64,000 bases of DNA from Thermoanaerobacterium aotearoense (GTDB lineage Bacteria > Bacillota > Thermoanaerobacteria > Thermoanaerobacterales > Thermoanaerobacteraceae): the NCBI RefSeq assembly GCF_009905255.1, contig NZ_CP047602.1:1661501-1725500 (forward strand). Direction: 5' to 3'. Below the pieces are notes generated by a model. That model was given only the letters and a program-made list of their open reading frames with translations, did not search any database and was not told where the DNA came from. Numbering within the stretch: position 1 is the stretch's first letter; the number at the start of each line of letters is the position of its first letter. The position numbers and the translations under genes are program-made. Shown here in pieces: positions 1 through 64,000 of the stretch.

Positions 1-1043
1 CCCAGCCTTACATTTTTGCCTAAAATGCTTTCTGCTAAATCCAGACTGCCTTTTATAAAAGATATTCCTCCTCCGGTTATTACAATATTTGTTGAAATCT
101 GGTCTATAACATTAGAGTCTTTCATCTCCTCATAAACCATCGTAAAAATTTCACTTGTTCTTGCTTCTATTATATCTATTATATCATTAAGTCTGGTCTC
201 TTGAGAACTATGATTTGCTATATTTGCTATTTTTACTGTCTCGTCATCCTCTACCTTCACCACGGAACCATACTTCTTCTTTATAATTTCGGCTTCTTCG
301 AAAGAAATCTTTAACCCGATCGACAAATCGTTGGTTATGTGATTTCCACCAACAGGTATCATGCCTGTATATATCAAATTACCAGACTTAAAGACTGCTA
401 TATCTGTCACACCAGCGCCTATGTCGATAAGTGCTGCCCCCAGTTCTTTCTCATCTTTGGTCATTATAGCTTCCGCCGTAGCTAATGGCTCTACTATGAT
501 TCCCGACATGGTATAACCGGCTTTCTTAACACATTTTTCCATATTCTGTACTGCTGTCAAGCTGCCCGTTACAATCGCCGCATCAACTTCCAGCCTTATC
601 CCTGCCATACCTACAGGATCTTTAATTTCTCCATAACCATCTACTATGTATTCAATAGGAATAAGCTCAATTATCTGTTTATCAGATGGCAAAGCCATTA
701 TTTTAGCAGCTTGCAACACTCTTTCCACATCTTGTGCGGTTATCTCTTTGTCATCCCTTGTTACAGCAACAAGACCTCTATTTCTATATATTTCAGTAAG
801 GCCGCCGGGAATTTTTATATAAACCGATGTAACCTTTTGATTCGCCATTCTTTCAGCCTGTTCGACAGATTTTTTAATAGAAAAAGCAGTTGTCTCTATA
901 TCAACAACAACTCCCTTTCTCATGCCATTGCATGGATACATTCCAATGCCAATTATCCTCAGCTCTCCATTTTTGTCACATTGGCCAATTATAGTGCATA
1001 CTTTTGATGTTCCAATATCAATACCTGTTATGATTTCATTCAA
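1..1043 (-). CDS. ftsA: Cell division protein FtsA (3' end beyond window)
   Basis: Actin-like ATPase that tethers FtsZ to the membrane at the division site. Translating the minus strand from a TTG at 1043 gives NEIITGIDIGTSKVCTII, the FtsA phosphate-1 motif, and later LIDIGAGVTDIAVF (phosphate 2) and ITGGG (adenosine motif). SD GGGGAGGA lies 7 nt before the TTG; the nearby ATG at 1039 is out of frame and stops at once. About 347 codons are present of roughly 410 usual, so the C-terminal amphipathic helix, and probably ftsZ after it, lie left of the window. Last gene of the dcw cluster seen here. Confidence 0.95.
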   Translation of the reverse strand, partial: MNEIITGIDIGTSKVCTIIGQCDKNGELRIIGIGMYPCNGMRKGVVVDIETTAFSIKKSVEQAERMANQKVTSVYIKIPGGLTEIYRNRGLVAVTRDDKEITAQDVERVLQAAKIMALPSDKQIIELIPIEYIVDGYGEIKDPVGMAGIRLEVDAAIVTGSLTAVQNMEKCVKKAGYTMSGIIVEPLATAEAIMTKDEKELGAALIDIGAGVTDIAVFKSGNLIYTGMIPVGGNHITNDLSIGLKISFEEAEIIKKKYGSVVKVEDDETVKIANIANHSSQETRLNDIIDIIEARTSEIFTMVYEEMKDSNVIDQISTNIVITGGGISFIKGSLDLAESILGKNVRL

Positions 1044-1065
1044 TTAATTCTCCTCCCCTCGGAGT

Positions 1066-1413
1066 TTATTGTTTTTTAGAAAAATTATTCAAAATATATC
1101 TCCGAATATAAGCAAAATTTGTAAACAATCTGCTGCCAAAAGCAAAAATCGCAGCCAAATAAATCGGAACTCCTAACACATCACCTATATAAGCTAAAAC
1201 TGCAGCTAATATAGCATTTCCAAAAAAGCCTGAAATAAAAATAGCATTATTGAATTTATTTTCAAGGCTGGCACGAATTCCACCGAAAACAGAATCTAGT
1301 GCAGCCAGTATGGCAACGGAAAGGTATGATGTATATGCAGGAGGCAAATTAATTGGCAAGAAAAAGCCTATTGCAAGTCCTAAAGCTAAACTTAAAATGA
1401 TAATTAAAGCCAT
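1066..1413 (-). CDS. sbp: Small basic protein, DUF1290 family membrane protein
   Basis: About 115 residues, three to four hydrophobic segments and a basic C-terminus (YIRRYILNNFSKKQ). This matches the 'small basic protein' (Sbp/DUF1290) found between ftsQ and ftsA/ftsZ in Bacillus and clostridia. Its biochemical function is unknown. The ATG at 1413 shares its A with the TGA stop of the DUF881 gene upstream, and SD GGAGGG sits 8 nt before it, indicating translational coupling. A TTG one codon earlier is possible. Confidence 0.88.
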   Translation of the reverse strand: MALIIILSLALGLAIGFFLPINLPPAYTSYLSVAILAALDSVFGGIRASLENKFNNAIFISGFFGNAILAAVLAYIGDVLGVPIYLAAIFAFGSRLFTNFAYIRRYILNNFSKKQ

Positions 1414-2132
1414 CAATTATTCCCTCCTTCGTAAGGTTTCGCATATTTATACGTTAAAACGCCGTCATATTTTTTGACTAATATTTTATCAGAGCGCTTA
1501 ATGTTAACCTGAATTCCCCAATTTGATAATGTATCTATGATTCCACCTTTAAGTCGCAACGCAGCTTCCAACGTATCTGGATTTCCAATAGCTTTCACCA
1601 CATATGGCGGTGTAAATCTAACTGAATTAATATCAATGGTATTGCCTATCATTCGTATTTCAGATGTGGCAACAAGTCTTTGATCATTTATAGATATTGC
1701 TTCGGCTCCTGCTGCTCTAAGCTCATTAACTATATTTAGAAGGTCTTCATCGTGAATCAAAAAAGCACTTTGATCAGCACCAGGCTGAAGCTGCGTATTG
1801 CCATCATTTATTGTGACTATGATACCGGGCCCTTCAACGTCAGAAAGTCCTGCTAATTCTTTGTACTTGTCAAGGTCATCCTTAAGGGATTTCGTTACTG
1901 TGCTTGACTTAGCCGCAGAATTTTCGTAATCAGATATTTTCGATTCTAAATCATCTATTTGCTTTTTTAATTCATCTCTCTCTTTTTGAACTTGATTTAA
2001 TTTGCTTGTAAGTTCCTCAGCTCTTTGTACAGTCAAGCTATCGCTGTTTTTCACATTTCTAAACTGTGTCGATATCATTATGCCAAGGACGACACATACA
2101 AAAGCAATAGAAACAAAAAAGCTCTTTTTCAC
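1413..2132 (-). CDS. DUF881 family protein
   Basis: 239 residues. An N-terminal signal anchor (residues 5-22) is followed by a coiled coil of about 60 residues (QRAEELTSKLNQVQKERDEL) and then the DUF881 domain with its GPGIIVTINDG and INDQRL signatures. Proteins of this family sit in Firmicute division clusters beside sbp, are likely exported and membrane-anchored, and have no established activity. It lies 17 bp after ftsQ and overlaps sbp, so it belongs to the same transcript. Confidence 0.88.
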   Translation of the reverse strand: MKKSFFVSIAFVCVVLGIMISTQFRNVKNSDSLTVQRAEELTSKLNQVQKERDELKKQIDDLESKISDYENSAAKSSTVTKSLKDDLDKYKELAGLSDVEGPGIIVTINDGNTQLQPGADQSAFLIHDEDLLNIVNELRAAGAEAISINDQRLVATSEIRMIGNTIDINSVRFTPPYVVKAIGNPDTLEAALRLKGGIIDTLSNWGIQVNIKRSDKILVKKYDGVLTYKYAKPYEGGNN

Positions 2133-2149
2133 TGCACTTCCTCCATTTC

Positions 2150-2869
2150 TTATGGCGTATAAATTGGATTTCCGTTGCTGACTATAAGAACATTTCCACT
2201 GTTATAGCCTTTTTTCTCTAAATCATTTAATATTTTTTCAGAAAAATTCAATGAGTAGTTAATGTCATCAACATTCTCCAATACTACATTTATTCCCGAG
2301 TTCGTTTTTAATGTAATCTTCGAGCCATTAACGATTATAGCATTATATATATTCTTATTATATATTAACGGCAATAGTTTTGCTATATCCTTATTATTAC
2401 TTAAATTGTCGATTTTGCTTCCTATTTCAAATTTTTCAATATTAATACCACTTAATATTGGCAACTTATTGTTGTAGTCGCCTAACTGAACAGCAACACA
2501 ATCAGTGTCTACGTATAAAAACTTGTCTTTATAGCTTATTTGCCCTGCCAATAGTCTCTCATCTACTCTTATTTCTACCTTTGACGGATAAAGTATGTTA
2601 ATAGAAACATCTTTAATGTACGGATCCCTCATGATAGATTTAATTACATCAGACTTATTGATCTTCAAAATATTGCTGCCTATCTCTATACCCGAAAGCC
2701 TTATGACATCGCTCTTATCTACTGTTCTTGTCCCATAAACGTATATGTTTTTTACATCAAATAATGATGTTCTAAATAAAATTACATAAAGTATGATTGA
2801 AAAAATAAGCAAAAACACGATAAAAACACTAAACCTCTTTTTCTTTTTATACTGCCTTTCTTCCATCAT
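2150..2869 (-). CDS. ftsQ: Cell division protein FtsQ/DivIB
   Basis: Bitopic divisome protein. A basic N-terminus (KKKKR) precedes one transmembrane helix and an extracytoplasmic POTRA domain (LFDVKNIYVYGTRTVDKSDV), then a beta domain. The reading frame can be extended to 2899, but the SD GAGG is placed for the ATG at 2869, eight bases downstream, giving MMEERQYKKKKR. The C-terminus (NGNPIYTP) is short, as usual for Firmicute DivIB. It occupies the slot between murA and DUF881. Confidence 0.9.
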   Translation of the reverse strand: MMEERQYKKKKRFSVFIVFLLIFSIILYVILFRTSLFDVKNIYVYGTRTVDKSDVIRLSGIEIGSNILKINKSDVIKSIMRDPYIKDVSINILYPSKVEIRVDERLLAGQISYKDKFLYVDTDCVAVQLGDYNNKLPILSGINIEKFEIGSKIDNLSNNKDIAKLLPLIYNKNIYNAIIVNGSKITLKTNSGINVVLENVDDINYSLNFSEKILNDLEKKGYNSGNVLIVSNGNPIYTP

Positions 2870-2909
2870 ATACATCGCCTCTATCGTATGCTTGTACAAA
2901 TTTTAGATG

Positions 2910-2937
2910 ATGTAAAACAGCATCGGCTGTTTTACAT
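2910..2937. repeat. 11-bp inverted repeat across the murA stop
   Basis: ATGTAAAACAG and CTGTTTTACAT are perfect arms around a 6-nt loop. The murA stop codon (TAA at 2934-2932) lies inside the first arm in transcript order. No T-run follows, so it is not a classical terminator; it may be a processing or pausing hairpin between murA and ftsQ. What it does is unknown. Confidence 0.6.
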
Positions 2938-4182
2938 AGTCCTTTCTATGTCAGCACCAAGATTTTTTAAATTTTCGCTAAAATCTTCATATCCTCTATC
3001 AATATGTTCTATGTCTTCTACAATTGTAGTGCCAATAGCACCCAATCCGGCTAAGACCAGTGCTGCACCACCTCTTAAATCTTTTGCAACAACATTCGTT
3101 CCCGTAAGTTTGTCAACTCCTTTTACCACAGCGATTCGCCCATCCACTTTAATATCTGCCCCCATTCTTACCAATTCTTCTGTGTACTTGAATCTATTGT
3201 CAAAAATGGTTTCCGTAACTATGGAGGTTCCATCTGCGGTAGATAAAAGTGAAACCATCTGTGCCTGAAGATCCGTTGGAAACCCCGGATATGGGAGAGT
3301 TATTATCATGTCAACTGCCTTGGCTCTACCAGTAGAATTAAGCTTTATAAAATCATTGCCATGTGATACTTTAAAGCCGCACTCATTTAGTTTTGACAAA
3401 AGAGAATCTATATGCCTCTTAATGACATTTTCAATAACTACTTCACCCTTTGTAATAGCAGTTGCTATAAGATAAGTCCCTGCAACTATTCTATCAGGTA
3501 TTATGGTGTATTCAGTATCGTGCAGCTCTTTTACTCCCCTTATCACAATGGTATTTGTACCTGCACCTGAAATCTTAGCCCCCATCGAATTTAGAAAATT
3601 CTGTAGATCTTCTATTTCCGGTTCCTTTGCAGCATTTCCTATAACTGTAGTGCCATCAGCCATGGATGCAGCCAGCATTATATTTTCAGTTGCACCAACA
3701 CTGGGTATATCAAGATGTATTTCGTTGCCACAAATCGATTTGCTTTCGCAGTTGATAAATCCATATGATTCGTCTATCGATATTCCAAGCTTTTTCAAGC
3801 TTTTTATATGCAAATCGATAGGCCTATGCCCTATATCACATCCTCCTGGAAAGCTAATCTGAGCAATATTATTTCTTGCCACCAATGCTCCCATCAAAAA
3901 AATGGATGATCTCATTGCTCTCATTAGTCTGTCTGGAATGTGATAATCAATAATACCGCTGGAATCTACTATGATGTCTGACCCATCAAATTCTACTGTA
4001 CAGCCTAAGTGTCTTAATATTTCTATCATAGAATAAACATCTTTTAATCTTGGGCAAGAGTGTAAAATACTCACACCTTTGTTTAATAGTGTTGCAGCAA
4101 GTATTGGCAATACAGAATTTTTCGCACCGTTTATCCGTACCTCACCTTTTAATCTATTTCCTCCTTTAATGACATATTTCAT
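2932..4182 (-). CDS. murA: UDP-N-acetylglucosamine 1-carboxyvinyltransferase MurA
   Basis: Transfers enolpyruvate from PEP to UDP-GlcNAc, the committed step of peptidoglycan synthesis, in the cytoplasm. 416 residues, normal length. The catalytic Cys is at 115 in PGGCDIGHRPID (the fosfomycin target), with K21-N22 at the N-terminus. The enzyme consists of two similar inside-out alpha/beta domains. It sits in the dcw cluster between murG and ftsQ, where Bacillus carries murB; no murB is seen in the window. SD AGGAGGTGA precedes the ATG. Confidence 0.96.
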   Translation of the reverse strand: MKYVIKGGNRLKGEVRINGAKNSVLPILAATLLNKGVSILHSCPRLKDVYSMIEILRHLGCTVEFDGSDIIVDSSGIIDYHIPDRLMRAMRSSIFLMGALVARNNIAQISFPGGCDIGHRPIDLHIKSLKKLGISIDESYGFINCESKSICGNEIHLDIPSVGATENIMLAASMADGTTVIGNAAKEPEIEDLQNFLNSMGAKISGAGTNTIVIRGVKELHDTEYTIIPDRIVAGTYLIATAITKGEVVIENVIKRHIDSLLSKLNECGFKVSHGNDFIKLNSTGRAKAVDMIITLPYPGFPTDLQAQMVSLLSTADGTSIVTETIFDNRFKYTEELVRMGADIKVDGRIAVVKGVDKLTGTNVVAKDLRGGAALVLAGLGAIGTTIVEDIEHIDRGYEDFSENLKNLGADIERTM

Positions 4183-4252
4183 CCCATCTTATCACCTCCT
4201 GTTAAGCTGTACAATTCATAATATGCACCTATGCTTCAGGAGGTTACATTGC

Positions 4253-5347
4253 CTATTTTAACGTGCAAACAAGCCTATAGATTTCATTGGCGGCATCTAT
4301 CTTCGATAGTTTTTTTGCATTTGCCTTCATGTTTTTAAGCTTACCAGAATCATTTACGATGGATAATATCTTATTGTACAAAACATCTCCATCTAAGTCT
4401 TTTTCAAGGACTACCAAAGCTGCACCATTTTTTTCAAGAACCCTTGCATTGTACTCTTGATGATTGTGAGTAACATTCGGAGACGGAATCAAAATTGATG
4501 CAGTTGATGTAGCTAACAATTCTGCAAGAGTAATTGCACCTGATCTACATACCATTACATCTGCAATTGAATAAATGTCACCCATTTCATAACAATACGG
4601 AATTATCTTAATATTTTCTCCTATTCTTATATCGTAATCTTTGATCATTTTTATTACACTGTCATACTGATTTTTTCCTGTTATCATGAGAATCTGAAAT
4701 TCTTCTTTCGACTTTTTTATCACCTCAACCATGTATTCATTAATTTTGGCAGCACCTCTGCTACCCCCTACAGAAACCACTATTTTTTTCGTCTCGTCAA
4801 AGTCCCATTTTTTCAATGCCTTTTTTCTATCACCATTCAAAATCTCCATTCTAACGGGATTACCTGTCACAAAGACATTGCCTTTATTTCGAAAATACTT
4901 TCTCGATTCATCAAATGCAACAGCCACAATATCTACAAACCTTGAAAGTATTCTATTTGTAAGTCCTGGATAAGCATTTTGCTCATGAATTAGCGTAGGT
5001 ATCTTCATAAGAGCTGCTGTAATGACTACAGGACCACACACATATCCTCCCGTTCCAATTACTACATCTGGCTTATAATCATTTATTATTTTTTTTGCAT
5101 CTATCAAGCCATCAAAAGCTATCTTAATTGTCTTTATTGTATCAAACGATAATTTGCGCTTAAATCCCTTTACTCTTATCGTTTTAAGTGAATAGCCTGA
5201 TTTCGGCACCAATTCTTTTTCAAGTCCATTTTCTGTTCCTACAAATAATACCTCTGCATCTTTCTCATTTCGCATGATTTCATTTGCAATCGCCACTGCC
5301 GGATATATGTGACCGCCTGTGCCTCCGCCTGTCAGCAAATACCTCAT
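4253..5347 (-). CDS. murG: UDP-GlcNAc:lipid I N-acetylglucosaminyltransferase MurG
   Basis: Converts lipid I to lipid II at the inner face of the membrane. 364 residues, GT28 family. The N-terminal glycine-rich loop GGGTGGHIYPA and the C-terminal sugar-nucleotide site (CRSGAITLAELLA) are both intact. It starts 4 bp after ftsW ends, so it is co-transcribed and probably translationally coupled. Confidence 0.96.
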   Translation of the reverse strand: MRYLLTGGGTGGHIYPAVAIANEIMRNEKDAEVLFVGTENGLEKELVPKSGYSLKTIRVKGFKRKLSFDTIKTIKIAFDGLIDAKKIINDYKPDVVIGTGGYVCGPVVITAALMKIPTLIHEQNAYPGLTNRILSRFVDIVAVAFDESRKYFRNKGNVFVTGNPVRMEILNGDRKKALKKWDFDETKKIVVSVGGSRGAAKINEYMVEVIKKSKEEFQILMITGKNQYDSVIKMIKDYDIRIGENIKIIPYCYEMGDIYSIADVMVCRSGAITLAELLATSTASILIPSPNVTHNHQEYNARVLEKNGAALVVLEKDLDGDVLYNKILSIVNDSGKLKNMKANAKKLSKIDAANEIYRLVCTLK

Positions 5348-5351
5348 TTCA

Positions 5352-6458
5352 TCAACTCCTATCCATGTTTGCGTACCGTGATATATTTAATAATATGCCC
5401 ATTGCAGCCATCATAAAGACTGTAGATGTTCCACCATAGCTGATAAACGGCAAAGATACGCCAGTAGCCGGCATTGATGAAGTTACAACTGCAACATTTA
5501 TCAAGGTTTGAACGCCAATTACTCCTACAATGCCAGTAGCAATAAGACATCCAAATACATCCGGAGCTTTTGCCGCGACTCTAAGGCCTCTTATTATGAG
5601 ATACAGAAAAAGTAATAATATAGAAGCCGTCCCGATAAGACCAAGTTCTTCACCGATTATTGAGAAAATAAAGTCATTTTGCGGCATCGGCAGATACATG
5701 AATTTTTGGCGACTTCTGCCTAAACCGACTCCAAAAAGCCCTCCTGAACCTAAAGCATACAGAGACTGCACAATTTGATAGCCATGTCCCTTTATGTCCT
5801 GCCAAGGATTTAAAAAAGTGAAAACCCTTTGCCTTATGTATTTTATGCTGGTCACAACGATAATAGCCGCAGAACCACCAACTCCAAACAACGTGGCCAT
5901 AAATGATAACTTTGCACCTGCCACAAATAAGATTATTATAGAGATGATAAATATTGTACCAGCAGTGCTGAAATTTGGCTGCTTCATAATAAGTAAAAAG
6001 AATATTCCGGCAATCAATAGCACAGGAAGAACTCCCTTTTTGAAGCTTTTTGCATAATTAGGATTGTTGTCAAAATATTTTGCAAAAAACAGTATTATGG
6101 CGTATTTAGCTATTTCTGACGGCTGGAGGGTGAATCCACCTATTTCAATCCATCTGGTAGAATTGTACCTCGTACTTCCTATTCCCGGCAGCAATACTAC
6201 TATCAGTAAAACTATGGACAATATCAAAAGCGCATTTGACAACTTCTTCAATTTATGATAATCAAAATTCATCATAAACGTCATGGCAAAAAAGCCGATA
6301 ATTGCCCACAAAAGCTGACGTTTCAAAAAGTAGAATGAATCGTGGTACTGATAATATGCATTTGCAGAGCTTGCGCTAAATACCATCACAACACCTATGG
6401 ATACAAGAACCAAAACAGATATAAGTATATTGTAATCAACGGGATACTTACGATTCAC
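5352..6458 (-). CDS. ftsW: Lipid II polymerase FtsW (SEDS family)
   Basis: 368 residues with about ten transmembrane helices. SEDS glycosyltransferase that polymerises lipid II with a cognate class B PBP during division, or during sporulation if it acts as SpoVE. Signature segments ARSTRYN-like (STRYNSTRWI), QNDFIFSIIGEELG and PFISYGGTS are visible. A GTG start follows a GGGG-type SD. Lies between murD and murG, the standard position for ftsW/spoVE. Confidence 0.94.
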   Translation of the reverse strand: MNRKYPVDYNILISVLVLVSIGVVMVFSASSANAYYQYHDSFYFLKRQLLWAIIGFFAMTFMMNFDYHKLKKLSNALLILSIVLLIVVLLPGIGSTRYNSTRWIEIGGFTLQPSEIAKYAIILFFAKYFDNNPNYAKSFKKGVLPVLLIAGIFFLLIMKQPNFSTAGTIFIISIIILFVAGAKLSFMATLFGVGGSAAIIVVTSIKYIRQRVFTFLNPWQDIKGHGYQIVQSLYALGSGGLFGVGLGRSRQKFMYLPMPQNDFIFSIIGEELGLIGTASILLLFLYLIIRGLRVAAKAPDVFGCLIATGIVGVIGVQTLINVAVVTSSMPATGVSLPFISYGGTSTVFMMAAMGILLNISRYANMDRS

Positions 6459-6463
6459 TAAGC

Positions 6464-7828
6464 TTACCCCCTCAAAGAATTTACTGCATCTTTAAAGAGT
6501 CTGCCTCTCTCTTCATAATTTCTAAACATATCCCAACTTGCACAGGCAGGCGATAAAAGCACATTGTCACCGGGTTTAGCCGCATTATAAGCAGCATAAA
6601 CAGCATCACCTATGCTTTCTACAAAAATAACATCGTCTTCTGAATACCCTTCTTTTATGGCAGATTTGTAAATTAAGTCTTTTGTCTCGCCAAGCAAAAT
6701 CAATTTTTTTACACGACCTTTAAAAGAAGCAGTAAATTCATCAAAACTTACACCTTTGTCATATCCACCAGCAATCAATATGATTGGCCCTTTCATGGCT
6801 TCAATAGCTTTTATTGCCGCATCTGGATTTGTGCCTTTTGAGTCATTGTAATATTTTACTCCATTTATGGTTCTTACAAATTCAATCCTATGTTCTACAC
6901 CCTTAAATGTCCTCAACGTTTCATTTATGACTTTAATATCAATGCCTGCTAAATACGCCATTGTAGCTGCTACCATGGCATTTTCTACATTGTGATTCCC
7001 TGGAATATATATGTCTTCAACGTCTATTATTGTCTTTTTTTCTCCATCTGCAGAAATTATGATTTTCCCATTTTCAAGATATGTGCCATACTCTAAAACT
7101 CTATTTCTGCTAAAAGGAAAAACATTGCATTTAGCCTTTTTAAACAAAGAAGAAATATTTTTATCATCATAATTTAAGACAGTAAATTGGTCAGAAGTTT
7201 GATTCTCAAAAATCCGCCCTTTAATCTCAATGTAGTTTTCTAATGTCTTGTGTCTATTTAAATGATCCGGAGTTATATTTATTATCGCGCTTATTTCAGG
7301 TTTAAACTCCTTTATTGTTTCCAACTGAAAACTGCTTATCTCTGCCACAATTACATCTTCCGCATTAGCATTTATTGCCGCTTCAACAAGAGGATATCCT
7401 ATGTTCCCTGCAACATATGTTTTTGCACCTGACGCTTTAAATATTTCACCAAGCAATGATGTTGTCGTAGTCTTTCCATTCGTCCCAGTTATAGCGTATA
7501 TAGGAGCTTTTGATAGCCTGTAAGCAAACTCCACCTCGCCTATTACATCAATACCCCTTGATTTTGATAATAGGACTATATCAGAGTCCATAGAAATCCC
7601 AGGACTAACAATAACCATTTCTGTGCCATTTAAAAGTTCGTCTGTGACCTTTTTAAAGCAAAATGTCACACCTTTTTCTTTAAATTCTTTTAAATCATCG
7701 CCAAACTTATCTTCTTCTTTCGAATCAAACACAAATATTTCAGCATTTAACATCAACAAAACCCTGCAAAGAGCTTTGCCACTTAACCCAAATCCCGCTA
7801 CAACAATTTTTTTACCACAAAAGTCCAT
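6464..7828 (-). CDS. murD: UDP-N-acetylmuramoyl-L-alanine--D-glutamate ligase MurD
   Basis: Adds D-Glu to UDP-MurNAc-L-Ala using ATP. 454 residues. The N-terminal Rossmann-like UDP-binding domain begins KIVVAGFGLSGKAL; the ATP loop is ITGTNGKTTTTSL. The central domain contains NITPDHLNRH, and the C-terminal domain has NDSKGTNPDAAIKA. Six bp upstream of ftsW. Confidence 0.96.
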   Translation of the reverse strand: MDFCGKKIVVAGFGLSGKALCRVLLMLNAEIFVFDSKEEDKFGDDLKEFKEKGVTFCFKKVTDELLNGTEMVIVSPGISMDSDIVLLSKSRGIDVIGEVEFAYRLSKAPIYAITGTNGKTTTTSLLGEIFKASGAKTYVAGNIGYPLVEAAINANAEDVIVAEISSFQLETIKEFKPEISAIINITPDHLNRHKTLENYIEIKGRIFENQTSDQFTVLNYDDKNISSLFKKAKCNVFPFSRNRVLEYGTYLENGKIIISADGEKKTIIDVEDIYIPGNHNVENAMVAATMAYLAGIDIKVINETLRTFKGVEHRIEFVRTINGVKYYNDSKGTNPDAAIKAIEAMKGPIILIAGGYDKGVSFDEFTASFKGRVKKLILLGETKDLIYKSAIKEGYSEDDVIFVESIGDAVYAAYNAAKPGDNVLLSPACASWDMFRNYEERGRLFKDAVNSLRG

Positions 7829-7878
7829 ATTTTCCTCCTAAATCATAAAAAATTTGCATTCTATTTTTTTAGATATAT

Positions 7879-8829
7879 TTAACTTATCCCATAAAATGAC
7901 ACAAATACTGCTATCAAAGTTACTATCCAAAATAAAAATACGACTTTAGTCTCTGACCAACCAGAAAGCTCAAAATGATGATGGAGAGGACTCATTTTAA
8001 ATATCCTTTTACCTGTAAGTCTGAAGGACACAACTTGCATTATGACCGATAACGCTTCAGCGACGTAGACAATTCCCACCACTACTAAAATAACAGGCAA
8101 TTTAGTCATTGTAGCCAAAGCCGCTACAGCGCCACCAATTGCAAGCGAACCTGTATCCCCCATAAACACTTCAGCAGGGTATCTATTAAACTTCAAAAAT
8201 CCAAGAAGTGCACCAGTAATTGCTGCACCAAACACAGTTAATGATGTATTGTTCATAAAAAAGCCTATTAATGTAAAAAAAGCGGTAACCATAAAAGATA
8301 CTCCTGATGCGAGTCCATCCAGTCCGTCCGTTAAATTAACACTATTTACAGTTCCAACAACTACAAACATTATAAACGGTATGTAAAAGTAGCCTAAGTC
8401 AATTTCTCGCTTCAAAAATGGAATTATCACATCAGTGCCGACTATATTCTTTGAAAAATACGCAAACAAAATCGCTAATGCAAATTGACCTAAAAGCTTT
8501 TGCCTGGCGGTAAGACCTAACGATCTTTTATACCGCACTTTTATGTAGTCATCTAAAAATCCGATTACTCCATATCCTAATGTTATCATGATTAACAAGG
8601 CCATGTATCTATCCCATTTTGAAAATACAATATCTGCAATGAACAAAGAGATAATTATGATTATTCCACCCATTGTAGGTGTTCCGGCCTTTTTAAGGTG
8701 TGTCTTAGGTCCATCGCTTCTTACGCTTTGGCCAAACTTCAATTTAGTCAACCACGGAATAACGATTGGCCCCAATATGACAGAAATTAAAAAGGAGACA
8801 ATTGTCGAAAATATCATCTTTTGTATCAT
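7879..8829 (-). CDS. mraY: Phospho-MurNAc-pentapeptide transferase MraY
   Basis: Makes lipid I from UDP-MurNAc-pentapeptide and undecaprenyl phosphate. 316 residues, about ten transmembrane helices. The conserved GTPTMGG, NLTDGLDGLA (catalytic Asp residues), FMGDTGSLAIGG and PLHHHFE motifs are all present. Its start overlaps the murF stop by 4 bp. Confidence 0.97.
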   Translation of the reverse strand: MIQKMIFSTIVSFLISVILGPIVIPWLTKLKFGQSVRSDGPKTHLKKAGTPTMGGIIIIISLFIADIVFSKWDRYMALLIMITLGYGVIGFLDDYIKVRYKRSLGLTARQKLLGQFALAILFAYFSKNIVGTDVIIPFLKREIDLGYFYIPFIMFVVVGTVNSVNLTDGLDGLASGVSFMVTAFFTLIGFFMNNTSLTVFGAAITGALLGFLKFNRYPAEVFMGDTGSLAIGGAVAALATMTKLPVILVVVGIVYVAEALSVIMQVVSFRLTGKRIFKMSPLHHHFELSGWSETKVVFLFWIVTLIAVFVSFYGIS

Positions 8830-10199
8830 TTATAAGCACTCTCCTGCAAAAATTTCACTATTTCTTCCATCTTCATCCCTCTTGAACCTTTAACTAAAAA
8901 AACATCACTTTCTTTCATAATATTTTTTATGACATCAATGGCTTCTGCATTATTACCACATCTAAAGACATTATTTTTATCCATCCCTTTTTCTACGGCG
9001 CCATCAGCTATCTTTAAAGCATAATCTCCAACCGTTATAAGCACATCAATGTCATTCTCCTTAACATGCTCTCCAACCTCTCGATGCGCAACGTCTGCAT
9101 ACTGTCCTAACTCTAACATATTGCCTAAAACGGCTATTTTTCTTTTGCCGGCATATCCACCTAAAACTGACAAAGCAGCTTTCATAGATGAAGGATTTGC
9201 ATTGTAAACATCGTTTATAATTTTTATACCAAAAGCATCTATTATATTTAATCTCATAGCACTTGGTTGAAACTCAGACAATGCTTTCCTTATATCATCT
9301 TTATTGACATCAAATTGGATTCCTATACAAATTGCCGCTAATGAATTGTATATGTTATGCTTGCCAGGTACATTTAATTCTACGTCTAATACACATCCAT
9401 CAATCAAAACCTTGTACTTTGAAGATTCTTCTTTTAACTCTATATCAAAAGCTTTTATATTGCCATTATTTATGCCGTATGTCACAAATTTAGGACCTTT
9501 TTTGTCAAGCAATTTTATCAGCATATCATCATCTGCATTAATTACGATTGTATCGCCATCTTTAAAATCTTCAATAAGCTCTGATTTTGCCTTTAATATA
9601 TTTTCACGAGAACCTAATTTTTCAATATGAGCAACTCCAATATTCGTATATACCGCAACATTAGGAGATGCAATGTTTTTTAATCTTCTTATCTCACCAA
9701 ATCCGCTCATTCCCATTTCGACAACAGCCATCTCATGATCATCATTAAGCTTAAATAATGTAAGCGGCAAGCCAATCTCATTGTTGAAATTTCCGATTGT
9801 CTTTAAGACGTTGTACTTCATCGACAAAACATCGTAAATCATGTCCTTAGTCGTAGTTTTTCCACTGCTGCCAGTTACGGCAATAAACGGAATGTCGAAT
9901 TTGCTTCTGTAATACTTAGCTATCCTGTGTAAAGCGTCTTTTGTGTCTTTGACAAATATAATCGGCTTATTATCATGTCTGATATAATTGATAGATTCTG
10001 TAAGAGAAGCAGAAGCTACATTTAAGGCATCATCTATGAATTCTTCTCCATTGAATCTTTCACCTTTTAAAGGTATAAACAAGTCTCCAGACTTAATTGT
10101 CCTCGAATCAGTGCTTATACCGCTTACGCATATATTTATATCTCCAGATAGCAATTTTCCTTCTGTTGCATCTAATATTTCTTTAACTGTTAAAATCAA
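8826..10199 (-). CDS. murF: UDP-MurNAc-tripeptide--D-Ala-D-Ala ligase MurF
   Basis: Final cytoplasmic step of the pentapeptide precursor. 457 residues with ATP loop VTGSSGKTTTKDM and the NDVYNANPSSMKAAL segment. TTG start overlapping the murE TGA by four bases, so translation is likely coupled; it also overlaps mraY by 4 bp. Confidence 0.95.
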   Translation of the reverse strand: MILTVKEILDATEGKLLSGDINICVSGISTDSRTIKSGDLFIPLKGERFNGEEFIDDALNVASASLTESINYIRHDNKPIIFVKDTKDALHRIAKYYRSKFDIPFIAVTGSSGKTTTKDMIYDVLSMKYNVLKTIGNFNNEIGLPLTLFKLNDDHEMAVVEMGMSGFGEIRRLKNIASPNVAVYTNIGVAHIEKLGSRENILKAKSELIEDFKDGDTIVINADDDMLIKLLDKKGPKFVTYGINNGNIKAFDIELKEESSKYKVLIDGCVLDVELNVPGKHNIYNSLAAICIGIQFDVNKDDIRKALSEFQPSAMRLNIIDAFGIKIINDVYNANPSSMKAALSVLGGYAGKRKIAVLGNMLELGQYADVAHREVGEHVKENDIDVLITVGDYALKIADGAVEKGMDKNNVFRCGNNAEAIDVIKNIMKESDVFLVKGSRGMKMEEIVKFLQESAYK

Positions 10200-11650
10200 C
10201 TTTTTTCATCTCCATTTAATATCTCTCTTACTATGTCTCTTTCATCAAAATCTATAACTTTATCTTTTAATACTTGATATGTTTCATGCCCTTTGCCTGC
10301 TAAAATCACTACATCATTGTCCTTTGCTATAGATAGTGCATACTTTATGGCCTCTTTCCTATCTTCAATGATTGTATAGGGGCACTTTGTATTTTTAATG
10401 CCTTTTTCAATTTCCCTTATTATATCAATAGGTTCTTCCGACCTTGGATTGTCCGAAGTTATAATTACAAAATCAGCATATTTGCCAGCAACTTCTCCCA
10501 TCTTAGGGCGTTTGCCTTTATCTCTGTCGCCACCACATCCAAAAAGCAATATCTTTTTCCCAGTATTGTATTCACCAAATGCCTTCATTAAATTCTCAAG
10601 TCCGTCCGGAGTATGTGCGTAGTCAATTACCACATTGTAAGGCACCTCCAAGTCAAGAACTTCAAATCTGCCTTTTATCTTGACATCCTTAAGAGCCATT
10701 TTTACGGACTGAAGCGGTATACCCAATATAAATGCTACTGAAATAGCCGCCAGTGAGTTGTAAACACTAAATAACCCTGGTATCTTTAAAGCTATTTCAC
10801 TTTTTATATCTTCAATTTGGACAGTGAATTTCGCACCTTTAATATCGTTTTTGATGTCTTTTGCCATTATGTATGCATAATCTTTTATGCCGTACGTTAC
10901 AACTTTAGCATTAGAATTTTCTATCATAAATGAAGAATAATCATCATCTATGTTTATCACGCAAGCTGTCTTTGCCATCCTAAAAAGTTTCGCCTTTGCA
11001 TTGGCATATTCATCCATCGTCTTGTGAAAATCTAAATGATCTTGAGTTAAATTTGTAAAAACTGCTATGTCGAATTTGCATTCATCTACTCTATTTAACG
11101 CCAATGAATGCGATGAAACCTCCATCACCACGTATTTCACACCCTCATCAACCATGAGTCGAAGGTATCTTTGAAGATCTAATGACTCAGGAGTAGTCCT
11201 CTCAGTTGGATAAACTTTATCGCCAATCATATTGTGAATCGTCCCTATCAACCCAACTTTATTGTTCTGGCTTTCAAGTATGGACTTTATCATGTAGGTG
11301 ACAGAAGTCTTACCGTTTGTTCCCGTCACACCTATCATAAAAAGCTGCTTTGAAGGATCACCGTAATAATTTGATGCAATTTTAGCCAATGATTTTCTGG
11401 CATTTTCTACTTTTATGACGGTAATGTCTTTATCTATGCTTACTTCATGTTCAACTGCGACGGCAATGGCTCCTTTTTCTACAGCATCATTTATGTAATC
11501 AGCACCGTCAAACTTAAACCCTTTAATTGCTACAAACAGCGAACCTTCTTTTGAATTTCTCGAATCATAACAAATGCCTTTTACATCAACATCGATATTT
11601 CCTTTCACAATCGTATATTTCACATCTTTTAATATATCCACAAGTCTCAT
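10196..11650 (-). CDS. murE: UDP-MurNAc-L-Ala-D-Glu--diamino acid ligase MurE
   Basis: Adds the third residue of the stem peptide. 484 residues with ATP loop VTGTNGKTSVTYMIKS, the TTPESLDLQ segment and VIDYAHTPDGL. The specificity loop reads SDNPRSEEP; the DNPR form is the signature of meso-diaminopimelate-adding enzymes. That agrees with the asd-dapA-dapB-dapH operon at 48.7-52.1 kb. SD GGAGG lies before the ATG. It may have its own promoter (see 11664-11733). Confidence 0.96.
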   Translation of the reverse strand: MRLVDILKDVKYTIVKGNIDVDVKGICYDSRNSKEGSLFVAIKGFKFDGADYINDAVEKGAIAVAVEHEVSIDKDITVIKVENARKSLAKIASNYYGDPSKQLFMIGVTGTNGKTSVTYMIKSILESQNNKVGLIGTIHNMIGDKVYPTERTTPESLDLQRYLRLMVDEGVKYVVMEVSSHSLALNRVDECKFDIAVFTNLTQDHLDFHKTMDEYANAKAKLFRMAKTACVINIDDDYSSFMIENSNAKVVTYGIKDYAYIMAKDIKNDIKGAKFTVQIEDIKSEIALKIPGLFSVYNSLAAISVAFILGIPLQSVKMALKDVKIKGRFEVLDLEVPYNVVIDYAHTPDGLENLMKAFGEYNTGKKILLFGCGGDRDKGKRPKMGEVAGKYADFVIITSDNPRSEEPIDIIREIEKGIKNTKCPYTIIEDRKEAIKYALSIAKDNDVVILAGKGHETYQVLKDKVIDFDERDIVREILNGDEKS

Positions 11651-11663
11651 AATAGGCCTCCTA

Positions 11664-11733
11664 ATTCATTATATACATCTAATAGTATAGCACAATTATG
11701 CAGTTTGCATATATCAAAAACTGCATATTGTGC
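11664..11733 (-). promoter_or_regulatory. Hairpin followed by a putative murE promoter
   Basis: In transcript order after the PBP stop, GCACAATATGCAGTTTT and AAACTGCATAATTGTGC (11690-11733) form a near-perfect hairpin with one bulged base. It is followed by TTGTGC, a 16-nt gap and TATAAT, then the murE SD. It could work as a partial terminator plus internal promoter separating the PBP from the mur genes. Confidence 0.5.
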
Positions 11734-11738
11734 TTGAA

Positions 11739-13775
11739 TTAATTTTCCAGTGGCCTAAAGTCGACTTCAACAGTTGTTCCTTTATCAACTTTTTCACCTT
11801 TTTCTGGTTTCTGGCTTACAGCAATGCCAGAGCCATTGATTTTTATCTTCAGCCCTAAAGAACTTAAAATGTTACTCACTTCTGTGATAGATTTCCCTTT
11901 TAGATCAGGAACATCAACCTTTCCGCTATTATTGTATTCATTTAAATACAGGACAATTTGCGAATCTTCTTCCACCATCGCTCCCGGTTTAGGCATTTGA
12001 TCTACAACCGTATTTCCAGTTCCTTCGATGGAAAACTGCAGCTTATCTTTTAACAATGCATTTTGAGCTTCATTCAAGTTTAAATTCCTTACATCAGGTA
12101 CTTTTACAAGTGGCTTAGCTACAATGCCTTTTGGTTTTACATTTAAGTAAGTCAACGTGTCATACAATATGCTTCTTACTACAGGTCCTGCTAACGCACT
12201 GCCAAAGTGGGTCTCGGCATTAGGTTCGTCGATTACCACAAGCGCTATCACTTTGGGATCTTCGGCAGGTGCGAATCCGACGTATGAAGCCACATATTTT
12301 CCAGGCGTATACTTTTCCGTAGTGCCTGTTTTCCCTCCAACATCATACCCTTCTATGTAACCTGCCTTGCCCGTGCCTTCAGATACTACACTTTCAAGTA
12401 TCTGCCTCATTGTAGCTGATGTTTTTTCGGATATCACTTGCCTTATTACAGTTGGTTTGAATTCTTTTATAGGTTTCCCATCAGAATCGACTATCTCTTT
12501 GACTATATGAGGTTCCATCAATTTCCCGCCATTTACTATCGCTGAAACTGCTCGTATCATTTGAAGCGGCGTAACCGCAATTCCCTGTCCAAATGAGTTT
12601 GTAGCAAGCTCTACAGGGCCTACATCTTTTTCTTTCATTACAAGGCCCGGTGCCTCTCCAGGCAATGTTATGCCGGTGGTTTCTCCAAAGCCAAATTCAT
12701 GAATGTACTTGTACAATTTATCTACTCCAAGCCTTTGAGCAATCGTCGCAAAAACGACGTTGCAGGAATTTTGGACTCCTTGTACAAATGTTTCGCTATA
12801 ATGTGTGGCCCAGCAATTTATCCTCTGCCCTGCAACCATGATATACCCTGGATCATAAAATTGCTCGTTTAGGCCAACAACACCTTCCTCCAATGCTGCT
12901 GATGCCGTAACTGTCTTGAAAACTGAACCAGGTTCGTAAGCATCCGATATAGCCTTATCTCTCCAATTTTTAAACCAATCGCTTTTGGGACCGGCAAATG
13001 GGTTGTTTGGATCGTAATCGGGCCTTGATGCCATAGCTAAAATATCACCTGTCTTGGGATCCATTACGATTGCGACAGCACCTTTTGTCGGCTTAGTATG
13101 TGCATACGCATCATCAAGGGCTTTCTCTGCAAAATGCTGTATGTTTGAATCAATCGTCAAAACAACATTATAACCATCTATTGGCGGAATGTATTCTTCT
13201 TCACCGTTCCCCATCTTCCTGCCTAAAGCATCAACTGGCGATGAAATCCTTCCAGGTATTCCTCTTAAATAGCTGTCGTACACAGACTCGATTCCATCCA
13301 GTCCTTGATTATCTACACCTGTAAACCCAAGTATGTGGGAAGCTAAATTCTTTTCTGGATAATATCTCTTTGTATCTCCAGATATTACAATACAAGATAG
13401 ATTTAATTTTCTTATCTTGTTAGCCGTATCATCATCAATTCTCCTTGCTATCAATACCTCTTGCACATTTTTGTTATTTATCTTTTTAAGTATGTCTTCT
13501 TTGTCCATTTTCAAGATCTCTGAAAGCTTTGATGCGACTTCAACTTTTTGGCTTTCCTTCAATTCTTTTGGTATTATGCTAACTTTGTTTGAACTTGCGC
13601 TTTCAGCAAGCGCCTTTCCATTTCTGTCTAATATTAAGCCGCGTTTTGGCGTAACTGAAACGTCTAATGTCCACTGAGGTATGGCAAGCTTTTGAAATTC
13701 ATCACTTTTTACTATCTGTATCCAAAAAAGCCTAACAACGAGAACGCAAATTATAAGTATAGAAAAAAACAGCAA
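11739..13775 (-). CDS. Class B penicillin-binding protein with two PASTA domains (SpoVD/FtsI)
   Basis: Transpeptidase cross-linking septal or spore peptidoglycan. One N-terminal transmembrane helix, a PBP dimerisation domain, and a transpeptidase domain with S284-V-F-K287, S337-C-N and K482-T-G (numbered from TTG 13775). Two C-terminal PASTA repeats (VPDVRNLNLNEAQ; VDVPDLKGKSITEV) favour SpoVD over plain FtsI. Start uncertain: TTG 13775 has AAAGGA 7 nt upstream, but a stronger AGGAGGG points to an in-frame ATA at 13814 that would add SPSISTKKRILF, giving the usual basic residues before the helix. Follows ftsL. Confidence 0.93.
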   Translation of the reverse strand: MLFFSILIICVLVVRLFWIQIVKSDEFQKLAIPQWTLDVSVTPKRGLILDRNGKALAESASSNKVSIIPKELKESQKVEVASKLSEILKMDKEDILKKINNKNVQEVLIARRIDDDTANKIRKLNLSCIVISGDTKRYYPEKNLASHILGFTGVDNQGLDGIESVYDSYLRGIPGRISSPVDALGRKMGNGEEEYIPPIDGYNVVLTIDSNIQHFAEKALDDAYAHTKPTKGAVAIVMDPKTGDILAMASRPDYDPNNPFAGPKSDWFKNWRDKAISDAYEPGSVFKTVTASAALEEGVVGLNEQFYDPGYIMVAGQRINCWATHYSETFVQGVQNSCNVVFATIAQRLGVDKLYKYIHEFGFGETTGITLPGEAPGLVMKEKDVGPVELATNSFGQGIAVTPLQMIRAVSAIVNGGKLMEPHIVKEIVDSDGKPIKEFKPTVIRQVISEKTSATMRQILESVVSEGTGKAGYIEGYDVGGKTGTTEKYTPGKYVASYVGFAPAEDPKVIALVVIDEPNAETHFGSALAGPVVRSILYDTLTYLNVKPKGIVAKPLVKVPDVRNLNLNEAQNALLKDKLQFSIEGTGNTVVDQMPKPGAMVEEDSQIVLYLNEYNNSGKVDVPDLKGKSITEVSNILSSLGLKIKINGSGIAVSQKPEKGEKVDKGTTVEVDFRPLEN

Positions 13776-13826
13776 AAATAAAATCCTTTTTTTGGTAGAA
13801 ATGCTTGGTGATATTTAAAATCCCTC

Positions 13827-14258
13827 CTATCTCACCAGCAGTCCCAAAATCCTCCCAAGAAAGGTTTTATTTCTATTTTCATCATCTGTTTTTTTCTCAG
13901 CAACTTGGTTTTGTTTGCCAACACTCATGTAGACTATCTGCCCTTTATCAGGCTCTACCATTCCTAACTGATTTTTCGCTATTTCCTCTATCCTCTGCAA
14001 ATCGCTCATTGAAGCAATTTGGACTTCTAACTGCTGGTTTAATTTTTCTATTTCACTGGCTTTTGCTTCTACGCTGCTTAATGCAACAGATTTTTGATAG
14101 ATCAATGCATACCTAAACAAAACGGTAATGCTTAAGACACCTACAAAAACTATCACTGCAAGATTTTTAAGTTTTCTATTCTTTTTGGGTTTCTTTCCTT
14201 TGTTTTCTTCATAATACGGCTTTAGCTCATAATCGTAATCGTGCTTTTCTAATACCAA
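13827..14258 (-). CDS. ftsL: FtsL-like septum formation protein
   Basis: 143 residues. A basic cytoplasmic segment (NKGKKPKKNRKLK), one transmembrane helix and a leucine-zipper-like coiled coil (SSVEAKASEIEKLNQQLEVQ), then NQLGMVEPDKGQIVYM, the FtsL/DivIC pattern. It forms the trimer with FtsQ and DivIC that activates septal wall synthesis. TTG start with SD GGGGGGAG. Family assignment rests largely on topology and position between rsmH and the PBP. Confidence 0.85.
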   Translation of the reverse strand: MVLEKHDYDYELKPYYEENKGKKPKKNRKLKNLAVIVFVGVLSITVLFRYALIYQKSVALSSVEAKASEIEKLNQQLEVQIASMSDLQRIEEIAKNQLGMVEPDKGQIVYMSVGKQNQVAEKKTDDENRNKTFLGRILGLLVR

Positions 14259-14279
14259 TTTATTCTCCCCCCTTATACT

Positions 14280-15212
14280 TTAGAACAGCAGTTTTTCTGC
14301 AACTCTTAGTTTTGCACTTCGAGATCTTGGGTTTACTTTTATTTCATCTTCATTTGGTACAACAGGTTTTTTAGTAACAATCTTTATTACTGGTTTTTTC
14401 CCGCATGTACATGGCAAATTCTTAGGGCATGTACACGGATCCTCCAGTTTTTTGTAAGTATTTTTTACTATTCGATCTTCTAATGAGTGGAATGTTATGA
14501 TAGCAATTCTTCCACCTGGATTCATTACATCTACAAAATCAGCAATAGCATCTTCAAGCCCCTTTAGTTCTTCATTGACTTCAATCCTTATGGCTTGAAA
14601 CGTCCTTTTTGCAGGATGCGGTCCTGTCCTCCTCTTTGATGCAGGTATTGCTTTTTTTATTATGTCTACTAACTCAAATGTGGTCTTAATAGGTTTTCTC
14701 CTTCTTTCTTCAACGATAAACTTTGCAATTCGTTTAGCCCATAGTTCTTCACCATAATCAGAAATTACCTTTGCAATTTCATCTTCTGAATAATTGTTTA
14801 CAACATACTCTGCTGTAAGGTCACTTTCTTTGTCCATTCTCATATCAAGCGGGGCATCGTGCATGTAAGAAAATCCCCTTTGTGCCTCATCTAATTGATA
14901 TGAAGATACTCCAAGGTCTAATAAAGCTCCATCTATGCCCTCAATCCCACATTTTTTTAATATATCTTTTATATTCTTATAATTGTCATGAATATACGTT
15001 ACATTATTGAAGTCTTTAAGCCTAATAGATGCAGCCTTTATGGCATCCATATCCCTGTCGATTGCGATTAATTTTCCCTTATCAAGCCGTCTTAATATCT
15101 CCATTGAGTGACCGCCACCGCCTAAAGTTCCATCTACATAAATACCATCAGGCTTAATTTCTAAATATTCAATAGTCTCTTGCAACAACACGCTTTCATG
15201 TTTGAAATCCAT
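14280..15212 (-). CDS. rsmH: 16S rRNA (cytosine(1402)-N(4))-methyltransferase RsmH
   Basis: SAM-dependent methylation of 16S rRNA C1402. About 310 residues. [13 protein letters not shown] at the N-terminus, SAM-binding [22 protein letters not shown] and the C-terminal [14 protein letters not shown] are all diagnostic. SD AAGGTGA with a TTTTT spacer selects ATG 15212 over the in-frame GTG at 15221. Also called mraW; second gene of the mra operon. Confidence 0.95.
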
Positions 15213-15222
15213 AAAAATCACC

Positions 15223-15654
15223 TTATATGTTTAAGTCATCTAAATGTTCTGCAACATCTTCAAAAGAAACATCAATATTATTTGAATATTCCATCCATAC
15301 TTCTTTGCTCCAAATCTCTACTCTTGACGATACCCCAATTATTATGACTTCTTTCTCAATTTTTGCATGTTCTCTCAAGATGTTCGGTATTAATACTCTT
15401 CCCTGCTTGTCTATTTCGCATTCAGTGGCGCCTGCTAAGAAAAATCTGGTAAACGCTCTGGCATCTTTTCTGTTAAGTGGCAGCGTCTTTAGCTTTGCCT
15501 CAATATTTGACCACTCTGACATGGAGTAAGCAAAAAGGCAATTGTCAAGCCCTCGCGTCAACACAAATTTATACCCCAGTTCGTCCCTGAACTTGGCAGG
15601 TATAAAAACTCTCCCTTTTTGATCTATTGTATGTTCATATTGCCCCATCAGCAT
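15223..15654 (-). CDS. mraZ: Transcriptional regulator / division protein MraZ
   Basis: AbrB-like double-swapped-hairpin DNA-binding protein that controls its own operon. Two repeats with the DxxxR motif are visible: [12 protein letters not shown] and [12 protein letters not shown]. The start is not well marked: GTG 15663, ATG 15654 or ATG 15648 are in frame. ATG 15654 is chosen because family members usually begin with M-x-M-G two residues before QYEH. The SD is weak (GGGTG). Its operator repeats lie directly upstream. Confidence 0.93.
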
Positions 15655-15674
15655 ACCGAACACCCATTTCTGTT

Positions 15675-15710
15675 ACACTTCTAACCACTTTGCACCACTT
15701 TAAACCACTT
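15675..15710 (-). promoter_or_regulatory. MraZ operator: four direct repeats at 10-bp spacing
   Basis: Read on the minus strand, AAGTGG occurs three times (arms ending at 15685, 15695 and 15705) and AAGTGT once (15675), each exactly 10 bp apart, just after the expected transcription start. MraZ of other Firmicutes and Mollicutes is known to bind tandem AAGTG-type boxes upstream of mraZ, so this is the likely autoregulatory site of the whole dcw operon. Confidence 0.85.
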
Positions 15711-15719
15711 ATTATGTTT

Positions 15720-15748
15720 ATTCTATATAAAACTCAAAAATCCTTCAA
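15720..15748 (-). promoter_or_regulatory. Sigma-A promoter of the mra/dcw operon
   Basis: TTGAAG (15748-15743), a 17-bp spacer and TAGAAT (15725-15720), placing the start near 15713, at the first MraZ box. It is the only good promoter between the M16 gene's terminator and mraZ. Confidence 0.75.
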
Positions 15749-15768
15749 CAAATTTAAAATTTTTTCAC

Positions 15769-15795
15769 AAAAAAATAACGAGTATGACTCGTTAT
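15769..15795 (-). terminator. Intrinsic terminator of the M16 peptidase operon
   Basis: ATAACGAGT and ACTCGTTAT form a perfect 9-bp stem with a 3-nt loop, followed on the minus strand by seven T. It lies 15 bp beyond the stop of the 15810-17078 gene and separates it from the dcw promoter. Confidence 0.85.
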
Positions 15796-15809
15796 CAAAA
15801 ATTATATTT

Positions 15810-17078
15810 TTACGGCTTTACTATCGACAGTACACAGTTGTCTTCATTAAAATATGTCTTAAATCTATCTAACACATCATCAGGAGTTATATCTTCTATA
15901 ACAGACGTAAAATCCAAGATATTAATGTCTTTCATGTAATATGATATAAAGTTGTGTGCAATGCTTTCAACAGAATTAAATGATTTTATAAATCGACCCA
16001 GCAACTTCCTCCTGATTCTATAGAAATCAGCATCGTCTATTTTATAAATGGATGAAATTTTAGCTATAAGAGCCTTTTTCACAGCTTCAGGATCTATAGA
16101 TTGCCCGCCTATTATAGAATATCCATGATCTACTTCACCTACGTACTCCACATCAAAAGTTGTATCAATAAGTCCATCATTATAAAGTTCTTCATATAAG
16201 TCAGAGCTTCTGCCAGCTAAAATCTCTAAGCAAATCTGTGTAGTTATGTCCTTTTTAAGTAACCTCTTTCCTCCATAACCTATGTCATTGTCTTTAAATC
16301 CAATATTAAATAGCGGCATCGAAACGGACATCTTTTGTTCTACATAATTCTTGTTTATTTTAGACGGCTCATTAGGATAAATGCGTTTTATATGACCATC
16401 TCTTTTCTTTGATTTAACATTATCATTTACGATTTCTGCAACTTTATCCACGTCAACATCGCCAACCGCAAACAACACCATATTTGAAGGATGGTAAAAT
16501 GTATTGTAGCATTTGTACAAAATATCTTTGTCAATTTTCGATATAGATTCAATAGTACCAGCAATATCTATCTTGACAGGATGTACGTGGTACAATCCAC
16601 CTAACATATTAAAAAACAGCCTCCAAGACGGATCATCATCATACATGCGAATTTCTTGAGCTATTATGCCTTTCTCCTTTTCGACATTTTCATCTGTAAA
16701 ATAAGGCCTTTGGACAAAATCCAAAAGAAGTCTTAAATTGTCGTAAAAATTGTCTGTGCATGAAAACAAATAAGCAGTAGTTGTAAAATTTGTATAAGCA
16801 TTTGCAGAAGCTCCATTCTTAGAAAACTCTTCAAATATACTTCCGCTTTCTTCTTCAAACATTTTATGCTCCAAAAAATGCGCAATGCCGTCTGGCACAT
16901 GCGTAGGCTCACTTTCACCAGGAATTATAAATTCTCTGTCGTTAGAGCCATAATGAGTCGCAAACATGGCATATTGCTTTATAAACCCTTTCTTAGGCAT
17001 TACAAAAACATTCAAGCCACTTTCATGCTCATATTTATACATTTTCTCTTTTATCAAGTCATTAAATATTTCCATCAT
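15810..17078 (-). CDS. M16 family metallopeptidase (YmfH-like)
   Basis: 422 residues. The inverted zinc motif HFLEH (HxxEH) near residue 67, with EKEGIIAQEIRMYDD about 70 residues on, makes this the catalytically competent member of the pair. Resembles B. subtilis YmfH; NCBI names this family after an association with EF-P 5-aminopentanol modification, but the substrate is not established. The SD overlaps the stop of the partner gene upstream (GAGGAGTGA), so the two are coupled. Confidence 0.88.
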   Translation of the reverse strand: MMEIFNDLIKEKMYKYEHESGLNVFVMPKKGFIKQYAMFATHYGSNDREFIIPGESEPTHVPDGIAHFLEHKMFEEESGSIFEEFSKNGASANAYTNFTTTAYLFSCTDNFYDNLRLLLDFVQRPYFTDENVEKEKGIIAQEIRMYDDDPSWRLFFNMLGGLYHVHPVKIDIAGTIESISKIDKDILYKCYNTFYHPSNMVLFAVGDVDVDKVAEIVNDNVKSKKRDGHIKRIYPNEPSKINKNYVEQKMSVSMPLFNIGFKDNDIGYGGKRLLKKDITTQICLEILAGRSSDLYEELYNDGLIDTTFDVEYVGEVDHGYSIIGGQSIDPEAVKKALIAKISSIYKIDDADFYRIRRKLLGRFIKSFNSVESIAHNFISYYMKDINILDFTSVIEDITPDDVLDRFKTYFNEDNCVLSIVKP

Positions 17079-17084
17079 TTCATA

Positions 17085-18347
17085 TCACTCCTCATTTTTT
17101 GTCATGAAATAGACAGTGTCTAATTGTAACTTCTTAGAGACGTCTACGATGTCATCTATGGTAACTTCTTCTATCTTCTTTATAAAATCATCTATGCTGT
17201 AATCTGTATGTGAAAGTTTCTGTGATAAATAAAAATCTGCCAGTTGTGTTCCACTGTCTTTTATTGAATTAAGCGAGGAAACTAAGGCTTTCACAGACGA
17301 ATTAAATTCATAATGAGATATGTTGCCTGATTTTATCTCCTCTACTTGCTTTTGTATTATCTCCAACGCTTTCTCGTAATTTTCAATTTCAATGCCTGAC
17401 ATTACAAGCATTAATCCTTTAAATCTTTCTAACCTTGTCTGAGCGTAATATGCAAGGCTTTCTCTTTCTCTAACATTCATAAAAAGTTTAGAGAAAGGTC
17501 CTCCTCCTAAAACACCGCTTAATACTAAAAGTGAAAAATACTCCTCGTCCCATGGATTTACGTTTGTCCTGTATCCTAAAGTCAGCTTGCCTTGAGTAAC
17601 ATCAAGTCTATCTTCTACATATTTTACCTTATCAATCTTTCTCAATATGGGCGTATCTGGAATCACTTCTACATTCGTTCTCTCTATTTTAAAGTGTTTG
17701 TTGAAAAACTCTTTCACATTATCTACGTCCACATTGCCTACGACAAATATATCTATCGGAAGGCTTTTAATTGCTTTTTTATAATATTCATAAAGATTTT
17801 TTTCATCTACTTTATCTACGTCATCTACATTTCCAAGCTCATAAATTGAGTAATCTTCATCCTTGCACATTTCCTCTATACACCTTTCAACGGCGTATTT
17901 TGTCTTTTCATTTATGCGAGAATTGATAAGATTTTTTTGTTTTTCTTTTTCTTGCTGCACATATGTTTGTTCAAAACCACCGTTTAATATTAACGGATTC
18001 AAAAGTATATCTGATATAAACTTAACGCTTTCTTCCAATATATCTTCTTTTAAATATGTACTATCTACAATCTCCATCTTAAACTGTGCAATCTGCCTCT
18101 CACCTTTTTTATAAACCGAATAAGCAAACATAGCACCATAAAGATCTTCTAAATGTTTTGTTATCTCTTTGTACGTTTTAAAGTTAAAGCTTCCTCTCCT
18201 TAAAACCGATGGCAGCAATGCAAATTTTGCTGTCTCATGGCTTAATTTATTGCTTATATATACATTAATTGTCACTGTCTTAAACTTATTAAGCTTATTG
18301 ACATATAACTCAATGCCATTTGCCATGTTTTCCTTTATGATGGACAT
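17085..18347 (-). CDS. M16 family peptidase-like protein, non-catalytic (YmfF-like)
   Basis: About 420 residues with the M16 fold (GGGPFSKLFMNVRERESLAYYA). The expected HxxEH position has no zinc motif (HETAKFALLPSVLRRG), so it is probably the inactive partner of the neighbouring peptidase, as in other paired M16 proteins. SD AAGGAGTG points to ATG 18347 rather than GTG 18356. First gene of a two-gene operon with a consensus promoter. Confidence 0.86.
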   Translation of the reverse strand: MSIIKENMANGIELYVNKLNKFKTVTINVYISNKLSHETAKFALLPSVLRRGSFNFKTYKEITKHLEDLYGAMFAYSVYKKGERQIAQFKMEIVDSTYLKEDILEESVKFISDILLNPLILNGGFEQTYVQQEKEKQKNLINSRINEKTKYAVERCIEEMCKDEDYSIYELGNVDDVDKVDEKNLYEYYKKAIKSLPIDIFVVGNVDVDNVKEFFNKHFKIERTNVEVIPDTPILRKIDKVKYVEDRLDVTQGKLTLGYRTNVNPWDEEYFSLLVLSGVLGGGPFSKLFMNVRERESLAYYAQTRLERFKGLMLVMSGIEIENYEKALEIIQKQVEEIKSGNISHYEFNSSVKALVSSLNSIKDSGTQLADFYLSQKLSHTDYSIDDFIKKIEEVTIDDIVDVSKKLQLDTVYFMTKNEE

Positions 18348-18383
18348 ATTTTTCACTCCTTCTATAATAATCCAGTTGACCTA

Positions 18384-18412
18384 ATTATATTTAAAAAGTA
18401 CGAATATGTCAA
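18384..18412 (-). promoter_or_regulatory. Consensus sigma-A promoter of the M16 operon
   Basis: Perfect TTGACA (18412-18407), 17-bp spacer, perfect TATAAT (18389-18384). GTTGAC at the -35 element is mirrored by GTCAAC about 30 bp downstream (near 18374-18379), which could form an operator. The latter is speculative. Confidence 0.85.
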
Positions 18413-18420
18413 CAAAACAT

Positions 18421-18442
18421 AAACCCGGGTTTCCCCAGGTTT
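18421..18442 (-). terminator. Terminator after the YhcN/YlaJ lipoprotein gene
   Basis: AAACCTGGG, a GAAA loop and CCCGGGTTT form a 9-bp stem with one T-G wobble just after the stop at 18446. The following T-tract is poor (ATGTTTTG), so termination may be incomplete. Confidence 0.6.
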
Positions 18443-18445
18443 ATA

Positions 18446-19018
18446 TTATGCACTTGGCGTTATCCTTTTTAGTATCTCCGTTATCTGTTTAGTAAATTCA
18501 GACAATGGTCTTCCGGCTGCTATTCCTTTTGCGATATTGTTTATCCTCGTATATAGATCGGGATCAGATGTTACAGATACATTCTTTATCCCTTTATCAG
18601 TATCTCTCACTGTCTTCTCTACTTTTTTCTTAACCTGCGTCTCATGAGTGCCTTGGACACTGGCCTTCATGTCAATACCTACGATAGCAGTGTTTCCAGA
18701 TATAACTACAGTAGCCTTGTTTACTTCAGGAAGTTTTGCCACATTGCTGGCTATTTTTGCTGCTCTCACACTTTGCGGAACCGGCTTTTTCGCTGGAGTC
18801 GGTGTAGTAGGTGCAGGTGTTGTTGGAGTTGGTGTCGTTGGCACTCTTGACGGTGCAGGAGTAGTCATGCCTGGTGACGGAGCTGGTGTCGTCCTAGGTG
18901 TCGTAGGAGTATATCTTGTTGGCAATGGCTTTTTAGATGCCTTGCAACCCGTCAAAGATATAGACAATGCCATTATCAATGCTAAAAGTATTAAAAAAAT
19001 TTTTTTGCTATTTTTCAA
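18446..19018 (-). CDS. YhcN/YlaJ family sporulation lipoprotein
   Basis: About 190 residues. Signal peptide with lipobox LTGC, then a low-complexity Pro/Thr linker (roughly residues 35-80), then the YhcN/YlaJ domain (AAKIASNVAKLPEVNKATVV; VKKKVEKTVRDTDKGIKNV). Family members are membrane or spore-envelope lipoproteins linked to sporulation and germination; the molecular role is unknown. A TTG start at 19018 is chosen for SD GGAGGTG. Confidence 0.85.
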   Translation of the reverse strand: MKNSKKIFLILLALIMALSISLTGCKASKKPLPTRYTPTTPRTTPAPSPGMTTPAPSRVPTTPTPTTPAPTTPTPAKKPVPQSVRAAKIASNVAKLPEVNKATVVISGNTAIVGIDMKASVQGTHETQVKKKVEKTVRDTDKGIKNVSVTSDPDLYTRINNIAKGIAAGRPLSEFTKQITEILKRITPSA

Positions 19019-19101
19019 TTCAAACACCTCCAATCAATATTTTGCTCAGATGAAGTCAATTTATTACAATATCCAATGTAAATTCTATCCAATATCTTGG
19101 T

Positions 19102-19130
19102 TTGAAGTTTTATGTTTTTTCATATATAAT
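19102..19130 (+). promoter_or_regulatory. Sigma-A promoter of ychF
   Basis: TTGAAG (19102-19107), 17-bp spacer, TATAAT (19125-19130), about 50 bp before the ychF SD. Confidence 0.75.
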
Positions 19131-19187
19131 TCTATTTGATGCATTTAGAAAAAATTTTTCTTGATTTTGAAAAGCGGAGGAATACAA

Positions 19188-20279
19188 ATGGAAATAGGAA
19201 TAGTTGGTCTACCTAATGTTGGAAAAAGCACAATTTTCAATGCGATAACACAAGCAGGCGCCGAATGTGCAAATTATCCTTTTTGTACGATAGAACCTAA
19301 TGTTGGAATTGTATCTGTACCCGACAAAAGGCTTAATGAACTGGCAAAAATCGTGAATCCTCAAAAGATAATACCTGCCACGATAAAATTTGTCGATATA
19401 GCGGGATTAGTAAAGGGCGCCAGTAAAGGCGAAGGGTTAGGCAATAAATTTTTATCGCACATAAGAGAAGTCGATGCAATATTAAATGTCGTCAGATGCT
19501 TTGATGACAGCAACATAACTCACGTTGAAGGCAGCATTGATCCAATAAGAGACATTGAAATAATAACATTGGAGCTCATACTGGCTGATTTGGAAGTTGT
19601 CGAAAAGAGAATTGCAAAGACTTCCAAATATGCTAAAAACGATAAAACTGCTGCATTCGAATTGAATGTGCTGGAAAGAATCAAAAAGACATTAGATGAT
19701 GGCAAGCCTATACGCACAATGGACTTTGATGATGAGGAATTATCCTTTGTAAATCAACTTATGCTCCTTACTTCAAAGCCTGTTATGTATGCAGCAAATA
19801 TATCAGAAGACGATCTTATATCTAAAAACGAAAATGAGTATGTTAAAAAACTTAAAGAGTTTGCAAAAAATGAGAAATCTGATGTTATTGTAATATCAGC
19901 AAAAATAGAAGAAGAACTTTCGTCACTTCCAGATGAAGAAAAATATGAATTGCTTTCTGAATACGGCTTAGAAGAACCCGGATTAAACAATATAATTCGT
20001 CATGGATATTCTCTTTTAGGGCTTATTACATTTTTTACAGCAGGGCCAAAAGAGGTCAGAGCCTGGACTATTAAGCAAGGTACGAAGGCGCCACAAGCTG
20101 CCGGCAAAATACACTCAGATTTTGAAAAGGGCTTTATACGTGCCGAAGTAATATCGTATAAAGATTACGTCGAATCAGGTGGAGAAACTCCAGCAAAAGA
20201 GAAGGGATTGATGAGATTAGAAGGAAAAGATTATGTCGTAGAAGATGGAGATATAATAGTATTTAGATTTAACGTATAA
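19188..20279 (+). CDS. ychF: Redox-regulated ATPase/GTPase YchF (OLA1 family)
   Basis: Obg-related P-loop NTPase with ATPase preference; binds ribosomes and affects stress responses. 363 residues. G1 [10 protein letters not shown]3 [17 protein letters not shown], NxxE-type G4 (NISEDD) and a C-terminal TGS domain ([25 protein letters not shown] split motifs). ATG 19188 with SD GGAGGAA chosen over the longer frame. It stands alone between promoter and terminator. Confidence 0.95.
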
Positions 20280-20280
20280 A

Positions 20281-20310
20281 ATCCCATAGATTAATATCTA
20301 TGGGATTTTT
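20281..20310. terminator. Bidirectional terminator between ychF and thiI
   Basis: Perfect 11-bp stem ATCCCATAGAT / ATCTATGGGAT with a TAAT loop, T-run on the plus strand and TTTTAT on the minus strand. Serves the convergent genes. Confidence 0.88.
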
Positions 20311-21455
20311 CAGCTTTTAACTTTTATCTCATCTATTTCAAGACTGCTGATGAATTGCTCATAATCTAATTCTTTCTCACCTTTAATGACATCATCTAAA
20401 TCCGGCTTTATAATAGGATGTTTCGGAACGAATATGGTGCAGCAGTCTTCATACGGCCTTATAGATATATCGTACGTCCCGATTTTTTTAGAAATTTCAA
20501 CAATTTCGCTTTTATCCATTCCAATAAGTGGTCTAAACACTGGCATGTGTGTCACTGCATTTGTGCAGTACAAGCTCTCTATGGTTTGGCTGGCAACTTG
20601 TCCTAAGCTTTCGCCTGTTATAAGCGCTTTTGCTCCGTACTTAAGAGCAATGTTTTCTGCGACTCTCATCATCATCCTTCTCATTATAATAGTAGTCAAT
20701 TTTGGAGGACACTTGTCGTATATGGCCAGTTGAAAATCTGTAAAATTCACCACATGCAAATATATATCTTGCCCATACTCTGAAAGTTTTTTGCACAAAT
20801 CAATTACTTTGTCCTTTGCACGCTCCTGCGTATAAGGTGGACTGTGAAAATACACAGCTTCTACTTCTACTCCTCTTTTCATCATCATCCATGCTGCAAC
20901 AGGGCTATCAATTCCGCCTGATAATAAAACCACAGCTTTTCCATTGGTACCTATGGGCATTCCTCCGATTCCATCTACCGTATCAGAGTATAAATACGCC
21001 TTCTCCCGTATTTCCACATTCAAAACTACATCAGGGTTGTGCACATCAACATGAACGTCATCGACGTTTTTAAGTATTTCGCCTCCAATCATTCTGCTTA
21101 TTTCGATGCTTTCATAAGGAAATGATTTATTAGGTCTCCTCGTCTCCACTTTAAAGCTCTTACCTGAATGATGTCGCATAACCTCAATTGCTGAATCGCA
21201 TATCGCATTAAGGTCCAATTCCACTTTTTTAGCTATTGTTATCCCAACTATTCCAAATACCTTTCTGAGCCTGTCAATAGCTTCTTTTGCATTATTGCTT
21301 GTTTCTACATATATTCTCCCATGGGTCTTCTCAACTTTGACCCCATCAAAGCTTTTTAAAGCTTCTTTAATGTTTCTAACAAGTTTATTTTCAAAAAAAG
21401 ATCTATTACCGCCTTTTAAAGCTAATTCACCATACTTTATAAGAATAACCTCCAT
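20310..21455 (-). CDS. thiI: tRNA 4-thiouridine synthase ThiI
   Basis: Adenylates and thiolates U8 of tRNA, and in some species supplies sulfur for thiazole synthesis. 381 residues: NFLD-THUMP (residues 1-165), then the PP-loop ATPase domain with VLLSGGIDSPVAAW. The conserved DCCTIFVPKHP segment near 345 carries the Cys seen in the family. No rhodanese domain, so sulfur is likely passed directly from the cysteine desulfurase encoded 2 bp upstream. SD AAGGAGG. Confidence 0.94.
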   Translation of the reverse strand: MEVILIKYGELALKGGNRSFFENKLVRNIKEALKSFDGVKVEKTHGRIYVETSNNAKEAIDRLRKVFGIVGITIAKKVELDLNAICDSAIEVMRHHSGKSFKVETRRPNKSFPYESIEISRMIGGEILKNVDDVHVDVHNPDVVLNVEIREKAYLYSDTVDGIGGMPIGTNGKAVVLLSGGIDSPVAAWMMMKRGVEVEAVYFHSPPYTQERAKDKVIDLCKKLSEYGQDIYLHVVNFTDFQLAIYDKCPPKLTTIIMRRMMMRVAENIALKYGAKALITGESLGQVASQTIESLYCTNAVTHMPVFRPLIGMDKSEIVEISKKIGTYDISIRPYEDCCTIFVPKHPIIKPDLDDVIKGEKELDYEQFISSLEIDEIKVKS

Positions 21456-21457
21456 TT

Positions 21458-22612
21458 TTACCTCCTTTTGTATCTCCTTAAGAAATTCACTTTCTCCTTT
21501 AAAACTTGAATAGCATAATCTATTTCTTCCTCTGTATTAAATACGCTCAGCGAAAACCTAATCGCACCTTCAATGTATTCGTGACTTAGTCCTATAGCCT
21601 TTAATACATGGCTTTCAGTATTTTTATGAGATGAACAAGCAGAACCAGTTGACACATATATGCCCTTTTCTTCCAAAGCGTGAAGCAGCACCTCACCTCT
21701 TACACCTAAAAAGGATATATTTAATATTTGAGGAGCACCGTCGTCGATGTCAGGACCATTTAAGTGAATATCAGGAATCTCACTTTTTATACCATCGTAC
21801 AATCTTTTCTTTAATGCTCTAAGTTTACCCTCGTACTCAATAAAATTGTCCTTCATAAAGCGACATGCCTCACCAAGTCCCACAATACCTGGCATATTTT
21901 CGGTCCCTGACCTTAAATTTGCTTCCTGTCCTCCACCGTACAAAATAGGTTTAATTTTAGTTCCTTTTTTTACGTATAGAGCGCCTATGCCCTTTGGTCC
22001 ATGCATTTTATGTCCGCTTATAGACAAAAGGTCTATGTCAATATTTTTTAAATCGATATTAATTTTTCCTACTGCCTGTACACCATCAACATGAAAATAA
22101 AATTTATCTTTCATCCGTTTTAATTTAGCAATCTCATCTAATGGTTCTATAGTGCCTATCTCATTGTTGGCAGCCATTATAGACATCAAAATCGTCCTGT
22201 CATTTATGGCATTTTTTAGTTCATCTAAGTCTACATATCCATGATTGTCCACATTAAGATAAGTGACATCAAAGCCTTCTTCTTCAAGCTGCTTCATTAC
22301 GTTCAATACAGATGGATGTTCGATTTTGGTGGTTATTAGATGATTGCCATTTCTTTTCATGCTATGCACAATACCACGTATAGCCAAATTATTTGATTCA
22401 GTTCCACCTGATGTGAAAAATACTTCATGTGATTCACACCCTAATAATTTCGCCACATCTTCTCTGGACTTGGACAATATCTTTTCTGCATTATATCCTT
22501 TACGATGTACCGACGATGGATTGCCGTATTCGACTTCCATTGCTTCAACCATTTTTTCAACTACTTCTCTACGAACTTTCGTCGTGGCACTATTGTCAAG
22601 ATATACCTCCAT
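21458..22612 (-). CDS. Cysteine desulfurase (IscS/NifS family), ThiI partner
   Basis: PLP enzyme releasing sulfane sulfur from cysteine. 384 residues. PLP-lysine motif SGHKMHGPKGIGALYV and the mobile active-site Cys in STGSACSSHKNTESH are both present. Placement 2 bp before thiI suggests dedicated supply of sulfur for tRNA thiolation (like NifZ of B. subtilis) rather than general Fe-S assembly. Confidence 0.93.
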   Translation of the reverse strand: MEVYLDNSATTKVRREVVEKMVEAMEVEYGNPSSVHRKGYNAEKILSKSREDVAKLLGCESHEVFFTSGGTESNNLAIRGIVHSMKRNGNHLITTKIEHPSVLNVMKQLEEEGFDVTYLNVDNHGYVDLDELKNAINDRTILMSIMAANNEIGTIEPLDEIAKLKRMKDKFYFHVDGVQAVGKINIDLKNIDIDLLSISGHKMHGPKGIGALYVKKGTKIKPILYGGGQEANLRSGTENMPGIVGLGEACRFMKDNFIEYEGKLRALKKRLYDGIKSEIPDIHLNGPDIDDGAPQILNISFLGVRGEVLLHALEEKGIYVSTGSACSSHKNTESHVLKAIGLSHEYIEGAIRFSLSVFNTEEEIDYAIQVLKEKVNFLRRYKRR

Positions 22613-22649
22613 ACATATCAGTCCTCACATTTTTATGTAATTCAAATAT

Positions 22650-22679
22650 ATTATATGTTAATAAGGATATATATTTCAA
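22650..22679 (-). promoter_or_regulatory. Promoter of the cysteine desulfurase-thiI operon
   Basis: TTGAAA (22679-22674), 18-bp spacer, TATAAT (22655-22650), about 37 bp before the start codon. Confidence 0.65.
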
Positions 22680-22680
22680 C

Positions 22681-22708
22681 AAAAATTTAGGGCCCAATAG
22701 ATGGACCC
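22681..22708 (-). terminator. Probable terminator of the hfs operon
   Basis: GGGTCC and GGGCCC (one wobble pair) flank a 7-nt loop, followed on the minus strand by TAAATTTTT, 17 bp after the hfsD stop. Short but correctly placed. Confidence 0.6.
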
Positions 22709-22724
22709 ATTATTTTTAAAACTC

Positions 22725-24239
22725 CTAAGCTTCTTTAAACGATGTTTCACTTGACTCATCTTCACCGCTGTCAACATGGAAATCAACGTCATCAGTATCA
22801 AATTGGCTGATTCTATCTTTTATGCTTTTATGGTAAGATGAATCGCCAAATTTGTTAACAGCCAATTTTGCCTGATTTACATTGTTATTTATTACGCCTG
22901 CACCGCCTATACATCCTCCGATGCAAGCCATGCCTTCTATAAAATTGTTTGGCAATTTGCCAGCTTTCATTATTTTCAATGTCTTGTTGCATTCATCAAG
23001 CCCATTGCATACTACAGGGTTTACTTCAACATCCGCGCCTATTTCTTTAACGGCTTCAACCACAGCCTCTAAGACGCCTCCAGATCTTGCAAACTTTCTT
23101 CCAAAAAGCGTAGCATCATCCACTTCCACATCTTGCTGTTCTTTCATGTCTATTTTTGCCGCATCCAACACAGCAACCATCTCTTCAAATGTCATGGCAA
23201 AATCCGTTATGCCCTTTACATCATCTCTCATGACTTCCGATTTCTTTGCAGTACATGGACCTATAAATACTGTCACTGCCATAGGATCGTGTTTTTTGAT
23301 GTATTTCGATATAGCTGTCATTGGAGATACAGTTGTCGATATATTTTGCGATAGCTCAGGATAACTTTTCTTTATGTGTGCCACAAATGCAGGACAACAT
23401 GAACTCGTCATGACTTTTATGTCTTTTATTTTATGGCTGAATTCTTTGGCTTCTTCCATAGCTACAAAATCTGCGCCAAGAGCAACTTCAATCACATCAA
23501 CAAATCCAAATTCTTTTAAAGCAGATTTTATCTGTCCTACAGTTACATCCTTAAATTGGGATGCTATGGCTGGCGCTACCAATGCATAAACTTTTTTCCC
23601 GCTCTTAATCGCCCTTATAATGTCTACAATATAAGACTTATCGGTTATGGCTCCGAATGGACATGCCAATGTGCAAGCACCACACGAAGTACATTTTTCG
23701 TAATTTATGGCAGCTTTCAATTCTTCATCCATAGTTATGGCCTTTGCTGAACAAGATCTAATACACGGCCTCAAATTGTCAGAAATAGCATTGTATGGAC
23801 ACGCATCTTTGCACCTGCCACACTCTATGCACTTGTCGTAGTCGATGTTGGCCTTTTTGTTTATTATCGTTATGGCTCCTTTTGGACATACTTCTGTACA
23901 CCTATGAGTAATACACCCTCTACAAGCTTCAGTTACACGATACCTTTTGATAGGACACTCCTCACAGGCAATATCTAAAACTTGAATTATCGGCTCTTCA
24001 CCGTCAACTGCATGTTTCATAGTGCGCTTTAAATTTTTCCCCATTGCGACTTTAGTTCTCTGCTCAATTATAGCCCTTTCCTTATACACGCAACACCTAA
24101 ACCTCGGTTTTGTTCCCGGTATTATCTCGTAAGGTATTTCGTCGTATTCATCTTCAAGCCTATCTTCAAGCGTCAATTTAGCTACGTTGTAAAGCACCTC
24201 GTACTTTAACATCTGAACATCTGTGTTAAACTTAAACAA
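22725..24239 (-). CDS. hfsD: [FeFe]-hydrogenase, catalytic-type (HfsD-like)
   Basis: 504 residues. Cys-rich ferredoxin-like modules at about 92-120 and [4Fe-4S] motifs CxxCxxCxxxCP at 137-147 and 183-193, then the H-cluster domain. L1 is TSSCCPAF (C281 proton-relay, C282 ligand), L2 is GPCTAKKSE (C329), L3 is EGMACIGGCIGG (C439, C443), so all cluster ligands and the proton-transfer Cys are present. The acidic C-terminal tail is unusual. TTG start, SD AAAGGATAG. In T. saccharolyticum the hfs operon was reported as the main hydrogen-producing locus (recalled, not checked). Symbol by gene order. Confidence 0.87.
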   Translation of the reverse strand: MFKFNTDVQMLKYEVLYNVAKLTLEDRLEDEYDEIPYEIIPGTKPRFRCCVYKERAIIEQRTKVAMGKNLKRTMKHAVDGEEPIIQVLDIACEECPIKRYRVTEACRGCITHRCTEVCPKGAITIINKKANIDYDKCIECGRCKDACPYNAISDNLRPCIRSCSAKAITMDEELKAAINYEKCTSCGACTLACPFGAITDKSYIVDIIRAIKSGKKVYALVAPAIASQFKDVTVGQIKSALKEFGFVDVIEVALGADFVAMEEAKEFSHKIKDIKVMTSSCCPAFVAHIKKSYPELSQNISTTVSPMTAISKYIKKHDPMAVTVFIGPCTAKKSEVMRDDVKGITDFAMTFEEMVAVLDAAKIDMKEQQDVEVDDATLFGRKFARSGGVLEAVVEAVKEIGADVEVNPVVCNGLDECNKTLKIMKAGKLPNNFIEGMACIGGCIGGAGVINNNVNQAKLAVNKFGDSSYHKSIKDRISQFDTDDVDFHVDSGEDESSETSFKEA

Positions 24240-24254
24240 GGCAATCTATCCTTT

Positions 24255-25415
24255 CTAAAAATAATTTACTTCCACATTTTTATTTAATCTCTCTAATAAG
24301 CTTATAAGTTCTTCCACAATCCTGACCTTTATTCTAAGATCGGATGGAAAATCAGGATTTTGATGGGCACTGTTTACAGCCTGGCCTACTAAGAAATTTA
24401 CGTCAGTAGCGTAATTTAAGATTTTAAATAATCGAGTTGCAGCATCTTTTTTTGAAAATCTCAGCAAATTTGAGTCTTTATCATTCATGTATTCTTTGAA
24501 AATTTCAACAGTCTTTCTTAAAGTCAATACGCCCTCTGTCACCAGATCAATCCCATCAATATGTGCATAAGGAGGTATATCAGGATCAATATACTCGGTA
24601 GATGTAATCACGTCTTTATTTAAAATCCTGCTTACAATTTTTGCAGCGGTACCACCACATACTACCTTTAAGCCTTCACTTTTCATGAGTTTTTTAACAA
24701 CCCATTCATCCATATTCTTTAAAATCGGCGGTCCTACCATTACCGTAACTTTTTTAGATTCGTTAACTTTTATCACTATTGCAGTTGTATCATCGCCTGG
24801 CCTATTTTTGTACAAATTATTGCAGGTTGTTATAAGTTGTGAACAGATATCTGATGCATCGCTGTAAACTTCCAATACTTTTGATAAATATTGTTTAACA
24901 TTATCCCATTGCCAACCAAGATTTAATATCCCTCCTACGCCTGCATGAATTACTCCATCAGATACAACTATCAGCGCATCATTCAAATCCAATTTGAAGC
25001 TGCTTTCAAAGATTTTCTTATCACCTATTTCAACACATTTTCTATCGACCTTCTTATGCACACCATTCTTAAAATAAAAAACCGATGGATTGTCATATTC
25101 AACTAAATGAGCATTGTCCCCATATATAGAAACAACAGTAAATGTTGAATACGCTATATTTCTTTCTTTGCATATTGGCAATGTCTCAGCCACCGTTTCT
25201 ACAACATCTCTTAGCTCAGAACCCATATCCAACATTTTTGACACTATTCGCGTTGTCAAAGTAGATAGAATATTCGCCTTAACACCGCTGCCAAGGCCAT
25301 CTGCCATAACTGCCATTGCATAATCTTTCTTTCTTATTATTTGAACACTATCTCCACACAGTTCTTCATCGTATTTATTCAATGATGCATGTGCAATATC
25401 GATGTAATGACTCAT
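24255..25415 (-). CDS. hfsC: SpoIIE/PP2C-type serine phosphatase of the hydrogenase operon
   Basis: 386 residues. N-terminal PP2C-like SpoIIE domain (residues 1-225) with metal-binding ADGLGSG, SDGVIHAG and GDDTTAIV. A C-terminal region of about 160 residues has no family I recognise (VGPPILKNMDEWVVKKLMK). It overlaps hfsB by 4 bp. HydDB group C3 hydrogenases are defined as phosphatase-linked, so this probably transmits the output of the PAS-bearing HfsB. Its target is unknown; no anti-anti-sigma gene is seen nearby. Confidence 0.86.
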   Translation of the reverse strand: MSHYIDIAHASLNKYDEELCGDSVQIIRKKDYAMAVMADGLGSGVKANILSTLTTRIVSKMLDMGSELRDVVETVAETLPICKERNIAYSTFTVVSIYGDNAHLVEYDNPSVFYFKNGVHKKVDRKCVEIGDKKIFESSFKLDLNDALIVVSDGVIHAGVGGILNLGWQWDNVKQYLSKVLEVYSDASDICSQLITTCNNLYKNRPGDDTTAIVIKVNESKKVTVMVGPPILKNMDEWVVKKLMKSEGLKVVCGGTAAKIVSRILNKDVITSTEYIDPDIPPYAHIDGIDLVTEGVLTLRKTVEIFKEYMNDKDSNLLRFSKKDAATRLFKILNYATDVNFLVGQAVNSAHQNPDFPSDLRIKVRIVEELISLLERLNKNVEVNYF

Positions 25416-27130
25416 TCATCATCACCTTGATTTAACAGCATATCTTTCATCTTAGTCAGTATCACTTTTGTCTCCGCAGTCGTTTCTCCTAACAAGCTTG
25501 CTATCTCTTGTGCAACCTTCATCTGTCTATCTATCACTTGCTGCGCCAATTGGTAGTTTTCCCTTTTAAGCTTTGAGAAGCTCTCCTTTTGTTTCTCCAT
25601 CTTTGTTATATCTGTAAAAATTCCAATGGCAATTTTATATTCTTCCAAATAGTAGATGCTTTCCAATGCTATGATTCCGTAATTTTTAAACGAAACTTTT
25701 TTATTAAAAATGCTTTTCTTATTTTCAATAACCTCTACAAAATCAGATATATCAAAGATCAACGATAAATCTTCACCTTTAACCATGGCTGAATTTACCA
25801 AAAACATCTTCTCAAACGCTCTATTCATATCTTGAATTTCATACTCATTATTAACTGCAATTATAGCGTTTGGAGTAGAACTTATTATGATATTAGACAG
25901 CGTTTCAGCCCTCCCTCTCATATATGGCAAGCACATATACGGTTCCGCCATTCCGTTAAAGACTGCAATAGCCTTTTCCCTGCAAGTGTCATAGCCACAT
26001 GCACCGCAATTCAATTCGTCTTCTACAGAAAACTTGCCAATCTTCGACAATATCTCTTTTATCTCCATCTCGCTTGGCATTTTCCATCTATCACTTAAAT
26101 CAATAAACTTTCTGCTTAAATCTAAGGAAAAATCGGTAATGCCGCTGAAATCACCGCTAAACCTTTCTTTCATGCGAGAATAGCTTATAACTTCTTCTTT
26201 TCTTTTTGCAATACCACTTTCTAACTTTCCAAATGCAGGGCCATTGATGCAGCCTCCATCACAGGCATTAGCTTCTATCCAATATCCGTGTAGATTGCCA
26301 GCTCTTAAATCATTTAAAATATCTTTCACATTTTCTATCGATGATACAGAGATAAATTTTCTTAAATTTAAATCAACATCCATGCAATCCATGGTTTTGC
26401 CCTCTATTGGATACAATTTAAATCGGCTTTCAGAGTCAACATCTTCTAAATTCTCTTTCGTGCATTCAACACCTATTTTATTTGTATTAAACAAATTCAT
26501 TACTTCTTCAAAAGTCAATACAGCATCTATAGCGCCTTCACAGCTAAAATCGCTCATCTCTGCTTTTTTAGCAAGGCACGGGCCTATAAATACGACTTTC
26601 ACACCTTCACCGTGTATATTTTTTATAGCTCTTCCAACAGCCACCATCGGCGATACAACTGGCACAAGGCATTTTATAAGATCAGGGTAGTATTTTTCAA
26701 CCAAATAATTTACCGATGGACATGAAGTAGTAATCAAATTGTCATATTTCAAATCATTATAATACCTTTCATACTCCTTAGATATAAGCATAGCACCTAC
26801 TGATGTCTCAACTATCATTTCGGCTCCTAAACTTTTTAAAGCCTTTAAAAAGTTCAAAGCACCATCATGTCCAACAAGAGCAGGATATGATGGAGCTACA
26901 GTGAAAGCAACTTTTTCTCCTTTATTTAAAAAAGATTGAACTCTTTCTACGTCTGATCTAACTGTTTTTGCATTCTGAGGACAGATATTTAAGCATCTTC
27001 CGCATGCTATGCACCTGTATTCTATGATTTCAGCCTGTTCATCATTGACTTTTATCGCTTTTACAGGGCAATATCTAATGCATTTATAGCAGTTTCTGCA
27101 ATTGGCTTCTTTGAAATTAATGACACTCAT
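25412..27130 (-). CDS. hfsB: PAS-domain [FeFe]-hydrogenase-like sensor (HfsB-like)
   Basis: 572 residues. Two [4Fe-4S] motifs (C11-C21 and C40-C50 regions), H-cluster domain with L1 TTSCPSV, L2 GPCLAKKAE (C185) and L3 ANACDGGC (C290, C294). A further FeS module CGACGYDTC follows near 375-400, then a PAS domain (about 415-520) and a coiled tail. In L1 the residue before ligand C137 is Ser136 where catalytic enzymes have the proton-relay Cys, consistent with a slow, sensory enzyme (group C type). Overlaps both hfsA and hfsC. Confidence 0.88.
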   Translation of the reverse strand: MSVINFKEANCRNCYKCIRYCPVKAIKVNDEQAEIIEYRCIACGRCLNICPQNAKTVRSDVERVQSFLNKGEKVAFTVAPSYPALVGHDGALNFLKALKSLGAEMIVETSVGAMLISKEYERYYNDLKYDNLITTSCPSVNYLVEKYYPDLIKCLVPVVSPMVAVGRAIKNIHGEGVKVVFIGPCLAKKAEMSDFSCEGAIDAVLTFEEVMNLFNTNKIGVECTKENLEDVDSESRFKLYPIEGKTMDCMDVDLNLRKFISVSSIENVKDILNDLRAGNLHGYWIEANACDGGCINGPAFGKLESGIAKRKEEVISYSRMKERFSGDFSGITDFSLDLSRKFIDLSDRWKMPSEMEIKEILSKIGKFSVEDELNCGACGYDTCREKAIAVFNGMAEPYMCLPYMRGRAETLSNIIISSTPNAIIAVNNEYEIQDMNRAFEKMFLVNSAMVKGEDLSLIFDISDFVEVIENKKSIFNKKVSFKNYGIIALESIYYLEEYKIAIGIFTDITKMEKQKESFSKLKRENYQLAQQVIDRQMKVAQEIASLLGETTAETKVILTKMKDMLLNQGDDE

Positions 27131-27372
27131 TTTAGTTCACCTAAAACATGTTCTTTAAAAAATCTCTCAACGCTATTTGGTTTTATTGATAAACACGCAC
27201 CGCCATCAATTTTTACAGAAACCGCCCTTAAACAATTGCCCATGCAAAAGTCAGCCTTCAACTCCACTTTATCCTCAATACCGTAATTTTTAATCATTTC
27301 TTTTAATTTGTTTATAACATCGTAGGAACCTTTTAAGTGGCATGAACTTCCTACACAAACAGTAATAACCAT
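27127..27372 (-). CDS. hfsA: Thioredoxin-like [2Fe-2S] ferredoxin subunit (HfsA-like)
   Basis: 81 residues from ATG 27372 (SD GGTGAT; the frame extends to 27432 without an SD). The CVGSSCHLKGS and DFCMGNC motifs give the four-Cys pattern of NuoE/HydC-type thioredoxin-fold [2Fe-2S] proteins. First gene of the operon, overlapping hfsB by 4 bp; likely an electron carrier to the hydrogenase modules. Confidence 0.87.
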   Translation of the reverse strand: MVITVCVGSSCHLKGSYDVINKLKEMIKNYGIEDKVELKADFCMGNCLRAVSVKIDGGACLSIKPNSVERFFKEHVLGELK

Positions 27373-27383
27373 AAAAATCACCC

Positions 27384-27396
27384 GTATACTGTATAC
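27384..27396. promoter_or_regulatory. Palindrome at the hfs transcription start
   Basis: GTATACTGTATAC, a 13-bp perfect dyad around a central T, lies between the predicted -10 element and the hfsA SD, where a repressor would block initiation. The half-sites resemble GTATAC-type GntR operators, but no GntR gene is adjacent. Could also be an alternative -10 element. Confidence 0.5.
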
Positions 27397-27400
27397 AATT

Positions 27401-27429
27401 ATTTTATTACATAAAAGAAAGTGTGTAAA
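27401..27429 (-). promoter_or_regulatory. Sigma-A promoter of hfsABCD
   Basis: TTTACA (27429-27424), 17-bp spacer, TAAAAT (27406-27401). The Rex-like site adjoins its upstream edge. Confidence 0.65.
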
Positions 27430-27432
27430 CAA

Positions 27433-27450
27433 TAGTTAATTTATTAACAA
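27433..27450. promoter_or_regulatory. Rex (redox-sensing repressor) binding site
   Basis: Minus strand TTGTTAATAAATTAACTA matches the Rex consensus TTGTTAANNNNTTAACAA at 13 of 14 defined bases. It adjoins the -35 element of hfsABCD, so NADH/NAD+ ratio probably controls the hydrogenase operon. Rex itself is not encoded in the window. Confidence 0.7.
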
Positions 27451-27473
27451 TTAACGTTAAAAAAATTAAAAAA

Positions 27474-27674
27474 TTAGTCTTCCTCCCTTGATTCTTCAAT
27501 CAACTTTTTTAATTTTCGTCCTCTTTCATTGACATCCAATGAAATATCTATGGCATCTTCTTCAGCAATATTGCTGGGAAGATATTTTGTTGGAATGTTT
27601 ATCTTCCTATCGTCATCAAGGACAATTACAGCCACATCATCTTCTATTTTTTCTACAATGCCATGTATTCTCAC
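27474..27674 (-). CDS. DUF3006 domain protein
   Basis: 66 residues from GTG 27674 (SD GAAGGTG, spacer TTTTAC): VRIHGIVEKIEDDVAVIVLDD and a charged tail. This small beta-rich family is common in Firmicutes and has no known function. The longer frame to 27767 crosses a good promoter and lacks an SD, so it is rejected. Confidence 0.75.
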   Translation of the reverse strand: MRIHGIVEKIEDDVAVIVLDDDRKINIPTKYLPSNIAEEDAIDISLDVNERGRKLKKLIEESREED

Positions 27675-27696
27675 GTAAAACACCTTCTTTTTATTA

Positions 27697-27725
27697 ATTA
27701 TACACCCGTCAATTTCCTTTATCAA
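27697..27725 (-). promoter_or_regulatory. Sigma-A promoter of the DUF3006 gene
   Basis: TTGATA (27725-27720), 17-bp spacer, TATAAT (27702-27697), about 15 bp upstream of the SD. Confidence 0.72.
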
Positions 27726-27772
27726 CATTAAGAAGGATCTTTTATGCCGCAAAAGTTTTGTTGCCACACATT

Positions 27773-28039
27773 TTATTTTAAAAACTTTACAAGCAAATCG
27801 ACAACACTTTGAAGTTCCTCATAAGTTATCTTTCCATCCTCATTTGCGAGAAAGCACTGTTCAGCATGTTCATTTATGATAGACAATCCAACCTTTTCCA
27901 AGGAAGCTCTTACTGCTGCTATTTGAAGCAAAATATTAGAACACCCTTTGTCTTCTTCCACCATTTTTTCTATTCCAGCTATATGCCCTTTTATGGTTTT
28001 TAATCTTAAAAGTACATCATCTTTTATACTTTTGGTCAT
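27773..28039 (-). CDS. CsoR/RcnR family metal- or sulfur-sensing repressor
   Basis: 88 residues, all-helical DUF156 family: LLRLKTIKGHIAGIEKMVEE. The sensing triad of CsoR, Cys...His-x3-Cys, is visible as GCSNIL and EHAEQC. This fits Cu(I) sensing; a persulfide sensor (CstR) cannot be excluded. ATG 28039 with SD AAAGGTGA chosen. No copper exporter is adjacent, so the target is unclear; a possible site lies at 31214-31234. Confidence 0.82.
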   Translation of the reverse strand: MTKSIKDDVLLRLKTIKGHIAGIEKMVEEDKGCSNILLQIAAVRASLEKVGLSIINEHAEQCFLANEDGKITYEELQSVVDLLVKFLK

Positions 28040-28051
28040 AGCGCTCACCTT

Positions 28052-29164
28052 TCAATTATATTTTATCCCCTTATCTAATTTTTCAAAAATTATGCTCATT
28101 TCTTTCTTAAAAAGTTCTTTCCAGTCAAACATTTTAGCAAATTTTCTCCCATTTTGTCCGTATATACTCATTTTATCATAATTTTCTATCAAATCTATAG
28201 TTTTTTCAACAAAATCAGATACATTGTACTTTATAGTTATACCACACTCATTTTCTTTAATCAATTTTCCTAAATCGCCAATGTCTGTTGCTACGACAGG
28301 AAGACCCGACGCCATGTATTCTACAGCTTTAAGTGGAAAAGAATATTTAATAAGCTCTGTTGGAAAAAGCGTACAAAGTCCAAGATCGGCTTTATTAAAG
28401 TACATCGGCAAATCATTATACTTTACTTTCCCCAAAAAATGTACAGCATCACTTACTTTGCAGTCTCTCGATAATTTCCTAAGAACATGTTCATATTTTC
28501 CCTTCCCGAGTATCATCATCGAAACGTCATACTCTCGTCTTAATATAGGAAGGGCTTTTATAGGCATCTCAATACCCGACCAATGTTCTAATGAACCACT
28601 AAATAAAATGACTATTCCTTGATGCTTTTCCCTTTCTCCACTAAATAATTCACAATTGACACCATTTGGTATGTAATATGGTGTAATGCCTGTCATGTTT
28701 TTTCTCAATTCTATCAGATGTTGATTAACAGAAAATGTAACATCGGAATTTTCAATACAATATTTCTCCATGTTTTTCGTTCTCTCGTAAATATCATCAT
28801 ACTCAAAAAACGCAGGAAAATAGTCAATATCCTCATAAGCCAAAAATTTTATTCTACCTGCTTTCAGAAGTTCAACAGCAGTCAAACCTGCCCATGGGCC
28901 TTGTGCAATGCATATATCGTATTTAGAATAATCGAGTTCCATATATTTTTTATATAAAATCATCGGGCTAAAAAGACTTGCAAATTTAACAGGAATCCCT
29001 ATATAATTAATAGTCCCTTCTTGCTTTTTTAATACTCCAAAATCATCGTATCTGCAAAATACTACCGTCAAATCATATTTGTCTTTTAGATAATCTATAA
29101 GATGGTGACTTCTTTGGGGAAGCGAATTTAAAATATCAATAAATGTTATAAATAAAATTTTCAT
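28052..29164 (-). CDS. Glycosyltransferase (GT4-like)
   Basis: 370 residues from ATG 29164 (SD GAGGAGG). Rossmann-like N-terminus MKILFITFIDILNSLPQRSHHL, later FSGSLEHWSGIEMPIKALP and the acceptor/donor region KAVEYMASGLPVVATDIGDL with the GT-B EX7E-like segment. Cytoplasmic; probably makes a surface or spore glycan. It shares the RPQ/PQRSHH-type start with the glycosyltransferase at 33943-34947, so both may serve one polymer. Downstream of a strong hairpin. Confidence 0.83.
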   Translation of the reverse strand: MKILFITFIDILNSLPQRSHHLIDYLKDKYDLTVVFCRYDDFGVLKKQEGTINYIGIPVKFASLFSPMILYKKYMELDYSKYDICIAQGPWAGLTAVELLKAGRIKFLAYEDIDYFPAFFEYDDIYERTKNMEKYCIENSDVTFSVNQHLIELRKNMTGITPYYIPNGVNCELFSGEREKHQGIVILFSGSLEHWSGIEMPIKALPILRREYDVSMMILGKGKYEHVLRKLSRDCKVSDAVHFLGKVKYNDLPMYFNKADLGLCTLFPTELIKYSFPLKAVEYMASGLPVVATDIGDLGKLIKENECGITIKYNVSDFVEKTIDLIENYDKMSIYGQNGRKFAKMFDWKELFKKEMSIIFEKLDKGIKYN

Positions 29165-29183
29165 AGATAACCTCCTCACGCTT

Positions 29184-29217
29184 ACAAGAAAAGCCAGCTT
29201 ATGCTGGCTTTTCTTGT
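29184..29217. terminator. Strong 15-bp hairpin terminator
   Basis: ACAAGAAAAGCCAGC and GCTGGCTTTTCTTGT form a perfect stem with a TTAT loop. On the minus strand TTTTCTT lies inside the 3' arm; on the plus strand TTTT follows. It separates the truncated ORF at 29232 from the glycosyltransferase. Confidence 0.7.
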
Positions 29218-29231
29218 TTTTAATACGACTT

Positions 29232-29343
29232 TTAATACGGTGAATACGGAGCTTTCTGTGGAGGGAATATAGGTGGGAATGGCCTTTGCATGAATTCATC
29301 ACATACATTTGTCGGAAACTCCTCGCACTCAGGCGGTTGCGTA
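29232..29343 (-). pseudogene. 3' fragment of a Pro/Tyr-rich (coat-like) ORF cut by the recombinase gene
   Basis: Just beyond the recombinase stop, a second frame runs without ATG/GTG/TTG and SD into STQPPECEEFPTNVCDEF, then QRPFPPIFPPQKAPYSPY and TAA. Pro, Tyr, Glu and Cys content resembles small spore-coat proteins. Lack of a start, an abrupt beginning at the recombinase end and a good terminator after the stop suggest the tail of a gene interrupted by integration. I could not find its 5' part in the window. Protein family not identified. Confidence 0.45.
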
Positions 29344-30906
29344 CTATGAGATGTAATTTTCAGGATTTGAAAACCTGTAATGAATTTTTATTTTGTGGTC
29401 ATTAAATATCTCAATTTCATCGATGAGACTTTCCACCATTTGTCGTGTCAAATCATTCATCTCGACTATGCATTTTATTTTTTCCACCGCCTGCTGCAAC
29501 AAATGAATTTTCCTGTTTTCAGCATTTATCTCATTTTCAATTTCTTTTAGTTTTTCGCTATAAATACTTGCTTCTTTCTGAAGCCCTTCTGAAAGCATTT
29601 TAAACTGTTCATCTGTCAACAGTCCTTTGATCTTGTCAAAATACATTTGTTTAAAAGTATTCTGCAGATCTGATAATTTGCGTTTATACTCTTCATAAAA
29701 AATTTTTTGCTCTGTATAATTTTCTTCAACTGAATCTTCTGCAAGTTTTAGCAATTGAGTTTTGTCTACGTATTTTCCTGAAATACTTTTTAAATCATTC
29801 AATATCACCTGTTTTAACTTTTCTTCGGATATAGAATGCATTGTACAAGCCTTTGAACCATATTTCCTAAATGCTCCACAGATAAGTTTCCAACACGGCT
29901 CTTTTCTGTCTTTATCGTAAAAATATCCCATGTAGGAACCGCAATCGCCACACCTTGCCTTGCCTGAAAAAAGATGAACAACATGTCCAGGTCTAAATTT
30001 CAACTTAGAACGATTCTTTATTATATCTTGCACATGCCAAAAAACATCTTCACTTATAATTGCTTCATGCATATTAGGTTTTTTTATCCACTCTTCTTCA
30101 GGAACATCTTTCATTTTCTTAACTTTATACGATATTCTTTTCCTTTTGTGCTGAACAATCGTTCCAATATATACTTCGTTTGTCAATATTCTGTGGACAG
30201 CGTTGCTGTTCCACATTTTAATTTTTTGATTACCATTTTTATAATTTTCTTTTGATTCTGCTGGAGTTGGATAACCTTCATCAGTCAATATTTTAGCTAT
30301 CTTTTGCTTGCCAAAACCTTCCATATATAATGAAAAAATTCTTTTGATTGCTTCAGTCGTAATATCGTTGGCAGGTACCAATCTATTCTTATTATTAGGA
30401 TCCTTTTTGTATCCGTATGGAGCGAATGCACCGATGAATAAACCGTCTTTCATTTTGCTTCTAAGATTAAATCTAATTTTTTTTGATATATCTTTTGCAT
30501 ACATGTCGTTTACAACATTTCTAAATGGTATGCTATCATCTTCCCCATTTAATGTATCGATGCCATCATTTAAAGCAATGTATCTAACGCCGTACTCTGG
30601 AAAAATTTTTTCCAAATACTTTCCCATCTCAATGTAATCCCTTCCGAGGCGAGAAAGATCTTTAGTCACGATGCAGTTTACTAATCCTCTTTCCACATCT
30701 TCCATCATTCTTTTAAAATCATTTCTTTCAAACGTAGTACCACTTACACCGTCATCTATGTAAACATCGACAAGGTTCCAATTGTTCTCAAAAACATACC
30801 TTTTAAGCTCGTTTTCCTGCATTTTTATACTTTCACTATAACCTTTGTTAAGATCTTCTTTAGAAAGCCTGCAGTAAATGGCACAATCCCAAATTTTATT
30901 TAACAT
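29344..30906 (-). CDS. Large serine recombinase
   Basis: 520 residues. Resolvase catalytic domain with AIYCRLSKEDLNKGYSES (catalytic Ser in YCRLS), VDVYIDDGVSGTTFERNDF and KDLSRLGRDYIEMG. A Recombinase domain follows (AKILTDEGYPTPAE), then a zinc ribbon (ARCGDCGSYMGYF ... CGAFRKYGSKACTMH) and a coiled-coil tail. It appears intact. Such enzymes integrate and excise elements at att sites without repeats. SD present near AAGGAGGGTG. The gene ends where a truncated ORF begins. Confidence 0.93.
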   Translation of the reverse strand: MLNKIWDCAIYCRLSKEDLNKGYSESIKMQENELKRYVFENNWNLVDVYIDDGVSGTTFERNDFKRMMEDVERGLVNCIVTKDLSRLGRDYIEMGKYLEKIFPEYGVRYIALNDGIDTLNGEDDSIPFRNVVNDMYAKDISKKIRFNLRSKMKDGLFIGAFAPYGYKKDPNNKNRLVPANDITTEAIKRIFSLYMEGFGKQKIAKILTDEGYPTPAESKENYKNGNQKIKMWNSNAVHRILTNEVYIGTIVQHKRKRISYKVKKMKDVPEEEWIKKPNMHEAIISEDVFWHVQDIIKNRSKLKFRPGHVVHLFSGKARCGDCGSYMGYFYDKDRKEPCWKLICGAFRKYGSKACTMHSISEEKLKQVILNDLKSISGKYVDKTQLLKLAEDSVEENYTEQKIFYEEYKRKLSDLQNTFKQMYFDKIKGLLTDEQFKMLSEGLQKEASIYSEKLKEIENEINAENRKIHLLQQAVEKIKCIVEMNDLTRQMVESLIDEIEIFNDHKIKIHYRFSNPENYIS

Positions 30907-30940
30907 AGCACCCTCCTTAACAAATAACCACTACAACATA

Positions 30941-31075
30941 TTATTTGATGCTTAAAGCTTGTTTAACGATTTGCTTTAATAAATCATCTAAACTTTTCCC
31001 TTTTTCATTAAAGACCCTCTCAACAACAATATTATCATCATCCATTTTATCTGATTTCTTTTTCTTTCTGCCCAA
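30941..31075 (-). CDS. Small recombinase-associated protein
   Basis: 44 residues from TTG 31075 (SD GGGGGG, 8 nt): MGRKKKKSDKMDDD then VERVFNEKGKSLDDLLKQIV. A basic head with a helical tail. I recall small ORFs of this kind in front of serine recombinases in Firmicute elements, possibly accessory or directionality factors, but can name no family. The frame extends to 31168 without an SD. Confidence 0.5.
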   Translation of the reverse strand: MGRKKKKSDKMDDDNIVVERVFNEKGKSLDDLLKQIVKQALSIK

Positions 31076-31175
31076 TTGAACTGCCCCCCCTTTAAAATTC
31101 ATCTTATACAATATATGAATCAATAATTTTTTTAATTTCAGAAAAAGCTTCCGTAATTCTATCCTCATAATAATA

Positions 31176-31204
31176 TTGAAAAAAATCGCTAATCATGCTA
31201 TTAT
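31176..31204 (+). promoter_or_regulatory. Promoter of the DGC-like protein gene
   Basis: TTGAAA (31176-31181), 17-bp spacer, TATTAT (31199-31204). A better TATAAT overlaps at 31202-31207 with a 20-bp gap. SD AGGAGGA at 31250-31256 precedes the GTG start. Confidence 0.6.
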
Positions 31205-31213
31205 AATAGGCGA

Positions 31214-31234
31214 TATATACCCACCCGGTATATA
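31214..31234. promoter_or_regulatory. Operator-like inverted repeat at the transcription start
   Basis: TATATACC and GGTATATA are perfect 8-bp arms around CACCC. Overlapping TACCC and GGGTA half-sites (31218-31240) resemble CsoR-family operators. Located just after the -10 region of the 31265 gene. Confidence 0.5.
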
Positions 31235-31264
31235 AGGGTATCCCATAGAAGGAGGAATTTTACT

Positions 31265-31672
31265 GTGAATAATAATGACAAAGTAGCAATAATGCCTTGT
31301 GCAGGGATTGGGCAAATTTTTGGGCAAATAACAAGGGAAGTTGGATACAATCTTGTTGATGATTTATACCCTGAAAACACCGTTTTAGTGTGTCCACCAG
31401 CTTTAGCAGTAGATATTCAGGAAGATATAGATTTTATAAACGAATATCCTGTATTGGTTTTAAATGGATGTAAAGATCGATGCGCGACAAAATTGATTTT
31501 GCAAAAAGGCGGCCAAGTCGAAGCGGAAGTTTATCTTCCGGACATACTGAAGAAAGAAAAGATCTCGCTGAAAGATGAGAAAAGAGGAAAATTAGGTGAA
31601 AAATCTAAATTGGCCATTCAAAAAATGACTGAAGATGCCAGTATGTTAGTAAAAAATCTTTTAAATAGATAA
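31265..31672 (+). CDS. Putative zinc-binding protein, DGC-like
   Basis: 135 residues, GTG start with SD AGGAGGA. Conserved Cys positions sit in IMPCAGIGQIFGQI, LVCPPAL and LNGCKDRCATKLI, the pattern of 'putative zinc-binding' (DGC domain) proteins; the tail is charged and helical. Biochemical function unknown. Single-gene transcript with its own promoter, an operator-like repeat and a terminator. Confidence 0.75.
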   Translation: MNNNDKVAIMPCAGIGQIFGQITREVGYNLVDDLYPENTVLVCPPALAVDIQEDIDFINEYPVLVLNGCKDRCATKLILQKGGQVEAEVYLPDILKKEKISLKDEKRGKLGEKSKLAIQKMTEDASMLVKNLLNR

Positions 31673-31677
31673 AAATT

Positions 31678-31727
31678 AAGCATAGCAAACTAAGTTTATT
31701 CATTAGTTTCTATGCTTATTTTTTTAT
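31678..31727 (+). terminator. Terminator after the DGC-like gene
   Basis: AAGCATAG/CTATGCTT and inner AAACTAA/TTAGTTT pair around a 9-nt loop with one bulged C, followed by ATTTTTTTAT. Confidence 0.85.
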
Positions 31728-31821
31728 TTTCAAATTTTAAATACATTGAATGTTACATAGAATTATTTATTTTATTTGTACATATTATTTACTATAAATG
31801 ATAGGCAGGGAGGGATATTTT

Positions 31822-32967
31822 TTGCTATTTAAAGGGTATCATAAAATAGCAATTCCTATTTTGTTGTTAATAGCCACAAGCATCTGGGGAATATTGTTTT
31901 TCAATAAAACATTATCTACTGTAGCAGACAACAAAGAAGAAATAAAGCCTTTTCTGGATGCTTTTTTTGAGTCAAGAGGAAGTGTACTTTTAAGCGGAAA
32001 TATTAAAGACATAGAAAAATATTACGATGTTGCTAACACAAACGGCAAATGGGCATTAGAGCATGAAAAAAGGAGAATCGACTATGTAAAAGGATGGTCT
32101 GAAAAAAGAAATCTTAAATTCGTAGAAGCACAATCAATTTACAGAATCAAAAGTCTAAAAGTTGGTGAACAGTCTATATGGCTCTATTTGGTAGAGACGA
32201 TGAAGATGGGCTACGAGTACAATGTAAAGCCTAATTTGATAAACTACATGGGGCTTGGGATTCGCCATTCCATTCAATTGGTTAAAATCAATGGCAATTG
32301 GGTGATACGCCGTGATTGGTATTACGATCCATTAGATGAAGATTCGGCATTTATAGATATTAGCCCTGCTGACGGGATAGCCACAGAAATATCGCCAACC
32401 AATACCACTCCTGCAGGAGACACCCAAAATCAAAAAAAAGGAAATTATGACAGAGAAGGTGCTGTCAGGTATGCTGATACATACGCCGGTGCTGCATGGG
32501 GCAGCGGAAATAACTATGAATACAACAAAAAATACAGAGATTACAATGGCATTGGTGGCGACTGCACAAATTTTGCTTCACAAGTCTTACACGAAGGGGG
32601 CGGACTAAAAATGGACTACATATGGAACTTTAACGGTCGTGACTCCAGTACGGCATGGGCACAAGCTCCTGCACTGTTTAACTACCTTATATACAATGGA
32701 AAAGGAAGGCTTATCGCACAAGGTACATACACAGACATGGTAAAACCATCGGATTCACACCCTGCAGGGGCGATACGGGAACTAAAAAAAGGCGATCTTA
32801 TTTGCTATGAAGAAAAGGGTGAAATTGTTCACTTCGGCGTTGTAACTGGTTTTGATTCTTACGGAATTCCTGTCGTAAACACGCATACATCTGATAGATA
32901 CCACGTTCCATTTGACTTAGGATGGGATAAGAAAGTCATCTATAGGTTTATCCACATAAATGATTAA
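31822..32967 (+). CDS. Membrane-anchored Amidase_6 domain protein
   Basis: 381 residues from TTG 31822 (SD GGGAGGG); the frame opens at 31798. Signal anchor IAIPILLLIATSIWGILFF, an NTF2-like middle region, then Amidase_6 (about residues 225-380): NYDREGAVRYADTYAGAAWG, GGDCTNFASQVL with the catalytic Cys, and HFGVVTGFDSYGIPVVNTHT with the His. Putative extracytoplasmic cysteine hydrolase, perhaps acting on peptidoglycan; Firmicute homologues are often in sporulating species. Substrate not known. Confidence 0.82.
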   Translation: MLFKGYHKIAIPILLLIATSIWGILFFNKTLSTVADNKEEIKPFLDAFFESRGSVLLSGNIKDIEKYYDVANTNGKWALEHEKRRIDYVKGWSEKRNLKFVEAQSIYRIKSLKVGEQSIWLYLVETMKMGYEYNVKPNLINYMGLGIRHSIQLVKINGNWVIRRDWYYDPLDEDSAFIDISPADGIATEISPTNTTPAGDTQNQKKGNYDREGAVRYADTYAGAAWGSGNNYEYNKKYRDYNGIGGDCTNFASQVLHEGGGLKMDYIWNFNGRDSSTAWAQAPALFNYLIYNGKGRLIAQGTYTDMVKPSDSHPAGAIRELKKGDLICYEEKGEIVHFGVVTGFDSYGIPVVNTHTSDRYHVPFDLGWDKKVIYRFIHIND

Positions 32968-33001
32968 AGAGAGGCAAGATCCTCTCTTTAATCATTTATG
33001 T
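32954..33001. terminator. 21-bp perfect hairpin shared by two convergent genes
   Basis: Arms at 32954-32974 and 32981-33001 pair perfectly around CAAGAT. The stop codons of both convergent genes (TAA at 32965-32967 plus strand; TAA at 32998-32996 minus strand) lie inside the arms. There is no separate T-run, so it may rather protect 3' ends or pause polymerase. Confidence 0.7.
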
Positions 33002-33199
33002 CTGATCAAGACTTGTAAGAACATCATCAAAGACATCTATCCTGCATTTCTGATTTTTTACATCCCAATGAGTACATATTTCACAGCTTCTTGATGATAA
33101 GTTTGCCATAGACATCACTGAAGCCTTCCCTAAAGAACCATCATAGCTAAAATCAGGACACATTTCACCCACTGCTTTTAGCTGATCTCTATTAGCCAT
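32996..33199 (-). CDS. Small Cys-containing conserved hypothetical protein
   Basis: 67 residues. Four Cys (positions 14, 39, 42, 52) in GEMCPDFSYDG and CEICTHWDVKNQKC could bind a metal ion. No family recognised. Overlaps the YkuS-like gene by 8 bp, so the two are co-expressed. Confidence 0.7.
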   Translation of the reverse strand: MANRDQLKAVGEMCPDFSYDGSLGKASVMSMANLSSRSCEICTHWDVKNQKCRIDVFDDVLTSLDQT

Positions 33200-33467
33200 T
33201 TATATCACCGCCTGTACTTCTTTTTATCGCGTTTTCTATGTCTTCTGGCGTCATTCCAGTTGCATCAATTATTGGCGATCTTGTATACGTATTTTCAAAG
33301 CCAAGCATGTCTTTGTGTTGTCCTGTTATTACAATTGCATCATAATCATTTACGTTAATACCGCTTAAATTGCTATCTTGCTCAAGATTTACCACATCAT
33401 ATCCTTTACCAGTAAGGTATCTTTTTACATTTGAAAGCTCTCTTTCAACGGCTATCTTTTTCCCCAT
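33192..33467 (-). CDS. YkuS/UPF0180 family protein
   Basis: 91 residues from ATG 33467 with SD GGAGGTG. The start MGKKIAVERELSNVKRYL, the segment GYDVVNLEQ and YDAIVITGQHKDMLG match the UPF0180 (YkuS) family, small cytoplasmic proteins of unknown function. The longer frame to 33596 has no SD. Confidence 0.82.
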   Translation of the reverse strand: MGKKIAVERELSNVKRYLTGKGYDVVNLEQDSNLSGINVNDYDAIVITGQHKDMLGFENTYTRSPIIDATGMTPEDIENAIKRSTGGDING

Positions 33468-33520
33468 CAAAAACACCTCCAATAGCGAATACATAATTAT
33501 TATTAGTTTAATGTGTCTTT

Positions 33521-33841
33521 TTATTCGCATAGGAGGACTATTAAAAGCGATAAAAACATTAAAAGCGCGGCCGCCGTCAATAACACTTTTCCCCATTGTG
33601 TCATATAAATAAAATCATATCTCCTCTCAGGAAGTTCAAGATTTCTAAATATTCTGCTGATAGTCCTCATATCATTAAACCAATATGATACATACAAAAA
33701 ACCTCCAATAAGCCCTACAATACACCCGACAATAAAAAAATAGTTGCTGTAACTTACGTACGTAGAATGTATTCCATTTAAAGCAATATTAGCAATAACT
33801 GCAATAAGAGATAAAATTATACCCAGCAAAATACCTTTCAA
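33521..33841 (-). CDS. Hypothetical membrane protein with three transmembrane helices
   Basis: 106 residues from TTG 33841 (SD AGGAG), or 113 from ATG 33862. Hydrophobic segments at the N-terminus (GILLGIILSLIAVIANIAL), middle (FFIVGCIVGLIGGFLYVSYW) and C-terminus. The loop RIFRNLELPERRYDFIYMTQ is hydrophilic. No family recognised. Confidence 0.7.
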   Translation of the reverse strand: MKGILLGIILSLIAVIANIALNGIHSTYVSYSNYFFIVGCIVGLIGGFLYVSYWFNDMRTISRIFRNLELPERRYDFIYMTQWGKVLLTAAALLMFLSLLIVLLCE

Positions 33842-33942
33842 GCTAACAACTCCTAAATACATTAATATCTACCTTTTTCTTCTCGAATAATTATATCATA
33901 TTTTGATTATTGCTACATTTAATCTTAAGCAAATATAATATA

Positions 33943-34947
33943 TCATATCAAATAATATCTTATAATTCTGTCGGCATACTCTGCTCTTTTATCCCATGAA
34001 TTTTCTCGCGCCACTTCCATAAGCCTTTCCTTTTTCACGACGTCAATATTTTCAATGGCTTTTTTTATTAAATGCACAAATTCTTCCTTGCCATCGGCAG
34101 TGTAAATTCCATCGCATCTTATGATAGAAGGCAATTTGGAAGAAACAATTTGTTTTCCAGCGCTTAAGTATTCATACATTTTTATTGGATCGGCTCCTTC
34201 CGTCATAGAAGTTATTTTAAAAGGAATTATAGCAACATCAAAATACTGTAAATATTCTGGAAGAATATCATATTTTTTCTCTCCCAAATAAAAAATATTG
34301 TCTCTAACCGGCACTTTGCTTGTATTCAGATTAGGACCAATGTACACAAACTTGTACTCAGGACATTTTAAAGCAATATAATCCACTAAATCCCAATCTA
34401 TCCATGTTGCTAATGCTCCTATATATCCAACTATAGGTTTACCTTCAGGCAAATCAAAAGGTCTTTCTGAAAAAATTTTGCTTGCTTTTTTAAAATGATC
34501 AAAATCCGCACCATTTGGCAACAAAAAAGTTCTTTTATTGGCTTTAATATTTATATTAAATAGTTTTTCAGATGAAGCAAATACTATATTGGCAGCTTTT
34601 TGCATTTCTTCAAAATTAAGCTTCCATTCTGTAAATTCTTCTGATGGATAATCTATAGAGTCAAATATCAAATATTTTTTCTTAAACATTTTTAAAAAAC
34701 TGTAATTGGGAGGATATGATATCCATACTATTGGAATCTCTTTAAACTTTACACTGCCAATGTCTACACCATTTACAATGTATAAATTTTTCTTCACCTC
34801 TATTATTCCTCTATTATAACTATCATCAAAAGATTTATTAACATAGTAAACCGTATAATTTCTTTCAGACATACGGCTTAATATCTGCTGGGGTCTCTGA
34901 TAAAGCCAATTAAAATTAATAGTAGGTGGATATATAATCGTCGCCAT
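33943..34947 (-). CDS. Glycosyltransferase (teichuronic-acid/TuaH-like)
   Basis: 334 residues from ATG 34947 (SD AGGAGGT). Begins MATIIYPPTINFNWLYQRPQ, with IVWISYPPNY, LLPNGADFDHF, VGYIGALATWIDWDLV and KMYEYLSAGKQIVSSKLP, the C-terminal GT-B donor site. The YQRPQQI opening is typical of the family containing TuaH. Probably adds a sugar to a wall or capsule polymer. Divergent from the M23 peptidase gene. Confidence 0.8.
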   Translation of the reverse strand: MATIIYPPTINFNWLYQRPQQILSRMSERNYTVYYVNKSFDDSYNRGIIEVKKNLYIVNGVDIGSVKFKEIPIVWISYPPNYSFLKMFKKKYLIFDSIDYPSEEFTEWKLNFEEMQKAANIVFASSEKLFNINIKANKRTFLLPNGADFDHFKKASKIFSERPFDLPEGKPIVGYIGALATWIDWDLVDYIALKCPEYKFVYIGPNLNTSKVPVRDNIFYLGEKKYDILPEYLQYFDVAIIPFKITSMTEGADPIKMYEYLSAGKQIVSSKLPSIIRCDGIYTADGKEEFVHLIKKAIENIDVVKKERLMEVARENSWDKRAEYADRIIRYYLI

Positions 34948-35121
34948 ACAAATACCTCCTGCTAAATTTTCTAACTTTGTACCCATAATATTCAGAAAAT
35001 CTCAATTTCGCTAATTCTAAAATCCACAAATATTGTTAATTTATTATCAAAGCAGGAATTTTAAACTTAATGTAGAATATAATTAATTGGCTATTTTATG
35101 AAGGAGGTGTTACTGGATTAA

Positions 35122-36036
35122 ATGCACATAAAAAAGAAAGATGAGTACATAAACATAATGGTTGTGCCAAGCTCTAAAAAGGACATAAAAAGCTTTAAAA
35201 TAAAGAGATCTGCTTTAAAAGCTTATATATTTGCAGCAACAGTACTTTTGATAGGCTTGTTTTCAACCTTTTTTTATTTTGCAGGAAAATACACATATCT
35301 TTCCGCTGCAGTTTATGAAAAAGACAAGATAATTGCAGAAAAAAATCAAAAAATAGCAGAAATGCAAGACATAAATCAATCTCAAGACAAAAAAATCGCC
35401 ATGCTTAATGATAATGCCAAGAAAATAAGTGACAAAATGAAAAGCCTTGACGAGTTAGAGCAAAAAGTCAGGCGAATGGTAGGGTTAAGCTCACCAGAAA
35501 CAAGTCGTGGCGGCATAACACGTGATTCAAGGAATCTAACTCTGGATGAAAAAACTACAAATGAACTTTCAAGCGAAATAGATAATAAAACGTACGAATA
35601 CAAAGCACTGATAGATGACATAAGTAAAAGATTGGATTATCTTGCATCGCTGCCATCATCCTATCCCGTCGTAGGACCTATAACATCACCATTTGGAAGT
35701 CGCACATCCCCTTATGGCGAAAGCTCAGAATTTCACCCTGGAATAGACATTGCCGTTGGATATGGCACACCTGTTAAAGCAGCAGGCAAAGGCATTGTAA
35801 CCTATGCAGGATGGCTTTCCGGATATGGAAATGTGGTCATGATAAATCATGGTTATGGAATCACTTCTGTTTATGGCCATAATTCTCAACTGTTAGTAAA
35901 AGTAGGACAAACTGTAAATAGGGGTGATGTCATAGCAAAATCTGGCAGCACAGGTCGCAGTACAGGGCCACACGTGCATTTTGAAATAAGGTTAAATGGC
36001 AATCCAGTTGATCCTATGAAGTATCTTAGCAAATGA
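35122..36036 (+). CDS. M23 family peptidase (LytM domain), membrane-anchored
   Basis: 304 residues. Transmembrane anchor (34-55), coiled coil (65-115), then the LytM domain: H205-PGID-D209 and H284-V-H286 zinc and active-site residues with GH253. These make it potentially active on peptide cross-bridges. SD AGGAGGTG is 12 nt before the ATG, longer than usual; a stop immediately precedes it in frame. Together with the bactofilin gene 36 bp on, this resembles the bactofilin-M23 pairs that shape cell walls in other bacteria. Confidence 0.9.
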   Translation: MHIKKKDEYINIMVVPSSKKDIKSFKIKRSALKAYIFAATVLLIGLFSTFFYFAGKYTYLSAAVYEKDKIIAEKNQKIAEMQDINQSQDKKIAMLNDNAKKISDKMKSLDELEQKVRRMVGLSSPETSRGGITRDSRNLTLDEKTTNELSSEIDNKTYEYKALIDDISKRLDYLASLPSSYPVVGPITSPFGSRTSPYGESSEFHPGIDIAVGYGTPVKAAGKGIVTYAGWLSGYGNVVMINHGYGITSVYGHNSQLLVKVGQTVNRGDVIAKSGSTGRSTGPHVHFEIRLNGNPVDPMKYLSK

Positions 36037-36072
36037 CGTATGATAGTTGCCAAACCCAAAAGGAGGTGTACT

Positions 36073-36480
36073 ATGTTTCAAAGAAAAGATGCTAATACAT
36101 TTGATGCAAATACTGATAAAATCGATACAATAATTGGCAAGAACACGAAGATAGAAGGAAACATCGTTTCTCAGGGCACTATGAGAATTGATGGAATCGT
36201 TACTGGAAAAGTCGAAGTAGAAGGTAATTTGATAGTCGGAGAAAATTCAAAAATAGAAGCTGATGTAAAAGCTGATAATATTTCAGTTTCTGGAGAGATA
36301 GTCGGAAATCTTACAATAAAAAATCAGGTTCAGATAACATCCACAGGAAAAGTGTATGGTGACATAGAAGTACAAAATCTCATCATTGACGAAGGTGCAA
36401 TCTTTGATGGAAAATGTAAAATGAACAAAAAATCAGAAAAGAATGTGGATACTCAACAAAAGAAAAAAGATGTAAAATAA
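36073..36480 (+). CDS. Bactofilin (polymer-forming cytoskeletal protein)
   Basis: 135 residues from ATG 36073 (SD AGGAGGTG). Right-handed beta-helix core with regular repeats: IDTIIGKNTKIEGNIVSQG, MRIDGIVTGKVEVEGNLIVG, then a lysine-rich tail. Bactofilins self-assemble without nucleotide. The M23 gene directly upstream suggests control of wall hydrolysis. Confidence 0.9.
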   Translation: MFQRKDANTFDANTDKIDTIIGKNTKIEGNIVSQGTMRIDGIVTGKVEVEGNLIVGENSKIEADVKADNISVSGEIVGNLTIKNQVQITSTGKVYGDIEVQNLIIDEGAIFDGKCKMNKKSEKNVDTQQKKKDVK

Positions 36481-36503
36481 GGAGCTAAAGCTCCTTATTT
36501 TTG
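36474..36503. terminator. Bidirectional terminator, bactofilin / GH18-SLH
   Basis: 12-bp perfect stem AAAATAAGGAGC / GCTCCTTATTTT around TAAA. It covers both stop codons of the convergent genes and carries T-rich 3' ends on both strands. Confidence 0.85.
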
Positions 36504-38039
36504 TATAAGTCTATGAAGTATCGCTGTGGCTTCTGCCCGAGTCGCAAAATTTTTTGGCATAAAGTGATATGTATCATATCCAGATATAATTCCTCTATTT
36601 GACAAAGCGACAATATCATCTTTAGCAAAGCTATTGTTTATGTCGATAAATGAACTATTAGAATATGGCTTATAACCATAAGCTTTTGCGATTATAGCAG
36701 CAATTTCTTCCCTTGTTATGTAATTATTGGGCCTAAAACTGCCATCACTATATCCACTTACTATCCCAAGTTTTTTAGCTGTGGCTATGGCATCTTTTGC
36801 AAAACTCTGCTGCGTATCCCAAAATCCTTCACCAGGAACTTCGTCAATTCCCATTACTCTTAAAAGCAATGTGACAAATTCTGCTCTTGTTATGTAATTA
36901 TTAGGTCTATATGTACCATCACCATATCCGGAGACATATTTAAGCATCGCCATATCGTTGATATCATCTCTTGCCCAACTTGCAAATATGTCTCCGAAAT
37001 AATCAACTGTATTTCCTTCAATAGCTTCCCAAAAATCCTGACTTTCGTAACCAAGCCTCCAAAAAGATATACTGTTTATCCCTACTGATGAAAGATAATC
37101 TAATTTCAACTTAAAGCTATAGGAATTTTCAAACCATACAGTATGCTTTACTCCATTTTTATAGTAAATATAGTAAGGTTCCTTATACACATTATCCCAT
37201 AAGGCGTTGCCACCGTACATTCCAATCAAACTTTTTACATCGTCTTCTGTAACAGAAGTCGTTCCAGTTGAAGACCAATCGTATCCATAAGCCGGAAGCC
37301 CCATAACTATTTTATCCTTATCAATCGTCGATAAAGCATAGTTAGTGACATTTTGAAGCCAATCAAACGAGCAAATTGGGCCGCTGCTTCCACCTGACCA
37401 ATGCTGATCGTAAGCCATTATGATAATTTTATCAGCTATCTTAGATATTGATGCGTAATCAAAGCCTCCAGCCCAAAGGCTTGATGGGCTGTCCGAAGTC
37501 ATAGCAGGTATAGCAACAGTAAGCATTAAATTGTTAACTTCCAATTTTGATTTTAGATCCGATAAAAACTGGTTGTAGTTTTGTCTGTCGTTATATCCAA
37601 TATTCTCAAAGTCAATGTTAACTCCTTTGTACCCACCGCTTTTTACTGCACCTACAATGTTATCAATCAAATTATTTCTTGCAGATGTATTATTTAATAC
37701 GGAATGTATCAAACTATTGTCGAATGTCCCTCCCCGCATATTGTGAATAAGCAAAAGAGGTATCACGTTGTCTTTTATGGCTTCATCTTTTATCTCATCA
37801 TTTTCAGTACCGTTTAAATTGCCGTTTTCATCAATGCCGTAAGTAAACGTTATTACGTAATTGATGTTTGATTCATTTTGCATAAAAGAATCGTAAGAAC
37901 TGTTGTCTGAATCGTAATCATGTGTCGCATAAGCATACACAACCCTCGCCGATGCACTGGTTTTAGCGAAATTAAACAAAAACAAAGATAGAACTATAAA
38001 AGCTGCTATCAGCATAAAAAAAGCTTTTTTTATACGCAT
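36495..38039 (-). CDS. GH18-family glycoside hydrolase with three SLH domains
   Basis: 514 residues from ATG 38039 (SD AAGGGGG; frame open to 38117). Signal peptide to about 31. GH18 domain about 32-345 with GVNIDFENI (D143, E145), IIIMAYDQHW and SISFWRLGYE. Three SLH repeats follow (about 360-510): YVSGYGDGTYRPNNYITRAE, GIVSGYSDGSFRPNNYITRE and GIISGYDTYHFMPKNFATRA. Secreted and bound to secondary wall polymer; it could act on chitin, peptidoglycan or spore cortex (YaaH-like). Confidence 0.9.
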   Translation of the reverse strand: MRIKKAFFMLIAAFIVLSLFLFNFAKTSASARVVYAYATHDYDSDNSSYDSFMQNESNINYVITFTYGIDENGNLNGTENDEIKDEAIKDNVIPLLLIHNMRGGTFDNSLIHSVLNNTSARNNLIDNIVGAVKSGGYKGVNIDFENIGYNDRQNYNQFLSDLKSKLEVNNLMLTVAIPAMTSDSPSSLWAGGFDYASISKIADKIIIMAYDQHWSGGSSGPICSFDWLQNVTNYALSTIDKDKIVMGLPAYGYDWSSTGTTSVTEDDVKSLIGMYGGNALWDNVYKEPYYIYYKNGVKHTVWFENSYSFKLKLDYLSSVGINSISFWRLGYESQDFWEAIEGNTVDYFGDIFASWARDDINDMAMLKYVSGYGDGTYRPNNYITRAEFVTLLLRVMGIDEVPGEGFWDTQQSFAKDAIATAKKLGIVSGYSDGSFRPNNYITREEIAAIIAKAYGYKPYSNSSFIDINNSFAKDDIVALSNRGIISGYDTYHFMPKNFATRAEATAILHRLIQK

Positions 38040-38126
38040 GCCAAAATCCCCCTTGTGCATTTTCAATATATATGATAACATTGGCAAGCATATATATTCA
38101 ACCGTATAAATTTTCATAAAAAGGAA

Positions 38127-38148
38127 ATGAGGCCCATAAAGGCCTCAT
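38127..38148 (-). terminator. Terminator of the spore coat gene pair
   Basis: ATGAGGCC / GGCCTCAT 8-bp stem with 6-nt loop, followed on the minus strand by TTCCTTTTT; directly after the stop of the 38149-38688 gene. Confidence 0.78.
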
Positions 38149-38688
38149 CTATCCTTGAAACATATTTCTAGTATTATCGATATCCTGCTGGTTTGCATTG
38201 CTTACAGGATACCATCCTTTCTGTTTCATCAAATTGAATATCTCATAGTGGACATCGTGTTCTTCATTTAGTATATTCTTAATGTTGGAATATACATTTT
38301 GATTTGCGCTTTCTATACAAGCACTGTTATAAGATTGTAGTAAAAGTATTTCTGATTTTAAACAATCTGCAGTTATATCTTTATCAGTAAGAGTTGATGT
38401 TTGAGATGCACCCGCTGTATAAGTTTGATTCTTACTGCTTGCACTATTTAGATTCTGCATCGTAGTATTGTCAATCGCCTTGCTTATGCTACCTGCCGGC
38501 GAATAGTCATTAGGCATACCTGTAGCATTTATACTGCCAGTTGCAGTAGCAGTAGCGTTTGCTGATACATTTTTTAAATTGGAATTTGTATATGAATCTA
38601 TTTGTTTGCTAATACTGCCACCCGACATATCCGGCATAGCTGCCGAATTCATGGCAGTAGTATTTACTTTTGCACTTTTTCTACCCAT
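38149..38688 (-). CDS. CotF-like spore coat protein with Ala/Ser/Thr/Asn-rich repeats
   Basis: 179 residues. The N-terminal half has two repeats of GSISKxIDxxTxxNL (GGSISKQIDSYTNSNLKN; AGSISKAIDNTTMQNLNS) in a low-complexity Ala/Thr background. The C-terminal half is the CotF-type helical domain (LKSEILLLQSYNSACIESAN ... HYEIFNLMKQKGWYPV). Forms part of the spore coat. Eleven bp after a second coat gene; SD GGAGTGA. Confidence 0.82.
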   Translation of the reverse strand: MGRKSAKVNTTAMNSAAMPDMSGGSISKQIDSYTNSNLKNVSANATATATGSINATGMPNDYSPAGSISKAIDNTTMQNLNSASSKNQTYTAGASQTSTLTDKDITADCLKSEILLLQSYNSACIESANQNVYSNIKNILNEEHDVHYEIFNLMKQKGWYPVSNANQQDIDNTRNMFQG

Positions 38689-38699
38689 TTATATCACTC

Positions 38700-38882
38700 C
38701 TATTTCAATAAATTTAATAAAGAGTTGTAATGATTTTGATGCACGTTTATATTTTTCTGAAATAGATTTTTAAGCTGTGGATCTGTCACTTGATTCACAG
38801 CCGTCTGATACTTCTTTATTATCAATTGCTCTGATGCAAGTTCATCCGAAATATATCCAAGTTCTTTTTGAGTTAATGTCAT
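38700..38882 (-). CDS. Small spore coat protein (CotF-like helical)
   Basis: 60 residues: MTLTQKELGYISDELASEQL, then KKYQTAVNQVTDPQLKNLF and NINVHQNHYNSLL. Matches the ferritin-like small coat proteins encoded in pairs with longer CotF-type proteins in clostridia. SD GGAGGAGGT. First gene of the pair; probably transcribed by a late mother-cell sigma factor, though I could not assign its promoter. Confidence 0.82.
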   Translation of the reverse strand: MTLTQKELGYISDELASEQLIIKKYQTAVNQVTDPQLKNLFQKNINVHQNHYNSLLNLLK

Positions 38883-38945
38883 ATTTTTACCTCCTCCACA
38901 ATTGTTTTTGCATATTTATTATTTGTAGTTGATTCTTTTTAATTC

Positions 38946-38971
38946 AAAAAAAAGCGCATTAAAGCGCTTTT
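38946..38971 (-). terminator. Terminator of the MocR-type regulator gene
   Basis: AAAAGCGC / GCGCTTTT stem, 6-nt loop, run of eight T on the minus strand; the stop codon TAA overlaps the start of the stem. Confidence 0.88.
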
Positions 38972-40403
38972 AAACGATTGGAATATATTCACTATTTCCC
39001 GCCTCATCAATATCTTTAATCACTTCCTCAATAGTCAGTATGCCTTTTCTTATTTTATCTGCTTCACATGACGCATAGCTTAATCTTATATGTGAATCGT
39101 CTATTTTATTGGAAAAAAATATACTCCCTGGAACAATAGAAACGTTTCTCTCAATACATTTTAAATATATCAATTTAGCAGAAATATTTTTTTTCAATTT
39201 TAACCAAAAATAAAATCCCCCATCTGGAATATTAATCTCAAAATAACTATTGTCAGCCAAAAGGCGTTTCATCTCATCAAACCTATTTCTCATGATTTTT
39301 TTAAATCTTTCTACGTGTTTTTCCCACATTCCTTCCCTCAAATAAATCTCAAACGCTCTTTGCATCAAGCCGGAAGTTGATAGATCTGTAACATATTTGG
39401 CTTCAGCAAAAGAATTTATAAGATTTTTAGGAGATAATATAAATCCTAATCTCAATCCAGGCATGTATATCTTAGAAAAACTTTTTATATATATTACCCT
39501 GTCGTATTTGTCATAAGCTTTTAATGGTAAATGTTTGTTATTGCTGAAATTCAACTCATTTGAAAAATCGTCCTCCACGATATACGTATCATACTTGTAT
39601 GCAATCTCAATTAGTCTTTTCATCTTTTCTACGCTGTATGATATACCAGTTGGATTTTGAAAAACCGGCATAGTGTATATTAATTTTGGTTTGAAAATCT
39701 TAAGCTTCTCCTCTAACGCATCTATATTGATTCCGTCTTTCTCAAGCTCTATATCCACAATTTCAGCACCTCTTGATTTAAAAGACGCTATGGCCCATGA
39801 ATACGTAGGTGACTCAACCAAAACACAATCACCAAAATTTACCAACGCCTTTGATACAACGTCTATTCCCTGTTGTCCACCCGATATGATTTGCACATCT
39901 TCGAAATCGATGTTTACCTCATCTTTCTTTATAAACTCAGCAATGACTTTTCTGAGTGGCATATATCCCTTTGTATCTTGATATTCAAATGCGTATCCGC
40001 CATCTCTCTCCAAAACTTTGTTTATAATCACTTTAAAATCGTCAACCGGAAACAACTCAGGATTTGGAGATGATGATGAAAAATTTATCATGTTTTTATT
40101 TACAAGTATCTGTCCGTGTTCCAAAGCTTTTATATCTTCGATAGACACATCTGATTGTCTGACTGTCTCTGATACATACGTTCCGCTTCCGACTTTTTTG
40201 TCTATATACCCATTTGCCTCAAGTAGCCTATATGCATTTATAACAGTAACATTGTTTACGCCCAATTCTTTGGCTAAAGAACGTATGGTTGGCAGTTTGT
40301 AGCCTGGTGGTATACTGCCATTTTCAATGTATTTTTTAAATTGATTAAAAATCTGTATATAAAGTGGAGTAGACTTGCTTTTATCTACTGAAAAATTCAC
40401 CAT
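38970..40403 (-). CDS. MocR/PdxR-type GntR regulator with aminotransferase domain
   Basis: About 477 residues. N-terminal GntR winged helix (residues 10-75: LPTIRSLAKELGVNNVTVIN) fused to a type I aminotransferase domain with the PLP lysine in SFSKIYMPGLRLGF and NPTG. MocR proteins sense an amino compound or PLP. The gene is divergent from the isoaspartyl dipeptidase gene with a 14-bp palindrome between them, so that gene is a likely target. ATG 40403 with SD AGAGGTG. Confidence 0.9.
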   Translation of the reverse strand: MVNFSVDKSKSTPLYIQIFNQFKKYIENGSIPPGYKLPTIRSLAKELGVNNVTVINAYRLLEANGYIDKKVGSGTYVSETVRQSDVSIEDIKALEHGQILVNKNMINFSSSSPNPELFPVDDFKVIINKVLERDGGYAFEYQDTKGYMPLRKVIAEFIKKDEVNIDFEDVQIISGGQQGIDVVSKALVNFGDCVLVESPTYSWAIASFKSRGAEIVDIELEKDGINIDALEEKLKIFKPKLIYTMPVFQNPTGISYSVEKMKRLIEIAYKYDTYIVEDDFSNELNFSNNKHLPLKAYDKYDRVIYIKSFSKIYMPGLRLGFILSPKNLINSFAEAKYVTDLSTSGLMQRAFEIYLREGMWEKHVERFKKIMRNRFDEMKRLLADNSYFEINIPDGGFYFWLKLKKNISAKLIYLKCIERNVSIVPGSIFFSNKIDDSHIRLSYASCEADKIRKGILTIEEVIKDIDEAGNSEYIPIV

Positions 40404-40459
40404 CTTCAACACCTCTTAATTTGTTTCGATACAATTTAATGATAACATAAATAATGACA

Positions 40460-40473
40460 ATTTTGTACAAAAT
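40460..40473. promoter_or_regulatory. 14-bp palindrome between the MocR-type gene and iadA
   Basis: ATTTTGTACAAAAT is a perfect palindrome, 37 bp before the iadA-like start and 57 bp before the regulator start. A partial copy (ATACAATTT, near 40427) lies nearer the regulator. Plausible operator of the MocR-type protein. Confidence 0.5.
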
Positions 40474-40509
40474 AATTTGCAAGAAAAAAACTGTAAAGAA
40501 GGTGGAAAA

Positions 40510-41679
40510 ATGTTCTTATTGTTAAAAGGCGCAGAAGTTTACACGCCAAAATGCATAAGCAAAATGGATATACTTACCTGCAACGAAAAAATTGTAAAGA
40601 TAGCAAAAAATATAGATATAAAAGATCTTCCTGAACTTTCAACCGTCGATTTAAGCGGGAATATAATTGTACCTGGTTTTATTGATCAGCATGTGCATAT
40701 TGCAGGTGGTGGCGGCGAAGGAGGTCCTGCGACAAGAACTCCTGAGATAAAACTGACCGATCTAACAAAAGCAGGCATTACCACAGTTGTAGGGCTTTTA
40801 GGCGCAGATGGCATAACAAGAAGCATGACAGAATTGCTGGCAAAAGCAAGGGCACTGGAAGAAGAAGGCCTTACCACCTATATATACACAGGTGCTTATG
40901 AGCTTCCTACGAGAACACTTACCAATAGCGTTAGATCTGACATAGCGATAATCGATAAAGTGTTAGGCACCGGCGAAATCGCAATATCCGATCACAGATC
41001 GGCTCAACCAACAGAAGAAGATTTGACAAAACTTGCTGCAGAAGCCAGAGTTGGCGGGCTGTTAGGAAATAAACCGGGAATTGTGCATTTGCACGTTGGT
41101 GATGGCATAAGAGGTCTTACGCCTATCATAGACATCGTCAAAAATACTGAAATACCCGTCACACAGTTTATTCCAACACATGTAAATAGAAATGATCATC
41201 TTTTTTCACAAGCGATGAAATTTTTAAAGATGGGAGGCCGTATCGATTTAACATCAGATATAAAACCTGATGAAAACTCCAAAACTGCACTTAAGCCAAT
41301 AGATGCAGTAAGAAAAATTGTAGAAAACAATCTTCCATTGGATAATGTGACTATGAGCTCTGACAGCAACGGAAGCATACCTGTGTTTGACGAAAACAAA
41401 AAACTTATTAAAGTCATGGTTGGAAGTACATTAACACTTTATAGAGATTTAAAAGAGATAATAACAAATGGTGTCTTACCACTTGAAACTGCCATAAAAA
41501 TAATAACTGAAAATGTGGCTAAAGTGCTTCTTCTATACCCAAAAAAAGGTTGTATAAAAGAAAACTCTGATGCCGATTTAGTAGTTTTAGATAAAAATTT
41601 AAACATCTCATCAGTCATAGCAAAAGGACAATTTATGATTAAATTCAACGAGATAGTAAAAAAAGGCATATTCGAATGA
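40510..41679 (+). CDS. iadA: Beta-aspartyl (isoaspartyl) dipeptidase
   Basis: 389 residues from ATG 40510 (SD AAGGTGG). Amidohydrolase fold with PGFIDQHVHIAGGGGEGG (metal His pair), TGAYELPTRTL, ISDHRSAQPT, HLHVGDG, PTHVNRN and SSDSNGS (catalytic Asp), all as in E. coli IadA. Hydrolyses beta-Asp dipeptides from damaged proteins. Divergent from the MocR-type regulator. Confidence 0.9.
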   Translation: MFLLLKGAEVYTPKCISKMDILTCNEKIVKIAKNIDIKDLPELSTVDLSGNIIVPGFIDQHVHIAGGGGEGGPATRTPEIKLTDLTKAGITTVVGLLGADGITRSMTELLAKARALEEEGLTTYIYTGAYELPTRTLTNSVRSDIAIIDKVLGTGEIAISDHRSAQPTEEDLTKLAAEARVGGLLGNKPGIVHLHVGDGIRGLTPIIDIVKNTEIPVTQFIPTHVNRNDHLFSQAMKFLKMGGRIDLTSDIKPDENSKTALKPIDAVRKIVENNLPLDNVTMSSDSNGSIPVFDENKKLIKVMVGSTLTLYRDLKEIITNGVLPLETAIKIITENVAKVLLLYPKKGCIKENSDADLVVLDKNLNISSVIAKGQFMIKFNEIVKKGIFE

Positions 41680-41708
41680 AAGGACATTTTTAAAAATGTC
41701 CTTTCATT
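41675..41708. terminator. Bidirectional terminator, iadA / polyprenyl synthase
   Basis: Perfect 17-bp palindrome arms centred at 41691/41692, including AAAGGACATTTTT and AAAAATGTCCTTT; it includes the iadA TGA. T-rich in both directions. Confidence 0.82.
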
Positions 41709-41722
41709 ATGTTTATCAAAAA

Positions 41723-42682
41723 TCAATAATTCCTCTTCAACACATCGTCAGCAATATCCATCATCAAATTCTTCTGCTCGCAGTCTGGCATAATTTCCAA
41801 GTATTTAACAGCTTTTTTTACATATTTGACAGCAAGTTCTTTTGAGTAATCTATACCACCACTCAATCTTACTTCCTTTATTATGTGATTCACATCTCTT
41901 CTGCTTAAATCTCTTTTTTTCAAAATTCCCTCAATCGCCTTCTTGCGATCCGTTTTAAGCGCATAAATAAGAGGCAATGTGTAAATTCCATTTAATAAAT
42001 CACTGCCTAAAGGCTTTCCTACGATTCTCTCTACACCTTCGTAATCAAGAATATCATCAACAATCTGAAATGCAACACCTATTTCTAATCCAAAGTGCCT
42101 CATAGCTCTTATCATTTCTTTCGTAAGTCCCGCCTGTGATGCACCAGATTCACAGCTAATTGCGAACAATAAGGCAGTTTTTCTGTAAATCCTTTTTAGA
42201 TATTTCCTAATGCTCAAATCAAGATTGTATCTATTGTCAAATTGTTCAATTTCGCCCTCACAAATAGCTTTAACGCCTCTTGCGATCAATTTTAGATTTT
42301 CCTTGGAAATAATATCAGCTATCAAGTTAAAGGCTTGGCTGAATAAAAAATCACCAGTAAAAACTGCTGTTTCTTTACCGTATTTGCTTTGAATCGACTT
42401 TCGTCCACGCCTCATCTTTGAATCATCAATGATATCATCATGTATAAGCGTAGCCATGTGCATTATCTCTATAGAAGCAGCTATTGGAATGATTTTCTCC
42501 TCACTGTATTCACCCATTCTGGCAATAGCTATGACAAGAAGCGGCCTTATCCTTTTACCTCCAGATAAGACTAAATCATCAATCGCTTTTTTTATAGTTG
42601 GAGAATTAGTCTTGATATTTTCCAAAATAAATTCATCTATCTTTTTCATGTCTTCCTTGACAAACTCATATTTATCAAACAA
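41723..42682 (-). CDS. Polyprenyl (heptaprenyl-type) diphosphate synthase, HepT/DmkB-like
   Basis: Elongates FPP/GPP with IPP to a long-chain polyprenyl diphosphate, the side chain of menaquinone-like lipids. About 320 residues. LSGGKRIRPLLV, the first Asp-rich motif LIHDDIIDDSKMRRG and the second FQIVDDILDYEG are intact. TTG 42682 is chosen because SD GGTAGGTG overlaps the upstream stop (GTG 42691 lies in the SD). Directly follows the Gx membrane protein gene. Confidence 0.9.
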   Translation of the reverse strand: MFDKYEFVKEDMKKIDEFILENIKTNSPTIKKAIDDLVLSGGKRIRPLLVIAIARMGEYSEEKIIPIAASIEIMHMATLIHDDIIDDSKMRRGRKSIQSKYGKETAVFTGDFLFSQAFNLIADIISKENLKLIARGVKAICEGEIEQFDNRYNLDLSIRKYLKRIYRKTALLFAISCESGASQAGLTKEMIRAMRHFGLEIGVAFQIVDDILDYEGVERIVGKPLGSDLLNGIYTLPLIYALKTDRKKAIEGILKKRDLSRRDVNHIIKEVRLSGGIDYSKELAVKYVKKAVKYLEIMPDCEQKNLMMDIADDVLKRNY

Positions 42683-42691
42683 AATAAACAC

Positions 42692-43204
42692 CTACCACTT
42701 AGAATCGTATTTAACGTTTTTGATGTATTTTTTAAAATAGTTAGCCACAAGTCCTGTGAAAACCCCCATTATGATTCCAGCAATCATGAGTACAGGCAAA
42801 TAAGAAAATATTAAAAAATTGTTTATGATTAACGCCGCAACAAATAGCTGACCTACATTGTGGGCAACAGAGCCAAAAACACTTACACCAACTAAGCTGA
42901 AGTATTTGCTGTATCTCTTATAGACAAAAAACATAATGCATGCACTCAAAATACCACCGGATACACTGTACAAAAATGACGTTAAATTTCCAACAAGCAA
43001 TTGCGCTAACAATGTCCTCATGATGACAACAATGAGAGATTCCTTAAATCCAAACAGCAATATTGTCACTAAAGTGACTATATTAGCAAGCCCGATCTTT
43101 ATCCCTGGAACAGGAATAGGAACGGGAATAAAGCTTTCAACAATGTTCAAAACCAATGCTTGCGAAACTAATATAGAAATATATACAAGTTTTTTATTAG
43201 ACAG
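42692..43204 (-). CDS. Gx transporter family membrane protein (EetB-like)
   Basis: About 170 residues, five to six transmembrane helices (PF07456, once called heptaprenyl diphosphate synthase component I). FIPVPIPVPGIKIGLANIV and SVFGSVAHNVGQLFVA are typical. A CTG start at 43204 is proposed: SD GGAGGG is 7 nt upstream and gives MSNKKLVYISILV. The in-frame ATG at 43237 has no SD and coincides with the predicted transcription start. In Listeria a homologue (EetB) is part of the flavin-based extracellular electron transfer locus. Confidence 0.82.
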   Translation of the reverse strand: MSNKKLVYISILVSQALVLNIVESFIPVPIPVPGIKIGLANIVTLVTILLFGFKESLIVVIMRTLLAQLLVGNLTSFLYSVSGGILSACIMFFVYKRYSKYFSLVGVSVFGSVAHNVGQLFVAALIINNFLIFSYLPVLMIAGIIMGVFTGLVANYFKKYIKNVKYDSKW

Positions 43205-43242
43205 TTTTGTGCCCTCCAATCCTATAAAACACATCATAATTT

Positions 43243-43271
43243 ATTATATTTGTTTTTTTATATTTAATCAA
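43243..43271 (-). promoter_or_regulatory. Promoter of the Gx-polyprenyl synthase operon
   Basis: TTGATT (43271-43266), 17-bp spacer, TATAAT (43248-43243). Start expected near 43236, just ahead of the SD for the CTG codon. Confidence 0.72.
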
Positions 43272-43298
43272 CTGATATCATTTACTAAAAAATTTTTG

Positions 43299-43322
43299 TT
43301 TGTTAAATAATTATGCTATAAT
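43299..43322 (+). promoter_or_regulatory. Putative promoter of the NDH-2 gene
   Basis: TATAAT at 43317-43322 preceded by a T-rich, weak -35 region (TTTGTT/TTTTGT). SD AGGAGG follows about 20 bp later. Divergent from the Gx promoter. Confidence 0.5.
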
Positions 43323-43357
43323 CAAGATGATAGATAATTTTAACAGGAGGTTTTTAT

Positions 43358-45091
43358 ATGAGCACTAAAGTAATAGTGTTGGGCGGAGGATTTGGAGGAG
43401 CTACTGCTGCACAAAAACTTGATAAATATTTACTTAACGACGATGTAGAAATAACACTTATCGAAAAAAATGATAGTCAGACATACCTTACAGAGTTGCA
43501 CGAAGTAGCTGGAAATAGAATAAAGCCTGAAGGCGTAAAAGTATCATTGAAAGAAGCATTAGAGTACACGCGCGTCAAGATTGTACAAGATGAAATAAAC
43601 AAAGTTGATATAGAAAACAAAAAATTGTACTCAGAAACGTCTGAGTATGATTACGATTATCTTATAATAGCTTGTGGCAGTGAACCAGCTTATTTTGGAA
43701 TTCCTGGCATGAAAGAGTATGCTTTTACATTATGGTCTTTAAAGGACGCTGAAAAAATAAATAAGCACATTCGCGAAATGTTTAAAAAGGCACAATATGA
43801 AACAGACAGACAAAAAAGAGCAAAAATGCTTACATTTATAGTTGGCGGCGGTGGTTTTACAGGAGTAGAGATGATAGGCGAACTCATGGAGTGGGTAGAT
43901 AGGCTGTGTAAAGAGTACAGAGTTTCAAGAGATGAAGTTAGATTAACTCTTGTTGAAGCATTGCCTAAAATTTTGCCTACGGTCAGCAGGGAAAATTTAG
44001 TTCAAAAAGTAGTGAATTTCCTCAATAAAAATGGCGTAGAAGTCAAGACAAACTCCATGATCACAAGTGTTACACCAGATGGCATCACATTAAAGACAGG
44101 CGAAGAAATTCCTACAAAAACGCTGATTTGGACAGGCGGTATTCAAGGAAATAGCTTCGTCGCCAATATCGGACTTAATACAGATAAAAAAGGAAGAATC
44201 GTAGTAAATAAATACATGGAGTCATCTAATCCGTATGTATATGCCATCGGCGACAGCGCTTCCTATGTAGGAGAAGATGGAAAACCTATGCCTGCTTTAG
44301 TTGAATCTGCTTTGCAATCTGCTGATGCCGCTGCATACAATATCGCCGCCTCCATTAAAAATATGCCAAAGAAAGAGCTTAAACTAAATCTTCACGGAAA
44401 TATGGTATCTGTAGGAAGAAGATTCGCCATCGCAGAACTTTCTGGCATAGGCGGGCTGTCAGGATACCCAGCTACGTTTATGAAACACATAGTAAACATG
44501 CATTACTTATTTGGTTTAAGCGGCCTTGGCATGTGCGCACAGTATATAAGAGATCAGTTTATCGATGTACCTGATAAAGGCAAATTAAGCATAATTGAAA
44601 ATCATGTAGCTGTTACTACAAATATGTTTTGGCTATCACTCATGAGGGTCTTCTTAGGTTTAATGTGGATAATAAGCGGCATACAACACATACAAGAAGG
44701 TTGGCTGTCATCAGTCAAATTATCTGCTGGCGCGTCAGCAGCTCCAATGCAAAATGTGCCTGCATGGTATGGATGGTTTATGGAAAAGTTCATATTGCCT
44801 CACGCCATATTCTTCCAGTCGTTGATAACATTGTCTGAAATAGGTATTGGCCTTTTGCTTGTTGCAGGATTATTTACGTTTATTGCTGCACTTGGAACCA
44901 TATTCCTTCATATTAATTTCTACTTATCAGGTATGGCGACATTCAACAACTGGTGGTACGTCATAACCGCCATAGCTATAATGGGCGGCGCCGGAAGATC
45001 ATTTGGTCTCGACTACTATGTAATGCCTTGGCTTTCAAAAGTATTAAAACATTGGGTAAGAAGAAAAAAGCTAAAACTTAATGTATTTTAA
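43358..45091 (+). CDS. Type II NADH dehydrogenase with C-terminal DoxX-like membrane domain
   Basis: 577 residues. N-terminal NDH-2 flavoprotein: FAD loop VIVLGGGFGGATAA, NADH loop IVGGGGFTGVEMIGEL, and AIGDSASYV. Residues about 420-570 form a DoxX-like domain with about four helices (FWLSLMRVFLGLMWIISGIQ ... LLLVAGLFTFIAALGTIFL). Plain respiratory NDH-2 lacks this tail; Listeria Ndh2 of the extracellular electron transfer locus has an added membrane domain (recalled). Likely passes electrons from NADH to a membrane quinone. Confidence 0.9.
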   Translation: MSTKVIVLGGGFGGATAAQKLDKYLLNDDVEITLIEKNDSQTYLTELHEVAGNRIKPEGVKVSLKEALEYTRVKIVQDEINKVDIENKKLYSETSEYDYDYLIIACGSEPAYFGIPGMKEYAFTLWSLKDAEKINKHIREMFKKAQYETDRQKRAKMLTFIVGGGGFTGVEMIGELMEWVDRLCKEYRVSRDEVRLTLVEALPKILPTVSRENLVQKVVNFLNKNGVEVKTNSMITSVTPDGITLKTGEEIPTKTLIWTGGIQGNSFVANIGLNTDKKGRIVVNKYMESSNPYVYAIGDSASYVGEDGKPMPALVESALQSADAAAYNIAASIKNMPKKELKLNLHGNMVSVGRRFAIAELSGIGGLSGYPATFMKHIVNMHYLFGLSGLGMCAQYIRDQFIDVPDKGKLSIIENHVAVTTNMFWLSLMRVFLGLMWIISGIQHIQEGWLSSVKLSAGASAAPMQNVPAWYGWFMEKFILPHAIFFQSLITLSEIGIGLLLVAGLFTFIAALGTIFLHINFYLSGMATFNNWWYVITAIAIMGGAGRSFGLDYYVMPWLSKVLKHWVRRKKLKLNVF

Positions 45092-45096
45092 TAAAG

Positions 45097-45125
45097 AGGC
45101 TGTAGGAAATCTCCTATAGCCTTTT
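45097..45125 (+). terminator. Terminator after the NDH-2 gene
   Basis: AGGCTGTAGGA / TCCTATAGCCT (one wobble) around AATC, then TTTCTTTA. Confidence 0.75.
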
Positions 45126-45175
45126 CTTTATTTACTCAGAAATATATTTTAAGCTCTTTTCATTTAATCCCAAAG

Positions 45176-45221
45176 AAAAAAACTTAAGCACAAATACGTT
45201 TTTATGTGCTTAAGTTTTTTT
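45176..45221. terminator. Terminator of the glnA-ANTAR operon (bidirectional)
   Basis: 17-bp perfect stem: seven A plus CTTAAGCACA pairs with TGTGCTTAAG plus seven T, 12-nt loop. It ends at the stop of the ANTAR gene and has T/A tracts for both strands. Confidence 0.85.
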
Positions 45222-45790
45222 TACGAGTATTTTGTCAATATCCTCTCTGCTATGACTTCCATAGGAAGTGTTGAGTCCATGCTCATCTTTCTCATCAAAG
45301 TATAAGCTTCTTCCTCATCAAGTTTTTTTACTTTCATCAACAACCCTTTAGCTCTCTCTATTTTCTTGCGGGCTTCTATTTGCTTTTTTAAGCTTTCTAT
45401 TTCATTTTTTAAAGATAAATACTTCTTGTGATTTTCTATCACAAATTCAGTAAGGCTTAATAAAACAGCTTTATCAATTGGCTTCAATAGATAAGCGAAT
45501 ACAGAATAATTTTTCACTTCTTCAATAAAACCTCTTTGAATGGTCTGTGTCATCAATATGACAGGTGCCACATTATCGCTATCGATAATATGCGCTACTT
45601 CGTAAGCATTCATTCCAACAATGCCCATGTCCACCAAGACGAGATCAGGCATCAATGATCGCGAAAGCCTTACTGCGCTTCCACCGTCTCTTGCTTCATA
45701 TACCAGGTGACCGCTGGATAAAAGCATCCCTTTAAGCATACTTCTGCTGTAATCATTGCTATCAGCAATTATGATGCGCCATTGACTCAT
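45221..45790 (-). CDS. ANTAR-domain response regulator (NasT/NitR-like)
   Basis: 189 residues. CheY-like receiver (about 4-120; LVLVDMGIVGMN holds the phospho-acceptor Asp), coiled coil (125-145), and an ANTAR RNA-binding domain at the C-terminus (ERAKGLLMKVKKLDEEEAY). ANTAR proteins bind paired hairpins in nascent RNA and prevent termination. It directly follows glnA (13 bp) as in clostridia, where such a protein has been linked to nitrogen control of glutamine synthetase. No cognate histidine kinase is in the window. Confidence 0.9.
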   Translation of the reverse strand: MSQWRIIIADSNDYSRSMLKGMLLSSGHLVYEARDGGSAVRLSRSLMPDLVLVDMGIVGMNAYEVAHIIDSDNVAPVILMTQTIQRGFIEEVKNYSVFAYLLKPIDKAVLLSLTEFVIENHKKYLSLKNEIESLKKQIEARKKIERAKGLLMKVKKLDEEEAYTLMRKMSMDSTLPMEVIAERILTKYS

Positions 45791-45803
45791 GAGAACACCT
45801 ACC

Positions 45804-47138
45804 TTAAAACTTAGTAAGGTATTGGTCTATCTCCCACCTTGTGACGTAAGTCCTGTAGGAATCCCACTCAGACCATTTTGCCTCAACATATTTATTGTAT
45901 ATGTGTTCGCCTAATGCATTTTTTATAACCTCATCTTTTTCTAAAATGGTTAAGGCTTCTTCTAAAGATTCAGGCAATTTCTCTATGTTCAATTCATTCA
46001 GCTCAGTTTCGCTCATTTCATAAATATTTTTATCAACTGGCGATGGTGGATCTATCTTATTTTTTATGCCATCGAGTCCTGCAGCTAACGAACAAGCTAA
46101 TGCCAAGTACGGATTGTTAGAAGGATCAGGTGATCTAAGCTCTATCCTTGTTGAATTTCCTCTTTTAGCAGGTATCCTTATGAGGGGACTTCTATTTCTT
46201 CCAGACCAGGCAATGTAAACAGGAGCTTCAAAACCAGATACAAGCCTTTTGTATGAATTTACTGTAGGATTTGTTATGGACGTCAATGCCTTTGCATGTT
46301 TCAAAAGGCCTCCAATGTAGTAATAGCAATCTTTGCTAAGGCCCATCTGGTCGCTTGGATCGTAAAATGCATTTTCACCATTTTTCATAAGAGACTGATT
46401 TAAATGCATACCTGAACCTGCAATCCCGTACACAGGTTTAGGCATAAATGTCGCATGGAGTCCATGTTTTTGAGCTATTATCCTTACTACCATTTTAAAT
46501 GTCATAACATTATCTGCCGTTGCAAGCGCATCATCGTATTTAAAATCTATTTCATGTTGTCCTGGACCTACTTCATGGTGTGATGCCTCTATTGCAAATC
46601 CCATCTCTTTAAGTGTAGAAACCATTTCCTTTCGGGCACTTTCTCCTAAATCAACTGGTGCCATATCAAAATATCCTGCTGCATCCTGAGTGATTGTAGT
46701 AGGATTTCCTTTTTCATCTGTCAAAAACAGATAAAATTCACACTCTGGCCCTACATTCATTGTATAACCTAATTTTTTTGCTTCTTCTAAATTTTTTTTG
46801 AGAATATACCTCGGATCCCCCTCAAAGGGCGTACCATCCGGATTGTATATATCGCAGATAAGCCTTGCCTCTACGCCGCTTGTTGTCCTCCATGGAAATA
46901 TTACAAAAGTATCTGTATCTGGCCTTAAATACATATCAGACTCCTCGATTCTGACAAATCCATCTATTGATGAGCCGTCAAACATTATTTCATTGTTTAA
47001 AGCCTTATCCAGCTCTTCAATAGGAATCGAGACATTTTTCATGACGCCGAAAATGTCGCTAAACTGTAAATGAATAAACTCAACACCACGCTCTTTGGAA
47101 ATCCTCAATACATCTTCTACACTGTATTTGTTTCCCAT
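45804..47138 (-). CDS. glnA: Glutamine synthetase type I
   Basis: Condenses glutamate and ammonia with ATP. 444 residues, GSI-alpha length. [38 protein letters not shown] and the C-terminal [10 protein letters not shown] are present. No adenylylation-type NLYxLP site is seen, so regulation is by feedback or expression. ATG 47138 with SD AAGGAGGA. Its leader holds a conspicuous hairpin (47163-47206). Confidence 0.96.
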
Positions 47139-47162
47139 AACAATCCTCCTTAAATTAAAATA

Positions 47163-47206
47163 GGTGTACTCAATTAAGGACATTATCTTCCTTCATTGAG
47201 GACACC
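47163..47206 (-). ncRNA. Structured leader hairpin of glnA
   Basis: In transcript order GGTGT, CTCAAT and AAGGA pair with TCCTT, ATTGAG and ACACC around the loop AGATAATG, interrupted by two single mismatches. This is a stem of 16 pairs within a 44-nt dyad, followed by TATTTTAATTT and then the glnA SD. It lies wholly within the predicted 5' UTR and could be an attenuator or protein-binding RNA. Confidence 0.6.
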
Positions 47207-47236
47207 ATTGCCCATCTAAAAATATGACTTTACAAG

Positions 47237-47265
47237 ATTATAACATATGTATTTCAACATAACAA
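47237..47265 (-). promoter_or_regulatory. Sigma-A promoter of glnA
   Basis: TTGTTA (47265-47260), 17-bp spacer, TATAAT (47242-47237), giving a leader of about 90 nt. Confidence 0.72.
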
Positions 47266-47267
47266 TA

Positions 47268-47549
47268 TCATTCGTCCTTTTTTTCAAGTTCAACATCTAT
47301 TCCATCTATTACACCAGATACGAGATTGAAAATCCATGTTCCAAAAGCGCTAATTAGCGCCAACATCACCCCATAAATTATTCCAAATATGAGTCCTCCA
47401 AATACACCCAAGCCAAAAAATCTAGCATCTCCTATACTCCCGAATAAACCTCCAATTAAACCCAAAACAGCTCCAATTATAATGCCGTACAACAATGTAA
47501 ACTTAAAGACAGAAAAAACAGACACTTTTTTGATCTTATAATTCCACAT
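47268..47549 (-). CDS. Hypothetical glycine-rich membrane protein
   Basis: 93 residues from ATG 47549 (SD AAGGAG). Two or three glycine-rich hydrophobic segments (LLYGIIIGAVLGLIGGLFG; GVFGGLIFGIIYGVMLALIS) and an acidic tail. No family recognised. Extended -10 element TGGTATAAT at 47596-47604 on the minus strand probably drives it. Confidence 0.7.
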   Translation of the reverse strand: MWNYKIKKVSVFSVFKFTLLYGIIIGAVLGLIGGLFGSIGDARFFGLGVFGGLIFGIIYGVMLALISAFGTWIFNLVSGVIDGIDVELEKKDE

Positions 47550-47711
47550 ACACACTCTCCTTTCCTGTAGCCTTCAGCTACTACATTATAATTATATTAT
47601 ACCATAATTTTCTTATGCAAGTACAAAAATTTACAACCTTACAAATTTTAAAAAAATTATACAGTCATTAAATTAAATCATACTGGCAATACTATCTATT
47701 GAGGTGATTCT

Positions 47712-48581
47712 ATGAAAAAGTATCGTAAAATTTTCTGCATATTATTGATATTTATTTCAGTATTTCAGCTTTCTGCTTGCAAGAATAAGCAAAAAAAGCC
47801 CATTCCGCAGAAAAAGCCCAGTACGACTCAAAAAATGTCTACACCAAAAGAGCTTACTAAAATCGAAAGCGACATCGACACGATAATAAAAGAAGCTAAA
47901 AAACTTAAAGAATCCCAGAGTGGCAAAAGCACTCAACAATCAGCTACAACATTAGCACCTCAGAATAAAAAGCAAAGTTCTTCAAAAAGTCAAGATGGCG
48001 GAAAATCTAATGAAAAAGGTGCTAATAAAAAACAGCAAAAGCAGCCACCAGAAGAAAAATCATGGAGCGCAATAGATAAAACTGTAAAAGATATACATAC
48101 AAATTGGAATGCTTTAAGCCCTATTGCTGCAAAAGCTGGAGCCAGTTCTGATTTAGTAAACAATGTAAGTACATCAATAAATATTCTGACTACAAAGTCC
48201 TCCAGCAAATCTTTAGATGATACAATGATTGCCGCAAATAATGTCTACAAATTTGTGCCTGAAATTGAAAATTACTTTAAGACAACAACACCACCAGATA
48301 TTAAAAAACTTAGATTTTACAGCAGAGACATCGAGTTTAATTCGTCTTTAGGCAAATGGGATATTGCATTAAAAGATATAGATGATATAAAGGCGATTTG
48401 GAAAAACATAAGGATAAAACTGCCTAAAGACGCTAAAAATGCTTCAGATAAATTTGATGCAGGTCTTAGTGAATTGGAAAAAGCTGTACAGTCAAAAGAC
48501 AGCACCATCACCAAAATCAAAACAAGCGTTTTAGAGACAGACATTAAATCGCTTGAAAAAGCCTCAAAGTCACAAAAATAA
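47712..48581 (+). CDS. Lysine/serine-rich lipoprotein of unknown function
   Basis: 289 residues. Signal peptide with lipobox LSAC (Cys 23), a long low-complexity Lys/Gln/Ser region (about 24-115), then a helical domain with repeats of SAIDKTVKDIHTNWNAL and WDIALKDIDDIKAIWKNI type. Predicted to be anchored on the outer face of the membrane. No homologous family that I can name. Stands alone with SD GAGGTGA and a terminator. Confidence 0.78.
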   Translation: MKKYRKIFCILLIFISVFQLSACKNKQKKPIPQKKPSTTQKMSTPKELTKIESDIDTIIKEAKKLKESQSGKSTQQSATTLAPQNKKQSSSKSQDGGKSNEKGANKKQQKQPPEEKSWSAIDKTVKDIHTNWNALSPIAAKAGASSDLVNNVSTSINILTTKSSSKSLDDTMIAANNVYKFVPEIENYFKTTTPPDIKKLRFYSRDIEFNSSLGKWDIALKDIDDIKAIWKNIRIKLPKDAKNASDKFDAGLSELEKAVQSKDSTITKIKTSVLETDIKSLEKASKSQK

Positions 48582-48602
48582 CCTCTTTTAGGGGTTATTT
48601 TT
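48575..48602 (+). terminator. Terminator after the lipoprotein gene
   Basis: AAAATAACCTC / GGGGTTATTTT (one wobble) with TTTTA loop, followed by TTG; starts a few bases before the stop codon. Confidence 0.75.
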
Positions 48603-48618
48603 GTATAACCTTATTTTA

Positions 48619-48647
48619 TTGACTTCATATAATAATAATGATATATT
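48619..48647 (+). promoter_or_regulatory. Sigma-A promoter of the asd-dap operon
   Basis: TTGACT (48619-48624), 17-bp spacer, TATATT (48642-48647). The leader is only about 55 nt, too short for a lysine riboswitch. Confidence 0.7.
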
Positions 48648-48710
48648 TTAAATAACAAACTTACTTTATTGCACTATATCAATGAATTTTTATTTTTAAG
48701 GAGGATAATA

Positions 48711-49694
48711 ATGGGAGTCAATGTAGCAATCGTAGGTGCGACTGGCCTCGTAGGAAGAACGTTTATTAAAGTTTTAGAAGAGAGAAATTTCCCGGTGGAC
48801 AATTTGTATTTGTTCGCCTCAAAAAGAACTGCTGGCCAAAAGCTTACATTTAAAGGAAATGAATACACTGTAGAAGAATTGACAGAAAAAAGCTTTGATA
48901 GAGACATAAAGATAGCATTATTCTCAGCAGGCGCTACAGTAAGTAAAATGTACGCTCCTATAGCAGCAGAAAAAGGAGTAACAGTCGTTGACAACTCCAG
49001 CGCATGGCGAATGGATGATAATGTACCACTGGTAGTTCCTGAAGTAAATCCACAAGATATTAAATGGAATAAAGGTATAATAGCAAATCCTAATTGTTCA
49101 ACGATTCAAATGGTAGTCCCGCTAAAGCCCCTTCATGACAGATACAAAATCAAGAGAATTGTCGTCTCAACGTATCAAGCGGTATCTGGTGCGGGTAAAA
49201 AAGGCGTCGATGACCTTGAAAGAACATTAAATGGTGAAAAAAATCAATGTTTCCCTTATCCTATAGCATATAACTGCATTCCACATATAGATGTTTTTTT
49301 GCCTGATGGATACACTAAAGAGGAGCTTAAGATGATCAATGAGACAAAAAAGATAATGGGTGACAACTCTATAAAAGTATCACCTACGACGGTTAGAGTA
49401 CCCGTTAAGAATTCCCACAGCGAAAGCGTCAATATCGAATTTGAAAAACCTTATCAAATGGAAGACTTAAGAAGCGTTTTAAAAAATGCTCCTGGAGTCG
49501 TTTTAATGGACGATCCGGAAAACAACATATACCCAGTTGCAACAATCGCAACAGGACATGATGAAGTATTTGTAGGAAGATTAAGACGTGATGAAACAGT
49601 CTACAGCGGATTAAATATGTGGATTGTGGCTGACAATATAAGGAAAGGCGCCGCATCTAACGCTGTGCAAATTGCCGAGCTTTTGATTAAATAA
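48711..49694 (+). CDS. asd: Aspartate-semialdehyde dehydrogenase
   Basis: NADPH-dependent reduction of beta-aspartyl phosphate, the branch point to lysine, threonine and methionine. 327 residues from ATG 48711 (SD AAGGAGGA). NADP loop AIVGATGLVGRTF, catalytic Cys in IANPNCSTIQMV, and GHDEVFVGRLRRD. First gene of asd-dapA-dapB-dapH. Confidence 0.95.
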   Translation: MGVNVAIVGATGLVGRTFIKVLEERNFPVDNLYLFASKRTAGQKLTFKGNEYTVEELTEKSFDRDIKIALFSAGATVSKMYAPIAAEKGVTVVDNSSAWRMDDNVPLVVPEVNPQDIKWNKGIIANPNCSTIQMVVPLKPLHDRYKIKRIVVSTYQAVSGAGKKGVDDLERTLNGEKNQCFPYPIAYNCIPHIDVFLPDGYTKEELKMINETKKIMGDNSIKVSPTTVRVPVKNSHSESVNIEFEKPYQMEDLRSVLKNAPGVVLMDDPENNIYPVATIATGHDEVFVGRLRRDETVYSGLNMWIVADNIRKGAASNAVQIAELLIK

Positions 49695-49723
49695 TGTCTT
49701 TATGTTCTGAGAAAGGATGATAA

Positions 49724-50608
49724 ATGATGCCAGTATTTAAGGGTTCAGGTGTTGCCCTCGTTACTCCATTCACTGAAGACGGAGTTAATTTTAACAAGTT
49801 AGAGGAACTTTTAGAATGGCATATAAAAGAAGGTACAGATGCTGTAATAATATGTGGCACGACCGGTGAATCGTCAACAATGACAGATAAAGAAAAAATG
49901 GATACGATCAAATTTGCGGTTGACAAAGTAAAAGGTCGCATTCCTGTCATAGCTGGAACAGGCAGCAATGATACGCGACACAGCATTGAACTAAGCAAAT
50001 ATGCTTCAACTGTTGGCGCTGATGCTCTACTTGTCATAACGCCGTACTACAATAAGACTACTCAAGCAGGACTTGTCAAACATTTTACAGAAATCGCAAA
50101 AAATGTTGATAAGCCAATAATAATATACAATGTTCCAAGTAGAACGGGTATGAATGTAAAACCAGAAACATACTTAGAAATATGCAAACACGTTGACAAT
50201 GTTGTTGGTGTAAAAGAAGCCAGCAGCGATATAGTTCAAATAGCTGAAATAGCGCGAATAATGGGCGATAAATTTGAAATATACTCAGGAAATGACGATC
50301 AGGTCGTGCCAATACTATCATTAGGCGGCATAGGTGTAATTTCCGTCACTGCAAATATCGTGCCTAAAAAAATACACGAAATGGTAATGCTGTTTTTGAA
50401 TGGAAATATAGAGGCCGCAAGAAAATTGCAATTGGAATTAAATCCTTTAAATAGTGTCATGTTCATAGAAACGAATCCAATTCCAGTCAAGACAGCAATG
50501 AATTTAATGGGTTTCAATGTCGGACCGTTGAGGCTTCCTTTAGTCGATATGTCCGAAAAGAATCTAAGCACACTAAAATCTACATTAAAAGAATTTGGGC
50601 TAATATAA
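49724..50608 (+). CDS. dapA: 4-hydroxy-tetrahydrodipicolinate synthase
   Basis: Condenses pyruvate with aspartate semialdehyde. 294 residues, TIM barrel. [21 protein letters not shown] (Tyr-Arg of the active site) and the Schiff-base lysine in GVKEASSD are visible. SD AAAGGATG. Second gene of the operon. Confidence 0.96.
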
Positions 50609-50621
50609 GGAGGCCGTATTA

Positions 50622-51377
50622 ATGATAAGAGTGATAATAAATGGTTGTTGTGGAAAAATGGGCAAAGTAATCGCAAATATGGCTTCACAAAACCCAGACT
50701 TTGAAGTTGTTGCTGGAATCGACCAAAATCAGTGTCAATGCGGATTTCCTGTGTACAAAAGTCTTGATGAAGTAGATGTGGATGCCGATGTAGTAATAGA
50801 TTTTTCATATCATACGGCTGTGCCACAATTGCTAAAAGCCGCCGTAAGCAAAAATTTACCTGTTGTCGTTGCAACAACAGGTCTTGATGAGGAAGAAATT
50901 AATTCTTTAAGAGAAGCATCTAACCATATTCCCATATTTAGGTCTGCTAATATGTCGTTAGGCATCAATGTACTTATAAGTTTAGTCAAAGAAGCCGCAA
51001 GAGTCTTAAGTGACAATTTTGATATAGAGATACTTGAGATGCACCACAACATGAAAAAAGATTCTCCCAGTGGAACAGCATTATTGATTGCAGATGCCAT
51101 AAATAGCGTTTTGGCCGATAAAATGGAATATGTGTACGGTAGGCACTCAAATATAGATAAGCGGAATAAAAATGAAATAGGTATCCATGCGTTAAGAGGT
51201 GGCACCGTAGTAGGTGAACATGAAGTGATTTTTGCTGGTCACGATGAAATCATCAAGATTAGCCATTCAGCAAGATCAAGAGAAATATTTGGAAATGGCG
51301 CACTTTTAGCAGCTAAATTTTTAATAAATCAAAAACCTGGACTTTATGACATGGAATCACTTGTCAAGAAAGGATGA
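50622..51377 (+). CDS. dapB: 4-hydroxy-tetrahydrodipicolinate reductase
   Basis: NAD(P)H-dependent reduction to tetrahydrodipicolinate. 251 residues. Nucleotide loop INGCCGKMGKVI, VVATTGLDEEE, SANMSLGINVL and the catalytic HHNMKKDSPSGTA. Follows dapA by 13 bp; SD AAGGAGG. Confidence 0.96.
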   Translation: MIRVIINGCCGKMGKVIANMASQNPDFEVVAGIDQNQCQCGFPVYKSLDEVDVDADVVIDFSYHTAVPQLLKAAVSKNLPVVVATTGLDEEEINSLREASNHIPIFRSANMSLGINVLISLVKEAARVLSDNFDIEILEMHHNMKKDSPSGTALLIADAINSVLADKMEYVYGRHSNIDKRNKNEIGIHALRGGTVVGEHEVIFAGHDEIIKISHSARSREIFGNGALLAAKFLINQKPGLYDMESLVKKG

Positions 51378-51383
51378 TGACTT

Positions 51384-52097
51384 TTGAATTCAAAAGATGA
51401 ATTGACAAACCCTTATGAAATAGCAAAATTCATAAAGGAATCTAAAAAATCCACACCAGTAAAAGCCTACATAAGCGGAAATATAGATGTAGACGAAAAA
51501 ACATTTAAAGTTTTTGGCACCGATAATTTCAAAATAATCTTCGGAGAGTTAGAAGATGTAAAAAAACTTTTAGATGAAAACAAAGACAAAATTAAGGATT
51601 ATCACCTCGAATACGATAGGAGAAATTCTGCAATACCATTGTTGGATATAAAAGACTTAAATGCTCGAATTGAACCAGGCGCTATTATAAGAGACAGAGT
51701 AAAAATAGGAAAAAATGCAGTAATCATGATGGGTGCCATCATCAATATAGGGGCTGAAATTGGCGAAAACACAATGATAGATATGAATGCCGTTGTTGGT
51801 GCAAGAGGAATAATCGGAAAAAATGTCCATGTTGGCGCTGGTGCAGTCATAGCAGGCGTGTTGGAGCCACCAAGCAGTATCCCCGTTATCGTGGAAGACA
51901 ATGTACTCATAGGCGCCAATGCCGTCCTTTTAGAAGGTGTCAGAGTTGGTCACGATGCTGTTGTAGCAGCAGGGTCTGTCGTCACAGAAGACGTACCTCC
52001 AAACACTGTCGTGGCCGGTGTTCCTGCTAAAATTGTCAAAATCAAAGACGAAAAAACCAGAGAAAAAACTAAACTATTGGATGATTTAAGAGGTTAG
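51384..52097 (+). CDS. dapH: Tetrahydrodipicolinate N-acetyltransferase
   Basis: Acetyl branch of diaminopimelate synthesis. 237 residues, TTG start 6 bp after dapB. N-terminal [20 protein letters not shown], then left-handed beta-helix hexapeptide repeats ([33 protein letters not shown]), as in DapH rather than succinyl-type DapD. Product feeds MurE and cortex/dipicolinate metabolism. The acetyl-aminotransferase and deacetylase are not in the window. Confidence 0.94.
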
Positions 52098-52098
52098 A

Positions 52099-52121
52099 AA
52101 AACCCGGCTAAGCCGGGTTTT
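52099..52121. terminator. Bidirectional terminator, dapH / cobO
   Basis: AAAACCCGGC / GCCGGGTTTT, a 10-bp GC-rich stem with TAA loop and T-tract on each strand. Confidence 0.9.
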
Positions 52122-52647
52122 AAAATTCTATTCCGTATCTGGCGGAAATGCCTTTTTCAAAAGGATGTTTGACTAACTTCATTTCAGTTACAAGATCTGC
52201 ATTGTCAATAAGCTCTTTAGGAGCATTTCTTCCTGTTAAAACCATCTCCATTGTGTCTGGCTTCTCCTTCATAAGTTTAAGTACATCTTCTACAGAGAAA
52301 ATATTGTTCTGTATTACCCCCATTATTTCGTCTAATATGAGCATATCGCATTCTTCATTTTTAATGACATTTTCTATAAAGTCATAAGCTTTATGCATCT
52401 CATCCCTAAGTACATTTTTTTCGTTCTCATCCATTTGAAAAAAGAATTTTTCACTTGACTGAAATCTAAACACTTTAAAGTTTTCTAAGTTTTTCAAAAC
52501 ATAAAGCTCTCCTGTATCTCTACCTTTTAAAAATTGAACCATATAGACTCTAAAGCCTCTGCCTAAAGCTCTTATGGCAAGACCTATGGCAGCAGTCGTC
52601 TTGCCTTTCCCATCACCTGTATATATTTGAATCAGACCGTTTTTCAA
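52120..52647 (-). CDS. cobO: Cob(I)yrinic acid a,c-diamide adenosyltransferase
   Basis: Transfers the 5'-deoxyadenosyl group of ATP to Co(I) corrinoids. 175 residues, CobO/BtuR/CobA family: YTGDGKGKTTAAIGLA P-loop, MVQFLKGRDTGEL, and LILDEIMG. TTG start with SD GGGGAGA. No other corrinoid genes nearby. Confidence 0.93.
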   Translation of the reverse strand: MKNGLIQIYTGDGKGKTTAAIGLAIRALGRGFRVYMVQFLKGRDTGELYVLKNLENFKVFRFQSSEKFFFQMDENEKNVLRDEMHKAYDFIENVIKNEECDMLILDEIMGVIQNNIFSVEDVLKLMKEKPDTMEMVLTGRNAPKELIDNADLVTEMKLVKHPFEKGISARYGIEF

Positions 52648-52675
52648 TGGAATCTCCCCTTTTGTATGTAGATAT

Positions 52676-53335
52676 CTATTCTTCTTTCAGCGCTAAATCA
52701 TCCTTATTCACTTTTTCCATTTTTGTTATGGATACTTCATAGGCAGTTCTCGTTATAATTTCATTATTATCTCCTTTTTTTTGATATTCTCTGCTTTGCA
52801 CTCTTCCCCACAGCTTTATGCGATCGCCAACTTTCAATTTTTCACAAAATCTGGCATTTCTTCCCCATGCAATTACAGGAATGTAGTCAGACTTGCTGTA
52901 TGGTCTATTGACAGCCACAAGCAAATCGGATATTTCTCTTCCAAATGGAGTTGTTCTATAAACAGGCTCCTTGCATATAAATCCATCTAAAAATATCTCA
53001 TTAGGATTTTTAATGCTTTCATCGTCGCTTACGACTATAATGTCCCTTGCAAAAATGGTCAATATCAACCTATTTTTACCACCATTTGGCGACTGCCTAT
53101 TGTAAGACCTAAGCTGTCCTTCGATTTTTACCTTAGTGCCTGGAGCTAAATTTATACCTTCAAATAGCCTGTTTGAAATAGTGATTGGAAGCATATCCTT
53201 TGCATCACTTAGTCTTGGCACTTCAAGAGTGAAATTATAAAACTGCTCTCCATAAAGCTCGTGACTAAATTCCAAGTCATTTACAATTTTACCAGCTAAA
53301 TTAACCATGTTATTCCCCAATATATTGCCTGCCAT
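52676..53335 (-). CDS. Single-stranded DNA-binding protein with two OB folds
   Basis: 219 residues. The first OB fold (about 8-100: NMVNLAGKIVNDLEFSHELY; VKIEGQLRSYNRQ) and a second (about 112-205: FLDGFICKEPVYRTTPFGRE; DRIKLWGRVQSREYQKKG) both resemble SSB. A normal Firmicute SSB is one fold of about 150 residues plus an acidic tip; this protein has no DDDIPF-like tip, so it is likely a paralogue with a special role. SD AAGGGAGAG. Confidence 0.85.
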   Translation of the reverse strand: MAGNILGNNMVNLAGKIVNDLEFSHELYGEQFYNFTLEVPRLSDAKDMLPITISNRLFEGINLAPGTKVKIEGQLRSYNRQSPNGGKNRLILTIFARDIIVVSDDESIKNPNEIFLDGFICKEPVYRTTPFGREISDLLVAVNRPYSKSDYIPVIAWGRNARFCEKLKVGDRIKLWGRVQSREYQKKGDNNEIITRTAYEVSITKMEKVNKDDLALKEE

Positions 53336-53574
53336 CTGTTTACTCTCCCTTCCATCATGTGTACCTTCTTAAAATATAGATATTATCAAAGAAGAGCATT
53401 TATGACAGGTTTATTAAAATATTTAATCGTTTTACATAAATAAACTTCATTGAACCACCCAACCTCAATACGAAGTATTGCAAAAAAATTTTAATATTAT
53501 TTTTCTCAACATTATCAAAATAATATCATTAATTTTATTTTTTTGCAATTATTATTGTACAAGTTAATAAAATT
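53336..53574. other. AT-rich intergenic region
   Basis: 239 bp between the deacetylase end and the SSB start. It holds a small hairpin CAATAC-GAA-GTATTG (53466-53480) without a T-run on the plus strand, and several weak -10-like sequences. I see no ORF with an SD and cannot fix a promoter. Confidence 0.5.
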
Positions 53575-54345
53575 TTATTGTTTTTTATGTTGCCTTCCTT
53601 CGTGATCAATATAGTAATTTTCCTTATATATTAACTGACTTATAGGAACTATTTGATATCCATTTTCTTTCAGCTTATCGATAATGTACGGTATTGCCTC
53701 AGGTGTAAATTGGCCATTATTATGAAATAGAATAATAGAACCTTTTTTGACATTTGGCAATACTCTATTTATTATCGCCTCCGTATCAAGGCCTCTCCAA
53801 TCAAGCGAATCCACATCCCACTGTATGGTATAATATCCTAAACTCTTTGCTATCTCAATGACTTTATCATTGTAATCACCGTATGGAGGTCTAAATAAGT
53901 AAGGCTTTCGTCCAGTGATCTTTACAAGTTTCTCCTCACAGGCCTTTATCTCATCTACCATTTCTGAATCGCTTAACTGCGTCATGTGGGGATGTGTATT
54001 GCTGTGGTTTTCCACATCATGACCTTCTTCGTAAATTTTTTTTACAAGATCAGGATATTTATCAATCCAAAGTCCTGTCAAAAAAAATGTAGCCTTTACA
54101 TTTTTATCTCTTAATATCTGCAAAAGTCTTTCTGTCTTATCACTGCCCCATGATGCGTCAAACGATATAGCAACCCTCTTGTCAGGAATATCAACACTGT
54201 AAATAGGAAGCTGTCTATTTATATTAAATAGCGTATTTATAACAGGTGGAACGCCGTAATTTGTGTACAAAATAGATATAAATGCTAATACAAAAACAGC
54301 TAATAAGTTTATGATGACGCTTTTCTTGATATAATATATCTTCAC
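53575..54345 (-). CDS. PdaB-like polysaccharide deacetylase
   Basis: 256 residues. N-terminal membrane anchor (9-27), then a CE4 NodB domain: ISFDASWGSDKT (Asp-Ala in place of the usual Asp-Asp, as in PdaB), ENHSNTHPHM (metal His pair), RPPYGDYN and ILFHNNG. PdaB-type proteins act in spore cortex formation. GTG start; its SD (GGGAGG) lies in the 3' arm of the preceding terminator. Confidence 0.88.
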   Translation of the reverse strand: MKIYYIKKSVIINLLAVFVLAFISILYTNYGVPPVINTLFNINRQLPIYSVDIPDKRVAISFDASWGSDKTERLLQILRDKNVKATFFLTGLWIDKYPDLVKKIYEEGHDVENHSNTHPHMTQLSDSEMVDEIKACEEKLVKITGRKPYLFRPPYGDYNDKVIEIAKSLGYYTIQWDVDSLDWRGLDTEAIINRVLPNVKKGSIILFHNNGQFTPEAIPYIIDKLKENGYQIVPISQLIYKENYYIDHEGRQHKKQ

Positions 54346-54402
54346 AAAAAATAACCTCCCAACTACGAATCTATAATAAATTTATTCCTTTGGGAGGTTA
54401 TT
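54345..54402 (-). terminator. Terminator of the GH65 operon that contains the next gene's SD
   Basis: AATAACCTCCCAA (54402-54390) and TTGGGAGGTTATT (54362-54350) form a perfect 13-bp stem with a 27-nt loop, followed by TTTTT on the minus strand. GGGAGG in the 3' arm is the SD of the deacetylase GTG at 54345. Confidence 0.78.
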
Positions 54403-54411
54403 ATTACTATT

Positions 54412-55071
54412 TTATAGCAAGTTTAATATTGCCGATGAATCACTTAAGTCTTTTAAAACAATATCTGCCTCTTTCACCGTTTCATAATTGCCAACTCCGA
54501 TAGATAGCATCCCAGCTCTATTTATAGCTTCGATTCCAGCTTTAGAATCCTCTATTCCTATACATAATTTAGGTTCAACATCAATTCCATAAGCAGCATT
54601 TAAAAAAATTTCTGGATCTGGTTTGCCATTCTTTATTTTATTCGCATCAACGATATAATCGAATGTTTCTATTAATCCAAGGTTTAAAAGCACAGTTTTT
54701 GCATTTTTGCTTACAGAAGCAACAGCCATTTTTATTCCTCTATTTTTTAATTCCTTTATTAAATCTAATACGCCAGGAAGTATGTCCTTAGGTGTTATTT
54801 CCTTTATCATCTCTTTGTAGTATTCATTTTTTTTATCGGCCAGACGGTGCTTTTCTTCTTCACTGAAAGATTTATCGGTATTTTTTAAAATTATCTCCAA
54901 CGACTCAATTCTGCTGATGCCTTTTAAGTTTTCATTTATCTTCCTGTCAAAATATACATTTAATTCATCAGCTAATTTTTTCCACGCCAAGTAGTGGTAT
55001 TCTGCAGTATCCGTTATTACACCATCTAAATCAAATATCACTCCTTTGTATTTAACATCTTTATCTATCAA
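54412..55071 (-). CDS. pgmB: Beta-phosphoglucomutase
   Basis: Converts beta-glucose 1-phosphate to glucose 6-phosphate. 219 residues, HAD superfamily: VIFDLDGVITDTAEYHYLAW (nucleophile and acid/base Asp), KLADELNVYFDRKINENLKG, ASVSKNAKTVL and IGIEDSKAGIEAI. TTG start, SD GAGGTG. Overlaps the phosphorylase gene by 11 bp; an inverting GH65 phosphorylase yields beta-Glc1P, so the two reactions are sequential. Confidence 0.94.
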   Translation of the reverse strand: MIDKDVKYKGVIFDLDGVITDTAEYHYLAWKKLADELNVYFDRKINENLKGISRIESLEIILKNTDKSFSEEEKHRLADKKNEYYKEMIKEITPKDILPGVLDLIKELKNRGIKMAVASVSKNAKTVLLNLGLIETFDYIVDANKIKNGKPDPEIFLNAAYGIDVEPKLCIGIEDSKAGIEAINRAGMLSIGVGNYETVKEADIVLKDLSDSSAILNLL

Positions 55072-57397
55072 CTTTTTTCACCTCTTTTTCAACCGTATTA
55101 CCTTTTAAAAGCATTATTTCTTCATCATACACGCTAATTTTCAACATCTCGCCTTCAACCAACAAAAATGATGCCTTTTCTTGAGTAATATTTACATGTA
55201 TTTTGCAATTTTTATATCTGATATTGTAGGATAGTGACCTCCAGCTTTTAGGTATATTAGGCATAAAATGAAGTCCATCAGGATATGTCATCATTCCACC
55301 AAATCCGCTTATAATTGCACTCCACGCTCCAGCCATACAAGCAGTGTGTATCCCATCTTTAACATTTCCATTGTAATCATCTAGATCCATTCTCGCTGTC
55401 AGCATAAAATATTCATAGGCTTTGTCATAATATCCAATCTCATTAGCAAGAATGCTGAATATTGCTGGAGACAACGATGAATCATGAGTCGTTATTGGCT
55501 CATAGTAATCATAATTTCGTTTAACCTCGTCAATGCTAAATAATTCTCTTCTTAGGTACATAAGTAACAGTACATCGGGCTGCTTGCATATCTGATATCT
55601 GTATATATTTAGATAGTGCCTGTGAAGCAAAAGCGGCTTTTCATCTTCTAAATCTTTAGCATTCAATCTTTCTTTGTAGAGAAAGCTATCATCCTGAGGA
55701 ATAATTCCAAAATCATCCGAATACGGAAGATACATATTTTTTGCAGCATTATTCCATTCATTCAACTCTTCATCAGTAAGCCCAATCTTTTCTTTGATAT
55801 TCGTAAAATGATCGGGAGCTTTTCTAGCCATCTCCTTGGCAATAAAGCATGCGTACTCCAAGTTCATCTGTGCCATGTAATTTGTATACGCATTGTTGTC
55901 AACTAACGCCGTATACTCATCAGGTCCTGTTACGCAATTCAAGCAAAACTTATTATTTTTTAAAGGAATATACGCACCTATACTTATCCATAACCTTGCA
56001 GTTTCAAATACAATTTCTGCACCGTACTTATATAAAAATTCATAGTCTGAAGTTGCTTCAACATATTTTTTTATGGACAAAACTATATCGGAGTTTATAT
56101 GATATTGGGCAGTTCCAGCCGGAAAATAAGATGAACATTCCGGTCCATCTATCGTCCTCCATGGATAAAGAGCACCTTTATATCCCAATTCTTTTGCCCT
56201 TTTTCTGGCCGCATCTAATAAGTTGTAGCGAAACATTACAAAGTTTTTAGCAATCTCTGGCTTTGTGTACAGAAAAAACGGCATGATGTAAACATCAGAG
56301 TCCCAAAAATAGTGTCCTTCATATCCTTCACCAGTCAGCCCTTTGGCACATATATTCGCAATATCATTCTTTGATACAGACTGCAATAATTGAAATTCGT
56401 TGTACCTTATACCCTGCTGCAAAGAAATATCGCCGTCTATTTCCACATCTGCATCCGCCCAAAATTCTTCTAAATAATCAAACTGCTCCTTGAAGATGAT
56501 ATTTGCACCATCTAATTTAGCATTTACAACCTCATTAACTGCACTATCAATAAGCTTATCCTCTAAACATTCTCTTGATGTGTAGTATGAAATAAATTTA
56601 TCAAGCTGAAAAGTTTTGTCCTTTTCAGCATCAATAGAAAATTCAAAACATATTTTATCATCTGATTTATAATTTTTAATCTCATAATGACAATCAGTTT
56701 TAACATCATGGTTCACGGAACAAACGTATTTTAATTTGCTTCTTTTTGTGCTTTGCATTAACCATCCAATGCATCCGTCAACATAGCTATCTATAGTATT
56801 TATGACTTTCCCTCTCATGTTGTTTCCTACTCGCATGTCATCTGTCTCATTTCCATAATATATATTTCCATCGACTTCGGAAATCAACTTTACCTTTCCA
56901 TTAAAGTTTAACGGTTTAAAGCTAAAAACTATAGTGCCTAAATGCTGCCTTTTAAAAGAAATTAATCTTTTTACACTTATCTCAAGTTTTTTCCTTTTCT
57001 CATTCTCCCAAACAATTTTTCGCTCTGTAAACCCTTCTTTCATGTCAAGTGTTCTTTCATATTCAATCAAATTGCCTTTTAACAAGTCAAATGGTTCGTC
57101 ATCTACAAACAATTTTACAATTTTGCTATCAGCAACATTTACCATTGCTTCACCGTAAGTTGGAAAACCATATCCACCTTCTGCATAATTGATATCATAG
57201 ATTTCATAAAATCCGTTAATATATGTTGCATTAAATGATGTTCCATTAGGACCTGAGTAACCTTCTTCAAATGTACCCCTCATGCCAAAATATCCATTTC
57301 CTAAAGAAAAAATAGTTTCATTGCGATAATTTGTTTCTATACGGAATTTGCTTTCTCTTATCTTCCACTCATCATAAGGATATATTGATTTTTTCAT
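55061..57397 (-). CDS. GH65 disaccharide phosphorylase (kojibiose-phosphorylase type)
   Basis: Phosphorolyses an alpha-glucosyl disaccharide to glucose and beta-Glc1P. 778 residues from ATG 57397 (SD GGAGG). N-terminal super-beta-sandwich, then the (alpha/alpha)6 barrel: GHYFWDSDVYIMPFF, YPWRTIDGPECSSYFPAGTAQYHI, the general-acid Glu in VTGPDEYTALVDNNAYTNYM, and the phosphate-binding THDSSLSPAIF. Length and GPDEYTALV resemble kojibiose phosphorylase of Thermoanaerobacter brockii. Trehalose or nigerose specificity cannot be excluded by eye. Confidence 0.88.
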   Translation of the reverse strand: MKKSIYPYDEWKIRESKFRIETNYRNETIFSLGNGYFGMRGTFEEGYSGPNGTSFNATYINGFYEIYDINYAEGGYGFPTYGEAMVNVADSKIVKLFVDDEPFDLLKGNLIEYERTLDMKEGFTERKIVWENEKRKKLEISVKRLISFKRQHLGTIVFSFKPLNFNGKVKLISEVDGNIYYGNETDDMRVGNNMRGKVINTIDSYVDGCIGWLMQSTKRSKLKYVCSVNHDVKTDCHYEIKNYKSDDKICFEFSIDAEKDKTFQLDKFISYYTSRECLEDKLIDSAVNEVVNAKLDGANIIFKEQFDYLEEFWADADVEIDGDISLQQGIRYNEFQLLQSVSKNDIANICAKGLTGEGYEGHYFWDSDVYIMPFFLYTKPEIAKNFVMFRYNLLDAARKRAKELGYKGALYPWRTIDGPECSSYFPAGTAQYHINSDIVLSIKKYVEATSDYEFLYKYGAEIVFETARLWISIGAYIPLKNNKFCLNCVTGPDEYTALVDNNAYTNYMAQMNLEYACFIAKEMARKAPDHFTNIKEKIGLTDEELNEWNNAAKNMYLPYSDDFGIIPQDDSFLYKERLNAKDLEDEKPLLLHRHYLNIYRYQICKQPDVLLLMYLRRELFSIDEVKRNYDYYEPITTHDSSLSPAIFSILANEIGYYDKAYEYFMLTARMDLDDYNGNVKDGIHTACMAGAWSAIISGFGGMMTYPDGLHFMPNIPKSWRSLSYNIRYKNCKIHVNITQEKASFLLVEGEMLKISVYDEEIMLLKGNTVEKEVKKVDR

Positions 57398-57433
57398 TTG
57401 AACCTCCACGCTTTCTAAATAAAGTCGACAAAC

Positions 57434-58279
57434 CTATTTTATTGCACCAGCCATGACACCTTTAATAATGTATTTCTGTGAGAACAGGTAAAATATAATT
57501 ACCGGTATTATCGTCAGCACTAAACCTGCTAATGCCAAATTCCACTCTATGGTAAACTCTCCAAAGAAGAAAAATGTTGACAGCGGAATAGTTCTGAGAT
57601 TAGGACTCCGCAAAACCAATGACGGAAGCAAATAGTCATTCCAGAATGATATAACATTCAATATAGCCACAGTCACAATAATAGGTTTAAGGTTAGGAAA
57701 AACTATTCTCCAAAACAATTGAAATTTATTGCATCCATCAATCGTAGCAGCTTCCTCCATTTCAAGCGGAACATTTTTAATAAATCCATGAAACAAAAAT
57801 GTAGACATACCTATACCAAAACCTATATTCATAAAGATAAGCCCGTATCTGGTATCAATCAGCGAAAAATTCGTCCCCGGAATCTGCCACTTGCTTAGAT
57901 ACTGCACTAATGGTATCATGACAGATTGAAATGGTATCAGCATTGTTGCGACAAATGTATAAAAAATGATATTGGAAATAGTCGTTTTATTCCTTTCGAG
58001 AACCCATGCCGCCATCGATGATAACACGATTATAAACACGACACTTGTAACTGTTATAAACAGAGAATTGCCCAAAGCAGTCAAAAAATCCATCTTTTGT
58101 ATTGCCTGAATATAATATGTGAAATTTAAGGCCTTAGGTAGACTTAATTCATTCGTAAATATTTCTTTTCTATCTTTGAAAGAATTAATAACCATGATGT
58201 AGACAGGAAATATAACGAATAGTGTCAATATCCAACCGAATATTTCTAAAATAGTCATATTTTTTTTGGTTTTCTCCAT
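57434..58279 (-). CDS. Carbohydrate ABC transporter permease (MalG-like)
   Basis: 281 residues with six transmembrane helices and the EAA loop EMEEAATIDGCNKFQLFWRI. Begins at ATG 58279, whose A is shared with the stop of the partner permease gene. Forms the membrane channel for the binding protein encoded at 59242-60525. No ATPase gene is present, so a shared MsmX-type ATPase elsewhere is likely. Confidence 0.92.
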   Translation of the reverse strand: MEKTKKNMTILEIFGWILTLFVIFPVYIMVINSFKDRKEIFTNELSLPKALNFTYYIQAIQKMDFLTALGNSLFITVTSVVFIIVLSSMAAWVLERNKTTISNIIFYTFVATMLIPFQSVMIPLVQYLSKWQIPGTNFSLIDTRYGLIFMNIGFGIGMSTFLFHGFIKNVPLEMEEAATIDGCNKFQLFWRIVFPNLKPIIVTVAILNVISFWNDYLLPSLVLRSPNLRTIPLSTFFFFGEFTIEWNLALAGLVLTIIPVIIFYLFSQKYIIKGVMAGAIK

Positions 58280-59154
58280 CACATCTCAACCTCTCTTTTC
58301 TTCGTTAAATACACCTGTACAAGTGTAATAGCCATTATTACAACAAAAAATACAACAGCTTTTGATTGAGCTATGGCATATTGATTGTGCTTATACGCCG
58401 TCTGCACTATATTCATCGTCAATAATTCTGTCGTACCATAAGGTCCTCCATTAGTAAGCGATAAATTTGTGTCATATTGCTTAAATGAATTTGATAAAGT
58501 TATAAAAAGGCTTATAGTAAAAGAAGGAACAGTAAGCGGCAGTATTATGTTAAAAAGTCTTCTTACAGGACCTGCGCCATCAATAAGAGATGCTTCGATT
58601 ATGTCCGGGTTAATGCTTTCTAATCCAGCAATATATATGATCATTACGTACCCAGACATTTGCCACGCCGACACAATTACAATGCTCCAAAAGGCCATAT
58701 TAGGATCATTTATCCAGTTGAAGAATATATTTGAGGCGTGTAACACAGTTCCCAACTGCACAAATAGTTTTGTAAATATAAATTGCCAAATAAATCCTAA
58801 TATCAAGCCGCCTATTAAATTAGGCATAAAGAAAATAGATCTTAAAATATTTCTGGTTCTCATTTTTCTGGTAACGAGAAGTGCTAAAGAAAAACCAATT
58901 ATATTTGAAACTATTACCATAATAATCGCATATCTAAAAGTCAATAAAAATGCGCTTAAAAAATTTTGATCTTTAAATACCTTTAAATAGTTGTTAAATG
59001 CTACAAATTTTGAACCAAAAAATGTGAACCCATCCCAATCTGTAAAAGAATAAATTATGCCTAATATAAAAGGAATTATTACTACATTTATGAAGATAAA
59101 CAGCGATGGTATCAAAAATAGCCAAAACGTCAATCTACTGCTATTTTTTTTCAT
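58279..59154 (-). CDS. Carbohydrate ABC transporter permease (MalF-like)
   Basis: 291 residues from ATG 59154 (SD TAGGAGTG; frame open to 59211). About six helices; EAA loop DIIEASLIDGAGPVRRLFNI. Order in the operon is binding protein, this permease, the MalG-like permease, phosphorylase, beta-PGM. Confidence 0.92.
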   Translation of the reverse strand: MKKNSSRLTFWLFLIPSLFIFINVVIIPFILGIIYSFTDWDGFTFFGSKFVAFNNYLKVFKDQNFLSAFLLTFRYAIIMVIVSNIIGFSLALLVTRKMRTRNILRSIFFMPNLIGGLILGFIWQFIFTKLFVQLGTVLHASNIFFNWINDPNMAFWSIVIVSAWQMSGYVMIIYIAGLESINPDIIEASLIDGAGPVRRLFNIILPLTVPSFTISLFITLSNSFKQYDTNLSLTNGGPYGTTELLTMNIVQTAYKHNQYAIAQSKAVVFFVVIMAITLVQVYLTKKREVEM

Positions 59155-59190
59155 ATTTTCACTCCTATCGTATGCACATTGATTTAAATT

Positions 59191-59232
59191 AGGACATACT
59201 TCTTCTAACATATAATTTAAGAAGTATGTCCT
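59191..59232. repeat. 14-bp inverted repeat after the binding-protein gene
   Basis: AGGACATACTTCTT and AAGAAGTATGTCCT flank 14 nt, 9 bp beyond the stop of the sugar-binding-protein gene and before the permease SD. No T-run follows on the minus strand (TAATTTAA). Likely stabilises the upstream mRNA or attenuates read-through so that binding protein exceeds permease. Confidence 0.7.
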
Positions 59233-59241
59233 TTAAGCTAA

Positions 59242-60525
59242 TTACTTGCCAGCATCTTGAACCCAAACATTTGTCAATTCTGACAAGAATTGATCGTCAT
59301 TTTTTATAAGTCCAGCATAGTATTTCTGAATTACATTAGAACCATCAACATCTATTCCGTTAGGGAAGTAGTTGTTGTACACCCAAGGAATAATTTGACC
59401 TTTATCAACATACTGAGCAACTTCCGCTGCCAGTGGAGCCTTTGGAGCTTTTACTCCTTTATACGCTGGAATAAACTTCAAAGTATCTGCAGAATATTCT
59501 TGTCCTTTATCGCTTGTTATCAACCAATCTAAAAATTCAATTGCAGCTTTTTGCTGTTCTGGAGTTGCATATTTATTTACACGCCAAGCAGTAGCAGTAC
59601 CAACAGCCAATTTTGTATTTCCACCAGTCGGGAACGGAATAATTCCATAATCAAAATTAGGTTTGTCTTGATCCAAAACTGATTGTACCCAGTCGCCTTG
59701 ATGTATCATAGCATATTTGCCGCTTGCAAATCCCGCCACTTGATCATCGTATGAATCAAGTGCACTGTTTGTATATGGTTTTATCCTGTCCATGTCTTTT
59801 ATCCATTGGACTACACTTGGTATATCTTTCATAGTGATTTGCCCTTTGTCGAGCTTCTCTATGTCAGTCTTGTAGTTTGGATCAACTGCGAAAGCCCAGT
59901 TAAAAGGATGTATAAATGAGAAGTACGTCTCTTTCGCAAAAGCAATAGGTTTAACAACACCGTTTAATTTCGACAATTTTTCACATGCATTAACTAATGC
60001 ATCAATGCTTGTTATTGATGCTGGATCTATGTTTGCCTCTTTAAACAAATTTTTATTGTAAATCAAACCATACCCTTCAACTGCTGAAGGAAGACCATAT
60101 AATTTGCCATCAACAGTGACATCATCTTTCACTCCATCTGCCAACATTTCAGCGGCTTTCGAATTTTTTATTTCAGCCATATACGGTTGAAATTTAGGAG
60201 TATCTGGTCCAGCAATAGTAAATATTGTAGGTGCTTTTTCAGGTGATGCAGAAAACTGAGACTGCAAAACAGTTGCAAAGTTATCTCCTGAAGTACCCAA
60301 AAGTTTTACTTCTACTTTATCCTGTGATTTATTGTAGTCATCAATTATTGTTTGAAGATCTGACTGTATTTCGGTTTTACTTTGCATAACGGTTATAGTT
60401 ATTTTGCTGTTCTGACCAGAAGATGTACCATTTTGACTCGTTTTGCTATTATTGCTTGATGAACACCCCGTCACTAAAGCAGCTATCAAGATCGTCGAAA
60501 TTAACAAACTCAGTATTTTTTTCAT
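59242..60525 (-). CDS. Sugar ABC transporter substrate-binding lipoprotein
   Basis: 427 residues from ATG 60525 (SD AGGAGGAG). Signal peptide with lipobox LVTGC, a Ser/Asn linker, then a class D (family 1) sugar-binding fold with GLIYNKNLFKEANIDPAS and YAMIHQGDWVQSVL. Given the adjacent GH65 phosphorylase, the ligand is probably an alpha-glucosyl disaccharide such as kojibiose or trehalose. Confidence 0.92.
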   Translation of the reverse strand: MKKILSLLISTILIAALVTGCSSSNNSKTSQNGTSSGQNSKITITVMQSKTEIQSDLQTIIDDYNKSQDKVEVKLLGTSGDNFATVLQSQFSASPEKAPTIFTIAGPDTPKFQPYMAEIKNSKAAEMLADGVKDDVTVDGKLYGLPSAVEGYGLIYNKNLFKEANIDPASITSIDALVNACEKLSKLNGVVKPIAFAKETYFSFIHPFNWAFAVDPNYKTDIEKLDKGQITMKDIPSVVQWIKDMDRIKPYTNSALDSYDDQVAGFASGKYAMIHQGDWVQSVLDQDKPNFDYGIIPFPTGGNTKLAVGTATAWRVNKYATPEQQKAAIEFLDWLITSDKGQEYSADTLKFIPAYKGVKAPKAPLAAEVAQYVDKGQIIPWVYNNYFPNGIDVDGSNVIQKYYAGLIKNDDQFLSELTNVWVQDAGK

Positions 60526-60762
60526 ACAAACACTCCTCCTATTTTTTATTTTTATGATGATCATAAAATTGCAATTGAATTTTTTATTTAGCACCCCCTT
60601 ATAGTTTTTCCAGATAAGCAGCATAAAACTTATCATGCATAAACCAAAAATTTGACTTAAATCCGGCAAGCACTGACACTTCAAATATTTTTTCAAAAAA
60701 TACTTTTAATGATCTTATCTATTGCTTGATTGCTTGCCAAATTTAAGCTTGATAAAGTATAA

Positions 60763-60778
60763 CTGTAACCGCTTACAG
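60763..60778. promoter_or_regulatory. LacI-family/cre-like operator O1
   Basis: CTGTAACCGCTTACAG, extended by AA/TT on each side, lies about 25 bp downstream of the predicted start of the sugar operon. Matches both a LacI-family site and the CcpA cre consensus TGWAANCGNTNWCA. Confidence 0.75.
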
Positions 60779-60848
60779 TTTTCTCACAAATAAAAGTTAC
60801 AGTTTTTTTATATCATCCAATCTAAGATAGACTGTCAATAAACACAAT

Positions 60849-60864
60849 CTGTAACCGCTTACAG
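60849..60864. promoter_or_regulatory. LacI-family/cre-like operator O2
   Basis: Identical CTGTAACCGCTTACAG, 86 bp from O1, just upstream of the -35 element. Two identical sites on either side of the promoter would allow looping by a LacI tetramer or dimer pair. Confidence 0.75.
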
Positions 60865-60916
60865 CTATATTGTAGCACCTTTTAAAAAAATAATCAATAG
60901 GTTTTCAATTATTTTT

Positions 60917-61939
60917 TTAAATTTTTTGTGCATCTCTTTTAATGCAAGATTGACGAATAATCAATCTATGCTTTAAAATAACCTTCTTCTCAGATATCTT
61001 TTTATTATCGATTATCTTTATCAGCATGCGAGCTGCAACAGCACCAATATCATACATAGGCTGTGCAACTGTAGCTAAAGCTGGCCTCGTTACCTCTGCC
61101 AAATCAAGATTATCAAATCCTATTACCGAAACATCTTCCGGACATTTTAAACCAGCATCAAAAATAGCGTTAATAGCTCCCATAGCCATTATATCACTGA
61201 AAGCAAAAATAGCATCTGGTTTTACATTGCCCATTAGCATTTCTTTTGCAGCCATATATCCCCCTTTTGCCTTAAAATTGCTTTCTTTTATCAGCTCATC
61301 ATACACTTTAAGACCAGCTTCTTTCATAGCATCAAGAAATCCATAAAGTCTATCGACACTATCAACAGTTTCCTTCATACCGTTCAAATCACCATGAATA
61401 ACACCTATCTTTTTATGCCCCTGCGATATTAAGTACTTTGTAGCATCGTAAGCAGCTTTCCTATTGTCTATTACTACATACGGTATATCATAGCTTGTAG
61501 CTCTTCCGGCTAATACTAATGGTATTTTTCTATCTTTGAAAATATGGTATATTTCATCAGAAAAATAATCACTGTGGAATATTATGCCATCTACCCATCT
61601 ACTTTTCAGCATGTCGATGTACTGTATTTCTTTATCCCTTGAATTATCGGCATTACAAAGAATTATGTTGTACTTATATATATTGCACACATCTTCTATC
61701 CCTCGAACAACTTCACTATAATATGGGTTAGATATGTCAGGAACTATTAATCCTATAGTATTTGTCTTCTTCATTGCCAAACTGCGTGCTAATATGCTTG
61801 GCTCATAGCCAAGCTCTTTTGCTGCTTTTAATACGCTTTCCCTTGCCTTTTCACTGACATATGGGCTATTATTAAAAACCCTTGAAACAGTCGCTGTTGA
61901 GACATTTGCCAGTTTTGCTACATCATCTATATTTGCCAT
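60917..61939 (-). CDS. LacI family transcriptional regulator
   Basis: 340 residues from ATG 61939. Helix-turn-helix NIDDVAKLANVSTATVSRVFNN with hinge EPSILARSLA, then a periplasmic-binding-like sensor domain (TIGLIVPDISNPYYSEVVRG; VSVIGFDNLDLAEVTRPAL). Lies between two ABC transporter gene sets and next to three matching operators, one in its own upstream region, so it likely represses the phosphorylase operon and itself. It could also be a CcpA-like protein, though it lies in a dedicated sugar cluster. Confidence 0.92.
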   Translation of the reverse strand: MANIDDVAKLANVSTATVSRVFNNSPYVSEKARESVLKAAKELGYEPSILARSLAMKKTNTIGLIVPDISNPYYSEVVRGIEDVCNIYKYNIILCNADNSRDKEIQYIDMLKSRWVDGIIFHSDYFSDEIYHIFKDRKIPLVLAGRATSYDIPYVVIDNRKAAYDATKYLISQGHKKIGVIHGDLNGMKETVDSVDRLYGFLDAMKEAGLKVYDELIKESNFKAKGGYMAAKEMLMGNVKPDAIFAFSDIMAMGAINAIFDAGLKCPEDVSVIGFDNLDLAEVTRPALATVAQPMYDIGAVAARMLIKIIDNKKISEKKVILKHRLIIRQSCIKRDAQKI

Positions 61940-61992
61940 ACAAACAATACATTCCCTTCGCAATAATATTAAAGTCGCAACGCGCATAAAAT

Positions 61993-62006
61993 AGTAACCG
62001 CTTACA
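61993..62006. promoter_or_regulatory. LacI-family/cre-like operator O3 (regulator promoter)
   Basis: AGTAACCGCTTACA, one base off the 14-bp core of O1/O2, 54 bp before the regulator start: likely autoregulation. Confidence 0.65.
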
Positions 62007-62041
62007 ATTATATCACATTTGCTTCAAAACAACAACACAAA

Positions 62042-62851
62042 TCATTTAAGGCCTGTTGTGGAAATCCCCTTGACAAATTGTTTTTGGAAAATGAGAAATA
62101 TAAGTATCATAGGCAACGTTAAAAGTATAGCACCTGCCATAACTTGATTCCAAAATTGATAATACTGCCCGTAAAATGAATTTAATCCAACTGGCAGTGT
62201 GTACATATTATCGCTGGTCGTCAAAAGGCTGGGCCACAAAAAGCTGTTCCAATTGCCTGTAAACATGAATATAAACTGTGTTGTAAGAGCAGGCTTTGAC
62301 AATGGCAAAACTATTTGTAGAAAAATCCTAAATTTAGACAAACCGTCTATTGTGGCAGCTTCTTCCATCTCCTTCGGAATAGATAAAAAGAACTGCCTCA
62401 TTAAAAATATACCAAAACTACTGGTTAAAAACGGTATTGTGAGTCCCCAATACGTATTCACCCAGCCCAGTTTGCTCAATAAGATATATGTTGGCACCAT
62501 TACAACCTGCCCAGGAACCATCATAAGCGCTAACACAATAATGAACAAGAAATTGCGGCCTGCAAAATTAATTCTGGCAAGAGCATATCCAGCCATTGAA
62601 TTAAACAATAAATTTCCAAATGTAACTGCGGCAGCAACGATCAAACTATTAAAGAACCATCTCAAAAACGGAAACTGGCTTACAATCATACTATAATTGC
62701 TAAACGTCAAATTTTTTAAATTGACACTTAAACTATCTAATTCACTTGTAGGTTTGAGTGAAGTTATTATAGACCAAATAAACGGCCCTAATGTGATTGC
62801 AGCATAAACTATGGCTACCAAATAGAGAACAAATCTAAATACTTTAGTCAT
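62042..62851 (-). CDS. Carbohydrate ABC transporter permease (MalG-like), second system
   Basis: 269 residues, six helices, EAA loop EMEEAATIDGLSKFRIFLQI. Last gene of the second transporter. Ends with FQKQFVKGISTTGLK, the usual MalG-type C-terminus. Starts 13 bp after its partner permease. Confidence 0.92.
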   Translation of the reverse strand: MTKVFRFVLYLVAIVYAAITLGPFIWSIITSLKPTSELDSLSVNLKNLTFSNYSMIVSQFPFLRWFFNSLIVAAAVTFGNLLFNSMAGYALARINFAGRNFLFIIVLALMMVPGQVVMVPTYILLSKLGWVNTYWGLTIPFLTSSFGIFLMRQFFLSIPKEMEEAATIDGLSKFRIFLQIVLPLSKPALTTQFIFMFTGNWNSFLWPSLLTTSDNMYTLPVGLNSFYGQYYQFWNQVMAGAILLTLPMILIFLIFQKQFVKGISTTGLK

Positions 62852-62864
62852 TATATATCACCTC

Positions 62865-63764
62865 TTAATACATTTCTTCTTTAAATAATACTCGCTGCAA
62901 TAGTGTTAAAATCAGAATAATCAGAAATAGTACAAAAGCCATAGCTGATGCGTAACCCATGTTAAAATCTTTAAATCCTGTTTTATATATGTCAAGAACC
63001 ACCGTCATCGTCGCATCAAGTGGCCCTCCACTTCCCCCTGACACAACATAGGCCTGGTCAAAGATTTGAAACGTACCTATCAACGAGACTACGAGATTGA
63101 AGAACACAACGTGCCTCAACAACGGAAGCGTTATTTTTATAAATCGTTGAAATTTATTTGCGCCATCTACTTCTGCCGCTTCATACAATTCCGCAGGGAT
63201 GTCTTGAAGTCCTGCCAAGAATATCACCATATAATTTCCAACTGATGACCAAATTGCCATCATCATGATTGACGGCAAAGCAAAGTTGACATTGTTAAAC
63301 CATGCCTGACCATGTATTCCGATTTTAGACAGAATCGTGTTGACTAATCCATCTGCTTTAAATAAATACAAAAATATGACTGATACGGCAACTGTCGATG
63401 TTACAGTAGGTATATAATACGCAACCCTAAAAAAAGTTTTCCCTTTAATATCAGAATCAACGACTAATGCAAGGACTAATGCTATAAATAATTGTGTAGG
63501 TACCACAAACAATGAATATATCGTTGTGTTAAGCAATGCCCTTTTAAACGTTTGATCGTTTAACAAACCTATATAATTTTTAAATCCTACCCAGTGACTC
63601 AAAGAAGGATTTAAGTATGAAAAATCTTTAAAGCTTATTATAAATGCATAAATTAATGGTCCAATAATAAACACAGAAATAGAAACGACAAAAGGCATCA
63701 TAAAGGCGTATCCCGAAATAGCTTCATTTACATATCTTTTCTTTGAAATTGAATGAGCTTTCAT
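62865..63764 (-). CDS. Carbohydrate ABC transporter permease (MalF/UgpA-like), second system
   Basis: 299 residues, six helices, EAA loop ELYEAAEVDGANKFQRFIKI. Adjacent to a second binding-protein gene and the MalG-like permease. Different in sequence from the 58279-59154 permease, so this is a separate transporter, not a recent duplication. Substrate not predictable. Confidence 0.92.
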   Translation of the reverse strand: MKAHSISKKRYVNEAISGYAFMMPFVVSISVFIIGPLIYAFIISFKDFSYLNPSLSHWVGFKNYIGLLNDQTFKRALLNTTIYSLFVVPTQLFIALVLALVVDSDIKGKTFFRVAYYIPTVTSTVAVSVIFLYLFKADGLVNTILSKIGIHGQAWFNNVNFALPSIMMMAIWSSVGNYMVIFLAGLQDIPAELYEAAEVDGANKFQRFIKITLPLLRHVVFFNLVVSLIGTFQIFDQAYVVSGGSGGPLDATMTVVLDIYKTGFKDFNMGYASAMAFVLFLIILILTLLQRVLFKEEMY

Positions 63765-63818
63765 ACTAAGACTCTTCCTTTCAATCCATTAATTGCAAAA
63801 AAACAAATAGTAAAATCT

Positions 63819-63846
63819 TTATGCAGCACCTTAAGGTGCTGCATAA
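63819..63846. repeat. 28-bp perfect palindrome after the second binding-protein gene
   Basis: TTATGCAGCACCTT followed by AAGGTGCTGCATAA, 2 bp beyond the stop of the binding-protein gene. AAGATTTTAC follows on the minus strand, so termination would be weak. Position equals that of the repeat at 59191-59232 in the other transporter operon. Confidence 0.75.
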
Positions 63847-63848
63847 CA

Positions 63849-64000
63849 TCATTGTCCAAGCTGCTTCTGCGCATTATCAAGTGCTTCTTGAGCATTTTTT
63901 GCCTGCTTCATTATAAGTGAATCTGAAGCTTTATTTGCAGCATCAGATACTTTTGTCCCAAGAAGTCCAAACTGCCATGGATAAGAATAAGCCGCGCCAT
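63849..64000 (-). CDS. C-terminal end of a sugar-binding lipoprotein (5' part beyond window)
   Basis: Fifty codons: YPWQFGLLGTKVSDAANKAS then a helical tail ending EALDNAQKQLGQ and TGA. This is the usual C-terminal helix of ABC sugar-binding proteins, and it precedes the two permeases. The start lies right of the window. Confidence 0.8.
   Translation of the reverse strand, partial: GAAYSYPWQFGLLGTKVSDAANKASDSLIMKQAKNAQEALDNAQKQLGQ

Follow-up and report, generated by a model that had tools for sequence, protein, structure and literature searches.

A split coat-like gene and a large serine recombinase in Thermoanaerobacterium aotearoense: probable rejoining by chromosomal inversion

The window (the 64,000-nucleotide stretch of DNA analysed here) belongs to the chromosome of Thermoanaerobacterium aotearoense and carries a large serine recombinase gene that ends at the 3' fragment of a coat-like gene, the 5' fragment of which lies on the opposite strand, 601 kb away. 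Very probably, recombinase-mediated inversion rejoins these two fragments into a gene that is still under selection. The whole explanation, a domesticated inversion system that rejoins a split coat gene with mother-cell timing included, is likely; mother-cell timing of the rejoining, during sporulation, is, taken by itself, rather likely. We lean, if slightly, towards the most specific form of the proposal, in which each sporulating mother cell would rebuild a spore-coat gene by a programmed 601-kb (22.5%) inversion across the terminus, using a domesticated transposon-type recombinase whose element is otherwise reduced to one small ORF and two sites.

The comparison set consisted of ten genomes, one per species, numbered G000 to G009; G000 is the genome of the window (its chromosome coordinates are marked C1), the assembly of G008 is incomplete, and G009 represents a sister genus. 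Sites attL, attR, attB and attP were aligned across all ten. Block X is the neighbourhood of the recombinase cassette in the window, P is a butyrate/branched-chain operon, and Z is a further block. The features of the window are collected in Table 1.

Table 1. Features at and around the split coat-like gene, in window coordinates.
Feature	Position	Strand	Basis or remark
Glycosyltransferase gene, original downstream neighbour	28052-29161	-	Pfam Glycos_transf_1; follows the whole gene in G002, G004 and G005
Terminator hairpin, stem GAAAAGCCAGC/GCTGGCTTTTC	29188-29213	-	After the tail stop; same hairpin behind the whole gene in relatives
3' fragment of split coat-like gene, core to stop, without start codon	29232-29336	-	Homologous to the ends of whole genes
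attR	29312-29351 (outer limits approximate)	-	attP-type left arm joined at the core to attB-type right half
13-bp core CCGCCTGAGTGCG of attR	29324-29336	-	Only other exact genome copy at C1:1089852-1089864 (+)
Large serine recombinase, 520 aa	29344-30906	-	ORF; Pfam domains; TnpX-like; omega
Small ORF, 44 aa, TTG start, candidate directionality factor	30941-31075	-	Directly upstream of the recombinase in 7/7 carriers
CATATATT box, possible sigma-E-type -10 of recombinase operon	31110-31117	-	Kept in 7/7 genomes
Block X, chromosomal neighbourhood of the cassette	31798-36480	.	Adjoins butyrate operon P in un-inverted relatives

The initial annotation described the recombinase as ending at a startless coat-like 3' fragment with its own stop and terminator, and the ORF, the frame and the hairpin were all confirmed. 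Read on the - strand, the tail crosses the recombinase stop (TAG at 29344-29346, inside attR) in the +1 frame, has the sequence ...SHSTQPPECEEFPTNVCDEFMQRPFPPIFPPQKAPYSPY* with the stop ending at 29232, and is preceded by neither a start codon nor a Shine-Dalgarno sequence. A mechanically listed ORF at 28052-29308 is the glycosyltransferase gene, which probably starts at the ATG at 29161, after AGGAGG. In G002, G004 and G005, a whole 222-aa gene (MAFAKKLIGEQEVGPGP...PYSPY) with the same end residues stands beside the same glycosyltransferase gene, which argues that the tail is not a chance reading frame. The 222-aa gene is also whole in G006, where a group II intron separates it from the glycosyltransferase gene; this intron (L087 5700-7900), which lies just behind the coat-like gene, contains a 481-aa reverse transcriptase frame. 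For the last 32 residues, a recognisable counterpart was present in each of the ten genomes, seven of which agreed at every residue. The tail thus has homologues, and relatives without a live recombinase carry the longer, uninterrupted gene, so the interruption that the annotation had proposed is real.

The coat-like family is present in 69 of 249 sampled genomes of the phylum. Pfam holds no model for the protein, and three of eight homologues matched NCBIfam NF052457 (the BMQ_0737 spore coat family) weakly, with a best E of 6.6e-4 that is below the cut-off; the first member scored 11.2 bits, short of the cut-off of 71 bits. From the weak family match and the genomic context, "coat" is a likely label for the protein. 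AlphaFold predicted a beta-rich core at residues 29-181 and a low-confidence, disordered tail from residue 179 on, and a fold search with the protein gave no match at E <= 0.001. Since the split falls just past the folded core, it removes only the Cys/Pro/Tyr tail. The relatives have a promoter-like pair in which TGTAACA is followed after ~15-16 bases by CGTATATT or a close variant, and the strict form of this promoter was found once in the 289 kb of own sequence sampled, at the coat-like gene. The sigma-K promoter form is mACm-N16-CATA. The pair appears to resemble such a promoter, and the TGTAACA box appears similar to a SpoIIID site, for which TGTAACAAT was reported before CD1234 of C. difficile (PMC5025042). 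Both sigK and spoIVA are whole in the host, and the sigma-K gene lies uninterrupted at C1:1306238-1306912, within the 601-kb invertible segment.

The 5' fragment and attL occupy C1:1089288-1089872 (+), where codons 1-193 are followed by a foreign end and a stop (194 aa in all), and the 3' fragment and attR lie at about C1:1690732-1690836 (-). The core, CCNCCTGAGTGCG, occurs exactly twice in G000, G001, G003, G005 and G007 and once in G002, G006 and the incomplete G008; it is absent from G004 and G009, which differ from it by single bases or more, and a reversed control pattern had no match. The two copies are inverted in G000 and G005. Around the core, attL reads CCCAGTACCGCCTGAGTGCGTACCATGAGA and attR reads CTCATAGTACGCAACCGCCTGAGTGCGAGGAG, the latter with an attP-type left arm, CTCATAGTAC, at 29341-29350; attB is CCCAGTACCACCTGAGTGCGAGGAG, and the intact attP of G005, CTCATAGTACATCACCACCTGAGTGCGTACCATTAGA, has nearly palindromic outer arms. 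When the two G000 fragments were joined at the core, the product was in frame, 222 aa long and identical to the whole G002 protein at 219 of 222 positions. The comparison with relatives that had been suggested at the outset therefore yielded both the uninterrupted gene and the att sites, and the join restores the frame. Because attL and attR are inverted, recombination between them must flip ~601 kb, that is, 22.5% of the 2,668,690-base chromosome. The GC skew changes sign at ~1,389 kb, so that the invertible segment straddles the replication terminus, and the midpoint of the two sites (1,390,344) falls within ~2.5 kb of the skew switch. The sites are not always so evenly placed around the terminus: in G005 and G006 the midpoint is at least 39 kb off, and exact symmetry was discarded as a rule.

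The domain composition of the 520-aa recombinase (Pfam Resolvase, Recombinase and Zn_ribbon_recom) and its sequence, 34% identical to that of TndX from end to end, place it in the TnpX/TndX branch of large serine recombinases; TnpX is the nearest solved relative, with the match in the N-terminal domain. Its omega values among G000, G003 and G008 are 0.056-0.063, a sign of purifying selection although the other genes of the element are all gone. The TTG start of the 44-aa ORF upstream is also found in G008 and G005, and the ORF may encode a directionality factor. Its dN/dS values were set aside as unreliable, some of the sequences having come from behind a stop codon. The CATATATT box, which was compared with CATATATA of the G000 spoIVA gene, is possibly the sigma-E-type -10 element of the recombinase operon. 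Viral contigs contained no relatives of the recombinase and no attP, and plasmids contained no copy of the small ORF. A frame beginning MISDFFQYYYEDRITEAF... near 31200 was considered as a 5' gene half close upstream of the recombinase and was dropped, the true 5' fragment being 601 kb off. At 38149-38900 (-) of the window, less than 10 kb from the recombinase, there are two small ORFs that look coat-F-type-like by eye.

The relatives show what the two states of the locus look like. G000 and G003 have the arrangements coat5'-P and tail-recombinase-X, and G008 has tail-recombinase-X; un-flipping G000 would yield a whole coat gene and P-attP-recombinase-X. In G002 and G006 the gene is whole and P is beside X, and between them lie an attP arm and a recombinase remnant of ~131 bp, a scar located exactly where an un-flipped G000 would put the cassette. 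In G005 the gene is whole as well, and X...recombinase-attP-Z is found ~670 kb away, inverted and with an intact attP. Both orientations thus exist in nature, between species, with G000, G003 and G008 on one side and G005 on the other. A decayed attP beside X in G001, and the same scar in G005 besides its live cassette, indicate that the cassette is old at the X locus. The decayed attP, with the last bases of the recombinase gene, is at L077 position 4519 in G005 and at L093 position 6277 in G001, and the region next to X in G005 seems partly duplicated, one copy having the live cassette. In a tree of the X block, G008 (split) was placed outside both G000/G003 (split) and G002/G006 (whole), from which we deduce at least two flips; the glycosyltransferase tree is weakly supported here. 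As judged from these genomes, precise recombination at the sites made the gene whole in some lineages and split it in others, with the fragments selected as one protein, and the attL x attR reaction presumably runs in living cells today.

The likely history and mechanism are as follows. A rearrangement with one end at the gap between X and Z would have divided an ancestral element inside the coat gene, after which the reaction of the recombinase would have become an inversion; the recombinase and the small ORF, possibly a directionality factor, would be what remains of the element. Recombination of attL with attR would invert the segment, rejoin the 222-aa gene in frame and leave an intact attP beside the recombinase, and attP x attB would split the gene anew, with the small ORF setting the direction of the reaction. 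Integration destroys attP; the likeliest source of a full attP in a chromosome is therefore a reaction of attL with attR that took place once an inversion had divided the integrated element. In the mother cell, the recombinase and a partner, perhaps the 44-aa ORF product, would recombine attL with attR, the germ line would stay split, and the flipped chromosome of the mother cell would then be discarded, as with skin.

The main rival is phase variation, in which stochastic flips in vegetative cells would produce lineages with either the full-length or a tailless coat protein; we hold it to be unlikely. Close relatives are fixed in different states, as phase variation would have it, and since the split lies just past residues 29-181, which form the folded core, the 194-aa product might function without its tail. 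The G000 inversion is nearly symmetrical about the terminus, hence cheap for dividing cells. The genome with a live recombinase and a whole gene, G005, also speaks for this rival, and for that genome flipping in the germ line fits at least as well as restriction to the mother cell. However, the coat-like family and the conserved late-sporulation-like promoter make the gene look mother-cell specific, the precedents for this enzyme class in spore genes are all developmental (PMC5595907, PMC5025042), and six of the seven genomes whose recombinase is live have the gene split.

A second possibility is that the locus is a broken relic, left by a few accidental inversions during evolution, with a dispensable coat gene and no present rejoining in G000. 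The relatives have lost the recombinase several times, but the substitutions in the separated pieces argue otherwise. In the last 32 codons, the synonymous changes between split genomes numbered 3 for G000-G003, 10 for G000-G008 and 11 for G001-G007, and the same pairs had no nonsynonymous change. After allowing for shared branches, there were ~22 independent changes in the tail, all of them synonymous, for which the neutral probability is ~1e-13 or less. The many synonymous changes, in a tail that is untranslatable where it is located, disfavour constraint on the DNA site alone. The omega of the 5' fragment is mostly 0.02-0.07 among members of the genus (the closely related G000 and G003 differ too little for a verdict), and that of the recombinase is similarly low. 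The core copies agree within a genome though genomes differ (CCG twice in G000, CCA twice in G003, CACCTGCATG twice in G009), which suggests, over few bases, that identity of the core within a genome is required or maintained. Moreover, no split coat gene without a live recombinase was found among the genomes examined. By these measures the separated fragments are under strong purifying selection, in which selection before and after the last split is not fully separable; since both are so constrained while apart, the fragments evidently get rejoined and expressed. We therefore regard the relic as improbable, and clearly more so than phase variation.

The initial annotation had supposed that a serine-recombinase element sits in a sporulation gene and that its excision restores the gene. 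The split of a coat-like gene stood; excision did not hold for G000, where attL (+) and attR (-) are so placed that recombination would give an inversion and no circle. The geometry for an element that leaves as a circle is present in G009 and G001, where the coat-like gene is interrupted at the identical position (in G001 at the same core) and the fragments lie on one strand, 6.4 kb apart in G009 and 49.5 kb apart in G001. For G000 we give this explanation hardly any credence: the fragments are on opposite strands with no 5' half near the recombinase, and the junctions of the 5' fragment with the butyrate operon and of the tail with the recombinase and X recur in the separate assembly G003, the latter junction in G008 also. 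Excision could hold for G000 only if the closed assembly were wrongly oriented at both junctions. An assembly artefact in which both G000 junctions are chimaeric, for which the use of one genome per species leaves some room, is just as remote, because the shared core is just 13 bp, the same junctions are present in G003 and in part in G008, and either the reciprocal arrangement or scars of it can be seen in G005, G002 and G006.

The proposed rejoining by inversion resembles several known systems in part. As in skin/sigK, SP-beta/spsM, gin/gerE and yin/yabG, a large serine recombinase and att sites split a putative spore-formation gene (PMC5025042, PMC4191935, PMC5595907, PMC10747680), and, as in skin-type elements, the recombinase adjoins one att site (attR) and exact joining within a short core puts the gene back in frame. 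Skin-type elements typically encode a small directionality factor, for which the conserved 44-aa ORF before the recombinase is a candidate in G000. Those four systems all work by excision (PMC5595907, PMC4191935, PMC6957869, PMC10747680). Skin-type elements are flanked by direct repeats and excised as a circle, whereas the two G000 sites, in inverted orientation, have the terminus and 601 kb between them, and the G000 reaction would lose nothing, the rest of the element being already gone. Direct orientation of attL and attR is found in G009 and G001 but not in G000, and we therefore do not class the G000 system as a member of the intervening-element family; it would work alike, with inversion replacing excision. 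TnpX and TndX move a transposon (Tn4451 and Tn5397), whereas the G000 copy stands alone between chromosomal genes and has conserved att sites in a host gene. Switches of the Hin and fimS type likewise have inverted sites and two chromosomal orientations that alter a gene product; however, they involve short segments and small invertases or tyrosine recombinases, unlike the large serine recombinase, the unlike sites (attB/attP, attL/attR), the 601-kb segment and the joining or splitting of a coding sequence in G000. The skin recombinase of C. difficile inverts plasmid DNA between attB and a turned attP, so the chemistry of inversion has a precedent, and it needs CD1234 for attL x attR (PMC5025042).

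In the literature searched, which took in few subscription papers, there was no report of spore-gene rejoining by inversion or of this locus, and all developmental rejoinings of spore genes found were excisions in which the element is lost from a terminal cell. The system thereby opens to study a rejoining in which the recombinase is always retained, and it lends itself to asking if sporulating mother cells are able to invert over one-fifth of their chromosome. It also offers a recombinase from a thermophile with attB, attP, attL and attR sites identified by genome comparison. One gene and one core occur in three arrangements among the relatives: interrupted by an excisable element, split by inversion across the chromosome, and fixed whole next to a dead recombinase. 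These make it possible to trace how an excisable element becomes invertible.

The elements of G009 and G001 are like classical intervening elements in being excisable. That of G001 is of the conjugative type and is also present in G007; in both genomes (L080-L082 and L085-L086, respectively) it includes pilus/secretion-like genes and its own related recombinase. The stretch in G009 (L079 6146-12550) encodes two GGDEF-type proteins, a truncated radical-SAM-like ORF, an iron-sulphur-like ORF and the recombinase. In G004, a second copy of the amidase-like gene of block X, with 82% identity, is located at C1:180503-181586.
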